From Aphrocallistes beatrix (taxonomy: Eukaryota; Porifera; Hexactinellida; Sceptrulophora; Aphrocallistidae): 64,000 nucleotides of DNA. Below are positions 1 to 64,000 of this stretch, piece by piece. The translations under genes and the position numbers were made by a program. Location: NCBI GenBank assembly GCA_963281255.1, contig OY725497.1, positions 3,960,968 through 4,024,967 on the forward strand, read 5' to 3'. The stretch's first letter is position 1. Each line of letters starts with the position of its first letter. Under the pieces are notes generated by a model, which saw only the letters and a program-made list of their open reading frames with translations, made no database searches and was not told the origin of the DNA.

Positions 1-156
1 GTTCTGTTCCTGCGGCAGATTCGAAACCAACTCGTCCACCCCGACTGGCTTAGAGCCAGGGGGCGTGGGGAGGGAGCTGTGGTGCTTCGAAGAGAAATCT
101 AAGCACCATTTGTGTTTCCTTTGAGAGCTGGTGTGACGAGATTTGGAGCTAGACAT
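1..156 (-). CDS. 5' end of an unrecognised gene, cut by the window edge
   Basis: An ATG (reverse strand, 156-154) opens a frame of 52 codons that runs without a stop off the left edge. The peptide begins MSSSKSRHTSSQRKHKW and is rich in Ser, Lys and His, so it looks like a disordered N-terminus. I recognise no domain. The open frame is too short to be decisive; its GC-rich, codon-like composition compared with the AT-rich DNA beside it supports coding. Confidence 0.4.
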   Translation of the reverse strand, partial: MSSSKSRHTSSQRKHKWCLDFSSKHHSSLPTPPGSKPVGVDELVSNLPQEQN

Positions 157-557
157 TAAATCGCTCGTAAAACTAAGCTACTATGAATGCTATGCTGTTA
201 AAATCAATTGAAATAATATAACATTCCTCTACGAGTAATTACTCTCATTCACTGTGATTTTTACTGCAAAGTATTGCAATGGATGCCAATTGGTCCTAGG
301 AATAATCTCGTGGTTTACTCCCTTAATGTTACATCACCATGAATCTTCAAAATCCGAGAGAATACAGAAGTAAAACACGGATTAGATAATATTACAAAGT
401 GTTTAGAAAATATGAATACTACTCTGCAAATAACAAACTAAAGCATTCTCATGTCCAGGATGCTATGTAATACACATAGGCGTTGATTCCTATCTACTTC
501 TAAGTGATAATTATAAATTTAAGTGTTCAATTATTGTAAATTATTGACTCTATAGAG
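157..557. other. intergenic, no feature seen
   Basis: AT-rich spacer between the partial left-edge gene and the 3' end of the caspase-like gene. I see no open frame or repeat structure in it. Confidence 0.5.
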
Positions 558-1679
558 CTAAGTGTTCTGATCTAGATCAGAAATTCCATCTGATTCAAGT
601 GGACCTTGCGTTTCATTTGCAGAATTTTCGTCTTGAGTTAGACTAGCTGGATTTGTTTGGTATTTAGAAGCTTGACTTGGTGTTGCGGGATCTTCTTTTC
701 CAACTGCTGCTGGTATGATAGAACTTTGTTCTGAATTTTCCTGAGAAAAGCAGACATCTTCCATCGATTTTTTTCCAGATTCTGGTTGGCTAACCTCAGA
801 AATAATATCTTCTTTCTCACTGTGCTGGTGCGCTCTGCTCTGTACTTTTTGCTTCAATCGTGGTGGAAATACCAACAACCTATCTAGAGTAGTGGTGACT
901 TCTGGACATTGTGTAACAGGGTTCTCTTCACTCCCAGCAATTTCATAAATCTTAATTTTAACTTCGTATGTGAATCTTGTCATAAAGGACTGAAAATCCA
1001 TGTTTCTTCCATATTCCTTGAATGCTTGGCAGAATTCCTGGATTGCGAATGATCCAGATTCAGTACCTCGAAGAGAAGCGATACTCCATCCACAAAAGTT
1101 AACTGTAATGAAGTCGGACCAGCATGAAGCTACCCTCAGCTTAGGGTCTAAGTTAGGCTCTCCATCCGAATCAAGACCGTCTGTTTCTATTTGTTCTTGG
1201 AACATGGGATATGCAATCTCCTTTCTTTCTTTACCATCCTTTAGAGTCCTGCAACAGTTAAATAAAAACATCTTCGGTTTGCCAATTAGGAATTTGCAAC
1301 TCTTACCACTGAAGAATGTCTTTATCATGGAAAATGGGAAGATCTTCATATCGGAGGTACAGATGCCTTGCTCCGTTCCATGAGAAGAGATAGCCATAAC
1401 AAAAGTCTGATCTTTCTCCTCAATCTGTGGCACCTTAGACTTAAGAGTCCTCTTGCCAGATAATAAGCTCATAAGTTGGAACATGTCTTTCCATTTCAGG
1501 TCTTGGTAAACATGAACATCTAAAGAAAACTCTTCCTCCAGTAATTTTTTCAGAGATTCCACTTCTTTTTCTGCCCCCTTTCTTGTATACTTTTCGTCAG
1601 TGAACTTTTCGTTGACAATTACAATACCAATCCCACATTTGCCTTGACTGTTATCCAATTGATATCTATATCTCTCCAT
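558..1679 (-). CDS. caspase-like cysteine protease (peptidase C14)
   Basis: Intronless 373-residue protein. The catalytic domain starts almost at the N-terminus, with no CARD or DED prodomain, as in effector caspases. The catalytic His lies in ISSHG (H100) and the nucleophile in FNCCRT (C143), a diverged form of the caspase QACRG box. The large/small subunit linker contains IETDG (D167), a classic caspase activation-cleavage motif. The small subunit keeps the S1-pocket-like SLRGTESGSFAIQEFCQAF. Unusually, about 100 residues rich in Ser, Gln and Glu follow the domain, where typical caspases end. Caspases are Asp-specific proteases of apoptosis and inflammation. Activity is likely because both catalytic residues are present, but the altered box could change specificity. 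Confidence 0.85.
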   Translation of the reverse strand: MERYRYQLDNSQGKCGIGIVIVNEKFTDEKYTRKGAEKEVESLKKLLEEEFSLDVHVYQDLKWKDMFQLMSLLSGKRTLKSKVPQIEEKDQTFVMAISSHGTEQGICTSDMKIFPFSMIKTFFSGKSCKFLIGKPKMFLFNCCRTLKDGKERKEIAYPMFQEQIETDGLDSDGEPNLDPKLRVASCWSDFITVNFCGWSIASLRGTESGSFAIQEFCQAFKEYGRNMDFQSFMTRFTYEVKIKIYEIAGSEENPVTQCPEVTTTLDRLLVFPPRLKQKVQSRAHQHSEKEDIISEVSQPESGKKSMEDVCFSQENSEQSSIIPAAVGKEDPATPSQASKYQTNPASLTQDENSANETQGPLESDGISDLDQNT

Positions 1680-2201
1680 TCAAATTGATTGCCGAACCAC
1701 TTTAATTCAATTGCTAAATTATAATATATATTTTAGCCAAATAATCCCAATACCGTCGTGAATTTCAGTATCATCCCAAATGAACTGTACTCTCACAGTG
1801 CCATTTTAAGTCACAACTAAGGGGTTATAGTTTATCATACTTGCAAACCATTCGAGTCCCTGGATTCAACTTAATATCCAGGACCCCCATATATGTACTC
1901 GAGATTTTTTATGTGTAATAAAGGTGGAAAATATGTATATTCTGCTTCAAGAATCGTAGAAACATGGCTAAATTAGTTGTTTTTTAACGAATAAAATATA
2001 CAAAGTGACTAACATCCCGGGGATTTCTAAAGAAGTATGATATATACAAGTAGATTGTCTATTAGTTTTTAGCGCATATGTCCTTTATTAAAATTAAACA
2101 GTCTGAAAACATGTATCTGAATACAACATTGCTCTACTGTCTCCTGTCCTAGCAACATCCATTCTTTCCGATTCTCTCCTCGCCACACACCCTCCTAGCT
2201 C
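1680..2201. other. intergenic, no feature seen
   Basis: AT-rich spacer between the caspase-like start and the CCDC25 stop. It should contain the caspase promoter and the CCDC25 3' end. I see no gene or clear repeat. Confidence 0.4.
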
Positions 2202-2902
2202 CTACATGAAGTTGTCTTCATAATCTTGGTAGTTCGCAGCTAGCTCTTTGTTCGTCTCCATCTTGCTCGGGTCCATCAGAGTCTTGTAGGATTTCACTTC
2301 CTTCTCGAGGGCTCTCTCTTTCAGTCTCTCCTTCTCTCTCTGCTTCTCTTCTTTCTGAATCCGCTTCATTTCTCGCTGCTCCGCCTCGTCTCTGTCATCT
2401 CTCAGCGATTTCAAGTCGGGCTTGGACTGTTTCCTGGTCTTATCCAGTCGCTTCACAACTTCACTCCTCTTTTTCACAGTTACATATCTCAGATCTGATT
2501 TCGTGTGAAACCCCACTTGTCCCACCTCCATATCAGCTGTTTTCTTAAGATTAGACCAAGGCGTGTAGACGATCTAAATGGAGAGAATTAAAAACGGAGA
2601 ACGAAAGAAAGTCAAAACTAATTTCAAACTTTCCCAACCTTTAGACTCTCCTGTTTGCATCCACTAATGCTGTTAGCCTTAGTAAGCTGGGCGCAGTCCT
2701 CCACCACCTCCAGCGGGATGTCATCCAGCCCCATCCCCACCGGAAGTCGCAGGTAGACGTGTGCGGAGGAAACCCCGTCCGCATGGAACCAAACATCCTC
2801 AGGAAACCCGTACCGAATCAGCTCTTCATTAATGAACTTGTCTTCTCCCATGTAGATGGTGAGGGGAGGGTTGAACAGTTCGCAGATGAAGTAATACACC
2901 AT
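2202..2902 (-). CDS. CCDC25: CCDC25 (NFACT-R/DUF814 domain coiled-coil protein)
   Basis: Two exons, 2639-2902 and 2202-2573, joined in phase 0 across a 65-nt intron (donor AAG|GTTGGG, acceptor TTTAG|ATC), give 211 residues; human CCDC25 has 208. The N-terminal NFACT-R (DUF814) domain has family blocks such as YMGEDKFINEELIRYGFPED, VWFHADGVSSAHVYLRLP and DCAQLTKANSISGCK. The junction restores the family motif VYTPWSNLKKTADM. The C-terminal half is a basic/acidic coiled coil, and the protein ends DEDNFM-like in the way of the family. The family relates to the RNA-binding module of NEMF/Rqc2; human CCDC25 is also reported as a DNA-binding membrane sensor. Orthology is clear; the cellular role here is inferred. 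Confidence 0.93.
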
Positions 2903-3158
2903 TCTCTACTAACGGATATTAATAATCGAATTATTCTAGTTTGATCTGTTTCCAAATTAAGAAATCAACTCCGCTTATAAACTACTAAATGTGAGTGATA
3001 AAAATATGTGAGATATTATCCAATACAGTTACAAAATAAATACTGGACATCTTAAAAGGTTACAGACACTGAATCTGAATCTTATTCAAATACACAATAC
3101 TAGCTAACTAGATAGCTAGTTAGCTAGAGAGCTCATTAGCTAGTTAGCTGGTTGCTAG

Positions 3159-6100
3159 CTAGGTCGATTGGTTGGAGAAGATCCTAGTCTCGCGATTCCG
3201 GCCGGCGGTAACCAGTGCGGTCCCGCAGTACAGAGGCATCCGATTAGGGTCGGCAGGGTCGTTAGGCATCGAGATGAGAAAGGTGGAGAGGGAAACTTTC
3301 GAGTTGGCGAGCGGCTGATCTGCGATGGCCCGCGTCAAAGTGAAGTTGTCGGCTTCCGGGCCGACAGAGGAGGCGAGGAGGCTGGTGACACTGGCGGGCC
3401 GAGTGGCCATGACGATCCTCTCTCTGCGCCTCCGAACGCGCGCCTGTCTGAACTCGATCTGCTTCTTGATGTGCCAGGCCAGCAGGATGAGCACCATGAT
3501 GATGAAGAAGATGAGCACCACGCTGAGAAACACCAGCACAGCCACTATCAGGGGAACCTCCTCAGCGGTCAGGTCCACCGTGACCATGAACGGGTAGGAG
3601 ATGTTGGAGAACTCGAAGAAGATGAAGTCATTGTCCGTCTCTAGGTCGTCCGCTGTGATCTGGTACTTGACAGAGCCTGTGTATACCTGGTAGCTCGGGT
3701 AGTCGCCGGTGTTGATCACGCCTTCATTCGCGACTAGAAGCACCAACGCATCCAGCCTCCTGAGTTCGTACAGCTCCCCGAACGCCTCGACTATCAGGTT
3801 GGACGTGTTCTGCTGTAGCTTCTGCAGCAACTCCGCGCGCACCTCAGCACTCAGCTGGTCCCACACGGCGGAGAGAGAGTTCATGATGTCCTTCTCTCGG
3901 TCCACTGCCCGGTAGATGTGGACGAACGCGTATGCATTTGGGTAGCCACTGAGGCTGAGTACCATATTCACTTGCTCCTGCCCGGACACCTGTGTCATGA
4001 ACAGCATGGTCTTAATGTAGCGGCCATTAGACCTGTATACCATCACCGTATCCGCATCCTGGTACAGGTAGCAGCTGGTGTTCACTGTCCCATTGTATTC
4101 GCAAAGGTCGCACTGAGGACCTACACCACAGTAATGCAATCGTTAAACTATTAAACATTCCAACTGACTATACCATAGGTATTTTTTCTTCAATTAAGAT
4201 TTGTATATAAAATACAAAGAGTCAGAATATTTTATTCGTACTTAGTAAATGCAAAAAGATGTCAAGTGGGGAAACGAACTTTCGAGTTTCGATCGATCGA
4301 TTGTTCGAACAAAATAATAACTTTATTAAACTAGCTTGTATAGAATCCTACCAGTCACTCCGTAAGCATTGCAATCACAGATCCCATCCGAGGGGTCACA
4401 CCTAGCACCGTACTTTTCGGAGCATTGGCACGGAGAACAGGTGCCCCCATTCCTGGAGTCTCCGTAGAACCAAGAAGCGCACGTCTCACAGTGCTCCCCT
4501 TGAGTGTTGTTCTTGCACCCCACACACTGAATCGAGGAATCGTTACAGTAGCTGTGTCCGTTGCACTGGCAAAGAGGACAGTCGAAGTAGTGCCAGGTGA
4601 AGTTGGAACACGAATCGATGTGAGTGGGAGCTGCTAAGGAGCCTGCATTGATTGTACAATAAATATAGAACATTAAAATTAAATAGAGAACAGAGAGAAC
4701 TCACCATCTATGCACCGTCCAAGCCCTGTGGAGTGCGTGGAGCACCAACCGCATTTGTAATCGAATTCACACTCATCACAAGTTTTATAAGCAGAGCAGC
4801 GGTCTGGGGAGCTGACGCTAGAGCAGTTCCCCTTGTCATTGGTCCAAATCAAACATTGCCCATAGGGGAACTGTACCGGGTAGTCGCTGGTCACACATCT
4901 CTCCTGGGAGGGGCAGTAGAGGCACCCCGCTGAACAATCTTCACAAGAGAGAGAACCACAGCCTAGTGCACAGGAGCTCGATGTGTCATTGAATTCTCTA
5001 TAGAATCAAATATATAACAGACGTATGAAGAACAGTTTGAATTATTAACAAACCTTATCTTACACTCCCCATTTCCCCAGACGCAAGTAGGCCTGACTTG
5101 ACACTCCCAACAGTTGGATAGGAAACTACAGCCGTTATCCTGTTGCGGGCAGAGGGAATTAGCTTGTGTGGAGCTGTTTCGAGAGGAATTAGGATTCACA
5201 CTGGTAGCTGTAGGCTGACATAGGGTAACATCCCACTCACAGGAAGAGTCCGCTAGGCACTCGGTACAAGACAGGTGTTGACACCTGATCTTATCTGAAC
5301 AGGTGCTGGAGTTGAAGAGAGAGGAGAAGTCGGGCAGATGGAGGGATATGAGGTCACTGAAGAGAAGAGCTTGGTTGTAGCCTCCAAAGAGGAGTGCGGT
5401 ACGTGGGGCATACGCGGTGAGGGAGTGTCCCTGTCTCAGATCGAAGGCAGCCTGCGACAGACTGTCGACCTGGTGCCAGCGTCCGCACTCCAAGTCGTAA
5501 ACAAATGTCTAGAATGTGAAGAATTCTTGATTAACTTGCTCAGTCGAGTAATACAGAAAATAAGTCGAACTTACTGATGCGAATCCGCACACACCCTGCC
5601 ATGCTCTGTAGCCACCGGTAACCAGGAGGTAGCTGTCGTTAATCAGAACCATCGCGTGTTGATACACAGTGCCTGAGAAGGAGTTGGAGGGGAAATAGAG
5701 CCAGCTGTTCGAGTCTGGTTTGTAGGCGTATAGAGTGGGAGGGTCGTCACGATTCGGAATCCTACTCCCGTATATGAAGACGATGTTGTACAGTGGAGAG
5801 TAGGCACTGGATGAGTACACCTGTGGAGATTTCAGAACAATTATAGCAGACTGACTTGAGCAGATTCATGTTCAACGTTATTTATTGATACCATGGGGGC
5901 GCAAGTGTTGGGCACAGGTGGGACACAGCCTATTTAAAGAAGGGCACACATTGCTAGAAAACGCTTTTTTTATAGTTGTTGTCTTTTTCACGGTGCAATT
6001 TGGATATCAGTCCAGAAGCAGAAAGAGCGAAGCTTTCACATTTTTGGACGCTTTGTCATGATCGTATATTCCGTAAAAATTGAGTGTGTCCCACTTGGCT

Positions 6101-7520
6101 CCACGCGCCACTGCTTGATACCAATGTTGAGTGAAAACTTACAAGTTTGTCATGTATATCGAATGGTGGAGAGGTGCTGGGGTATACCCACCGGTCGCTC
6201 TCGATTAGATATTCCTTGGGGTGTAATAGGTTTGCCTGATCCTTGCTCTGTCCGAAAAATACAAGCATTCTGCCCCCTGGAACTATCTCAGTTACATGGC
6301 CAGTGGATGGCAGGGTATTATTAGAAGAAGGGATGTACGTCCATGTCATGGAGGTTAGGTTTAAACGCCAGAGTTGGTTAGTGATTTCATTTCTGACTCC
6401 TTCCTTCCCATAAGAGATGATTGTACCTCCGTACACAAACATGGCGTCCTTGTAGAGTACAGAGCTGTGGCCATAGCGAGGAGCGGGCCAAGGACCTGAG
6501 GGGGGGCCGGGAGTGACAATCTCCCAATCTTCTGATGGAAGACAGCGCCTATAAATAATTGAATATCTAACGAGCTCTAAATCAACAAACAACACTCGCT
6601 CCCTAAACAAAATTCTCACTCAATAGACAGCAGTGCTAACCTGAATACAGAATAGTAGTATTTCGGAATGTCGAACTGAGACTCAAAAGTGTACCCTCCA
6701 TACAGGTAGATGCACCCCGAGTAGAGGACAGCAGTGTGTCCAGCTCTGGGCAGCGGGGGGCGGCTTGAGGTGAGCGTTGTAGACACAATTCTATCCTGTG
6801 GCACTGTTGCATTTCTGCTGCATTGGGAGAATAGAGTGTCGTTGTAGAGGTAGCAGGTTTGGTTGCAGTCAGTGTAGCAGGCGCCTGAGTTTAAAGAGTC
6901 TGTTTGAGTGAGTGGGGGAATGGAAGAGTAAGAGATGTTAAACCCTGAAGAGCGAGCATCTGCATCCGTGAGGAAGAGCATTAGAAGTCTAGAAGAACTG
7001 CTCACCACCTACAAGTTTATCAAGAAAACTTCGGTTAAGAGCAAGTGTGAGAGGAAATACGTATCAAATACCAGTCAGGAATATGATTGCCACCAGGATT
7101 TCAACCCTTCATCAACATGAACTAATAGTACTTCTATTTTGATACCATGGGGTTCGCAATAAAAATTCTAAATATAATTAACCACACCTGTAGCTTGGAG
7201 AGTTCTCCTATCCCATTCATGTTGACCTGATCCCCTGAGAGAGACAATAGTTTAGGGTGTTGAAGACTGTCTCCGTCAAAAATATTGAAGTAGTCCCATC
7301 CGCATTCCAGATGGAGTTCATTGAATGTCAGTCGGATACGTCGGTTAGTGTTGAGTTGGATTATGAACATGCACGACTCTTTATCTGTGTAATCACCTTC
7401 TCCGTCTGTGATGATCCCAGAATCGTTTGTTAGGAGAGCTCTCGACCCGCAATATCCAGCACGCAGTGGCAGAGGCAGAGAAAAGAATAGCAGTAACGAG
7501 ATCAGAGACAGATAATACAT
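3159..7520 (-). CDS. attractin/MEGF8-type CUB-kelch-PSI-laminin-EGF membrane protein
   Basis: Eight exons (7188-7520, 6641-7008, 6143-6548, 5575-5820, 5054-5508, 4705-4997, 4352-4642, 3159-4120) stay in frame at every junction and give 1,117 residues. Order: signal peptide (LLLFFSLPLPLRA), CUB domain (CGSRALLTNDSG through LFLTDADARSSGFNISYSS), kelch propeller repeats (RAGHTAVLYSGCIYLYGG, APRYGHSSVLYKDAMFVYGG, QHAMVLINDSYLLVTGGY), several Cys-rich PSI repeats, two laminin-type EGF modules (CQCNGHSYCND, CSPCQCSEKYGARCDPSDG), a single transmembrane helix and a basic tail containing MATRPASV. That tail matches the MASRP motif of attractin, ATRNL1 and MEGF8, which in vertebrates contacts MGRN1-type ubiquitin ligases. 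I see no C-type lectin domain, which vertebrate attractin carries, so attractin versus MEGF8 is unresolved. Confidence 0.88.
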
Positions 7521-8519
7521 CCTGCTAGCAGTGTATTTTCACACATCATGAATAGCATTTATATACAGTAATTACTTTACAATTATTTTATAATTATTTT
7601 TATAATTATTTTATAATTATTTTATAATTATCCTTACTATTGCAATTCTATTGTGTGTATGTGTGTAATTCACACATACATATCTGTAACGAATCGATTG
7701 AAAAAACTGCCTGGCACAGAAAGCTGATTTTTGGCATGTGGGAGTCTTTTCGCTATGGCTCCACTAAGTTCTGACCTCAGACGAAAATGTCGACTCATCA
7801 TGGAATTATGACGTTATCATCATCTTTTTTAAAAAATCATTAGAAATTTCAGTTTTCCGACTATCACTCAGCCATTTTAGGTGACAGAAGGCTGAAATTT
7901 TAATAGAATGTGTATATTAATATATCTCACATATGATACAACTCTCATAAAAAATTTATGACTCATCACTCTGCTATGATATCATCATTACGCATCAAAG
8001 ATTAAAAAAATTGTGATTTTTCGAGTGATATGGATTATAACAGTAAAACAGGCATATTTAGGTATGTTATCCACCTTATAATTAATCAATGTGAGCCTAG
8101 GGCCTCCGGGGGACACATTGTCCGCTAGCCGCGCAGTACAAGCAAGCGAAGCGCAGTTGTTTTTATAATAATTTTACGCCTTGTTCATTTTTTTTTTGTT
8201 TAATTAATAAATTCGAATCCGGACAGAATCCAAAAAGGTGGATTCACTGCATCTCTAATTATATAGATACAATAAATGCAGGGAAATTAATTACGTTCAA
8301 AATCAAACTAAATTCCAATTGAAATCACAATAATTAATGTTATAATCAGTCCAAATCAATAGCAAAATCCTAATGAACTGATATGGATTAGGCGTTTAAC
8401 TCAATAACAAAAATATTGATCAATCCGGTCCCTATTCTAAGTACTGACAAAATAACTAAACTAAAACTGTGTTCACACATACACACAAACACTCTGGAAT
8501 CGAGCACAAGCTCGAGTGA
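7521..8519. other. intergenic with AT-rich repeats and a dispersed repeat copy
   Basis: Between the attractin-like start and the first annexin 3' end. It holds short AT-rich tandem motifs (about 7575-7630) and a near-full-length copy of the hairpin-headed dispersed repeat at 7682-8160, described separately. No open frame is seen. Confidence 0.6.
7682..8160 (-). repeat. hairpin-headed dispersed repeat, copy A
   Basis: About 480 bp matching, in inverse orientation, the repeats at 47818-48285 and 51144-51650. Shared blocks include the ATCTGTAACGAAT-CGATTGA end, GCATGTGGGAGTCTTTT, GTCGACTCATCATGGAATTA and TTGTCCGC inside the GC-rich head. This copy is the most diverged: one CRE-type palindrome reads TGACGTTA and another TGATATCA, but ATGACTCATCA (an AP-1-type core) is kept. 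Confidence 0.85.
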
Positions 8520-10280
8520 CTAGTCATCTCTCACGAGAGCAATCAACAGGCGCTTGTAGTCTCCAGAGGTGTCTCCCTTGATCATGGTAGAGAGGGACTT
8601 CTTGTACATCTTCATAAACTCGTTCTTTATCTCAATCATATCAACTTCACACCTGGACACAACTATCCTGATGAGTGCTTCGTCATCAGTTCCTGCCCCC
8701 TTCATACTCCTGTACAGTCGTTCTGCAAAGAAGGAGGGGGGGTTTTGTACGACCTTCACGACAGCCTTCATCCCCATCTTGAGATCGCCCGACATCTCCC
8801 TATCGATTGAGTTCAAAATGTCCCGATGTGCCAGTCTCGCGTAAGCATCAAAGGTTGCTCTGAGCTGAGGGAAACTTCTGAGAGCTAGCACCTGGTTAAA
8901 TCTTGACTCGTCAGTACCCCACCTCTTTTCTCCGGCATCGTGAAGATCCTTCGCTTCTTTCTCAGCTTTCGCCGTATCAACTGTAGTTGTCGTTTCTCGG
9001 ACACCCTGACACAGAGAAACCAACAGCCGCTTAAAGTGTCCGCTGGTCTCCGACATGAGATCCTTCTCCAAGTCTCGGGAGAACAGTGTCCTGTAGCGAG
9101 TCTTCATCTCGTATATCTGTTCATTGGAACTAGCAGTCAGAATCTCTATCAGAGCCTCTTCATCGGTTCCTACCCCTTTCATGGCCCCTCTTAGACTTCT
9201 GCAGAGGTAATCAACTGTTGGATCGAACAAAGCCACCACGCAATCTTCCAAGTTACCACTCAACTCAGATTTGAGGTCACGGACCAGGTCTTTACCAAAC
9301 AGAACTTTGAATTTCGTCTTTATTTCCACTCTCTGTGCGTTGCTTCTATTCGAAATCAAATTAATAATAGCTTTTTCGTCCGTTCCAAGCCCTTTCATTG
9401 CGGTTCTTAACACCTGTGCGTCTGCTTCAGAATCAAAAGGGTGCGCGGGTACAACTGTTCCGTGTGTGGTAGTAGCAGGAGTTGGTGCTACCGGAGTAGC
9501 CCCATAGGGGGCAGCTCCAGGTGGTGCTTGTGCGTGTCCGCCCGCTGGATACCCAGCGGGCTGAGAATAGCCAGGAGTGTTGCCGGCTACTGGGGGTTGA
9601 GCGGGATAGCCGGAGGGCGGGGCAGTCTGAGGGTATCCAGTTTGAGCGGGATAGCTTGGCGCCTGGGCGGTGTATCCAGATGGTGGCGCCTGTGCAGGAT
9701 AACCGGATGCTGGGCCCTGTGCGGGATATCCTGGTGCTCCTGTTTGGGCGGGATATCCTGGTGCTCCCGTTTGGGCGGGATATCCTGGTGCTCCCGTTTG
9801 GGCGGGATATCCTGGTGCTCCTGTTTGGGCGGGATATCCTGGTGCTCCTGTTTGGGCGGGATATCCCGGTGCTCCCGTTTGGGCGGGATATCCTGGTGCT
9901 CCTGTTTGGGCGGGGTATCCAGATGGTTGGGCTGGATAACCTTGAGGGGGGTAGCCTTGAGGCTGGGGAAATCCGCCCATCCCAGGCTGTGGAGGATAAC
10001 CAGCAGTTTGCCCAGGCTGCATATCGGGGGGAAGGTAGCCAGTAGGGCCCGGAGCGGGAGGGTATGCAGGCATTCCAGGAATTCCAGACATTCCAGGAAT
10101 TCCAGACATTCCAGGAATTCCAGACATCCCAGGAATTCCAGACATTCCAGGAATTCCAGACATCCCAGGAATTCCAGGCATTCCGGGTTGTCCCGGAAAC
10201 GCGGAGGGCTGACCGCCGTAGTTCATAGCATATGGATCTTGTCCAGCCGGAGGCTGAGGAGGGCCACCACCGTAAGACAT
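8520..10280 (-). CDS. annexin with long Pro/Gly/Tyr repetitive N-terminus (annexin A7/A11 type)
   Basis: Intronless, 586 residues. The C-terminal ~310 residues hold four annexin repeats with type II Ca2+ sites [22 protein letters not shown] and MKGAGTDD. The N-terminal ~270 residues are low complexity: five or more units of IPGMSG, then about eight units of TGAPGYPAQ, then looser GYPAQ variants, all preceded by [19 protein letters not shown]. This layout is that of annexin A7/A11, whose heads are disordered and in A11 drive condensation onto RNA granules and lysosomes. The core binds acidic phospholipid in a Ca2+-dependent way. The neighbouring gene at 10926-11903 encodes a short-headed annexin with a closely similar core, so the pair is a tandem duplication. 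Confidence 0.95.
9735..9915 (-). repeat. coding minisatellite, 27-bp unit (TGAPGYPAQ)
   Basis: Inside the first annexin, a 27-bp unit encoding nine residues is repeated about seven to eight times with almost only silent T/C changes, for example GGTGCTCC versus GGTGCTCCC. Near-perfect units imply recent expansion, and copy number is probably polymorphic. Confidence 0.9.
10078..10180 (-). repeat. coding minisatellite, 18-bp unit (IPGMSG)
   Basis: Repeated 18-bp units (CCAGGAATTCCAGACATT on the plus strand) encode the IPGMSG array near the N-terminus of the same annexin. Five or more nearly identical units are present. Confidence 0.88.
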
Positions 10281-10925
10281 TTAATTCCTGGTAATAACTA
10301 AGAATGAGTTGGATTTAGTTATAGCTACGAATAACTACGAAGGTTTTGTACCCCTCGAATTCAAGTATACGTATAAAACAGTAGTAAATTCAATTAATTG
10401 TTTGTTTGTTTTCTACCTAATTCAAAGACAAAACATTGAAAACAACAAATAATCTATTCGAAAATTGAACACAAGAACACTGAATTCATATTTCAATATT
10501 GAAAACATTGGTATGAATTCATTGTTCTGCACAGAAGTTTTCAAAGGCACTAGGAAACAAACGTCTACACCTAGTACCTACATTGTACGTACATGAAGAA
10601 TTGTTGCAGTGCAAATGCAATCTTGATTAAACGTCTGCAATCAAAGCAATTGCGATTGCGCTGCACAGATTTCTAATCAATGAGTAAACAAATTAATTAT
10701 ATATAATAATAATAATAATAATAATAAATATCTCAACATACTAAATGGTATACTAAATTGAACAATTAGCATGACCATGGCATACTACATAATATACTAC
10801 GTAGCAGGAATTGATATGACCTAATAATTATTCGGACAAAAGCTAAATATGAGTTTGAGAGAAACTTCAGGGCACACTTATACAAAAGGGAAGCAAACAC
10901 ACACAAAAGAAACAAACCTATGCAC
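10281..10925. other. spacer between the two annexins; short (TAA)n
   Basis: AT-rich intergenic DNA containing a short TAA microsatellite at about 10705-10727. It should carry the promoter of the repetitive annexin and the 3' end of the second. No other structure seen. Confidence 0.5.
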
Positions 10926-11903
10926 TTAACTCTCTCCTACAAGAGCCAAGAGGAGCTTTTCATAGTCTCCAGAACAATCGCTCTTGATCATGGTGCCCAG
11001 GCTCTTGTGGTACTTCTTCATGAATTCATCACAGATCTGCACCATGTCAATCTCGCAGCGACTCACGATCAATCGAATCAGCGCATCATCGTCCGTCCCA
11101 GCACCCTTCATACTTCTATAAATTCGTTCGGCAAAGAATGCAGGTCCATTCTCCACCACTGAGACGACAGCTAACATCCCACGTTTCAGATCGCCGGACA
11201 TCTCACGTTCAATGGATGAGATGATGTGCCGCTTAGCAAGCTTGGAATACTCTTCAAAAGTGGCTCGCAGTTGGGGAAAGCTTCGGAGCGCTAGAACTTG
11301 GTTGAAACGTGATTCATCTGTTCCCCATTTTCCCTCTCCAGCATCGAATAAATCTTTCGCTTCCTTCGCAGCTTTCTCTTGATCGACCTCAGTGGTTTCC
11401 TCCCTGGCCCCTTGACAAAGGGAGACAAGCAGCCTTTCAAAATGGCCACTCACTTCTGACTGAATTGCTTCTTCCAAATTCTTTCCATGCAGAGACTTGT
11501 ACTTGGCACACAATTCCTTCATCTGTTCGTTGTTTTGAGTTGTCAAAATTTCAATCAGTGCCTCTTCATCAGTACCAGCTCCTTTCATTGCAGCACGTAG
11601 AGAGTTGGCTTTGAAATCAAGACAAGGTTCAAAAAGTGCGACAACTAAATTCTCCAGATTGCCGCCTAACTCTGACTTAAGATCTTTGATGAGATCCTTA
11701 CCAAAAAGAACCTTAAATTTCTGTTTGATCTCTTGCAACTGTTTGTTGGATCTTTTGGAAACGACTCCAATGATAGCTTTTTCATCGGTACCCATGCCTT
11801 TCATGGCCTTTCTCAGAATCTGGGCATCTGATTCAGGATCGAAATTGTCTATTGGGACAACGGTTCCCTTCGTGTTTGGATCTATTGGTGCTGCACTTGC
11901 CAT
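10926..11903 (-). CDS. annexin with short N-terminus
   Basis: Intronless, 325 residues, the usual size of a four-repeat annexin core. Ca2+/phospholipid loops MKGMGTDE, MKGAGTDE, KWGTDE and MKGAGTDD are visible in repeats 1 to 4. The head is only about 20 residues (MASAAPIDPNTKGTVVPIDN). Much of repeat 3 ([19 protein letters not shown]) is identical to the neighbour annexin, showing tandem duplication, with the repetitive head gained or lost afterwards. Both lie on the minus strand, 645 bp apart. Likely a Ca2+-dependent membrane-binding protein; the vertebrate orthologue cannot be assigned. Confidence 0.95.
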   Translation of the reverse strand: MASAAPIDPNTKGTVVPIDNFDPESDAQILRKAMKGMGTDEKAIIGVVSKRSNKQLQEIKQKFKVLFGKDLIKDLKSELGGNLENLVVALFEPCLDFKANSLRAAMKGAGTDEEALIEILTTQNNEQMKELCAKYKSLHGKNLEEAIQSEVSGHFERLLVSLCQGAREETTEVDQEKAAKEAKDLFDAGEGKWGTDESRFNQVLALRSFPQLRATFEEYSKLAKRHIISSIEREMSGDLKRGMLAVVSVVENGPAFFAERIYRSMKGAGTDDDALIRLIVSRCEIDMVQICDEFMKKYHKSLGTMIKSDCSGDYEKLLLALVGES

Positions 11904-12720
11904 TCTCTGCTACTGCAAATATTATCTCAAATATTATTTAATTGTAATATTAATATATTTCGGTGTGTAGTTTCAACTAATGCAATTATTAGGAACCAAG
12001 CTTTATACCAAAATGAATATGCAAAGTATCTAATTTTATTAATTGCTAATGCATTACATAATTCAGTTCGTATACTACAATAATGATTCGGTTCCAAAAT
12101 AGGTATGTACATCAACTGATCCAAGAAATGATGGAATAAGGGATCTGGTGATGTTGTCTTAAAGAAATAGGAATAGCGTGTAAGTAGAGCATAAAATTGA
12201 GAATGGTACCATGTAAGATGTGTAGTATGGTGACTAAAGTGAATCAATACTACTTATAATTCAGATGGTAGTCAAAAATGGAGAACGCATATATCCATGT
12301 TACTGCTAAAGCCATCAATGGCGTAAAGAAAAATGGGGGAAATATTTGGATACGAATTCACTGACTAAAAATGACTGAGTGCCTTGTATCCAGATATCAT
12401 TGGTAGCATCATAGGGCAGACAACTGATGCAGAATCAGCACAACATTAAATAACTCTAGAGATGAATCGGAAAAGTGGAAGCATTTGAATAGTTTGCTGG
12501 TTTCGGATATGAATTTTAATGATTTTTTCGATATTAAGGTGAATATTTTCCTCGGACGTAAAGTTTTGATGAGTGATCCAGTATAACATGAATACTGTAA
12601 ATATGTACGTACGTACGGTATATACTTTATTCAAGAATGAATTAAATGAATTAATAGACAATTACATAGGCAAGCAATATCTACATTCTACACCCTTGGG
12701 AATACCAAATGAGAATAAAT
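11904..12720. other. intergenic, no feature seen
   Basis: AT-rich spacer upstream of the short annexin and downstream of the ubiquitin-fold/thioredoxin-like gene. Open frames here are short and have AT-driven composition, and I do not support any of them. Confidence 0.4.
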
Positions 12721-15700
12721 CTACCTTGGGTCATTGGTTCCTACCACTGAGCCACCAGTCTGGTCGTCTTGATCAATTTGATCGTCCTGGTCAGAATCTG
12801 AACCGGAGCTAGAGCGATTCAATAACGTTTTGTTCTGAGGAGCAGACGCTTCGTTAGTTCTCTCTTCTTCTAAGCTCTTGGGGTCTTTATCTTTGAGATA
12901 GAGTATTTTGTCAATTAACTCTTGCTTCTCTTTCGTAGAAAGAGAGAAGAGGAGTTCAGACTTTTTGTAGAAATGGAAGCAAGGGAGCTTCTGGTGCCCT
13001 TGTAGTCCCCTCAGCATCGGAATGGTCTGGAGATCGACTCGCATAAAGATAACCTGCCTGTTCATCCCAAGATCTGCATTGATGCTATCGTACACATTCT
13101 CAAAATCTTTCGAGGCCTTCGAACCAGAGGATGAACACATTAGAACCACAAGCGTGTCTGGAGGAGCCTTGTCTAAGAAGGATAGCGCTGCATCAATATT
13201 AAATAAATATCTGACAAGAATTTAAGTCATAATATTCCTACATGTATTACATGCTCCTTCTACGAGTTTATGATTCGATGTACATCAGAAACCGTTGAGA
13301 TTATGGGTAAGTGGGAGAGATAATTTTACAGAATTCCGGGACACTCCCACAAAATATAAAGATTAGATAAAATATAAATGAAGAGATTCTCACAGGCACC
13401 ATTCCTAGGATGCAATCCTAGGTATGGTGCCTGTGTTTTCAGTTATCAAAAGATTCAAAACAATATTCGTATTTAGGGGAGAATGTAGGGTAATTACAGT
13501 AATAACAAAATCTCCTAATAAGTGGCAATAGTAAATATAATAAAAATACAATATATCCACAGTATTATTCTTAACTTGCCAAGTTCGATGGAGTGATCAG
13601 TAGCTGTGGTGAAAACTATAGTGGGGTAAACTTTACCCTCTCCAGCTAAGATCTGACCCCTAAGAGCGGTGAGCTGGACATTAATGTTTCCCCCCTGACC
13701 CAGAGAGCACTCGGTCAGTGTGAGAGAATGGTCTTCTAACACTGTTTGGGAGAAAGGAAGCGAGATGACTATTTCTCTTGACTCGAGGCCAGGGAGAGTG
13801 TAAACTTGTTGGTAAAGTGCATCAATCTAAAAATAGATTAAACTTATGTAGGGTCAATCTTTTTCAAATATAATTAGGCAGAAATTAAACAACAAACTAA
13901 CTCGTACAAACTATATTATAAACAAATTATTACTTAGAAATTAAAAGCGTCTCGGGTTTCACATCTCTGTGAGAATAAACTTGTTTATAATTAAGAACAA
14001 ACAACATAACTTTTCCAGGTAACACAATTAGTTTCTGTGAAAGCACTCAATATAATCATAATCATGATTCAGTCAGGTAATTGCTGTAGGTGTGACTGAG
14101 GTACGGTGGGTAGTGCTACTGTGTGAACACGTCTGTAAACCAATACTAATCTAAAATCGATTGATCTCAGGGAAGTATACCTGCAAGCGAACAACTTTAA
14201 ACTGTCTAATAATTATGCTATCTTAATCACTTTTGGGAGAAGATAAAGGAAAAGAAATAATTTTTTGAAGGTTGCTCTTCTCCTGTCGTGTAGACAAATG
14301 TCTGGTTAACACGAAATGTTCATATATGACAATCGGAATCAAGTTAGTTGAACCGCTAAGATTTTAGCTTACCGCCTTTAGGGGAGGGGCACTCAATAAA
14401 TAAAAAAATGGAAGGAAAATGGAAGAAAGTACAAAACACAATTGATGAGATCAGCAGTGTAGAACCTCCTTTTTCTGGCGATTTAAAGAAAATGAGATTA
14501 TCCATTATTGTGTACGTAATATGACTGTATAGTGGTTGTAATACTAACGTAATATTCATTGGTAATATATTGTTCTGTACTCTAGCTCATTCGTCTCCAT
14601 TGTAGTGGTTATAATTAAGAGTGGTGATCTATCACATGGCGTAAATAAGAACTAAAATATATTCAATCGGAAATTTTGTTCTTGTAATTCTCCTAATTTG
14701 AGAATAATTAATTCTTAGTTTCTGGTTATACTATTATAATAATAATTAAAAGAGAATTAAAAGAAAAAACTAAATTGTTTCGACGTTTAGATCATAATTA
14801 CACTACTAATGTTCTAAGTAAGTTTTGAGCGATTGTAGCACACAAATTGGAGTACAGTTGTGTCAAAGGAAAGATTATGTAACGCATACAGAGTAGAAAA
14901 AGATATCACAGTTTTGCAGAAAGTTTCCCGTCAAATTAGTATACGTTAATGTAGGCAGATAAGATAAGCATGTTAAATCGTGAACTGCAGATGAGCTGGT
15001 TAATTTTAAAAAAATGAGGAGAACTTCCAAGTTCGTCTTGATAAAGGAATCAAAATTTTTCTAAAGACTTCTTAGAATATATTATGATAGTAGAGTTTAA
15101 ACTATTTAGGAGAGATTGTATTTGTAAGAAATGTGTTTTCGTAGAAGTTGTTTATATCGTAGAAATATGCCAGATATTCCTTCGTCAAATGATGTGTGAC
15201 ACTACGCATGATTCAATAAATCAGTGCTGCAAGTGCATAGAAAAATGACTGGAGAGACTGGAGGGAGTTTGTTCATTCAATATTAAAATATATACATCCA
15301 ATGCAACCTTAACTGATTAGAAAATGAGAACGGGAGGAGTAAAAATTTCAGAAAATTTGCCTTAGGTAATACTTACAGCTCAACAATAAAGAATTATATT
15401 ATTGAATAATCATACAAAAGAGCAATTAAACTTTTAATTCAATTCTTTTGAGTATAATTTTAGGATCGCTTATACATTATTTGTAATACTAATTCCTTTT
15501 GTGGATAGTGCAGACGGCATTAAAGGAAATGGGAAAATCAAAAGATCAATTCTCATGACCATATGATTTGGTTAGAATAAAAATATTCTAATCATTCGAG
15601 GAAATATAACCGCACTATTAACATATGGCCTGGAGCATCATTCGAGCACATAATTGCTATGAAAATAAATCAGTTTTTTGTACTAAAGTTCAAATGAGCG

Positions 15701-18700
15701 CATTTAAGTTTGCAAAAAGTAGTCAAACTTAATCTACAATAGAGTGCTGATATATGACCATTTTATTTTATTTTATTCCAAATCAAGCCAGCACCCATGT
15801 TCGTATCAGTCAGGTTGGGTTAGTTGGGACGAACTTTACAGAAATCTGTCCGATTCTGTAAAGAAGGCATTTTAAAACCTCGCCGATATACTGACGGCCG
15901 CTCTATAAGTAATCCCATTATGTTATTGCGCGTAATTTAAAATCTCAGTTACATTTCAGATATAAAAAACGTATCTGCTACTGCTAGTTCTACCTAATTT
16001 AGAAAATGATTTCATTATAAATTTAATGAGTGTAAAATATTACAACGGAAATGGAGTTACAAGAATGGAGATATTGTATTGAATATACTGAAATGAACAA
16101 CTAAAAGTAATACAAGTTACTATATCACAAAAGTGAGGCAATAAAAACAACTAGATATGGAGACAAGTTGTTAACAAAGGGGGAAGATGGGATGTGTATG
16201 TGCGTTTACTCAATTGGCAGTCACGGGGCTAATTTCAATTGACTTTGCTGCCTCTACATCCTCAACGGGTTCAGCCTTGGGTGCTTCCCCACTGTCTCCC
16301 GCTACAGCCACTTCTAAGTTCTCTTCCACGGTGTTCCCATTCACACCTTGATATTTTTTGGAGAAGTGCACAAGGAAATTGATGGAGTTGATCCAGTTGT
16401 CCCTCGTAGTCTCGTCAGGAGCTCGCAGTTCTAAATTCTGATTATCAGTGGATATGGTGAGGAGCGTGTTCTTGCTATCTCCCACAGGTTCTACCTTGAC
16501 AACGTCGGTCAGGTTGAGATATCCCCTGGGAGTCTTCATCTTGGGAGATTTGTAGTAGTACAGTTTGAATCCTTCGCCAGCTTGAAAGTATCTGTTGCGC
16601 CATATACCGCGGGTAAAGTTCTTTCGGCCCCGTTTGTGCATCCAACCGTTCAGCTCTACCATCTCCACGAATTTCTGATGCTCAGTATCTCTCACCTTTT
16701 TCTCCTGCTCAATCTCTTCCAGTTGAACTTGAGTAGTTTGTAGATCTTGTTTAGTCACACCCAGCTCCTCTTTAACACTGTTAAGATCCTCTTTCAACTT
16801 ATTCCCTTCCTCTTTCAAAGACTGGTTCTCCTGGTTGCTGGCAGTCAACTGCTGGTTAAGCTGCTTGTTCGCGTCTTCAAGCGTTTTGTAAGCGAGGTCT
16901 TTATCCGAAATCTTCCCGTTAAGATCGTCAACCTGCGCATGCAGCTCCTTAACCTCGGCATCCTGTTCCTCTCGACTCTTCTTCATATCAGCTAGCATGT
17001 GCTCGAGCTCGTTGTTCCGTTTGAATAATGAGGAAATCTGTACTTCGGCCTCTTTCTGCTTGGAAGAGTCAGACTTGCTCCATAGACTTCGTTTCTTTTT
17101 TCTCTTCCCAGACACAATGTCTATACTGCCGTAAGACGAGTCGGATAAATTGCCGGTGTCTTCCCGCATCACGTTATGGGCCTTCGGGCTAGAATCGTTA
17201 ACTTGTTCCGATAAAACGAAGTCTGGATCGATTATGTTTGAAGAAACGTCTTCAGAGATCTTATCGGAATCTCCACTATCTCCTTTCGGGTCGATATTTG
17301 CTTGTGAAGAAGTTGACAACAAACTCTTCCTGAATTTTTTTCCATCCTTCGATTTCTTCTTCTCCAGCTTAGCTATTTTCTTTTGTTCGTTTTTTTCTGC
17401 CTTTTCTTGTTTTTTATTCTCTGCTGCTTCTTTTTTCAGTCTTTCTTTCTCAGCTTTTTGATTTTGTTTAAGTTCCCTTTTGCCAACCTTGACGTCATCA
17501 TTTTCATCGCCTTTTGAAGTCAATCCCAACCAGGTGTCGCACAGTGCTTCAGGATTCTCATTCTCAAGGAGGCTCTCCAACTTTAATTTGTCCATTTTGT
17601 CCACAATGGCGTTTGTTTCCATATTCAGAACAACTAAGATAGGGATCTCCTCCACTTCGAACTTCTCCTTCAGAGCTGGGATGAGCTGAGAATCGTGGGG
17701 AATGATAGGGTAATCTATGCTCGCCGTTGTCACAAATTCCAACATGTCTTTCTCGTTCTGATCACAAGATACCAGAATCATCCCCATGGTGTTGTCGTCT
17801 CGTTGTTCCATCGCTTTTACGCTACCGTCGAATATGTGGAGGTAGTTTTTGGACATTGGGAACCAATTGGCGGCGAAATAAATCCCAATAAACCTCTTCT
17901 CCTTCAACACATCGAAACTAACTTCTTCATTTTCTTTGTTGACGAATTTGGCAGTTCGGTTAATCCATTCTAGATAACCCTCATCCTGGAGCATTCCGAT
18001 TTCAGATATTTCCATTTTGTATTTTTGAATTTGCTCAACAAAGTAAAGAATTATGTAAACAATGAAAAGTAGTCCTTATATATAGTTTATGAGAGAAACC
18101 AGTACCATTGTAGACCTATTGTATATCGACTAGTACGCAAATACATAGAACCACATTGCAATTTTGGAGACAACGAAGTTTTTTTTCTGCTATTCAGAAA
18201 AATCAACGTAGATTTTCAGCTGGTAGACTTTTCTAAACCATAAATATGTGGCCTCAGGTAGCATAATATTAAAAATGCTTCAGCAACAAAATGGTGCATA
18301 GAAACAGTCTGGAAGTCAGGTGGAATAAAATGAATTACTAGACACATACGAATATTAAACATTACCTAGCTGTATTATAAAAGGAAGTTGATTATTCAGG
18401 AATATACGAACTGGCACGAGTCAGTCAGTAGACGAAGTACTCGTATACATAATATCGATATTGCCAGTCTTGATCAGATGATTTACCAAATCTATGAAGT
18501 GACTGATACGAGTAGAGAAAAGTGTGATAGTTAGGTTATTAATAACTGTTAATAATAAAATATATTTGATAAAACTGAAGCAGATGGTGAATATACTAAA
18601 ATAATTGGGTTGACAGACAGTGCAGCGCTAGAGAACATCAACCATAGCGGTTAAAAAATAATAACCTCAAATCTAAATGGAAGAAAAAACACTTGGTTGT

Positions 18701-19690
18701 TAATTGTTGGACAAATGAATTGTATCTTCTTTAACGGGGCGACTCAGTTCTTATTTAGTGGGAGAGATAAACCATGAGAAGGGCACGACTGTGTCAAAAT
18801 AGTTGAGGCTTACACAAGTATAACAAACTATTCTAAGCACTCTTGTCTAGACTCTAGATTACGGCCTGCAAAGTAGAAAAGAGAAATACTTATCAAGTTA
18901 CCAAGATGGATAGATAGAGAGGTAGACTATTCTAGACGCATATGATCCAATACGATTGGGTGGAAAGATGCGTGGAATGCTATCATAGGATAGATATCTA
19001 TTATATTCAAAACAGCAACATGATAATTGGATGAGTCGCGTCGGAATATATGATATAGAGTTCATAATTGAGTATCTGGCGCTGAAGCAAGTAGAACGTA
19101 TGTATTACAATCCTAACAAGAATGAAGTTCTAATCTCATGTGACGTGTGATATTTCCAAACTCGGAATCAGGTGATCGGGACAAAGAAATGAAAGTAATA
19201 AATGCGCCAGCTGCTATTCTTGGACAAGAGGAATTTGTGTAAACAAGATTTTAGTGTAAATTACAGACAGTAATCTGAGCTGAGATTCCATATGGATAGC
19301 AGCTGGTGCTTAACTCCGCCCAATGCTAATAAGGACTGTTGGGGTAATTGTAATTGTACCTTTATTAGACCACTACCTAGCTACGATAGGATATTTTTTC
19401 AAATTAGAATTTTTACGAATGGATATTAGAAGAGCTAGGAAATTATTGAAAATCAGAAGAAACAACAACAAGAAAAGGTAGAAACTCACAGTTGCATCTG
19501 AATCAATCTTGATAATCGTTTGAGAGCCGTTCGGCAACCTAACACGGATAGAAACCTGGTTTGGTTTCTCTATCACATCGACACATGGAGGTATAGGGGC
19601 ATCACTTTTAGGTTCTGAATCAAGCAGGTGAGGACGAGATGACCCACGGATAGCTTGTTGGTAGTTTCTGTCAGACTGCATGTTCTTCAT
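12721..19690 (-). CDS. ubiquitin-fold (UBX-like) plus thioredoxin-like protein, interrupted by a nested gene
   Basis: Three exons, 19490-19690, 13576-13826 and 12721-13210, join in phases 0 and 2 to give about 313 residues. The first junction completes a UBX-type ubiquitin fold: VSIRVRLPNGSQTIIKID, then IDALYQQVYTLPG, then LTLTECSLGQGGNINVQL. The last exon reads as a thioredoxin-like fold (LSFLDKAPPDTLVVLMCSSS, QVIFMRVDLQTIPMLRGL, KLPCFHFYKKSELLFSL) whose active-site position has MCSSSGSK in place of a CxxC, so no redox activity is expected. The end is an acidic Asp/Gln/Ser tail. A UBX-type fold would suggest contact with p97/VCP or ubiquitin, by inference only. An ATG at 19690 is used, but TATAG just upstream could be a splice acceptor, so more 5' exons may exist. 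The first intron is 5.7 kb and contains the gene at 16210-18015. Confidence 0.65.
13391..13435. repeat. short perfect-stem hairpin in an intron
   Basis: A 45-bp inverted repeat: a 12-bp arm CACAGGCACCAT, one T-T mismatch, a 7-bp arm CCTAGGA, a 5-nt loop TGCAA, then the complementary arms. It sits in the second intron of the ubiquitin-fold/thioredoxin-like gene. It could be a tiny foldback element or a small structured RNA; the loop and stem are short for a typical animal pre-miRNA. Confidence 0.85.
13827..16209. other. intronic DNA downstream of the nested gene
   Basis: AT-rich part of the large intron of the ubiquitin-fold/thioredoxin-like gene. I find no supported exon, RNA gene or repeat with clear ends. 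Open frames are short. Confidence 0.45.
16210..18015 (-). CDS. thioredoxin-like / coiled-coil / PH domain fusion protein (redox-dead)
   Basis: Intronless, 601 residues, starting at an ATG followed by EISEIGMLQDEGY. Residues ~20-165 resemble the nucleoredoxin/tryparedoxin type of thioredoxin fold (FIGIYFAANWFPMSKNYLHI, MILVSCDQNEKDMLEF, VEEIPILVVLN), but the WCxxC active site reads WFPMSK, so both cysteines are gone. Residues ~180-260 are a Lys/Glu-rich basic stretch, and ~325-435 form a long coiled coil. Residues ~440-550 are a PH domain (LNGWMHKRGRKNFTRGIWRNRYF ... DETTRDNWINSINFLV). A cytosolic adaptor binding phosphoinositides or proteins is the reasonable inference. It lies wholly inside an intron of another gene on the same strand. 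I know no standard family with this order. Confidence 0.85.
   Translation of the reverse strand: MEISEIGMLQDEGYLEWINRTAKFVNKENEEVSFDVLKEKRFIGIYFAANWFPMSKNYLHIFDGSVKAMEQRDDNTMGMILVSCDQNEKDMLEFVTTASIDYPIIPHDSQLIPALKEKFEVEEIPILVVLNMETNAIVDKMDKLKLESLLENENPEALCDTWLGLTSKGDENDDVKVGKRELKQNQKAEKERLKKEAAENKKQEKAEKNEQKKIAKLEKKKSKDGKKFRKSLLSTSSQANIDPKGDSGDSDKISEDVSSNIIDPDFVLSEQVNDSSPKAHNVMREDTGNLSDSSYGSIDIVSGKRKKKRSLWSKSDSSKQKEAEVQISSLFKRNNELEHMLADMKKSREEQDAEVKELHAQVDDLNGKISDKDLAYKTLEDANKQLNQQLTASNQENQSLKEEGNKLKEDLNSVKEELGVTKQDLQTTQVQLEEIEQEKKVRDTEHQKFVEMVELNGWMHKRGRKNFTRGIWRNRYFQAGEGFKLYYYKSPKMKTPRGYLNLTDVVKVEPVGDSKNTLLTISTDNQNLELRAPDETTRDNWINSINFLVHFSKKYQGVNGNTVEENLEVAVAGDSGEAPKAEPVEDVEAAKSIEISPVTAN
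18016..19489. other. intronic DNA upstream of the nested gene
   Basis: The remainder of the 5.7-kb intron, AT-rich. It must contain the nested gene's promoter if that gene is independently transcribed. I see no exon-like segment or repeat. Confidence 0.4.
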
Positions 19691-20083
19691 GAGTATATCC
19701 CTATATTAAAAACAACAATGTAAATCAGGTGTAAACTGGTGTCGAGCCATGGAGCTAGTATGATTTAGTGCAATCAGGATCAAACACCGAGTAAATAAGA
19801 TTTATATCAAGTCGAGCTCGCTTAATATCAAATATCTTTTGTGAACACATATTTTGATGCCCTGTAGTTATTAATAAAAATCCACTAAAAGTAAACAATG
19901 CAATCGAAGAACAACACTTGAGAGAATGTGAAAATGAGTCTTGTGCAAGTTTAAAATATTAAATTATATCTAAATAAAACCCTCTACACCTGTCGCTTCG
20001 CTCGCTTGAGAGTTTTAAATCCCAAGAAAATGAACCTTAAATAAACATGATGGAATGTTCAATTTGAATTCAAACTTCATATA

Positions 20084-20254
20084 CAGTCGACTCCGCTTAA
20101 TAGGGTCACTGTTTAATCGGGCCACTTGTGGCAGGACCGAAATAGCTCTCACGCATAGAAGCTAATACAGAATATTTTCGGCTAATAGGGTTTTCCGCTT
20201 AATCGAGTCAAAATGTCTTCTGACCGATGTGACCCTATTAAGCGGAGTCGACTG
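20084..20254. mobile_element. Tc1/mariner-pogo-like MITE, 171 bp
   Basis: Terminal inverted repeats of about 26 bp: the left begins CAGTCGACTCCGCTTAATAG, and the right ends with its complement, CTATTAAGCGGAGTCGACTG. The interior repeats the theme (GCTAATAGGG, CCGCTTAATCG). No coding capacity, so non-autonomous. CAGT-beginning TIRs of this kind are typical of pogo/Tigger relatives. Confidence 0.88.
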
Positions 20255-20944
20255 ACTTGGTTTAAAAGCAGAATATTATTGATAGAACACAGACGATAGA
20301 AGCGATCGAAGAAAATCTGGCCCTGAGAATACAAATGCCGTATAGAGGATACACACGTGATCTGATTCGACATAAAAGAATTGAAGGTGTAAAGTGAAAC
20401 TGTAGACAAAGCAGTTCTCAGTAGTGTTTAGTGTGTAAACAAATATATCAGCATAAGTAAGCCATGGAAACGGTGGAGGTGGAAATGTACTAAGTTCATG
20501 ATGATTCTTTCTAGAAATTAAATCAGATAATCGAGTTAATAGCTAATTGCTTGTTGATCAGAGCTACACAGCAACTGTAGTCATACGTATCGGCATTGTA
20601 ACGGCGTGAGTCGGTAGAACAAGATGAATATAATTGACGTTGCAAACACTCTTAGTTTCTATATTGGCAATTATACTTATTTGTTAAAGTGTTATGATTG
20701 GGATAGTACCACGATTGAAAATACCCCTGAACATTTCAAATGGATCCGTTTGAATGCTCGTTTGGTTATTGTACAATATCAAACTTTACACATTCTTTAT
20801 CTAAAAGGGAAATATAACGGATCAATATAATATGCGTGTAATGCTGTAGAGGACATGTTTGAAACGAAAAAGTGAATCCATAAAGAAATGGATCACTGCG
20901 AACGTGATGGACTCTGTACGTATATCGCAGGAGTTTTACGGCAT

Positions 20945-21226
20945 TAATTAACCATGGTTGCTCCTGGGATTTTTCTATTTATAGAAAATATCCCAATTCA
21001 TGGCTTCCCCGCCCAAAATGGCTCAAACCGTAAATGACGCGACACATTCCAGGCAGAGGCGTAGCCAGGGTGCGGCACATGGGGCCTAGGCCGCAACCTC
21101 AAGGCTGTGCCCACTAAAATTTCACAAATTAGCATTGGGTGCCGCAACCCTCTCGCGAAACGGAATGGAATTGCCGCACCCTAAAAATTGGGCTGGCTAC
21201 GCCTCTGATTCCAGGGGCAACCGTGG
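20945..21226. mobile_element. foldback element interrupted by another MITE
   Basis: Outer arms CCATGGTTGCTCCTGGGAT and CCAGGGGCAACCGTGGGAT are imperfect inverted repeats flanked by ATTAATTAA-type sequence. The element at 21054-21207 is inserted between them, so this one is older. No coding capacity. Confidence 0.65.
21054..21207. mobile_element. hAT-type MITE with perfect 8-bp target duplication
   Basis: A 154-bp element with terminal repeats CAGAGGCGTAGCCAG and CTGGCTACGCCTCTG, bordered on both sides by ATTCCAGG. The 8-bp duplication and CAG-starting ends fit the hAT superfamily. It disrupts the outer foldback element, giving a clear insertion order. Confidence 0.92.
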
Positions 21227-21282
21227 GATATTATTAATTAATTAAATATATATGCTAAATTCTCCATATAAATGGCTGTTTG

Positions 21283-21440
21283 TTCATCAGGATCATTTCA
21301 CCAAGTTTGCGAGGATACGCGCTCTTAAAACTAAGACAGCTAAAGAGGTAACTGATGTTTTGCTGGACATATTCTGAGACATGGGTGCTCCCAGTATACT
21401 GCAGTCTGATAATGGTAGAGAATTTAAAATGGATTACTGT
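21283..21440 (+). pseudogene. decayed retroelement integrase fragment
   Basis: One reading frame shows an integrase-core-like stretch (DHFTKFARIRALKTKTAKEV, then an in-frame stop, then DMGAPSILQSDNGREF). The DNGREF segment with its Asp resembles the second catalytic Asp region of Ty3/gypsy-type integrases. It is interrupted by a stop and has no neighbouring pol domains, so it is a dead fragment. Confidence 0.75.
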
Positions 21441-22313
21441 TCAATATTATAAATCAGTACTGGTCTTCTTCAAAAATTATCCTTGGGAAACCTCGACATC
21501 CTCAAACTCAAGGCTCGGTGGAGTGAAACAAGAACATCAAGAGACACTTCACCGCTTTGCTTCAGAGCGTGAGCGGCAATCAACTTGTTGGGTTAATCAT
21601 ATAATGCAACATTTATATTACACGTATTACATTCTCAAAAACATGGAATAAATGTTTCTGCGAATTTATCAATATTAATATGAATTGAACAATTTGTTGA
21701 GTGGCCGCTTTGACCTGCGCCCGATAGAAGATGATTAATCATAATAAGAGAGAGATCGGGATTGGTGCATGTTAGACAAGAACGTGAACTGACACAGTCT
21801 ACCAAAAATACAGAATGTGGTAATCTAACTTTCAGTTCAATTCTTAAAATGCATTATACACATAAAATCAAATTAGACACAGAATTATATCATCGAAGTG
21901 CAAAAATGGTTAATTTGGTGTCGCTAAGTCTATGAACTAAGACCTAACATGATTATAGTCATGGCATAATCGGAAGAAATTGTGCAATGAATTCATTCGC
22001 AACTAAGAATAGATTGCATCGCTAATATTTCTCATTCTCGACATGCTCCAGTCAAAATATATCACAAGGGTCCATTATGTAAATAAACTCGATTGGAAAT
22101 TCATTGGGGAAGATTCGCTGGATTACTTCACTAATAACTCAGAGGTACCAACATCCTGTAGAAACAATTAGATTAGTTGTTCTGCACCGTCATGTTGGTA
22201 CAGGTGCTTGTCTATGCAGTAATAACCAATAATCCAATTCTGTATAAAAGTCATTGGTAAACTCCATTAAAAAAGTTATTCAGAATATAAATTATCGAGT
22301 TGAACATCCCCTG

Positions 22314-23414
22314 ATGCATACGCTAAATACATATTTCATCCAATGGCAGTTGAAGCTAGCTTACGCAGGAGATGCAATATATTTGTGTTTCTTGATAGTC
22401 TGGCTGGTGTGCATCGGATACTATGTAAGGGTAACTTTAATTAAGAAGAGAAGGCTCTCTTTCCTCGAGCCGTCTAACCGTGAAATTCAACTATGGAAGC
22501 AACACTACAGCCGTTCCCTATACAAACTTGTCATGATGTTAATCATCGTGATGTTAGAAATTATGATAGTAATATCCGACCAAGCAAGTGTCTTCTACAT
22601 TCCAGTTCATTTCTCACTCTACAGAAATGCATCAGAAAGCCTTAATAATGGCTCAGCCAATGCTAACTATCTTCACTGCATCGTGACGAATAAATTTGAA
22701 AAGATTGGAGTTGGCAAGTTCAGTTTCGTGCTTACAATCTATCTTTACATCATAACTACATACAGCTTGTGCCTGAAGCACTGTGCCTTTACTTACCAAG
22801 AAAAAGGCGATCAGAAGAAACACATTTCAAAAACAATCGCATGGGTAACAGTATGCACCTCAGTCATTGCTCTTATGCTCTCAAAGTACACCATTCTGAT
22901 CGGCACATGTGTCTACACGGGCTTGATCATGTTAGGAGCAAGGCGTATGGTTCATAGTCATAAAATGCTGATCAGATCAATGAAGGCGAAGAGATGCGAC
23001 ATAATTTATGCTAGACGTGAGAATTCCTCTTTCGTGAAGAGAATCGACAGAGACATATGCCAAGTGAAAACCATTGGCGGATTCATCATAACCATCGGAA
23101 TGATAAGAATAGTTGCAGGATTATTCGGTGGAGTTATCGGGAATATCCTGATTCCTATTCTGCGAAACCCTTGCTGGATTTCGCCGAAATTCGTTGCAAT
23201 GCAGAAGCACATAGACGCTGTTACTGAAACAGGTGCACAGGTGGCCTTCATAGCTACCAGGCTAGTGAACCTCTTCTATGTCGTACTGATACTGATAGTG
23301 AATATCTACGTGGTGTATGTTAAACTATTCAGGAGGAGGAGCCAACTGCGTCGAATTGTGAACAAGAAGTACACTACTTATGGCAAACCATTGTCAAGAC
23401 ACTTACTGGCGTGA
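22314..23414 (+). CDS. orphan multi-pass membrane protein, about seven helices
   Basis: Intronless, 366 residues from the first ATG in frame. Hydrophobic segments in order include YLCFLIVWLVCIGYYV, LVMMLIIVMLEIMIVISD, FSFVLTIYLYIITTYSL, IAWVTVCTSVIALML, ILIGTCVYTGLIMLG, GGFIITIGMIRIVAGLFGGV and VNLFYVVLILIVNIYVV. Potential N-glycosylation sites (RNAS, NNGS) lie after the second helix, and the C-terminus is basic (LFRRRSQLRRIVNKK). Seven helices and a basic tail could mean a GPCR-like receptor, but I see no DRY or NPxxY motif and no family match. Upstream non-ATG codons extend the frame about 20 residues and are not used. Confidence 0.7.
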   Translation: MHTLNTYFIQWQLKLAYAGDAIYLCFLIVWLVCIGYYVRVTLIKKRRLSFLEPSNREIQLWKQHYSRSLYKLVMMLIIVMLEIMIVISDQASVFYIPVHFSLYRNASESLNNGSANANYLHCIVTNKFEKIGVGKFSFVLTIYLYIITTYSLCLKHCAFTYQEKGDQKKHISKTIAWVTVCTSVIALMLSKYTILIGTCVYTGLIMLGARRMVHSHKMLIRSMKAKRCDIIYARRENSSFVKRIDRDICQVKTIGGFIITIGMIRIVAGLFGGVIGNILIPILRNPCWISPKFVAMQKHIDAVTETGAQVAFIATRLVNLFYVVLILIVNIYVVYVKLFRRRSQLRRIVNKKYTTYGKPLSRHLLA

Positions 23415-24022
23415 TGATGGTAAAGCGTGAAAACTGCATACATTAATACTTGTATAATTGTTTCATTTAAAATGTATAAATGGACTAACTATAACTGATA
23501 ATGTAATTTTGGAATTCATATATAATTATCTTAAAAACATTGCTGCCAAACTTGATTGTTTATGAAGCATGTGTATTAGCAGAGGCATTTAAGAGGAAGT
23601 AATGGGAGATCCGGGCGGAGGAGGGGTATAGGAAATGCATTCCCACCAGACTTTCATTTGTTTTAATAACCATTCCATTTCAGATCGATTTTATAGTTAA
23701 ATATATCTACACTTCCTTTCTATGAAATATAGGGGTAGTGATATAAGTGCTCGTTATCATGAAAAGATGCATGATCCCACCGTTTAAAGTTTCTGGATGA
23801 AAGTAGGAAAAATGTCGGTCGACAGACCGATAGTGTAGCCAGTAAGTGATAGAAGACTAATATGTTATAGCTAGAAATTTCAATATTAGAGCTTTCTCAG
23901 TGTAAATTCCGAGCATTAAGTGCTCTTCTCCGCAGGCTAAATACTTATTTTTAAATTTGTACATTTTGATACATTATAATGTTATGTTACATACGTACGG
24001 ATGTATAATACTCCCTTATATG
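23415..24022. other. intergenic, no feature seen
   Basis: Convergent spacer between the orphan membrane protein (plus) and the PUB-UBA gene (minus); it holds the two 3' ends. Nothing else is visible. Confidence 0.45.
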
Positions 24023-25353
24023 TCAAGAGGGCATTTCCATATAGAAATGATCGTAATTAAGGATTGAATCAGACCTAGCTCTGGCCGCATCTTTCTTCTC
24101 CTTCATAGCGGCTCTGAGCACTTCCTGTCTCTGCTTCTCTATGAAGGAGTACCTCTCCCCGGATGTGTCCTGGTAGCGAGACACCACGTGTGTGGAGGGG
24201 AGGGAATCTGAGACAGTGTCGGGCGAAGAGGTAGCAGCTGTACTGGGCAGGCTGAACTAAGGAGAAGAATTGGGTATTCAGTACAGTATTAACAATCGTA
24301 GACTCAAATTGTATTTCCCTATACTCGAAACAATTATAATTTGAGGCACGGAGGGTCATACCTGTGGGTTAGCATTGATCCACTCAACGGCTTTCTCAAC
24401 ACTAATGTTATCGGTCTGAATCAGCGCCTGTGAAGCGAGCTCAGAGCTGTACCCCATTTCTAGCAGGGACACCAAAAGTCCTCCTCTTGGAACCGTCTTG
24501 TTGACAGCTGGAAGTGGAGTAGCGCCAGGGACAGTCGGAGTTGTGAACACATTCCCTCCACCAGACCCTCCCCCTCCCCCTCCTCCTCCCCCTCCTCCAG
24601 TGAGTTTCAGAGTTGTAAGCTGCGGGCTGGAGAGTGTAGACTGAGATTGCTGGTCGCTCAAGAGGGAAATGATTGGAGACATGTTGATTCCGAGTGGAAG
24701 TGAAATTACATTCCCGAGTTCATTCATCTGAAAACCGGCAACGATTAGTAGAAGTTGAGAAGGCTCGACATCCCAAACATATCTGTAAAGAATAATGACA
24801 GTCTGGTAATACATAATATTCTATTTGTATTGCCATTTTGTGAAACGACTGACTAGCAAGCGGTGACATATGTGCGGTTCTTATAATGCAAATCGGAAGT
24901 CTAGGCATAATGTAACTCGTCAAGTTTATATAACGGTGCCATAAGCCAGTGGTTCCCAACCTGGGGTCCATGGACCCCTTTGTGGTCCACAGAAGATATC
25001 AGGGGGATTCGAAATTTTGTATTACGGTTAATGGGAAGGGGTCCACAGAATATAGGAAAATTGCTTTAGCGGGTCCAAAGGTTGAAAACCGCTGGCATAA
25101 GCCAACTCTCTAGGTTGTCTGGAATATTCAATCTAACTCTATCAATTATAAATAAATCGCATAAGAATTCCATTTTCATTTGTACTTACTTTTTAAACTT
25201 AGCATTCGACAGTTTAATGCTTCGGAACTTCTCAGCATCAGGGTTGTCGGCTATCCTCTGTAAGATCCTGGATAGCATGTTAATGCATTCACGGGACACT
25301 TCTTGGTCAGGAAGAGACCGGATCTGCGAAATACAGATGCGAGCATCTTCCAT
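24023..25353 (-). CDS. PUB- and UBA-domain protein, candidate p97/VCP cofactor
   Basis: Three exons, 25190-25353, 24362-24782 and 24023-24256, join in phases 2 and 0 to give 272 residues. The N-terminal ~95 residues form a PUB-type domain (MEDARICISQIRSLPDQEVS, INMLSRILQRIADNPDAEKF, RSIKLSNAKFKKYVW, LLLIVAGFQMNE). A polyglycine linker follows, then a UBA domain (LLVSLLEMGYSSELASQALI ... AVEWINANPQ). The last exon gives a charged helix (FIEKQRQEVLRAAMKEKKDA). PUB domains bind the C-terminal tail of p97/VCP and UBA domains bind ubiquitin, so a shuttle or adaptor role in ubiquitin-dependent turnover is inferred. The 407-nt first intron carries a hAT-type element. Confidence 0.82.
24947..25094. 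mobile_element. hAT-type (Charlie-like) MITE inside an intron
   Basis: A 148-bp element with terminal repeats CAGTGGTTCCCAACCTGGGG and GGTTGAAAACCGCTG, flanked by 8-bp copies CCATAAGC and GCATAAGC (7 of 8 match). This terminal sequence is characteristic of hAT elements across animals. It lies in the first intron of the PUB-UBA gene. Confidence 0.93.
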
Positions 25354-25587
25354 ATTCCTAAAAGCTAATTATGAAATAAGATAAGAAAAGGGTGTCAATA
25401 GAACCTGAAAAAATTAATCGAGATCTGATCATAGCTGAAATAATGACCAGCGTTCCCAATCAATATCATAATGAAAAAAAATCCCCCAATCCTACTACAT
25501 TAAATACGTAGAAACAATTAAAATCATTTGCGTAACACTAATCCATAGAAACTAATAATACATTCATAAAAATATCCAAAGGTTTAA

Positions 25588-27558
25588 TTAGAGTATAATT
25601 TTCCCTTTCATTAACATCTGGAAGAGTTCAGTGTCCAGAGAAACGTACTTGTTGTATCTTGGATCCAAGAAGAAAATGGGATCTGAGATATTGCTGACAT
25701 CGAATCCTTCTCTCTCGAATCTTACCTTCTGGTACTTGAAGGTTGAAGTGAGATCAGGAGAAGCTATCTTCCGAATAAACAATGGGAGTGAGTAGGAGGG
25801 CAGAGAAGATCTCAACTTCACTAGGAAAGTATCCAACTCTTCCTCATCCAGCTCTACCATTCCCAAAGCGCCAGCCTTGCCCTCTGTCCCAGGAATGCTA
25901 ACGCCATACACAATGACGTCACAATGGCCAACAATCGAAGTGATGATCGACTCTACCTCCCTTGTACTCACGTTTTCACCTTTCCACCGAAATGTGTCCC
26001 CCCTCCGGTCTACAAAGGTGACATAACCTAATTCATTGCGAGATAACACATCTCCTGAACGGAAGTAGCAGTCGCTTCTGCTCATTACATTTCTAACAAC
26101 TTTCTTCGTCGTATCTTCTCTCGACAAGTACGGATTTCGCATTCTTTCCAATCCTTCTGCCACCAAGCCTAGACACTCACCAGGTTCGTTGTCCTCACAG
26201 CGAATGCACAGCCCATCAGGAGAACGTACCAGTTCTCCCGTCTCCTGGTTGATTCTTGCAAGAAAATTTCTATTGCATAACAATTTCAATCTGTCAAAAA
26301 AGTTCCAATTGCATAGTTTTGCTATGAAAAGAATCTCCCTGAATGATATCGGTTGAAATCCAACAAAACCAGGTTGCTGAGTAACGTTTATAAAGCTCCC
26401 ATACCCTTCAGTGGATCCATAGAATTCTATTAGATTTTTGAGATTAAATCTTTCTTTGAATTCCGTCCATAGACAAGGCCTCAACCCATTTCCTATTGCA
26501 GTGGTAACCTTGTGTTTCCTGTCTGAGAGCTTATTTGGCTGAGCTAACAGGTATCTACACAACTCCCCTATGTACAACACAATTGTACAGTTGTAGGTAG
26601 CGCAGTCATCCCAAAATCTACTCGCACTGAATTTCTTTACTAACAAAGATTCACACCCATTGTTTACAACCATTCCGAATGCCAGCATTAGTGCACTGAT
26701 ATGGTACAAGGGGAGCGGAATGTACACGATATCTTTTGTAGTGCATTGTGCCAACATCGAAAAGCGATAACCTCCATTCAGAAAATATAGGTGACTGATA
26801 GGGCAGGCCTTTGGTAATCCAGTTGTGCCAGATGTGTAGGTGTAACATAGTGCTGTTGTTGCATCGGTGTTAGTGTTAGTAGGTTCCGTGTGAGGTGAAC
26901 TTTTAGATTTGATAAGTATATCATTATCACAACCAACTTCTCCCCCCTTACTGAAGCAGTACAGCTCCAACCTGTCAACTAGATCCCCTTCAATCTGTTG
27001 GAGCTTACCACTGAGGTTGCAAGCTACTATTACAGCTCTGCAATGAGCGATCGTGATACAATGAACCCACTGCTTGCTGCTTAGATTGTGGTTAATCAGG
27101 GCGGCTGGGCATCCAAGTTTTGATAGAGCTAGAAGGATAACGATGAACTCGGGACAATTTTCCGATATAAGAGCTACTGACTCACCAACACTCACGCCTG
27201 AAGCCGCGGATAGGTAGTTAGCTACTTGATTAGCAACCAATGCAATGCGTTGGAATGTCCATTGCTCTTCTTCAAAGTGAATGGCAACCTTATTAGGATG
27301 TTCAGTCACATGTCTCTTCCAAACTTTGTGAAATGTCAACTTCTGATTGCGTATCTTCTTAGATCGTTCGATTACTTCCGATCCCTTTCTTACCCAATCA
27401 ATATCCCTTGGAAGTGTATGTTTGAGCCGAAGAATGACAGGCCAACCTCCGAAAAGAATATAGGCACATGGGAAGTAGACCAGCACAGCCAGTGCACAGG
27501 AGGAAACCCATGCTAGTAAGATCCCAGCGATGATTGAGAGGCACAAACGGAAAACCAT
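25588..27558 (-). CDS. long-chain fatty acid transport protein / very-long-chain acyl-CoA synthetase (SLC27 family)
   Basis: Intronless, 656 residues, within the usual SLC27/FATP range of about 620-690. An N-terminal membrane helix (LSIIAGILLAWVSSCALAVLVY) is followed by the AMP-binding signature YTSGTTGLPK (residues 241-250) in the family context CYTYTSGTTGLPKACPISH. Further family features are IEFYGSTEGYGSFIN, the adenylate-binding RSGDVLSRNELGYVTFVDR and GDTFRWKGENVSTREVE. The enzyme activates long and very-long-chain fatty acids to acyl-CoA at ER or plasma membrane and promotes uptake. It is divergently arranged with selenoprotein N, with 702 bp between the two start codons. The vertebrate paralogue (FATP1, 4 or 6 type) cannot be assigned. 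Confidence 0.95.
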   Translation of the reverse strand: MVFRLCLSIIAGILLAWVSSCALAVLVYFPCAYILFGGWPVILRLKHTLPRDIDWVRKGSEVIERSKKIRNQKLTFHKVWKRHVTEHPNKVAIHFEEEQWTFQRIALVANQVANYLSAASGVSVGESVALISENCPEFIVILLALSKLGCPAALINHNLSSKQWVHCITIAHCRAVIVACNLSGKLQQIEGDLVDRLELYCFSKGGEVGCDNDILIKSKSSPHTEPTNTNTDATTALCYTYTSGTTGLPKACPISHLYFLNGGYRFSMLAQCTTKDIVYIPLPLYHISALMLAFGMVVNNGCESLLVKKFSASRFWDDCATYNCTIVLYIGELCRYLLAQPNKLSDRKHKVTTAIGNGLRPCLWTEFKERFNLKNLIEFYGSTEGYGSFINVTQQPGFVGFQPISFREILFIAKLCNWNFFDRLKLLCNRNFLARINQETGELVRSPDGLCIRCEDNEPGECLGLVAEGLERMRNPYLSREDTTKKVVRNVMSRSDCYFRSGDVLSRNELGYVTFVDRRGDTFRWKGENVSTREVESIITSIVGHCDVIVYGVSIPGTEGKAGALGMVELDEEELDTFLVKLRSSLPSYSLPLFIRKIASPDLTSTFKYQKVRFEREGFDVSNISDPIFFLDPRYNKYVSLDTELFQMLMKGKIIL

Positions 27559-28260
27559 TTAGTTCATAGTCTTATTACTTACTAACAAACGGAGAGCCAT
27601 TTAGCTCATATTACTTGCTAGTGACTACTGGGTGCTGGTATAATTATCACGTATTCGTTAGTAATACTTGGTGGTCTTTTAGAAACATTTAGAAATGTAC
27701 CGTAGTACCTCAGTACATACACCAGTCAGGTAAAGGACTTTGTCATCATACACGTCTAAGTGTAAACGAGGGAGAGTAAAATCTGGAAAGTTGCACACAA
27801 TTACAAACAGCTCACATAATTAATCTTATACTAATAACAAGTACTGCATATATATTTTAATTTCATATATTTAAAATATTTTAGCGCATGCGCTAAAATA
27901 TTCGACACGACACGACACGACACGACACGACACGACACGACACGACACGACACAACACAACACGACACAACACGACACAACACAACACAACACAACACAA
28001 CACTTTCCATGACATTTTACAAAATGCAATATGAAATATGAAATATAAGAAACACTACAGTGTTTTAGCGCATGCGCTAAAAGTAAAACAGCGCATGCGC
28101 TAAAGTAAAACAGCGCATGCGCTAAAATATTTTAAATACCTCTTTAATTTGGTCTACATAGTACGTATATACATTTTTTAAAAATTAGGTTACTTTTCTA
28201 CTTGTAGAATCTTTTAGAAATTATTTAGTGTTCAGATAAGAGGGTTGCCACGGAAGTTTG
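27559..28260. promoter_or_regulatory. shared upstream region of FATP and selenoprotein N with NRF1-type palindromes
   Basis: A 702-bp spacer between divergent start codons. It contains four identical GCGCATGCGC palindromes (27884-27893, 28068-28077, 28091-28100, 28113-28122), which fit the NRF1/alpha-Pal binding consensus, around a CGACA minisatellite. The first and last palindromes also lie at the ends of an inverted repeat, so the block may be of transposon origin. A bidirectional promoter is inferred from gene orientation. Confidence 0.55.
27866..28138. repeat. foldback structure with palindromic ends and internal CGACA minisatellite
   Basis: The left arm (27868-27893, TATTTAAAATATTTTAGCGC...) and right arm (28113-28138) are about 26-bp perfect inverted repeats, each ending in GCGCATGCGC. 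Between them lie a pentanucleotide tandem array of CGACA changing into CAACA (about 27903-28003) and two further copies of the palindrome. Confidence 0.85.
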
Positions 28261-29958
28261 TTGATGTCGGCTCGCAAACGACATGTACCAGACCCTCCCC
28301 CTCACCCCCCCGACCCCCCTGCCTCCAAAGAAACAGCAGACATCGAAGAGGAACGCTATCAGGAATGGCTGGCCAATGCAAGATTTGTGAAAAGACTTCT
28401 GAAAGCGATCTGTGCAATCCTTACAGCCTACTTGGTGCTGTTCATATGCTTAGGGCTGATAGTGGCGGCCTATTACGAGAGTAATCTTTCTAACAAAGTG
28501 ACGAAAGGAAGTCCTGATCGCTGGTCACTCAACATGAACCAGCAGCTGGATGAGGGCGTGATGGAGCTGTTCCAGATATACGACTCAGATGCTAGCGAGT
28601 GTCTTGAGCCCTGGGAGTTCCAGTACATCGCTAAGCTGCTGAACGAGAAAGACGACGCCTTCAAGTTCAGAGAAGAGCTAGGAGAGGAGGACGGAGTGGT
28701 TGTGCATGCCGAGTACGTCCCCATCGATGTGAACTCCATGAAAACCTTCCAAGACGAGCAGACGTCCTACTTCCAGGGATTCCTGTCAGAGAAGAAGCAC
28801 TTCACCGGACTCTTCACTTGGAGAGGTCCCGCCCGTTCCAATAGCACCTACAGTGCTCAAAACTTCCGCGCCTTCTTGCCCCCCGCTGATGGCTTGGAGG
28901 TGGGCACCCCTTACCGACTCATCTCGTCTATGTTCGGGGAAGACAGGGAAGAGATATACAACGCCAACCGCTACTACCCGCCCCAGCCCACGGGCCGCGA
29001 CCTGTTCTTCTTCAAACTGCTGCAGCAGTTCCACGACAAAGCTTTTCTGCAGAACAGGTTCGGACCTAGAGGAGGTGTCGCTGTAATCCGCGCGCAATCG
29101 GGGTCATTTGTAGACATCGCATTCCGTATCCACGCAGAGTTCCAGATCAACGAACCCCCTCAGCTCCCTTTCTGGTACACCCCCGCCCACTTCACCGGTC
29201 ACATCCTGATGGACACAGCCACGGACACAGTATATCAGTTCGAATTCGGAGTTCCGATCTCGCGTCGACTCAACGTGGACATGGAGTGGATCGTCTCTTC
29301 GGATGACATCGAGGGCGAGAAGATGGAGGTGGATATCGGGTACATCCCCTCCATGAAACTCTACATCAACCAAACGACAGAAGGACTGCCGACGTGGGAG
29401 AAAGAGATCTCGTTCGAGGAGGCAAGAGCCGATTTAGACAAGATCTTGTACCCGTTCAAGAAGATCCCCTACCTGGAGATCAGAGAGGCCGTGGAGACGG
29501 CCAAGGCGGAGGATAAACTGGTGCACTCCATTCTGATATGGGGTTCCCTGGACGACCAGTCGTGCTGAGGATCAGGACGCACCTTGCGAGACGGGCCCCT
29601 CGCAAGCGTCGCCGTCCAAGACACCCTCAAAGAGAACTTCATTTCCTCCTGGTCCCTCATGGTCTACATCCAGGACTTGATGGCTAACCAGACCGTGACA
29701 GAGGAGCACAGAGCCATCCTCGGCAAGTCCATGGCTGCCTACCAGTTCCCGGTGCAGAGCATGGTGATGCGTCCCGACACCGGAGAGATCCTGCGTGTCC
29801 TCAATGCTAACGAGATGATGGACTTCCAAGAGGACGAGTCAGCTCAGCACACGACTGACCCCCTCGCCATCGTATACAACAACTTCCTCATGGAAGGGAT
29901 CCGTCTCGCTCGAGAAGAGAAGTCTCTCCCTAACCCTGATTCGCCAAATGCACCATAG
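28261..29958 (+). CDS. SELENON: selenoprotein N, with in-frame UGA selenocysteine codon
   Basis: An intronless frame of 566 codons is complete only if the TGA at 29566-29568 (codon 436) is read as selenocysteine. The local motif is SLDDQSC-U-GSGRTLR, which matches the SCUG redox centre of selenoprotein N; the frame resumes and stays family-like to the stop at 29958. Residues 48-71 are a single membrane helix with a Lys/Arg-rich flank, as in the ER type II protein. Residues 107-118 (DSDASECLEPWE) form an EF-hand loop, with D, D, S and E at ligand positions. The family senses luminal Ca2+ and redox-activates SERCA. The start is the ATG at 28261; the frame is open further 5' only through a TTG. 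Recoding signals lie at 29576-29610 and 30055-30136. Confidence 0.96.
29576..29610 (+). promoter_or_regulatory. stem-loop just after the UGA (selenocysteine redefinition element)
   Basis: Starting 7 nt past the UGA, GACG pairs with CGTC across a small bulge, and CTTGCGAG (29583-29590) pairs perfectly with CTCGCAAG (29599-29606), leaving an 8-nt loop. Vertebrate SELENON carries such an SRE in the same position, where it promotes UGA readthrough. Confidence 0.85.
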
Positions 29959-30010
29959 CTTTTAACTGCTAATCACTAGACTAGTTTAATTTAGAGATAA
30001 CCCTCTACAC

Positions 30011-30032
30011 ATCTGGCCAGGGCCCGGCCAGA
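30011..30032 (+). other. GC-rich hairpin in the selenoprotein N 3' region
   Basis: ATCTGGCC and GGCCAGAT pair around AGGGCC in the 3' untranslated region, 23 nt before the SECIS candidate. It is a stable helix of unknown role and could help isolate the SECIS fold. Confidence 0.7.
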
Positions 30033-30054
30033 TCTATTTAGCTTTAACGTAATG

Positions 30055-30136
30055 GGAGCTGTAGCTAGCTGCCGTATGAGGTGCCCTTGTAAACCTTTGG
30101 TGAGGGGATACTGATCTTTGGAGCTAGCTGCACTCC
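30055..30136 (+). ncRNA. SECIS element candidate (form 2)
   Basis: Key parts in order: 5' ATGA (30076-30079), apical AA (30091-30092), mini-stem ACC-TTT-GGT directly after it, and 3' TGAT (30112-30115). The lower helix is closed by AGCTAGCT on both sides plus GGAG/CTCC. The upper helix pairs GGTGCCCTT with the complementary GAGGGGATAC with small bulges. The mini-stem above the AA is the mark of form 2 SECIS. It lies about 490 nt 3' of the UGA, a usual spacing. Confidence 0.85.
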
Positions 30137-30412
30137 AACTTTTTTGGTATACCATGTTCTTTCAGTTTTGATATTTTCTGGATAATCCCTATTATAAATA
30201 GAATATTTTAACTTTTCTTAATAATAGTAGCAGAGTTATATTAGTTTACTTGTGACTAGTCATTATGTCGAATATCAGTATAGAATCAGCTGATTCAGCT
30301 CCATTGTTACTTAAAAGCGTTCGGAATCTCAAAATTTTTCCATTGTAAGGGTAAATCAATTCGTAATGCTACTATATCTACATTCAGATCTACCTAGCAG
30401 TTTCAGATCTGT

Positions 30413-31228
30413 ATGCGTGCACTCAAGAACTTATGGTTTACAGTTTATCCTTCTCTAGTCAGGAACGAGGTTGTTTCACTCAGGGAGATGGCGACTGCTT
30501 CTAAATCGTATGGTGAGAAGTTACAGAAGATAGGACTTCTGACACAGAAAGATGCTATCGCAATCGACGAAGAACTCTTCAGCACTTATCAATACTCGAT
30601 AGAACAGGTGTTGGAGATAGCAGGTCTCAGTGTAGCACAGATTATAGCTGATAACTATCCCAAGAAAGCGGAGACAGATAAGGTGCTGATCTGTAACGGA
30701 CCAGGGATGAACGGAGGAGATGGTTTTGTAGCAGCACGACACCTCCTCGCATTCGGACTCCATCCAGTCGTATTTTGTCCCAAGAGGGCAAATACGCCCA
30801 TTTTGAATCGCGTTTCGAATCAGATTGCAGCGCATGGCATCCCTGTATTGGACGCACTGCCTTCTCCCGCTGAGATCTCAGCCGAGTACTCAGTAGTGCT
30901 GGACTGTTTGTTCGGATTCAGCTTCAAGCCTCCTGTCCGGAAGCCGTACGACGACATCCTGAGGAGTCTGGTGCAGGTTACGGCACCCATCGTGTCAGTT
31001 GATTTCCCCTCGGGCTGGCATTTGGAGAAAGGACCAGGAGAGGTCCCAGAGGATATGAAACTACAACCAGAGGCACTTATTTCCCTCATTTGCCCCAAAT
31101 TAGGATCCGAGTTTTTCTGTGGAAAGCACCATTTTATTGCAATGAGGATTCTGCCTAAAGAACTGCTCAAGAAATTCGGTCTCGATCGCCCTACGTTCCC
31201 TGGAACTAAGGATTACGTGGAAGTCTAA
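30413..31228 (+). CDS. NAXE: NAD(P)HX epimerase, copy 1
   Basis: Intronless, 271 residues from the first ATG; a second ATG at 30488 (MATASKSYGEK) would remove 25 residues that could be a mitochondrial presequence. It has the YjeF-N fold: NGPGMNGGDGFVAARHL, VVFCPKRANTPILNRV, VVLDCLFGFSF and VSVDFPSGW. NAXE epimerises hydrated NAD(P)H, working with the ATP-dependent dehydratase NAXD in metabolite repair. A second copy is at 32938-33678. Where the family usually has SGWDVE after the VD-PSGW block this reads SGWHLE, shared by both copies. Functional enzyme is likely but unproven. Confidence 0.93.
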   Translation: MRALKNLWFTVYPSLVRNEVVSLREMATASKSYGEKLQKIGLLTQKDAIAIDEELFSTYQYSIEQVLEIAGLSVAQIIADNYPKKAETDKVLICNGPGMNGGDGFVAARHLLAFGLHPVVFCPKRANTPILNRVSNQIAAHGIPVLDALPSPAEISAEYSVVLDCLFGFSFKPPVRKPYDDILRSLVQVTAPIVSVDFPSGWHLEKGPGEVPEDMKLQPEALISLICPKLGSEFFCGKHHFIAMRILPKELLKKFGLDRPTFPGTKDYVEV

Positions 31229-31989
31229 ATTGGACATTGGTATGTACACTCTTTAGATAATTTAAATATAGAATTTAAATTCATGATAAATGAAAGGTGG
31301 GAATGAAGTTGGTGATGTAGAGAATTTTATGATGTATATTTGTACCCATTTTAGTGAGTGCAGTATTCATATCTTTTCTCCAGATAATTGTAAGCATATT
31401 AAACCCCCATGATGACGTAATGATTTATTGAAAGAGTCACCATAGATCTGCACTCGTATACGAACTTCAATCTGACACATTGGCGGGGTGGTATCCAGGA
31501 TTAAAAAATTCATGCATACAACCCAAAAACTAGCAGGAATATCAATTCAAGAGTGATTTCATTAGATTCCTCATGCGATGTCAAAGTTAGATGCGTTAAC
31601 TACCTTGAACTCTCATGGGGAATCTAATAAACTTAACTCTTATTAATATTATTATATTTTACGATAATGGAGGCAAAAATGGAATTCCATTCATGACTCG
31701 ATTAGTGCGAAAACCTTGCAGTATAGTTACTTGAAGAATGTTTGATAGATAAAACGAACAGAATATCACGTTTGTTACTGGTTATTGACTGGTTTCTCCA
31801 ATTCAAAATAATCGGAAATACAGTTGAAGTAAAACTTATTAATTAATTAGTAATTTGGAACATACGTAGGTGTTTAATAATCTCATCAGTCTTATCTAGA
31901 ACGAAATTATACACACAAATCTTAATGGTAAATATCAATTCATATACTTTCTTATATTGAAAAGTAGTAGAAATTACAGCCGTTTGCCC

Positions 31990-32165
31990 CGTCTTTCCAA
32001 GCCTTTACCATCCAGACATCCCACAATCCGCCGCGAATCCAAGTGAGTATAGTACAGCACAATGGAACTTATTGAACAATAACTGTACCCCAGACTATAT
32101 TCACTTAATATCGCGGCACCTTTTATGGATGTTTGGATGGTAATTGCTTTGAAAGACAGAGAAAC
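31990..32165. repeat. imperfect foldback element
   Basis: Left arm segments GTCTTTCCAAGC and TTACCATCCAGACATCC and an AGTGAGTATAGT block reappear in inverted order on the right (GGATGTTTGGATGGTAA, GCTTTGAAAGAC, ACTATATTCACTT). It is about 175 bp with diverged arms and no coding sequence; probably a MITE. Confidence 0.7.
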
Positions 32166-32593
32166 TGCTGTAATCCTAGATTTATTTTTGTGTTCTAAGC
32201 AGATTATTAGATAATTATATCATTGCTTGAAGCTCGATGCTCCCTGATACTTTATTAAAGATAAAAAGCAGGTGGTGGGATTCACTAGAACGGTGTCATC
32301 CAAAGCCATAATGCACTGCTGCGTGTTTATCTTAAAATTCAGATACGATCAAAATCATACCATCACGGTTTCAGGGTACTTGGAATGTATAAAAGTAAGT
32401 GAAATATTCGTAAATGGATAGCCTTTAGTGTATTTATTTGTTCATCACTATACTTTTATATGTTTATAATATTCTAATTTAGAGATTCTATACTACTAAA
32501 GCGTTAAGGTTAAATTACGCCAAAAAGACCGTTTGAAATTTGGAAAAAATCCACTTTTACAAAAAATGAATAATTTTGTACTAAAACCTCAAA

Positions 32594-32639
32594 AGGCCCC
32601 TGGGAGGCATTTTGGTCTAAAAAACCTCCCCAGGGGCCT
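32594..32639. repeat. short GC-rich inverted repeat
   Basis: AGGCCCCTGGGAGG (32594-32607) and CCTCCCCAGGGGCCT (32625-32639) are nearly perfect inverted repeats around a 17-nt AT-rich spacer. Origin unknown; it could be a foldback remnant. Confidence 0.7.
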
Positions 32640-32937
32640 ATTAACTCGTTTTATAATAATGGAATCATTGGCCCCTTGTAAGCCCTACTATAGATACTAT
32701 ATTCCCATAGCTTAATAATCGGTGCATATTTACTTGTAAACTCGTTGTTATGATCGATTATATATAGAATCAATATATTCAGACGTATAAAGAGGCGTTT
32801 GGGAGCTCAAAGTAGTCATAGTTATTAATTAATAATTAGTAAACTAATAATGAGACATATACATTCGGGTCTGTAGGAACTTATGTTTTACAGTCTATCC
32901 TCCTCTAGTCAGGATCGAGGTTGTCTCATCGAGAGAT

Positions 32938-33678
32938 ATGGCGACTGTTTTTAAACCTTATAATGAGAACTTACATAAGATTGGGCTTCTGGAACAGAAA
33001 GATGCCGTCGCAATAGACAGGGAACTCTTCACCACCTATCAATACTCAGTAGACCAAGGGTTGGAGGTGTCAGGTATGAGTGTTGCGCAGATCATTGCTG
33101 ACAACTATCCCAAGAAAGCGGAGACAGACAAGGTGCTGATCTGTAACGGACCAGGGATGAACGGAGGAGATGGTTTTGTAGCAGCACGACACCTCCTCGC
33201 ATTCGGACTCCATCCAGTCGTATTTTGTCCCAAGAGGGCAAATACGCCTATTTTGAATCGCGTTTCGAATCAGATTGCAGCACACGGCATCCCTGTTTTG
33301 GACGCACTGCCTTCTCCCGCTGAGATCTCAGCCGAGTACTCAGTAGTGCTGGACTGTTTGTTCGGATTCAGCTTCAAGCCTCCTGTCCGGAAGCCGTACG
33401 ACGACATCCTGAGGAGTCTGGTGCAGGTTACGGCACCCATCGTGTCAGTTGATTTCCCCTCGGGCTGGCATTTGGAGAAAGGACCAGGAGAGGTCCCAGA
33501 GGATATGAAACTACAACCAGAGGCACTTATTTCCCTCATTTGCCCCAAATTAGGATCAGAATTTTTCTGTGGAAAGCACCATTTTATTGCGGTAAGGTTT
33601 GTACCTAGAGAACTGCTCAATAAATTCGGTCTCGATCGACCTACGTTCCCTGGAACTAAGGATTACGTGGAAGTCTAA
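32938..33678 (+). CDS. NAXE: NAD(P)HX epimerase, copy 2
   Basis: Intronless, 246 residues from the first ATG. About 170 residues in the middle and end are identical to copy 1 at protein level, and nearly so at DNA level from the AACTATCCCAAGAAAGCGG block onward. The first ~55 codons differ at many sites. An upstream stretch related to copy 1's extra N-terminus (RNLCFTVYPPLVRIEVVSS) is present in frame but has no ATG, so this copy lacks the possible presequence of copy 1. All NAXE motifs are kept. It may be a cytosolic paralogue; both lie on the plus strand, 1.7 kb apart. Confidence 0.9.
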   Translation: MATVFKPYNENLHKIGLLEQKDAVAIDRELFTTYQYSVDQGLEVSGMSVAQIIADNYPKKAETDKVLICNGPGMNGGDGFVAARHLLAFGLHPVVFCPKRANTPILNRVSNQIAAHGIPVLDALPSPAEISAEYSVVLDCLFGFSFKPPVRKPYDDILRSLVQVTAPIVSVDFPSGWHLEKGPGEVPEDMKLQPEALISLICPKLGSEFFCGKHHFIAVRFVPRELLNKFGLDRPTFPGTKDYVEV

Positions 33679-34454
33679 ATTGGACATTGGTATGTACATT
33701 TTTGGTAAATTTAGATTTACATTTTGTTTTCGAGTAGATTGTCATTTGTTGTTACTTGCCATTTATTTATAGAAAAACGCTATATTTTTATTGTGTTTTT
33801 GTTTGTTTGTTTGAAAATGAAGTCATATGATATACATTTTAATACTTTGTTCCTGAGCAAATGAAGTAGATAAAATAGCATGACAACCTTATTGTTCTGG
33901 AATCAATTTTTTTTCACATCCAATCGAAACCATAAGGTAAAGCTGGTAATGTGCAAATATTTTAGTTCAAGTTACGTATATGCCTCAGACTTAGACAGAT
34001 TAATGTTAAATAATTCACAGTTCTTTGCCAATTTTCAACGAATTCGTTGACTCAGGATCATTCCCGTACATCTAGCACAAGTGTTAATGAGCTGAAGTAG
34101 ATCATGCTGCACTACCACACTAATTGGCTTTCACTTGACTCAATTAGAGTTGAGATTTTTAACTAAGGTTGCATATTTGAATCATCCTTGATTTAACCTT
34201 CACATACCAATAATATCAAATTATCCTTGCTATAGATACCAAAATCCCGCCTCGCTATGTTCACTTTAACCCTTTGGTTTAGAGATAGTATGCAAGCGTT
34301 AGGACTATCCTCTCTGCAAGCTATGCTTCCTGAGAAGTATGCAAGCATCCACTGCAGCATACATACATAATGTACATGCATAATATATGTAGTAATTCTG
34401 AACGTTGCTTATAATTCCAATTGAGATATTATTTACATACCTTTGGCACTACAT
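33679..34454. other. intergenic, no feature seen
   Basis: AT-rich spacer holding the NAXE copy 2 3' end and the upstream region of the Ig/FN3 receptor gene. I see no conserved motif. Confidence 0.4.
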
Positions 34455-37400
34455 ATGAATTTCAAGATAAGTTACATATTCATTTTTTACGTTACATGCT
34501 TATGTATTGAGTCAATAGGATCAGTGAGGTTGTTTTTCTACAACAATCTCCCTTATACCCCACAAGAACTGGTTGAAATTGGAACTGGGTCTCTCTTCTA
34601 TGCTGGAGAACTAGACCATGTCCCCGCATTCACATGTACATCTGGCAGCAATAATACAGTGATTTGGTATGACTCAACCGGGAAAGAAGTATCGACTGGA
34701 AATGGGAGTGGAAATGCATTATATTGGACGGGTTTAAGTTGGAATAAAACATTGCATATAACCAACAATACAGGTGGTAGTCTGTTGAACGAACTCAGTG
34801 ACGGAAATAATTTTACATGCCAAGTAAACGAAACGAACGATTCGAAGGTGATAGGTATTTATTACATAAGGTCCCTTCCAGACCCTGAAAACAGCAGTGT
34901 GCCGTTTAATGCCAAGGGGTTTCGTTTGTTCTCCAATGACACACCGCCTACAGTCCATGAATTCACACTTCAGAGAGGTTCTTTCGCGATAGATAGAAAC
35001 ACGATTAGTAAAGTTCAGTCGCTACTACCTGCAAATCTCTCATTCGCACCTGCTCTGACAAATCGAGATTCTCGAACCACCGCTTCGACTATATATAATC
35101 CACAGTTTAACACGAGCTCAATTTGTCAAATTGTGGGCCAAGATTTGTTTGATTACGTCTACATTGGATTCTCAGATCAACCTTTTCTCCTCGCACAAGC
35201 AGATACAATAACTGATTATCCAACATTTCCTGATTCCTATTGCATCCGAAATGGAACAGTAGCGTTTAAGTACCGGATTGGATTGAATTCATCATCCATT
35301 CGGGTGGATTGTCCCTTAGTATTCAACGCACAATTCATTGATATCAATAATTTGAACTTACATATCAACACGAGTCAGAATTCTTTCCAAGCTAGTATTC
35401 AAACCGAAAAGAGGAGACTTTGGATTGATTTCACAGAACAAACCCCAGTAACTTTAAAATTTGACAGAGAGTATGTGTGTGAAGATAAGTATGAGAAGAG
35501 AGTATCATTCCAAGTACACGTGTTAGCTAATGGTCCCATTCAGGTGTATGACAGTGATGACAGCACGAGTGCAGCTCTGAATGATAGTAGCTACGTCCGG
35601 AGTCTGAATGGTATTCCTTCCACACTGTACTGTCTGTCTGGTGACGCTTCCACAGATGTTAAGTGGTACAGAGACACGGGAATGAACAGAAGTGCCTCTC
35701 AGAGTATTGAGTTGATAGATTCGACTGGAGATGTTTATCCCATTGCTCACTCATCAAGAATCGGTCGTAGTGATCTCACACTGAACGGAACCATAGCATC
35801 AGGTAGAGAAGGTTATTACTATTGTGGAGATGGTAAGAACCTGAGTCTTAAATTTGGAATATTCTCACAACCTCCCTTGGCTCCAATAACAACCATCCTT
35901 CCTAACATTTGTAACTTGCAAGTAATAATTGGTGAATATCCTCAGCTTTTGATTTGCGGAAATACAAATGCTCCTCATCCTCCTCCAACTTCTAACTGGA
36001 TCGGTCCTTTGTATGCTGGAAATGCTTACTTATACACAGGCGCACTGCTAGAGGCGAACTCAGGAATATTTACATGTGTGACTTCGAACGTAGTTAGCTC
36101 ATCTACTAGAACTGTATACATCGCAGTGTTCCCACCTCCTCCACGATTAATTGAGTCACATGTAGAAGTTGAAACCATTTTTGTTTCTAATTCATTCCAA
36201 ATATCATGTGAGTTCAGCACATTCATGAATGTAACGCCATGCTTTTCAGTGGACTGGTATCACAATGGTTCACAGTTAAACGCCTCATCAATCAATACGA
36301 CACTATATGAGAACACTCACACTGTAGAGAGCATTCTCTCCGTCCTCTCTCCCTCCCTGTCTCAGTCTGGCTACTACAGCTGTATAGCTAGAGTGGGAGG
36401 GAGTAGCACCACCAATATCACATCCTATGTCCCCATCTATCCAGTCTATCTTCCTGACTCCATCTCACTAACTGTAACTTCTCTAACTCACAAACGAGTT
36501 ACTTTGTCATGGAATGCAACAGCCATGTTATCGCCACTGACTGAATCTTACACAATATTCTACAAACGTTCTGCTGATTCCACTTTCATGAATATTTCGA
36601 GCTTAAACACATCCTTAACAATATATGGTCTCAGTTCCAATACAGAGTATGAAGTATACGTGAATGCGAATAACCAGTTTGGCAGTCGTCGAGGTCCTAG
36701 TCTAGTTTTCCTAACTGAACGTATCCGTCTGTTCTTTACACGGAATGGAGAGGCTGTTCCATTCGTGTCTGGATCTATATTCCGAGGAGGCAATCAGATA
36801 AGAGAGGCTGTAACTGATTTTCACTGTGCACCCGACTCCTCTTCTCAACAGGTAACTTGGTATCAGCCTAATGGTGGTGTTATTCCGTTTGGAGTTTCAT
36901 CAGTTTCCGGACTCCATCACACACTAGACAGCTCCACAGGAGTGAGTACCCTCCACACAATGAACTCTGTGACGCAGGAGAATGAGGGGAACAACTTCAC
37001 TTGCATCATCTCTTCTTCTTCTCTCGTCCTAGGTAGATATCATTTTGGGATTTACCACGCAGAAGCAGAGAGTAGTGAGTTAAATGTTAACGGGGTGAGG
37101 CTGACAGATCCAGATGATCTGATCTACGAGTTTGTGTATCAGAATGGAGTGTTCGACTTTGATTACAGTCGAGTTTACAATGTGGAATGTCTAAGTTTGG
37201 TAGAGATGACTTCATATTGGCATTTTATACCATTTCTCATCTCTTCTACAAACATTTCAACTCTAGATGAGTTGTTGCCTGATGTGAGATTCGATCCTAA
37301 TTCCTTATGTCAGTTAGTCCGTTGTGCTCCTTTCGTGCAATATGCCGTGTTCTCTAACCAGCCATTCCTTTTGAAGACTGATATTGATGTGGATATATTT

Positions 37401-40400
37401 TTTTCTCTAAAATGCATTCCTGACAACACAGTTGAATATACGTTTGAAATAGGTGACAGTTTGGACATCATTATTACATGTCCTCTTGTATTTGATGCCC
37501 GTTTCTTGGATATTTCTCCTAACGAGTTTGCATTGTTGAATACTAGTCTTGCATTAGGAAATCCTCGTAGGTTATGGGTAAACGGGACAATAACCAAAGC
37601 TAAGATCCATCATGACAGAGAGTATGTGTGTGAAGATAAGTATGAGAAGAGGGTATCATTCCGAGTACACGTGTTAGCTAATGGTCCCATTCAGGTGTAT
37701 GACAGTGATGACAGCACGAGTGCAGCTCTGAATGATACTAGCTACGTCCGGAGTCTGAATGGTATTCCTTCCACACTGTACTGTCTGTCTGGTAACGCTT
37801 CCACAGATGTTAAGTGGTACAGAGACACGGGAATGAACAGAAGTGCCTCTCAGAGTATTGAGTTGATAGATTCGACTGGAGATGTTTATCCCATTGCTCG
37901 CTCATCAAGAATCGGTCGTAGTGATCTCACACTGAACGGAACCATAGCATCAGATAGAGAAGGTTATTACTATTGTGGAGATGGTAGCGATATATTTATT
38001 CGAATTGGCTTGTTTCGAAATATTCCTGTAGCACCAATTGCTCAGGTTTATCCGAACACATCTACATTAGAAATCGTGATCGGAGTTTCAGTTCCTATCT
38101 TGATATGCTATGCCAAAAATTTGGCATATCCACCTCCAACCATGTCCTGGACTTTGCATAATTCCGTAATTCTGAATGCTCCAATGCTAGATACTAATGT
38201 GTTGTTGGAAGTGGATTCTGGACTGTACAGCTGCAACACTTATAATATAATCGGATTTTCAACTTACACAGTCAATATAAGCATAGTTCCTCCTCCTCCG
38301 CGAGTGCTTAGCTATCAACTCCTGACTCCAGCGCCTCTCTTCACTGATTCTGCATTCCAAATATCATGTGAGTTCAGCACATTCATGAATGTAACGCCAT
38401 GCTTTTCAGTGGACTGGTATCACAATGGTTCACAGTTAAACGCCTCATCAATCAATACGACACTATATGAGAACACTCACACTGTAGAGAGCATTCTCTC
38501 CGTCCTCTCTCCCTCCCTGTCTCAGTCTGGCTACTACAGCTGTATAGCTAGAGTGGGAGGGAGTAGCACCACCAATATCACATCCTATGTCCCCATCTAT
38601 CCAGTCTATCTTCCTGACTCCATCTCATTAACTGTAACTTCTCTAACTCACAAACGAGTTACTTTGTCATGGAATGCAACAGCCATGTTATCGCCACTGA
38701 CTGAATCTTACACAATATTCTACAAACGTTCTGCTGATTCCACTTTCATGAATATTTCGAGCTTAAACACATCCTTAACAATATACGGTCTCAGTTCCAA
38801 TACAGAGTATGAAGTATACGTGAATGCGAGTAACCAGTTTGGCAGTCGTCGAGGTCCTAGTCTAGTTTTCCTAACTGAACGTATCCGTCTGTTCTTTACA
38901 CGGAATGGAGAGGCTGTTCCATTCGTGTCTGGATCTATATTCCGAGGAGGCAATCAGATAAGAGAGGCTGTAACTGATTTTCACTGTGCACCCGACTCCT
39001 CTTCTCAACAGGTAACTTGGTATCAGCCTAATGGTGGTGTTATTCCGTTTGGAGATTCATCAGTTTCCGGACTCCATCACACCGTAGACAGCTCCACAGG
39101 AGTGAGTACCCTCCACACAATGAACTCTGTGACGCAGGAGAATGAGGGGAACAACTTCACTTGCATCATCTCTTCTTCTTCTCTCGTCCTAGGTAGATAT
39201 CATTTTGGGATTTACCTCGCAGAAGTAGAGAGTAGTGTGTTCAATGTTAACGGGGTGAGGCTGACAGATCCAGATGATCTGATCTACGAGTTTGTGTATC
39301 AGAATGGAGTGTTCGACTTTGATTACAGTCGAGTTTACAATGTGGAATGTCTAAGTTTGGTAGAGATGACTTCCTATTGGCATTTTATACCATCTCTCAT
39401 CTCTTCTACAAACATTTCAACTCTAGATGAGTTGTTGCCTGATGTGAGATTCGATCCTAATTCTTTATGTCAGTTAGTCCGTTGTGCTCCTTTCGTGCAA
39501 TATGCCGTGTTCTCTAACCAGCCATTCCTTTTGAAGACTGCTATTCGTGTGGATATAATTTCTTCTATAGAATGCATTCCTGACAACACAGTTGAATATA
39601 CGTTTGAAATAGGTGACAGTTTGGACATCATTATTACATGTCCTCTTGTATTTGATGCCCGTTTCTTGGATATTTCTCCTAACGAGTTTGCATTGTTGAA
39701 TACTAGTCTTGCATTAGGAAATCCTCGTAGGTTATGGGTAAACGGGACAATAACCAAAGCTAAGATCCATCATGACAGAGAGTATGTGTGTGAAGATAAG
39801 TATGAGAAGAGGGTATCATTCCGAGTACACGTGTTAGCTAATGGTCCCATTCAGGTGTATGACAGTGATGACAGCACGAGTGCAGCTCTGAATGATACTA
39901 GCTACGTCCGGAGTCTGAATGGTATTCCTTCCACACTGTACTGTCTGTCTGGTAACGCTTCCACAGATGTTAAGTGGTACAGAGACACGGGAATGAACAG
40001 AAGTGCCTCTCAGAGTATTGAGTTGATAGATTCGACTGGAGATGTTTATCCCATTGCTCGCTCATCAAGAATCGGTCGTAGTGATCTCACACTGAACGGA
40101 ACCATAGCATCAGATAGAGAAGGTTATTACTATTGTGGAGATGGTAAGAACCTGAGTCTTAAATTTGCAGTATTCTCACAACCTCCCTTACCTCCATCTG
40201 CGTTTATTATCCCCCAAGTTTCTGTTTTATACGTAACAGTCGGTTCCTACACCCCCACTGTCACATGTACGACAGATAACTCTCCTCACCCGCCTCCTAT
40301 CGCTTACTGGCTCAATCAAATTAGTTATAACACTTCGCATCTGAATACTGCTGATTTACTTGAGAATAATTCAGGAGTATTTACCTGTGTTACTTCGAAC

Positions 40401-42207
40401 GTTGTTGGGGAATCTTCAGCCGATATTGTCATACAGGTTATTCCTCCTCCTCCTATCCTCGTTAATCACAGCCTTATCACAGCTCGTCCGATCTATCAAA
40501 ACGATTCTTTTGCAATATTTTGTGAATTTGCTACTTTTCTTAATATAACTTCAAACATCACTGTTTTCTGGTACCAAAATAGCTCTTTACTTCTCAATTC
40601 CTCTTCTACTTCGATAACTGAGTTTAGGAATGTAGGCAGAGTGCGGAGTGTTTTAACAGTTCGGAACTCTGTAGCTTCACAATCTGGCGCTTATACTTGC
40701 AGGTCACACGTTGGTGCAAGTCAAACTTCAAATTCTTCCGCCATATTTCTCATTTTCGATCAAACTCCTCCACCAACTTTAGATTATTTCTTCCTTCAAA
40801 CTTCGGAAACTATTTTCTTCAGAAATCCACTCTCTTTCAGTTGTCAGTTTAGAACCTTTTCAAAGTTCTTGCCTCATCTCGTAATAGAATGGTACCATAA
40901 TGAAACTCTAATTACAACTAGTAAAGATGTTCAAATTGTTGAGTCGTATCGAGTAGAATCCAGTTTGAGTACACTAACCGTCTCAAACTCAAACTATTCC
41001 CATTCAGGAGAATATTACTGTGCTGGGAATATATTGGGCGTCATTGCAAACTCATCAGCCATTTCTGTATCAGTCATTCCATTCGTTACTCTTTCAAATT
41101 CATCGATCGGCTCTCCTCAACAGCGCATCTACATTGAGGAATCCCTCTCACTGTTTTGCGAATTTTTTATCCTACCAAGTCTTGCACCCACTGTCTCAGT
41201 TACTTGGTTCCACAACAGCACACTTCTCAATACCTGCTGTAACTCTGGAATAACGATAAAGACCGATATCAACCAGTCTACAGGACTGGTTCGAGGCATC
41301 TTGGACGTCTCTACAGCTTATAACTGCCATGCAGGAGAGTACTATTGCATTGCTCGATCAAAACATGCGAATTCAACTGATTCAGAGGTCTATCGTGTTG
41401 CGTTTGATCCCAGTAAGTTATTTAATTATCTTTACTCTAACTACTACGTAGTGGTTACTATAATTCTTTCTAGTCCCTTATCAACAAAATATACAGAACC
41501 TGAGCGGTGCCTACAACAACGCACAACAATCCTACTCGGTAGACTGGCTTCTCTCCAATCCTCCAACAGCAGATGAGACCTTCACACTGGAAATAACAGT
41601 CATGACTCCAGACTCCTTCACATCTAGTCGGGGAGAGTTAGGGTGCGATTCAGCTTGTCAAGAATCGAACGCACTCTCTTATCCACTCAATCCTGCGGAG
41701 CCTGATTCGCAGTTCTTGGTGAAAGTGACCGTTACTAATCAATATGGACAATCCTCACAGGTAACTACCTTAAGGACCCGTTCTCTCCCTACAACAACCT
41801 GCTCAGTAACGACAGACATATCTCCTTCAACTGGAACGTCACGCAATGCTGATGAGTTCTCTCTCACTTCCTTATACTTACTAATTCCCATTGTTCTGGT
41901 CATAATGATCTCAGTCATGTGCAACTTGATTCAATGCGTCATGTGTCGCGCATATGCTAAGAAAGAGAGGAGGCGCATTCTCTCCCGCAGTCACGACCAG
42001 TTCGCAAGCGTTGAGATGATAGTGCGGGACACGATGCGAAGGCAGCAAACAGACAACGTGTACAGTAATAACACGGATGATGTCTACATTTCCGGTTCAG
42101 TCGTGTCAGTTGTGGATGACTTTGATACTTACACTCAAGAGTCGGGGTTCATCTATGCGGACGCGCCGGCTAGAGCCTACGACTTCACTGTGACTCATAC
42201 ACTCTGA
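34455..42207 (+). CDS. large Ig/FN3 single-pass receptor with internal duplication
   Basis: Two exons, 34455-41412 and 41474-42207 (donor CCCA|GTAAGT, acceptor TTTCTAG|TCC), give 2,563 residues. A signal peptide (ISYIFIFYVTCLC) is followed by many Ig-like domains (repeated YYYCGDG, GYYSCIAR, NFTCII, GEYYC) and FN3 domains (VTLSWNATAM ... YEVYVNANNQFG). The membrane helix is SLYLLIPIVLVIMISVMC. N-glycosylation sites are very frequent. The tail is ~85 residues with tyrosines in NVYSNN, DVYISG and FIYADA. A block of about 1.8 kb is tandemly duplicated with a 2,160-bp period (36193-37985 and 38353-40145), and a shorter version occurs near 35464-35840. Adhesion, immune or self-recognition are possible roles; no sequence evidence decides between them. 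Confidence 0.88.
36193..40145 (+). repeat. coding tandem duplication, 2,160-bp period
   Basis: Long stretches of 36193-37985 and 38353-40145 are identical. I count 14 amino acid differences and about 5 silent changes. The VCEDKYEKRVSF ... YYYCGDG module also occurs once more at about 35464-35840, so the gene grew by repeated unequal exchange or is being homogenised. Confidence 0.95.
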
Positions 42208-42685
42208 TTTGTGTCGATGTGAAGAGGGATTATGTCTCAGAATGTGAGTTTATTTATAGTTATCTACACTAAGAACTTTTGTCAGATATTATTTATTCAT
42301 TATATCTATTAAGTTTTGTTATCATTTTATTTCGTATTTAATTATATGTTTGCTTATTTTAATTTATTTTGTCTCGCCATAATTTTAATTTAATTCATAA
42401 ACTCAAATTAGTATTTATGTAAGATATAACATTAATTTACATTTAATTCAATTTATTGTTAATTAGAGGCAAAAGGCAACAAACAGAGAAACTATTTTTT
42501 CGCAATTGCATTATTTTGGGTGTTACTTTCATTTATTTTTATGTACATACCTAATAGTCTGGACTTTTAAGTCGCTTCATAAGAGACCAATGATTCTCTA
42601 AATGAGAAAATCATCTGAACTTTAACAGTCTTTCTTTAACGTTTATTAATATTAGAATAACATAAGTGTTATATCACTGCTCGGA
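42208..42685. other. intergenic, no feature seen
   Basis: Very AT-rich spacer between the Ig/FN3 receptor stop and the ADAT3 start, both on the plus strand. No feature seen. Confidence 0.4.
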
Positions 42686-43600
42686 ATGATACCGGTACTA
42701 GCGAACAAGTACAGCCAGAAAATCGAGAGCACAGACTACCTGTGTGTTAGTGTAACTGACTGCACACGACTGTCTCTTCTCATCTCCCAATTCAGTCAGC
42801 TCCTACCCCTCCCTCCCAACCTATTCCACCTCAAGAGAGTTAAGTCATCTCACGACAAGAAGAGCTTTAGCATCCTCCTGGCATCCCCCTCACTGCTGTC
42901 TGCTGACACACCTCTATCAGGGGCGCTAGAGCACATCGTACCCTCTCTGTCTGCAGAACTCACTGACTCGCTAGGAGAAGTCAGCGTTGTTAGAGTTCCT
43001 GTGCGTAGGCCATTGACATCTGTACAGTGTCAAGAAGTGAAGGACATCTGGCCTTCAGTTGGTTCGCACTCTCCTCAGATTGAGAAACAACTCAATCAAC
43101 CATTCTCTCCTAAAGAGCTCTCAGAAATGGAGGGTTACATGAGAGCAGCGTTGAGGGTTGCTACTGATCCAGGCCCTCCTGGCTCTCCTCCTATAGCTTC
43201 GGTGATTGTTGATCCGAGAACTAAGAAGATTTTAGCAGAGTTTCGCCATTTACCGAACTCACTAGACCACTCAGTGATACTCTGTATTCGCCAAATTGCA
43301 AAGACACAGGTGTGCACACCTGTTGAATCAAGATTCAAACGCAAGGCTGGAACAGATAATATTTCGACCGACAGCTACCTTTGCACAGGCCTTGAGTTGT
43401 ACACAACACAGGAGCCATGTATTATGTGTTCTATGGCATTGGTGCATGCGCGGATCAATAAGGTCGTGTACGGGGCGGATAATAAAGAGATGGGGGGACT
43501 CGGAAGTTCGTATAAGATACACTGCCAGGAAGGAATCAACCATCACTTTCAGGTGTTTAGAGGACTGTTGAAAGTTGAATGTGAGCAGCTGTGGTGCTAG
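42686..43600 (+). CDS. ADAT3: ADAT3, non-catalytic subunit of tRNA adenosine deaminase
   Basis: Intronless, 304 residues. The C-terminal half is a CDA-fold deaminase domain: zinc ligands H195 in LDHSVILCI and C245/C248 in EPCIMCSMALVHARINKVVYG. Active deaminases have His-Ala-Glu; here the Glu position is Val (H195-S-V197), which is the mark of ADAT3, the structural partner of ADAT2 in making inosine-34 of tRNAs. The N-terminal ~140 residues resemble the ADAT3-specific RNA-binding region only in position and size. It acts in nucleus and cytosol, and needs ADAT2, which is not in this window. Confidence 0.92.
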   Translation: MIPVLANKYSQKIESTDYLCVSVTDCTRLSLLISQFSQLLPLPPNLFHLKRVKSSHDKKSFSILLASPSLLSADTPLSGALEHIVPSLSAELTDSLGEVSVVRVPVRRPLTSVQCQEVKDIWPSVGSHSPQIEKQLNQPFSPKELSEMEGYMRAALRVATDPGPPGSPPIASVIVDPRTKKILAEFRHLPNSLDHSVILCIRQIAKTQVCTPVESRFKRKAGTDNISTDSYLCTGLELYTTQEPCIMCSMALVHARINKVVYGADNKEMGGLGSSYKIHCQEGINHHFQVFRGLLKVECEQLWC

Positions 43601-44535
43601 TGGAACCCATCAAACGGTTAGTTTCTATATTAGGTTAGCTCCCGTCATCGAAAATAAGATAAAACTGACACATTGCTTAATGAAAGAATATACACATAAT
43701 CCCTGTGTATTTCCATACGTATATACTAATGCTTAAACATTTTAAAACATGTTTAACCACTTGCGTGGCATGGTTTGTGAACACTATGTGTCCGCAGAGT
43801 CGCCCTGCTGGCCCCTGAGGATATCAAATAATTCAGCATGCTTTAAACTTACAATTTTATTCATTTTTGTAGCAAAGTAATGGGGGCTCAGAGAGAGGGG
43901 CCCAGTTCCTCTCTCACTGAAGTGTCAAGGATACGACGCATGCACTATCACGAGTCTCATCTCACCTACTGGCTCACAGCTACCACTCTTGGAGACATGT
44001 TGTTCCACCTCAACTAATCACTGAGGAGGGCAGTAGCCATTATCAAGGTTGATCCGCCTTTGTGACATATGTCACAAGATACACCAATCCCCTATTTTTT
44101 TGACACTACACATGCTACAACCATCAGAATGATAGAATGATATCTTGTATTGTGAATTTAACTTAATGATCCTATCTAATCATTTATTTTAATTCATTTT
44201 AAAACTTATTATTAATAAGTCACATTCTGTATTCTTATTTTCAAAAATAAAGCTTGGAGGTTTAATCGGAAATAAAGATGGAAACGCATCCTTGTCTTAT
44301 TAATGTATTACTTACTTTGTCAATTGTGAACGCATCCCCTGTGCAATATCATCAATCATTGTAGTCAGAGAGAATCGTGAAGTAAACCTGTCCTCATAAG
44401 TCATAACCACTCTTCATTCTGAATTTAAGCCTTCTTGCTCACACATTGCCGTTATTGTCTCGCTTGCAGGAGTCCATTACGGTATTCGTGACGTTTATAT
44501 ATTAATTTTAATTATTAACAACGTAGTTTTAAGTT
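43601..44535. other. intergenic with a dispersed-repeat head fragment
   Basis: Spacer between ADAT3 and SRP68. A fragment of the dispersed repeat head (ACTATGTGTCCGCAGAGTCGCCCTG...) lies at about 43785-43830. The rest is AT-rich with no gene seen. Confidence 0.5.
43785..43830 (+). repeat. hairpin-headed dispersed repeat, fragment E
   Basis: AACACTATGTGTCCGCAGAG and GTCGCCCTG match the GC-rich head of the repeats at 48293-48373 and 57181-57260. Only part of the head remains. Confidence 0.7.
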
Positions 44536-46816
44536 ATGGCAAGTGAGTGTACTGAGAAGTCAAAGGCTGAGAACTGTTCAGAAGATCTTCAGGAGAAGAG
44601 CGAGACAAATGGAATAGAATTGGAAGATGCAAACTCTCTTCCCGCTCCTTCAAAGCCAGTCTCCTTGGAGCTGCTAGCTCTCGTGTCTGAGTGGAGAATA
44701 CAGCACGGTTTGAAGCATGACGATTATACCAGATATCGACGGTCCGTTGGGATCATATGATAGTAGAGTCTGTGACTGCGTTGCTATATCGCTTCTACCG
44801 TCTAGATACTGTTCTCGTAAACTAACGCGCACTCGGCGTACACTGCACTGTCAGTGCACACAGAAGAGGAAGTATAGGCCTGCTACTGTCCTCGCCTCTG
44901 CTGATGTCACGGAAGAGAAACAGCTGTTTGTATGCCTGGTGTGTGCTGAGAGGTGTTGGAGCCATGCTCTCGAGTTGAAAGCAACAGCTGCCCAAGAAGC
45001 TAGACACAAACACAGGTATCACTGTGTAGATAACACTCTGTATTAAAACACATTCTTACTCGCGTATCACTATCGTAGATTGTTGAGGAAGCTCCGAAAA
45101 GCTGTGAAATTCGCAGAAGAGCTGTGTCAACTGACGGATTCCAACAGAACGGATGCTCGATCAAAGCTTGAGACATCTGCCTATAGGGACTGGCTAGCTG
45201 GGACTCTGTCCTTAGAGAATTTGGAGTGGAGTCAAGCTCTGCACTGTTTCTCCAGCTGTAAGGCAGTCTACGAGCAGTTGAGTGCGGTAGTGCCCCCAGC
45301 CCAGCAGGTAGGCTACGGCTAGATAGAGGAACTTTGTTGCTAAAGGATTTCAGTAAAATGTTTTGGCATTCTAAAACTTGGTTAATTAGACGCATATTAT
45401 GTGCAGGAGTACGTATCTAGGGTTGCTACCAGGACAAGGCATCACAGCTGGAGCCCAGTCTCCGCTACTGCCGCTACAATCTCCAGCTGGGGAGCGAGGG
45501 AGAGGCTGACACGGACAGCACCCTGCTACAGCTGAGGAGCTCAGATCTCAGCGGACCGTTAGCGGATAAGATAGAAGAGGTGCTGAGGCAGACGAGAGAG
45601 AAAGCAGGCTCAGGAATCTCGGAAGTAAAGTGGTTAGGTAAGAACTGCTTAATGTTTTATGTGTAAATTCAGTGTATATGTTATCATGTATGCTTTGTAG
45701 GTAAGAGTGTGCCAGTTCGTTCTGATCGGGTTCATGGAGCGATCCGGCGCGTGGAAGAGGGGGGTGCGGAGGTGGAGAAGGTGGAAGGGAGGGAGGCTAA
45801 ACTGAAACTCTACTCCAAGCTGCTACTGGACTGCCAGGAGGCCGTGCAGAGCTTGAAGGACGAGATTGGGATTGAGAAGCAGTCTAAGCAGCACCGAGAT
45901 AAGGATTTGAGACTAGAGCAGCTAGGGAGGCTAGGTACGCTGTCCTAAGTATATAAACATAATCTTATCCCCATTAATCGTCTCTGCCACCATTCTCTCA
46001 GTGGACTACATCACGTATCTCAAGTTGACTCACAGCACCGCTCGCAGCATGCTGGTTCTGCAGCAGCTGACCAGACCGGAGAGAGGAGAAGCGGGAGGGA
46101 GACCGGACGAGCTAGTTCGTCTGTACGACATTCTGCTGCAGAACAACGGGGACCTGATGGCAGTGCCTGGGGTGGAGGGGATGATGGGGCAGCAGCTAGC
46201 AGTGAGGCGTACTGAGTTCCAGGTTGCTCATTCTTTATTGAAACTGTTAATATATAAATAAAGTTACACAGATAGAGCCTTGTCGTCTCGTTACCCACAC
46301 GACTGTACCACATTGTCCGTCCCTTAGGGGTACCGCTGTTTCTACCTGGCCGAGGTCTATCTTACCGCCGGCCGGCTGAGCGAGGGCCTCGCCCTTCTGG
46401 AGAAGTCAGCGAGGTACGTGGGACAGCTGGAGACGGAGTGCCAGGTGCAAGAGGACCCGAGGGCTTCTGAGGTGTCTGAAGAGGCGCGACAGCTGAACGG
46501 AGAAATCCGCACCAAACGGTGTGCTGCTCTCGCGACTTTATGTCTGGGGAGCAGTGCGGGGGATGTCCTGACCACACCCTCGCGTCCTAGCGGGCCAATA
46601 GCCGACTCTCTGGAGGACTATATCGTGTTGGATGCGAGCGAGAAGCTAGAAGACCTACAGCTGGTGTCCTTTCCCCCCGAATACCGGCCTGCCTCCTGCA
46701 AGCCTTACTTCTTCGATCTGGCGCTCAGCCATGTCGGGTTTCCAGACTTGGAACAACATTACTCCAAGAAGGGAGGGGTGCTTAGCTCGCTGTTCAAAGG
46801 GTTCTGGTCTTCTTAG
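44536..46816 (+). CDS. SRP68: signal recognition particle subunit SRP68
   Basis: Seven exons (44536-44741, 44806-45015, 45079-45307, 45433-45637, 45701-45934, 46002-46222, 46328-46816) keep frame at all junctions and give 597 residues; human SRP68 has 627. Family blocks: QHGLKHDDYTRYR, the basic RNA-binding KLTRTRRTL, ERCWSHALELKA, LLRKLRKAVKFAEEL, EPSLRYCRYNL, RLYDILLQN, YRCFYLAEVYL and the C-terminal PASCKPYFFDLALSHVGFP (SRP72-binding end). SRP68 with SRP72 binds the S domain of 7SL RNA for co-translational targeting to the ER. The stop after E1's natural frame is avoided by the intron at 44742-44805. Confidence 0.96.
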
Positions 46817-47259
46817 AGGACTCCCGATTCACTTAGCTCATTGCTGTTAGCCTCTCTGCTCAGATTGTGGTGTAAGCTTATCTTTCTATAATATATTTAT
46901 CTTACTTGTAGTAATAGAGCACACCTTCAGCTGTCATCATATGGGGGAAATAATGGTACCTCAGAATCTAGGCAGAACCTATCGTGTAAATTTTGTTTGA
47001 TTTGCCATACGTTACCATCATTTTAGCATTTTAAAACACCTTTGACATAATTTTGGATTTTTTCGCTTGTCACTTAATGGTTGATGTGCTCTTGGCGACT
47101 AACTTGGGCTGAAGAGAATCTGAATTTATCTGTTTGCACAAAATCGGTTAAATTAGATATTCTAGCTTAAATCCCATAATTAAAGTAATCAGGAAATGCG
47201 ATTGAACTTTTGATTAAAATTGATTTTTGATAAAAGTTAAAATTAGAAAGATTGATAGA
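46817..47259. other. intergenic, no feature seen
   Basis: AT-rich spacer between SRP68 and the F-BAR/J-domain gene; presumably the promoter of the latter. Confidence 0.4.
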
Positions 47260-50200
47260 ATGGTAGAGGGAGAAAAAGAGGACTTCTACACCTTGGGGGA
47301 TTTTAAAGGCGAGGTAAGAATTCGCCTTGATCGCACTTAAATGGAAAAGATGGCTTTACTTTTAAGTGAATTAGGATTCATTTGATGTTGTCAAGAACAG
47401 ATTCTCGAATGGATTGGAAATTATGAAGTGTATCTACGACTTCTTCTTGGTGAGTTATTTCTTCTAATCATTCATAGTCAGGTTTGATCTGAACATTCCA
47501 TTCTAGCAATTAGCTGGCTTGGAGGAATCGTTCGCACATGGAATGCAGAAACTTCTGAGAAGCGCCTCTTACACCTTACACTCGAATACCCTAATGCAGT
47601 GGTTGGGGCAAGATCCGTATGAAGAGACAGGGTCTGTTGTACTCTGTTCCAATACGGATCAGTTTGTTTTGTATTGAATATTACGTTATTTATGTATATT
47701 TATATATATTACTTAGTTCTTTGAGAGACGCCTGGATGTTAATTGGAGACTGCCTCTCTCTGACTGCCAAACACCATCTCGAAAAGGTTTACGTTATGGA
47801 TAATCAAATTATATTTACAAGCGCGCTTCGCTTGCTTGCGCTGCGCGGCTGGCGGACACAAAGTGTCCGCCGGAGGTGCCCTTCGGGCGCCTGTGGTCAC
47901 CATTGATTAATTATATGGGAGATAACATCTCTAAATACGTCTGCCCTACTGTTATAATCGATATCACACGAAAAATCATCAAAATGATCAATTTTAAAAA
48001 TTTTTGATGAGTAAAGATGACGTCATAACAAAGTAATTAGTCATCATTTTTGATGATAGTTGCATCATATGTGAGGTATATTAGTATACATATTTTATTA
48101 AAATTTCAGCCTTCTATCTCCTCGAATAACTGTATTGCTTAACTTTTAAAAATGTGACAATGACGTCATAATTCCATGATGAGTCGACATTTTGCTCTGA
48201 GCTCAGAACAACGAAAAGACTCCCACATGCAAAAAATCAGCTTTCTGTGCTTGGCAGTTTCTTCAATCAATTCGTTACAGATATAGATATATACAAGCAC
48301 GCTTCGCTTGCTTGCGCTGCGCCTGCGCAGCTTGCGGACACTGTGTGTCCGCAGAGTCGCCCTGCGGGCGCCTGGAATGACTCAATCTAACATATTTAGG
48401 GAATTTTTTCCTTTATATAAATATTGTCAACAAAGGTCAACGAATAATTTCTCAAATGCATCCAAAAATATAATATTCGAAATCTAGAGCACTAAAAACC
48501 CCATGTCAACCGTTGGAAGCTAGTCTCTAGCCCATTTTTGTAGTTTGTTTACTTTATGTATCTATTGTAAACAAAGTTAAACAAATCAATCATCAAATTT
48601 ACTCGCAAATATGATATTCGAAATCTACAACCCTGAAAACCAGATGTCAATCGTTGAAAGCAAGTTTCTAGCATATTTTTGAGATTTGTTTACTTTATGT
48701 ATCTATTGTAAACAAAAGTAAAAAATTGATCATCAAATTTTCTTGAAAATATGATATTCGAAATCTACACCCCTGAAAACCCCATGTCAACCGTTGGAAG
48801 CAAGTCTCTAGCATATTTTCGAGATTTGTTTACTTTATGTATCTATTGTAAACAAAAGTAAACAAATAATTTATCATATCGATCTGAAAATATGATATTC
48901 GAAACCTACACCCCTAAAACCCCATTTCAACCGTTGGAAGCTAGTCTTTAGCATATTTTTGAGATTTGTTTACTTTATGTATCTATTGTAAACAAAAGTA
49001 AACAAATAATTTATCATATTGATCTGAAAATATGATATTCGAAATCTACACTCCTAAAAACCCCATGTCAACCATTGGAAGCTAGTCTCTAGCATAATTT
49101 TCAAAATTCGTCAAATGGTGTTAAAAAAAATACACACAACCTTTTTTATTGCTTATATTGTATAATAATTGTATAATAATTATATAATTATTATATAATA
49201 ATTATATAATAATTATATAATAATTATATAATAATTATATAATTATTATATAATAATTATATAATAATTATATAATTATTATATAATAATTATACAATTA
49301 TTATATAATTATTATATAATGTAATGGAGTAGGACCCTCTGGTAGAGTTCATTCAGCCCCTCCCATCCAGGAAGTGATTGATGCAGGAGGAGGAGAATAC
49401 AATGCAATTGAGAATCACGCACCTAAATTGACTGGGAAGCTCTTCGTATGGTTTGGGAGATTTATGTGGACTCCATTCGGTCAGAAATGGTTACTTAGTA
49501 AAATTATGAAAAAAAACCCGGTTTTGGCTGCTAGAGAGCGTTACATGCCGGAAGCAGCGACCTTCTACCCCACACCTCCATTTGTCCCTTTCCCTGAACA
49601 AACTGGAGGTGATAGAGATGGGGGAGAGGAGAAGAGTAAGGAGGAGGAGATTGATAGTTTGCTGCACTCTGATTCTCATGAAGAGTCAGGAGGAGGAGAG
49701 TTCGTGTTCCCCAGTGTGATGGAGTATCTGCGTGGTTACAGGTGTGGAAGTGTGACACCGGAAGCAGTGGCAGAGCGTATCATTGAGAGTATTGGTGCAT
49801 CCGAGTCCCTGTCTCCTCCTCTCCGCGCCTTTGTCCAGTGGAACGAGTCTGAAATCCGTAAACAGGCTGCAGAGTCGACACGTCGGTATAAGGAGGAGGA
49901 CAACATCCGTCCATTGGAAGGGGTGCCTATTGCTGTGAAGGAACATTTCCTTACCAACCCATATGAACTTCGAATCGGTTGCAATTTTATCCCTACATGT
50001 GCACATAGTTTGGATGGTAGCGATGAGAGTGAATCAGTGTCGATGATGAGGAGAGCAGGCGCTATCATAGTGGGAGTAGCTAACATACATGATAATGGGA
50101 TAGGAGGTACTGGCTCCAACCCTAACCAACTCCATCTAACAGCTCGCAACCCATATGATCTGCACAGGTACCCCGGGGGGAGCAGTAGCGGGTCTGGGTC

Positions 50201-53200
50201 TGCAGTTGCTTCTGGACTTGTACCTCTCGCACTCGGAACTGATGGAGGTGGATCTGTCCGAATTCCAGCCTCCCTCTGCGATTGTTGCGCTGTAGGCTGT
50301 CATTGTTAACAATAACTTATATAGTTGTCTCAATTATATTATAGTGTTTAACAATAAAAAAGGTTATGTGTATATTTTCACACCTTTATATACACATTTT
50401 CACACGATTTGATGAATTTTGAAAATTATGCTAGAGACTAGCTTCCAACGATTCACATGGGGTTTTTAGGGATGTAGATTTCGAATATCATATTTTCAGA
50501 TCGATATGATAAATTATTTGTTTACTTTTGTTTACAATGGATACATATATTAAACAAATCACAAAAATAGGCTAAAGACTAGCTTCCAACGGTTGAAATA
50601 GGGTTTTTAGGGGTGTAGAATTCGAATATCATATTTTCAGATCGATATGGTACAGTCACCTCTCTTATCCGGAACTCAAATTTTGATCACCTCTAAGTTC
50701 CAGGGCCTTATTCACTAAGAAAACTTAAGATTTGCTTAACTTTTGAATCTTCAAAATTAGAAGAGATTTTTAAAGAATTCAAATAGATTGCATACTCTAT
50801 TAATTTTAAGTGGTACAATTGAAATGCTTGACAAAATTTGACTCATTTGTTAAACTTTTCAGAAAACGTAATATTTTAAGTTAAGTATGACGTCATAATA
50901 CTTAAGTATGACATCACGAATATTTCGAGAGTGACTTGGAATATTTCCAGTATTTAGGTAGTTTATATTTCTATTGGTATCATTGAACATCTATTTACCC
51001 AAATCGTAATGCAACTCTTCAAAATTTCCACTATATAAAGTTATATAAAGTTAAGCAAATCTTAAGTTTTCTTAGTGAATAAGGCCCCAGGCACTAGATA
51101 TTGTTTAAACTCACCCATTATACAAATTGACAGTTTTAACACTACAAGCGCGCTTCGCGCTTGCTTGCGCTGCGCGGCTGGCGGACACTTTGTGTCCGCC
51201 GGAGGCTCCCTTCGGTCGCCTGGAGTCACATTGGTTAATTATAAGGGAGATAACATCTCTAAATATGTCTGTCCTACTGTGCTAATCGATATCACTCGAA
51301 AAATCACCAAATTTGTGAATTTTTTTTAAAAATTTTTTTGATGCGTAATGATGACGTCATAACAAAGTGATGAGTCATCATTTTTTGATAATAGTTGCAT
51401 CATATGTGAGGTATGTTAGTACACAGATTCTATTAAAATTTCAGCCTTCTATCTCCTATAATGGCTGAGTTATGCCCGAATAACTGTGTTGCTTAACTTT
51501 TAAAAATGTGACAATGACGTCATAATTCCATGATGAGTCGACATTTTGCTCTGAACTCAGAACTTACTGGAGCCATAGCCAAAAGACTCCCACATGCCAA
51601 AAATCAGCCTTCTGCGCCCGGCAGTTTCTTCAATCAATTCGTTACAGATATATATATATATATATATATATATAATCATCGAGTTTTAATAGTAAGGATA
51701 AACTGCTATTCAAGTTGATTTCTGAGTTATGGGCACCTCTCTTATCCGGGCACCCTCCGGTCCGGCACTGCCCGGATAAGAGAGGTTCGAGTGTATATAT
51801 ATATACACACATTAATCGAGTTTTAATAGTAAGGATTTAGATTATATGATAAATTAACATTGGCGAAACAGCATTTTGGAGTGATACACACCTAGATTGA
51901 ATAAAATATTTAGATTCTTGAAACTGACATAATAATATTCCTTTTATAACTTCATTTATCGTAGTTGCCTCGATCTTCAAATGCTAGCATAAATAGTCTT
52001 ACCTACGACTCTTCATTTTGAGTTTCATTGTAGGCATACCTCTTGAAGCAGTCCGTCGCTGAACCTCTCTCAGAAGCAAAACAAGGATTCGATGATATCA
52101 AAAAGCAGGTGTGCATTGGAGTCGTAGTGTAATGATTTTGCGAATTGCGATGGTAGATCTCTAGTATCTACGTCCCAACGTTTTTGTTACATTTAAAACC
52201 AGAAACATCCACGCTTCATCTCATTCTGGAGTCTTACTACAGAATTATCACTTGTTAATTCCACCGAATGATGTATTTTACTTTTGTAAGCAAAAGATCA
52301 GCAGATCTTTATGTCTATCCTATTAGAATTTGAAAGAAACCAAATTTTCTTCAATTCGAAAACTTCGGAATCAGTTGAAAGCAGTAAGTTGTATATTTAA
52401 TCATTTAAAACTATTTTAAAATTTCGACTCATTTTGAGAAGACAATCTTTTTCCCAGTTTTAATTTAGGCTCAGAATAGGTTCGTATCTAGTATATATAT
52501 AATATTCTCAAAACATTATCAACTCGTTCTTTTGAAGCTTTAAATATGAAATTAGTTTTAAATTATTATGAACTTGAATGAATGAGTCGGAATCCTGCAT
52601 TTATCGGTTAGGAGGAGTTGAAATTGGATGGAATTATCGCAGAGGTCAACAAACTGAACTCACAACCGGACTCAACACGGTAATACATTCGTATCTAACT
52701 ATGCACTCAAATGTGCTTAAGTAGTAGTATAGAATAGTTTAATTCATTGCCTACTATTTCTCTACTTTTTCCAAAGAAAGAACGGGAAATTTGGCAAACA
52801 AAGGTTCTTCTAAGGTTTGTGCAATTTACAACTCCCATATGTGTGGCCGTATTTTAATAATACTGTCCTGTATTTCCAGATTGAAGATCAACTAAAGACA
52901 TTAGATACTCAGATCATGGAACAAAAACAGCTGTTAGTTTTCATCGATTATCATTGTCCTATTCAGAGGTTGCAAGCTCTAAACTTTCTCCCTCAGCTAA
53001 AGTATCTAAATATTTTCTTGTTAGATGCTCAAAGCTGAGTGGAGAGTTTAAATTCGCAGAACGAGGGATGAATCTACAGCTTGAATATACGTATAATGTA
53101 AGTGCTGCAAGTTGTTTGAATAATTTTGGCTACAAATATTTAATATTTCTCTTATAGACAGTACATGATTCAGAGTGTCGTAGAATATCAAGAATTAGAT

Positions 53201-54828
53201 CTTCTCTAATCGAGTTTGCCAAGTAAGTGTATGGCACTAATCCCTAGGATTCTAGCAGAAACTTAATTAATAAGTATATTTTTCTATTTTAAAACTCTGG
53301 AGCTGTACTCTCGGTCGGTCGACCGGCTTTTTCTTCTTAACGGTAGTATTTCAAAAATTCATTTTACGAAGATTAATGGCAGATATCTCGGATGGATTAT
53401 TTGATAACTTTGTTGGTAGAGTCTACTCGAACACTGGTCCCGTATACCTACAATACTGTCAGAAGTTAGCTTTTCGTATGCAGGAGATTGATGCAGATAG
53501 AGACATCCACGAGTTTGTGCTAGCCAATGAAAAATTGATGTTTTCAAAATACCCAAAATTTGAAGATTCAGAGGTATAGAGCACTTTACTGAGAATTCTC
53601 AATGATTGCTATTCTATTCCTGAAATGCTGATAATCTTATTTTGATTAGGAAATGCAATTTGGGAGAGCAGAAAAGAATAGCATCGGAGTAGATTATTCT
53701 CAGTCAATTCGAAAAAATGCTCCTCACCCTTTATCTCGAAAAGGCGATTCACCTGAGAAAGTTGCTAACACCCCAAACATTATTTCCAAGAAGCCATCAC
53801 CACCCAAAACTCTCGACACCACTTCGCCTGTGAAGCAATCTAAGCTCAGCAACACTCCCATTTCACCGATTGATCCTTCTCCTCAGGTGGAAGTTGAATC
53901 AGATATTGCGCCGAAGGTCACTCCTCCGATTATACCAACTAAACATCCAAGGACAGCTGGTAAACTGAAAGAAAAAGAAACTAGAGAGAATACACCAACT
54001 GTTCATATGTCTTCTCAGCATTGCAACGATAAGAATAAGATAGATAATCCAACTGTCCCCACTCCCTACCCAGCTCTACCCATTGTACACAGAGAGAAGA
54101 AAGGCCAGTCAAGCTTAACCGAAAGTTAGTCTAAAATAGATAATAATGTCATATCTACTACTTACCAAGGAACATAATTATAATTATGCTGTATCATGTC
54201 TAGTCGTCTCAATGCAAGAGAAACTTATTCGGATGAGCGAGGCTAACGACTACTACAAGATCATCGGAGGGGGAGCAGATGATGGGTTAGAGCATTTGGA
54301 AGAGCTGCGGCGTAGCATCACGAAGAAATTACATCCAGACCAATTCGCTGGGAAACCTGAACTTCAGCAGAGGTATTCAACACAATAAAATACAACGTGC
54401 TGTGTATTGGTAGATTTGATTTTATGATCATGTCTTCTTAGAGCAACTCAAAAGCTCAGCTACTTGAACACCATATTTACCGACGTTCTTGGGAAAGAAG
54501 AAACACGGAGAATTTACAATATCCTCTGCCAGTACCGTAAGGTAAGGAGCTTCATCTCGTTTATATGTTCACAAAAGCGTGCAATCTCTACTGGACCACA
54601 GCAGTTCGGTACTTTGAGGTGCACTGCGTTTTTTGTTCATTGATATCTATATCTCTGTAGGCATACTCCCAGATAACCTCACAAGATATGAATTCTCTCA
54701 ATGTAGCAATGGATAAGTTCCAAAAAATATATAAATTCTTTAAGAAGCAAGAAGTCCCAATCCAACTCATTCAAGAGGTAGAGATGGCTCTCAAGCTTCT
54801 CAACGCATGTATCAAAAAAGCGGAGTAG
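47260..54828 (+). CDS. F-BAR domain plus C-terminal J-domain fusion protein
   Basis: Sixteen exons stay in frame and give 620 residues: 47260-47313, 47375-47449, 47507-47631, 47717-47786, 52034-52108, 52327-52383, 52612-52679, 52781-52814, 52880-52932, 53025-53097, 53158-53222, 53372-53573, 53650-54124, 54204-54372, 54442-54541, 54661-54828. Residues 1-~315 read as F-BAR: FCH part (RFSNGLEIMKCIYDFF, LAGLEESFAHGMQKLL), GSLRDAWMLIGDCLSLTAKH, SVAEPLSEAKQGFDDI, the helix IEDQLKTLDTQIMEQKQ, and the closing EIDADRDIHEFV. A Pro/Ser/Lys linker (~318-475) follows, then a J-domain (~488-562): NDYYKIIGGG, LHPDQFAG with intact HPD, and KEETRRIYN. F-BAR domains bind and bend membrane; J-domains recruit Hsp70. 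Exons 8-10 use weaker sites and are the least certain part. Intron 4 is 4.2 kb. Confidence 0.82.
47818..48285 (+). repeat. hairpin-headed dispersed repeat, copy B
   Basis: Begins with the GC-rich head AAGCGCGCTTCGCTTGCTTG, contains the palindromes GCGGACACAAAGTGTCCGCC and AGGTGCCCTTCGGGCGCCT, and continues through TGACGTCA motifs to TTCGTTACAGATATAG. It lies in intron 4 of the F-BAR/J gene. Confidence 0.9.
48293..48373 (+). repeat. hairpin-headed dispersed repeat, head only
   Basis: A second head directly after copy B: AAGCACGCTTCGCTTGCTTG, GCGGACACTGTGTGTCCGC, CGCCCTGCGGGCG. The AT-rich body is missing. Confidence 0.88.
48415..49110 (+). repeat. tandem satellite, about 140-bp unit, roughly five copies
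   Basis: Units share TTGTTTACTTTATGTATCTA, TTGTAAACAAA, AATATGATATTCGAAATCTA and CCCCATGTCAACCGTTGGAA, spaced about 140 bp. Inverted copies occur at about 50410-50655 and a single fragment at about 57355-57440. Confidence 0.92.
49150..49322. repeat. AT microsatellite (TATAATAAT-type)
   Basis: About 170 bp of alternating TATAATAATTATATAATTAT-like units, itself strongly palindromic. It ends directly at the FAAH-like fragment. Confidence 0.9.
49323..50309 (+). pseudogene. fatty acid amide hydrolase fragment, no start and truncated end
   Basis: The open frame reads GPSGRVHSAPPIQEVIDAGG, then plant/invertebrate-type FAAH: APKLTGKLFVWFGRFMWTPF, FVQWNESEIRKQAAESTRRY, the amidase-signature catalytic Lys in GVPIAVKEHF, nucleophile region YPGGSSSGSGSAVASG and GTDGGGSVRIPASLC. 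There is no in-frame ATG before the conserved part; the first Met is inside FGRFMWTPF, and the frame opens after a stop in AT-repeat DNA. After PASLC the expected GIVGL-type sequence is present only with an apparent 2-nt loss, then homology ends, so about half the enzyme is missing. A splice acceptor (CCCATCCAG|GAAGTG) is possible at 49370. It lies in intron 4 of the F-BAR/J gene between oppositely oriented satellite copies. Probably a captured fragment. Confidence 0.8.
50410..50655 (-). repeat. inverted satellite copies (about 140-bp unit)
   Basis: Nearly two units of the 48415-49110 satellite in the opposite orientation (GACTAGCTTCCAACGATT, TTCGAATATCATATTTTCAG, TTTACTTTTGTTTACAATGG). Together they flank the FAAH fragment as an inverted pair. 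Confidence 0.9.
50704..51087. mobile_element. MITE with perfect ~37-bp terminal inverted repeats
   Basis: About 384 bp. The ends GGCCTTATTCACTAAGAAAA and its exact complement continue inverted-perfect for at least 37 bp, to the GATTTGCTTAAC block. It is flanked by CCAG on both sides. The GGCC-starting ends resemble those of PIF/Harbinger-type MITEs, but the 4-bp flank does not match their usual 3-bp duplication, so the class is open. Perfect arms mean recent insertion. No coding sequence. Confidence 0.9.
51144..51650 (+). repeat. hairpin-headed dispersed repeat, copy C (best preserved)
   Basis: Head hairpins in order: AAGCGCG-CTT-CGCGCTT, GCGGACAC-TTT-GTGTCCGC, then a GGAGGC/GCCT stem. The body carries TGACGTCA twice (GATGACGTCATAACAAAG and CAATGACGTCATAATTCC) and ATGAGTCATCA. 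It ends ATTCGTTACAGATATA followed by a TA run. Confidence 0.9.
51651..51673. repeat. (TA)n microsatellite
   Basis: A pure TA run directly at the tail of repeat copy C. A TA tail may mark the insertion end of the element. Confidence 0.9.
51731..51792. mobile_element. short inverted-repeat element, CTCTCTTATCCGG ends
   Basis: CACCTCTCTTATCCGGGCA and its complement TGCCCGGATAAGAGAGGTTC enclose about 16 bp. A related terminal sequence, CAGTCACCTCTCTTATCCGG, lies at about 50646-50666, which suggests remnants of a pogo/Tigger-like element. Confidence 0.8.
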
Positions 54829-55079
54829 CTCATTAATCTGGTCGATGTGTTCATCTGTTATTTCCGAGGTTGTACATGTGTGTAAATATCGCATTGTGGA
54901 TGCTAGGTTATTTTTATGTTGGGTTAATTCAATCTCGGATTGTGTTTTACTTTATTAACGTTTTCTTGAATGTCTATTATGGTGCTATAATTCCTGCAAA
55001 TTAAAACGTTGTGTGTGTTTAAAATCATAGGTAGTAATTTTGTGTTGTAATTATAGTGAAGCGAATTAGGTCCTATTTA

Positions 55080-55859
55080 ATGAATATTTCTGAAGCTGTC
55101 GTGAGTGGAGAGAGCGAGGAAGTTCTCCCTGATATCGCAGGAGAACTGCTCACCGCATACAATGCTCAGGACGTTGCAATTAAAAAGAAGCAACAGCTCA
55201 TCAAAGAGACAAATGAAGAGATTGTAAAGGAGAGTGTGCGATGTCGCGAACTGGAGAGCGAGCTCGCTTCCCTCAACAGGAAGATTTATTGCGCAATCGA
55301 GGATGGTAAGGGGTACGAGGCGAAATGTGCTGAGTTGTGGGAGGAAGTGAATAAGTCACTGAAGAGGAAGCTTGAATTGTCCAGCAAACTGAGAGATATC
55401 AAACACGAACTTGATGAGAAGAAGAGAGCTTATGAGAAATATGGGAATATAATGTGGGAGTATGGAGAGAGTGAGAGTGTAGTTGAGAAGAAGAATGTTG
55501 TGTATAAATGCTTACAAGAGGCAAGAGTTGAATTTGAAGCTGTTTGTGATGAAGTTGAGGCAATTAGTGAAATGCAGTTTGAAGTTGAAATAGGTAAGCT
55601 ACGAAATGGAATCCAGGAAGCTTTGGAGAGAAGAAACGAGGTAAAGATGAGGAACTCCCAGATGAGTGATAGGATTAGTGAGCTCGGGAATAGAATGGAC
55701 AGCATTGAGAGAGAGAAGGACATCTACCTGAAACGGAACCAGGCACAGTTGAATCGGATGCAGAGGCAGCTGAAAGAAGTGAATCTGAGTCTAGAGAAGA
55801 AACAGGACCAACTGAGACATGTGTCAAGACAGAGACAGCTGATGAGAACGAAACAATGA
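55080..55859 (+). CDS. coiled-coil protein, unknown
   Basis: Intronless frame of 259 residues from the first ATG (MNISEAVVSGESEEVLPDIA). Nearly all of it from residue ~35 is heptad-like coiled coil (KKKQQLIKETNEEIVKESVR, RRNEVKMRNSQMSDRISELG), ending RHVSRQRQLMRTKQ. The frame is open eight codons further 5' to an AATTATAG splice-acceptor-like site at 55048-55055, so an upstream exon, possibly non-coding, is possible. A centrosomal, ciliary or kinetochore scaffold is often encoded by proteins of this shape, but I see no specific family. Confidence 0.75.
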   Translation: MNISEAVVSGESEEVLPDIAGELLTAYNAQDVAIKKKQQLIKETNEEIVKESVRCRELESELASLNRKIYCAIEDGKGYEAKCAELWEEVNKSLKRKLELSSKLRDIKHELDEKKRAYEKYGNIMWEYGESESVVEKKNVVYKCLQEARVEFEAVCDEVEAISEMQFEVEIGKLRNGIQEALERRNEVKMRNSQMSDRISELGNRMDSIEREKDIYLKRNQAQLNRMQRQLKEVNLSLEKKQDQLRHVSRQRQLMRTKQ

Positions 55860-56093
55860 GTATTCTACATAACTACATTACAACAAAAGTCTACTATCAG
55901 GATAATCTCTCAGTCACATCACTAGTATCAATTCCAAGTTTTCACTTCCCACTTCAGTATATACATATTTACATACTCGTGTAGCATACGTTCATACTCA
56001 ACGTAAACCAAGTAAATTCGAATGTTAAGTTAGATATATAAGAACATTTTTCTTCGCTATAAATCAAATTAAAATAAAACTTTAGTACTTTCA

Positions 56094-57032
56094 ATGGCAC
56101 AGAATGAAGCCACACCTTCACCTCCTTCATTCGCCGTTCCAGTCAAATGCGTGTTGTCCCTGCCGGACATTGACAAGTGGCAGGAGTCATTAGGGTACCA
56201 AGACTTGATACTGTTCATCCAGCATGTGGGGAAGGCGGGTGAGAACAAAAAGACTTCAGACGAGTGTTCAATGTCTGCTGGAGTTACTAAAGTGGTAGAA
56301 CTGCTACAACAACTCAGTAGCTGGGTGTCAGAAGTACCTCCAGAAGCCCACCCACAAAGGTTTGGAAATAAGGCATTCCGTGTTTGGCATACGCGTGTAA
56401 AGGACTCAGCGGCGTCCTTGATAAAGTCCCTCCTTCCTGAGTCGCTGCAGCCCGCACTCATGGAACTAGAGCCTTATCTGATCGACTCGTTCGGTAATGC
56501 CACGCGAATAGACTACGGCACTGGCCACGAGGCTTCCTTCACTATTTTCTTGCTCTGTCTCATGAAGTTAGGCGTGCTGTTGCAGTCAGATGCACAGGCA
56601 ATCATCACAAGAATCTTCACCAAGTATCTAGACCTCATGAGGCTATTACAGGACACATATCGCTTGGAACCAGCCGGATCACAGGGGGTATGGGGGCTGG
56701 ACGATTATCATTTCTTGACATTCTTATGGGGTGCTTGGCAACTGGTCGGACAGAAGATACTACTACCAGAATCGTTTCTTGATCCGCTTTTGTGTCACAG
56801 ACTGGCACCTGATTATATGTTCTTTAGCTGTATTAGTTCGATCCATAAGACAAAGACTGGACCCTTTAGCGAGCATTCCAGCACGCTGTGGGGTATCAGT
56901 AACGTGCAAGAGTGGAGCAAAGTCAGCTCTGGACTACTCAAGATGTACAAAGCTGAAGTGTTGTCCAAGTTCCCTGTAATACAACACATTCCATTCGGAA
57001 CTCTTTTCTCTTTCGAGAAAACGCCGGAGTGA
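56094..57032 (+). CDS. PTPA: PP2A phosphatase activator (PTPA)
   Basis: Intronless, 312 residues; human PTPA is about 320. Conserved blocks: RFGNKAFRVWHTRVKDSAAS, ELEPYLIDSFGNATRIDYGT followed by GHEASF, FLLCLMKL, SQGVWGLDDYHFLTFLWGAW and the C-terminal VQEWSKVSSGLLKMYKAEVL. PTPA is a peptidyl-prolyl isomerase-like ATP-dependent chaperone that loads metal into and activates the PP2A catalytic subunit, in cytosol and nucleus. Confidence 0.97.
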   Translation: MAQNEATPSPPSFAVPVKCVLSLPDIDKWQESLGYQDLILFIQHVGKAGENKKTSDECSMSAGVTKVVELLQQLSSWVSEVPPEAHPQRFGNKAFRVWHTRVKDSAASLIKSLLPESLQPALMELEPYLIDSFGNATRIDYGTGHEASFTIFLLCLMKLGVLLQSDAQAIITRIFTKYLDLMRLLQDTYRLEPAGSQGVWGLDDYHFLTFLWGAWQLVGQKILLPESFLDPLLCHRLAPDYMFFSCISSIHKTKTGPFSEHSSTLWGISNVQEWSKVSSGLLKMYKAEVLSKFPVIQHIPFGTLFSFEKTPE

Positions 57033-57180
57033 GTCGCTAGGATGTATCAATTACAAGCATACGCGAGAATTTAACTGATGAATTTTTTGAAATTATTTGA
57101 TTTGACCAGGATAATTGAATTAAATGAATGATTATTGAACTTGTAAATATGATGATATTCATCCTGCCACTTTAGTTTAG

Positions 57181-57260
57181 ACAAGCGGGCTTCGCTTTCT
57201 TGCGCTGCGCGGCTTTCGGACACCATGTGTCCGCAGAGTCACCCTGAGGGCGCCTGGGGT
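57181..57260 (+). repeat. hairpin-headed dispersed repeat, head-only copy D
   Basis: AAGCGGGCTTCGCTTTCTTG, GCGCTGCGCGGC, CGGACACCATGTGTCCG, and GTCACCCTGAGGGCGCC match the head of copies B and C. The AT-rich body is absent. Confidence 0.85.
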
Positions 57261-57354
57261 ATCAAAGAAACGGTTGATTGTTTTCTAATTCTCTACTAAA
57301 AACGTCATTTACGTGTCTACGGTGAATCATGAATTCAGAACTGGAGTCTATAAT

Positions 57355-57440
57355 AAAAAGAATTCGAAATCTACACCCCTTAAAACTCCATGTCAACCGT
57401 TGAGAGCCAGTTTCTAGCATATTCTTGAGATTTATTTACA
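57355..57440 (+). repeat. satellite fragment (about 140-bp family)
   Basis: TTCGAAATCTACACCCCT, CCATGTCAACCGTTGAGAGC and TTTCTAGCATATTCTTGAGA match the intron-4 satellite unit. One partial copy. Confidence 0.85.
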
Positions 57441-57774
57441 AATATGCGGTAGTATTGTAGTGCAAACTAATCACTTAGCATTTTTCTTTACATTGTCGAT
57501 AGTCTTCTCACAGTCAATTTTCACGAAATTTCCTTCATGCTGAGCCCCCATGCTCCCCCTTAGCGCTGCCACTGGTGCTAGATCCATTTGAAACCAAATG
57601 AATTTGACCTACAACAATGCAAGAATTTCTAGAGTGTTATATATGAATAAATAACCACACTACAAATATGGGTTCTAATAAGAAATATATATATACTACA
57701 ATATGGTATCCTTGTAAAGGGATGGTGAGCTACAGTTTATACGGGTACTGAGTCTAAGAGGCCTCCCTTCACTC

Positions 57775-60700
57775 TTATACCTCCGGTGTTACAACATCTC
57801 CATTCACTTCTTCATCGTCGCCTAAAATATTTTTCCACCCCACTCTAGTAGCCAACTTTTCTGCAAACGTCAACTTGTTATTAAAATCCTTAGTTAAGAA
57901 CATTGTCACATTCTTTCGGGACCTTTTCACCCTACCATAGCCTCTTCTGCTATAATGTATGGTGTTATTTCGCGCCCAATTTAGGTCAAATGTCGGTGTG
58001 AGGTGGATACCAGGTAGGAACGTGTATTGTTTGTCAACAGTTATCATCCTCTCACGGTCGAGGTCATGACGAGTTAGCCCACTACTCAACGCTTCGAAGT
58101 AATCATCTAGGCCCAGTTTCTCCACATGTAAATAGAAGCACTCATCCGACTCTTCCAAAGGAGCTAGGAATGAGGGAGAGAATGAACTGTTCAGTTGTAT
58201 CTTAGCCAACCCCTCCCAATCATCCGTCTCGAGGCCTTCGCTTGAAAACAGGTCTTCTTTATCCTTATTTGGGTAGACTAGTACGCGCTTAGTGTAGAAT
58301 TCCTCGATTATCTGCGTGGCGATACGGATTGTAGAGTCAAGATCTTTCTTGATCATTCTAATCTTGTCAACGCTCACTGTTGGAGAATCCAAGCTGAAAT
58401 CATCCCGTCTCTCTCCCATTTTCTTATTGAGAATCTCTCTCAATTGATTTTCCTGTGAGCTAATCCTACCAACACTTTTGTTTGTACTCTCCATGCCTCC
58501 ATGATATCCCAGAGGTGCAAGTATGTTATTGATGAATTTTGAATACGTTTTTGATGGCTGGTTCAATAGATTCATCATGAAGTTCTGGTAAAGAGATAGT
58601 TCTAGGCTCTCCAGGTCGTACTCAAATTTAATGAGAGCTTGTGATGGGTGAATTTGGTAGTAATAATTCGTAGCTAGGCCTGGTCCTGAAATTCTTCTTG
58701 CAACGAAAGAATTTGTGATAGGAACGCGGCCCCTGGGCTTGATTACGACGACGTATATGAATAAATCCCACATGAAGCGTAGTGATCGCCTTAGGCACGC
58801 GATAAGAATCGTAAGGAGTGAAAATACGGGCATGAGAATGATGATTAGCAGTGATACGAGCAACTGTAGAAAGACTCGCACTCCCAGCTTGTAGACAACC
58901 AAGTAAAATAATGGGAATGCCTTGCCACCTGGATTCCTGTAGGTTCCATCTTCGTATTGGAAGTCATAGATTAAAGTGCGGAAGAGAATTATAATAATCG
59001 ACAGGGCGACGTACCATATCGGGATTGTGATCACAAGGACGATGCCGGTTGCTGTTAATACCAAACATGCGGCAGGGAACACGAATGCAAATATGGTAGT
59101 CCCAAAAAACCCAAATATCACGTATAGGTAAAACCTGTTCAATAGTCTCGTCATATTCTTTGGGAGAAATCCAGTGTCAGGTTTTTGTTCGAATATCATC
59201 CGCCTCCTCATTATATTGCTCCACAAGGATCGCGAGAGAGTAACGAACGTATTTCCGAACTGATTCGGGTATACGTTACCAGTCGTGTAGTCAAGTTCAT
59301 AGTTCGTAGGGTATTTGTACCACAAGAAGAGCGCACTTAGACTGAAAGGGCCTTTCAAGACCATCCCGACAAGTATGATAAAAAAGAAGTTTAGGAACCA
59401 GGTATAGAATGAAACGAAATATTTGCTCAATCTCCATCCTGCGTATTTGCTTGTTACAGTAATCACCTGCTTCTTAGTCATAGAGAATAGAATCGGACTG
59501 TTTCGCTTATGAGTAGTATTCTCCACCATTTGAATGTCCGTTTTCCTTTTCCCTGTTTCGAGATGAGTTACAATATAATTAGTTGGTTTCCAAATTATTT
59601 TCCCAAAATTACTTTCGACTGTTGTATAATTGTTCTTGGCTAGTCTAGCTATCGTTTCAGGAAGAGAGTTATGAAACTCCTCGGCGCGTTGGATGAAGTA
59701 TGTCCATTCTGGACCAATAGCTTCATTCTCACCTAACTTCTGAATGACATTTTGGAACGAGTTTTCATTTCGTTCTGAGACTTTTCTTGCTTCTTCCACC
59801 TTTTCGGTTAACCATACATTGCATTTGGATCTAATTGTGTGTGTCTCAACGAGTGAGTCATGCGTGTCATTGAGAAATGTACGTATCCTCTCTTCTTGGT
59901 TCATTAGCTCTTCTCGAATAATTGACAAACCTCTCAAGTAGGTTTCGATTACTTCATCTTCTTTCTCAGGAAATGTCAGACTCCTACTCGCATTCTCTCT
60001 TAGCGATGATATAAGTGTGGTCAGGTATTCGGTATCGAATGCTCTTTGTATGGTTTCAATGATTTCATTGTCAGTCATTCCATTTTCTCGATGCTCCTTT
60101 ATCAACCTCTGGACATGTCTTGGAGGATAGTTAGATTTCACAAGCTCTGCTACAGTAGCGAATGTTCTTTCTTCGCTCACTCCAATCCAACTTGGTGAAA
60201 CGGCGAACAAGTTGATTTTATCTCCGTTCGTGTGTGAATACAAGTTGGGAGCTTTATTTTCCAATTCTCGCCGACGTTCATTGCTCAATGGGAGTGAATG
60301 AAGAGTTGTATTAATTTTAAAAAGATCGACCTTAAAAGATTTGTAGACCTGTAACATTTTTTTTGCGAAAATTTCAAGTTGATTAGGATCAGCTACTCGC
60401 AGATCTTCAGTTAACTTTTGGAACATTTCTTCTTCAAGGTTGTAATTCGGGTTTCGGATTTGACCTCCGATCAGCGAATTATAAACGAAATGGGCGGCAT
60501 AGCCTACGTTTTCAATGGCATCCCTCATGCTCAACACCCTCCCTGTCACGCGGTTCCTAGCAATGATGAAAGTAAAATAGTATGCTCGAGCCAGTAAACC
60601 TCTGAAATCATCATTCGCAGGCTCATTCCCTCTCTGTAGGAGTTGTGTGATTTTCCAAGAGTGAACTGCTCCAGGGAAGTTTTTTGAAGGGACAGAGAAA

Positions 60701-61345
60701 GTTCCTTTCTGTCTGATCTCGATGTGCTGTTCATCGTTGAGCCGCTTCAGAGAGCCATCTGCACTCGTGGCTAGTTCTATCAGCTCATTCGGGTTTGGGG
60801 CTATGAAGACGTTCAGATCTGTTGAACGCTTCTTATCTGGAAACAATCTCTCTTTCAGCTGAGAGGCGGGAGGGCAAATTGTCAACTTGTCGAATAACCA
60901 AAGACGTCCATCAGATAGTTCTTCTATCTATTAGGATACACGTATAAAATAGTATTCATTCTATTTTACATAAAACCTACGCATTCACCTGGCCGAGCAC
61001 TGGGTGGAATTGGGCTGGAGACTCACCCACTCCGATCCCCATCTTGAGTGGTTTAACTATCCGCAGCTCGCTCTTTTCTCCGTGTGACGTCATCTCATCG
61101 TACTCCGCACTGTAGCTAGAGATCGCGGTCGCATTTAAGATTGCTTCCGGCAAATTCAGAGTAGGGGCTCCGGACTCGCGAAATGTTACAAATTTCTTTG
61201 TAGCTATCATTTCCCCTTCTTCACTAGTCCTATTCCTAGACTCTGCAGGTATTTCATTTGACTCTTTAGTCGGTGTGATGGCTTCTATATCTACCTCGTC
61301 ATTTAGTGGCTCTGTAAGTATTTCGTACTTCGTTGAAGCAGCCAT
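57775..61345 (-). CDS. orphan large multi-pass membrane protein, 1,169 residues
   Basis: Two exons, 60989-61345 and 57775-60927, join in phase 0 (CTCGGCCAG|GTGAAT; CTAATAG|ATAGAA). The N-terminal ~120 residues are acidic and disordered. A long soluble region of ~430 residues follows (LLARAYYFTFIIARNRVTGR, a Glu/Arg-rich helical part MNQEERIRTFLNDTHDSLVE). Then come a hydrophobic block with roughly six helices (YFVSFYTWFLNFFFIILVGM, FYLYVIFGFFGTTIFAFVF, LVLTATGIVLVITIPIWYVA, LQLLVSLLIIILMPVFSLL and others) and a ~330-residue charged C-terminal domain. I do not recognise the family; the domain order could suit a membrane-associated enzyme or channel regulator, but there is no motif to choose by. 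The exon join gives a continuous frame. Confidence 0.8.
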
Positions 61346-61680
61346 TTCTCAAAATATCGATTGTAAGACGCTCTGCTATGAAACTGGCAAATTTTAAAAT
61401 ATACTAATACCTAAACTCTAGTTTCATTGAAGGTATTTGTACTGTTTCGAGAATATAGCTATCCCTAGAAGTGATGTGCATACCCTGCACTGCCTACCCG
61501 GGTAACTGGACCTTTTGATGATCCGAGAAGAAACTTGATATTTAGTGTAACCTATTCTAATTCAATTAATTTATAGCGTGGTTGAGGCTACGTCTTAGGT
61601 TCGTAATTCATTTAAGATATTAGATACTTCTGTATTGATTCATCGAAGTTCCGAATTGAATCCAACTGCTAGTTCCTCCA
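61346..61680. other. intergenic, no feature seen
   Basis: Upstream region of the orphan membrane gene. AT-rich without supported features. Confidence 0.4.
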
Positions 61681-61699
61681 TGGGCGAGTAGAGTCCTGC

Positions 61700-62817
61700 T
61701 GGTTACCAAGTGTGATGCGTCGATTTCAGGGAGTTGAACATAGTGACATTATAACGCAGGCGAGCTTGAGTGTTGGGCCCTGATCGCGGCCAGTCGGAAA
61801 TTCAGGAAATACCTTCAAGCTGCTCCCAGTATCCGATTTCTTTCGGATCACAACCCACTCGTATGGCTGCGCCGCTAAAAGGACCCTAGGGGTAAATTTT
61901 CGCGTTGGATCCAGGAGTTGGAGGGATTCAATTACAATGTAGAACACGTTAAGGGAGTGGATAACGCACCCGCTGGCTTCCTTTCAAGAGCGGAGTGCAG
62001 CATCGATTACGGGATAAACGACACGAGCTTTTTGAGAGGCACGTTTACCTTACGAATTTATAAGGGGTCGATCGTGACGAAATGAGACAGCGTCAGGCAG
62101 ACGATCCGATAACATCTTCCGCAATTAGCCAGCTCGAGGCGTCGGGGAGGATCGTTCACGGACAGTTCAAGAACCAGCTAGGCATGGTTCTTTCTGAGGG
62201 CTTGCTGTGCAGAGGGAGGAAAAATGTCGTCCCACACAGCTTGAAACAGGAAGTAATAAACCGTATACATCGGGAGGGCATCCGGGAGTCGACAAAACTA
62301 CTAGACTAGATTGAATCGATTTTACTGGAAACGAATGGATTCAGATATCGAACGGTTTTGCAGAGGTTGCCTTATATGCAGTACGAACAAGCCTAAAACT
62401 CAACCCAGGGAGAAACTCGTACTGATTTGTGTGGCGAAGAGACCACGAGAGGTTGTCGCGTACGATGTGGCTACACCCCCATGGGCATCGATACACCACA
62501 GATATTTTTTTGTTACTCGTCGATATTTTCCCGAAATACGTTGAGTTGTATCCCATGTCGGACCAGGAGTCGTCAACGATCTTAGGGTTATCGTTGACGG
62601 TTGGATCCACCGACATGGACCGCCAGATTATATGATTAGTGCCCAGGGCCCCAACGTTGATGGGATCGAAGTTAGACGCAGGCTAGGGAAGTACGGTATA
62701 GCTAAGGAGAGGAGTTCGCCTTACCACCCTGAGGGCGGTGGCCAGAGTGAGCGTGGCATTCAAGCTGTGAAGCTAATAATGCGCTGTCTGCTGCAGGAGA
62801 AAGAAATCGAAATCTGA
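61700..62817 (+). pseudogene. decayed Ty3/gypsy retrotransposon pol remnant
   Basis: In successive, frame-disrupted pieces: an RNase H-like end (FRSDHNPLVWLR, RWIQELEGFNYNVEHVKG, VDNAPAGFLSRA), a zinc-finger integrase N-terminus (HREG, then FCRGCLICSTNKPKTQPREK) and an integrase core end (SPYHPEGGGQSERGIQAVKL). Stops and frameshifts separate the pieces, reading frames change at 62307-62311 and again near 62430-62630, and no terminal repeats, gag or full reverse transcriptase are seen in the window. A dead fragment. Confidence 0.85.
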
Positions 62818-63392
62818 ATTTGAATAGGTGCAAGATTTACGTCCCTGATCCTTTGCAACCTCTAATGACTGTGCTCCCCGTACCGCAATAAACCAGGGAT
62901 CGGAACTGGAACCATCCAAGGCATCATCTGATGGAGACACATGCTATACTGATGCCTCCAACGAGCTCGCAGGCGAAAGTATATCTAATGAATTAAATGC
63001 TCGTAGATCAGACCGAGTAATAAAAGTCAGAAAAGCTTATTGAAGCACAGTGGTTGGATGAACTGACGGATGACGACGATTGAACGTTAGCTGATGGAAG
63101 GGGAAGTGATGTTACGATCTATTTAATCATTACATATTTAGTTAGCTTACCATAGTTACCATAGCATTTCTTACCTCCCAAGTAGAAGCCTGAGACAGAT
63201 AAATTTGTGTTTATTAGATTAGGCATATATGTACTTTATTCACTTGTTGTCTAGTTTCTAAACTAGTATTTCTTCCTTAATTGTACTTGCTATTAAAATA
63301 TATTATTCGAGTTGTAATCACTATTTAGGACGCGACAGAGTCTACTGCGAAATTTAATTAATTAATAGATATATTTTAAATTTTTCTCTCTA
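62818..63392. other. intergenic, no feature seen
   Basis: DNA between the retroelement remnant and dihydropyrimidinase. Part of it may be further decayed retroelement sequence, but no recognisable domain remains. Confidence 0.4.

Positions 63393-64000
<608 letters not shown>

Follow-up and report, generated by a model that had tools for sequence, protein, structure and literature searches.

A Predicted Sponge Gene Joining a Divergent F-BAR Region to a C-Terminal J-Domain

Introduction

How F-BAR scaffolds leave membranes is less clear than for clathrin or SNX-1, and not every F-BAR bends membrane. Among PSTPIP1, GAS7, Cdc15, and Imp2, the F-BAR is N-terminal in most and is followed by a linker; in auxilin and GAK, a C-terminal J-domain follows a long linker. 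Two J-protein systems acting on membranes are better described. Hsp70 strips clathrin through auxilin (PMC4436892). RME-8 carries IWN repeats, and its C-terminus binds the BAR domain of SNX-1 (PMC9642905). SNX-1 over-accumulates and turns over slowly when RME-8 is absent (PMC9642905). SNX-1 was proposed there as both an activator and a substrate of RME-8/Hsc70, and the authors allow other explanations (PMC9642905).

The DNA analysed here is a stretch of 64,000 nucleotides from the genome of Aphrocallistes beatrix (the window), which contains a predicted gene for a protein with an F-BAR region, a linker, and a J-domain. A literature search combining F-BAR or FCH with J-domain or DnaJ found no described protein of this kind. 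In the available parts of the papers naming both "F-BAR" and "J-domain", the terms belonged to separate proteins or to reference titles, never to one protein. We know of no F-BAR/J-domain protein, and uncharacterised animal orthologues may well be on deposit.

Results

Gene Structure

The gene was rebuilt by hand from the DNA, and the genome searched with it comprised 100.5 Mb in 28 contigs. The model has 16 exons and 15 GT-AG introns with consistent phases, and it is stop-free until position 54828. A preliminary description had placed 16 exons in one frame at this location; the stop-free, all-GT-AG model bears this out, and the F-BAR/linker/J architecture observed there at 47260–54828 was confirmed at the sequence level. 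The length of 620 residues given in that description has to be revised: the refined protein has 597 aa (exon 12 from 53420), and the unrefined one has 613 aa (exon 12 from 53372). The features of the gene are as follows.

47260..54828, + strand: complete gene model (F-BAR, linker, J), 16 exons, 597 aa
47260..47313, + strand: exon 1, start codon
47396..47449, + strand: exon 2, F-BAR helix 1; Pfam FCH match from aa 19
47507..47631, + strand: exon 3, F-BAR (LEESFAH)
47717..47786, + strand: exon 4, F-BAR (SLRDAW...AKHHLEK)
47787..52033, + strand: intron 4, 4247 nt, repeats and a FAAH-like gene fragment
52034..52108, + strand: exon 5, F-BAR
52327..52383, + strand: exon 6, F-BAR
52612..52679, + strand: exon 7, F-BAR
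52781..52814, + strand: exon 8, inter-helix loop, acceptor uncertain
52880..52932, + strand: exon 9, F-BAR
53025..53097, + strand: exon 10, F-BAR
53158..53222, + strand: exon 11, F-BAR helix 4 (ECRRISRIR)
53420..53573, + strand: exon 12 (refined), F-BAR end (EIDADRDIHEF)
53574..53649, + strand: intron 12, 76 nt, decides between one gene and two
53650..54124, + strand: exon 13, bulk of the Pro/Lys/Ser-rich linker
54204..54372, + strand: exon 14, linker end, J-domain helices I–II and HPD
54442..54541, + strand: exon 15, J-domain helices III–IV
54661..54828, + strand: exon 16, C-terminal tail (probably helical) and stop

Three other loci were recorded elsewhere in the window. The minus strand at 8523–10280 encodes four Annexin stretches, and a collagen-type stretch early in the frame scored 33.8 bits against a Pfam cut-off of 27.2. 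An open frame at 16213–18075 on the same strand matches Thioredoxin_8 (thioredoxin-like) and a PH domain, a pairing that seems unusual. The plus strand at 34425–41573 holds an uninterrupted open frame of 2383 codons with Ig and FN3 matches, and a DSCAM-type FN3 model also matches it under its cut-off. The Ig/FN3 frame and the collagen/Annexin frame are of a kind that points to an animal genome.

Intron 4 carries an insertion. The plus strand at 49320–50309 duplicates the 5′ half of an amidase gene. This copy is 98% identical at the protein level to its source, a 656-aa open frame about 46 kb downstream on the same contig, which was recognised by eye and which we take to be FAAH-like. The copy sits between inverted repeat arms (48395–49126 and 50397–50649), and the intron 4 repeat shows a 140/141-nt spacing. 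The repeat family has 74 members among the matches listed, from a first look that gave 2415 candidates, 40 of them scored. The insertion looks like a recent gene-fragment capture and could lower full-length expression. An AATAAA lies at 50353, just past the copy. A decaying or truncated gene, whose transcripts end early at this poly(A)-like signal and which leaves an allele without the full protein, would fit the high identity of the fragment and the hexamer right behind it. However, all 16 exons are open and bounded by GT-AG splice sites, and we hold gene decay to be highly improbable.

The F-BAR finishes in exon 12 and the linker begins in exon 13, leaving no domain across intron 12, and the exon 12–13 junction is the one that domain continuity cannot test. 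Two neighbouring genes would therefore also accommodate this junction: an F-BAR-only protein ending in FEDSEV and a stop at 53579, and a linker/J protein starting from the ATG at 53653, perhaps through an internal promoter or, in an operon, through trans-splicing at the AG that precedes 53650. Reading through intron 12 adds a V and then an immediate stop, the ATG stands 3 nt past the intron 12 acceptor, and the donor is weak (GAG/GTATAG). The end of SRP68 and the next open frames also lie on the same strand within about 450 bases. Against two genes, AATAAA, ATTAAA, AGTAAA, and TATAAA are all absent from the plus strand at 51900–54384, so that nothing points to a transcript ending where the F-BAR part meets the J part. 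Intron 12 (76 nt, GC 0.30) resembles the other short introns, and the splice phase is kept across it. The donor of intron 14, whose removal completes the J-domain, is weak in a similar way (GAG/GTATTC). Two genes are rather unlikely on these grounds, and exons 1–16 probably form a single gene with one predicted transcript.

F-BAR Region

The F-BAR profile was built from five references excluding the query, namely the PSTPIP-like F-BAR L009 of the same genome and four solved F-BARs. Three right-phase open acceptors of exon 12 retain the whole F-BAR tail (53303, 53372, and 53420). With exon 12 starting at 53420 instead of 53372, the match to the profile reached 46.0 bits, up from 32.4, and the tail was ungapped; 53420 was therefore preferred, having been picked out of the three by the profile score itself. 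The start at 53372 was displaced because of its lower score and gapped tail, and 53303 was dropped on its score. Two further starts were set aside: 53228 brings stops in frame, and 53501 is open, loses much of the F-BAR tail, and was left unscored. For exon 8, the sole right-phase alternative acceptor (52733) introduces a stop. Exons 8–10 had been named as the weakest part of the model; the least certain acceptors are those of exons 8 and 12.

The profile matched residues 20–278 of the refined protein continuously over profile positions 19–259 of 276. The best of 6000 shuffles reached 12.0 bits, a neighbouring coiled-coil frame 1.6 bits, and the reversed domain −2.8 bits; the exon boundaries were set partly to preserve the frame and the F-BAR likeness, a freedom that the shuffled controls did not have. 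The best of 2000 shuffles scored 8.8 bits in the test of the unrefined 613-aa model. E-values of these scorings, and of those with the own-genome J profile below, refer to one sequence and not to a database.

FCH was the top Pfam match of the full protein (model positions 7–77 of 78, E 1.8e-4), and its 22.2 bits lie under the gathering cut-off of 27.8. Profile–profile comparison by hhalign gave 86% probability over aa 19–122 of the 613-aa exon 12 model. Searching the PDB with the refined F-BAR alone (E up to 10) returned three matches, all F-BARs (GAS7 twice and Imp2), with a best E of only 0.84. The same search with the full 613-aa model returned no F-BAR among its 11 matches; ten were J-domains, and the remaining one was an outer-membrane protein matching at the linker region. 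The F-BAR signature reported earlier is upheld by the profile and Pfam scores, and the N-terminal part is a predicted divergent F-BAR.

Identity to the five references was 14 to 21%. Six residues (E42, E76, H98, E227, R230, and D271) are invariant in the query and the five reference F-BARs, and the helix-4 end motif is present in the register of the F-BAR family in the profile alignment with exon 12 at 53420. Among the 19 columns with K/R in at least four of the five references, nine hold K/R in the query (older exon 12 model), and membrane affinity is therefore not to be assumed. Several of the conserved basic residues are missing; an arginine that is invariant in the five references, for instance, is L in the query. 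The profile contains the PSTPIP/GAS7/Cdc15/Imp2 branch only, and no subfamily was therefore assigned from it.

J-Domain and Linker

The J-domain is encoded by exons 14–15 and shows DYYKI, a basic helix II, the HPD, and a segment with KEETRRIYN at its end. The HPD lies between helices II and III, as read directly from the sequence together with the basic helix II: RRSITKKLHPDQ. Pfam DnaJ matched the isolated C-terminus over model positions 1–63 of 63 (20.0 bits, E 7.5e-4, cut-off 27.8) and reached an E of only 0.09 in the full-length protein. The next Pfam match of the isolated C-terminus was DHC_N1 (E 0.0035), which was taken as chance. Since both the FCH and the DnaJ matches fall under the Pfam cut-offs, the F-BAR and the J-domain are called divergent. 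Genome-wide Pfam searches gave seven FCH matches and 30 DnaJ matches, and the F-BAR/J gene was in neither set; it is therefore strongly divergent.

A PDB search with the C-terminus (E up to 10) returned 14 matches, all of them J-domains and all weak (best E 0.0077). Eleven are J-domains by name, and the other three are two CbpA chains and 1wjz, which we take to be J-domains. A J profile made from the same genome (26 loci, covering 27 of the 30 DnaJ Pfam matches) gave 19.6 bits for the C-terminus alone and 14.6 bits for the full protein, and the best of 2000 shuffles scored 8.0 bits. This profile excluded three matches (one on C19 and two on C14), two stray HPD frames, and the HSCB locus. The best single match among 27 J-domains of the same genome was L019 (20.8 bits, 28% identity, E 0.2 genome-wide), in which the HPD is followed by F within two residues and which we take to be DNAJC3-like. 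The preliminary description had reported a J-domain with intact HPD. The own-genome profile, the 14 structure matches, and the match of the isolated C-terminus over the whole DnaJ model all agree with it, and the C-terminus is a predicted divergent class C J-domain with its HPD intact.

The linker is Pro/Ser/Lys-rich, about 165 aa long, and probably disordered. The protein has ten [ST]P sites, all inside this linker, which also holds one PxxPxK; the [ST]P sites would suit phospho-control.

Six patterns for clathrin or AP2 binding (clathrin box, PWxxW, DPF/DPW, NPF, FxDxF, and [DS]L[LF]) gave no match in the F-BAR/J protein, and neither PTEN_C2 nor a similar Pfam domain was found in it. The J-domain scored 0.3 bits against L038, the auxilin-like J-domain of the same genome, versus 20.8 bits against the DNAJC3-like L019. 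Thus, of the earlier proposal, the F-BAR/J pairing stands on the profiles, the register, the HPD, and the splice phases, whereas the parallel to auxilin has no specific support. The curved membrane of that proposal is likewise conjectural, with nine of the 19 basic columns kept and not every F-BAR bending membrane. An auxilin-type factor that uncoats clathrin, with an F-BAR in place of the PTEN-like and clathrin-binding parts, would explain the position of the J-domain at the C-terminus behind a long linker, as in auxilin and GAK. The absent motifs, the scores against L038 and L019, and the separate auxilin-like J-domain of this genome make such a factor very unlikely.

The missing clathrin and AP2 motifs would fit another reading, in which the architecture is real and the protein is a dimeric cytoskeletal or cortical scaffold of the PSTPIP/GAS7 kind, with a J-domain that folds a client bound to it or keeps hold of it, and with no curvature generation or uncoating. 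The partly lost basic positions and the linker with its [ST]P sites and PxxPxK are consistent with such a scaffold. So is the PSTPIP/GAS7/Cdc15/Imp2 set as the matching profile, but the profile held that branch alone. We regard this scaffold as unlikely.

Copy Number and Related Genes

The gene is single-copy: 15 of 16 genome matches fell on the gene itself, and one was a weak J-domain elsewhere. The auxilin-like J-domain L038 is encoded separately on C18 (43% over 60 residues). The genome has two PTEN_C2 matches, one on C17 and one on C6, and the C18 sequence is auxilin-like in its J-domain only. One HSCB_C match lies elsewhere in the genome, on C12. A role of the F-BAR/J protein as a stand-in for a missing auxilin was rejected on the presence of the C18 J-domain. 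An HSCB identity was rejected as well, with no HSCB C-terminal domain in the protein and a separate HSCB_C on C12. Given the separate auxilin-like J-domain and HSCB_C, the F-BAR/J gene adds to the standard set and does not replace auxilin.

Relatives were also sought in a viral contig collection (two pattern matches, none confirmed) and in a prokaryote genome collection (25 pattern matches, none confirmed). The collections are viral and prokaryotic, and the absence of relatives in them therefore says little about animals. The other F-BARs of the same genome, L009 and L010, are single long open frames, compared with 16 exons here; by their best structure matches, L009 is PSTPIP-like and L010 srGAP-like.

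Discussion

Our preferred reading, to which we give about an even chance, is that one gene encodes an F-BAR scaffold, a linker, and a C-terminal J-domain, and that Hsp70 is recruited in cis to strip a client. From the observed architecture and domain homology we infer a transcript, a dimer, membrane binding, stimulation of Hsp70, and a client. The F-BAR dimers would assemble on membrane, and the long linker would let the two J-domains of each dimer extend outward. Each J-domain would engage cytosolic Hsp70-ATP, and Hsp70 may then strip a nearby client, which might be the lattice of F-BARs or else a coat or adaptor beside it. The lifetime of the scaffold would be limited in cis, much like the action proposed for RME-8 and Hsc70 in trans on the BAR protein SNX-1. 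We put forward, tentatively and as a doubtful extension, that this could be the first known self-limiting BAR scaffold, in which assembly of a membrane-shaping F-BAR lattice accumulates J-domains and so triggers chaperone action in cis that removes this lattice or its adaptors. If true, such a fusion in nature would point to F-BAR coats, or whatever they hold, as Hsp70 clients, and it would provide one protein for testing both scaffold assembly and chaperone disassembly.

Comparison with Known Systems

The query shares with PSTPIP1, GAS7, Cdc15, and Imp2 an F-BAR in the same register over almost the entire domain. It differs from them in the low identity given above, which includes L009 of its own genome, and in a loop of 15 additional residues ahead of the GSLRDAW stretch. 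Its C-terminus is a J-domain, whereas theirs carry SH3 or other modules. The DNAJC3-like L019 has the nearest J-domain within the genome, at 28% identity; DNAJC3, in contrast, is an ER-resident TPR protein.

Auxilin and GAK offer a likeness in that a J-domain recruits Hsc70 to a membrane coat (PMC4436892). Unlike them, the F-BAR/J protein is without a clathrin-binding motif or a PTEN-like domain. By analogy, RME-8 with SNX-1 is the closest working parallel. SNX-1 is a PX-BAR protein, whereas the query has an F-BAR. RME-8/DNAJC13 and SNX-1 are a J-protein and a BAR protein that cooperate on membranes (PMC9642905). They do so as two proteins in trans, whereas the putative sponge protein would hold both parts in one chain.
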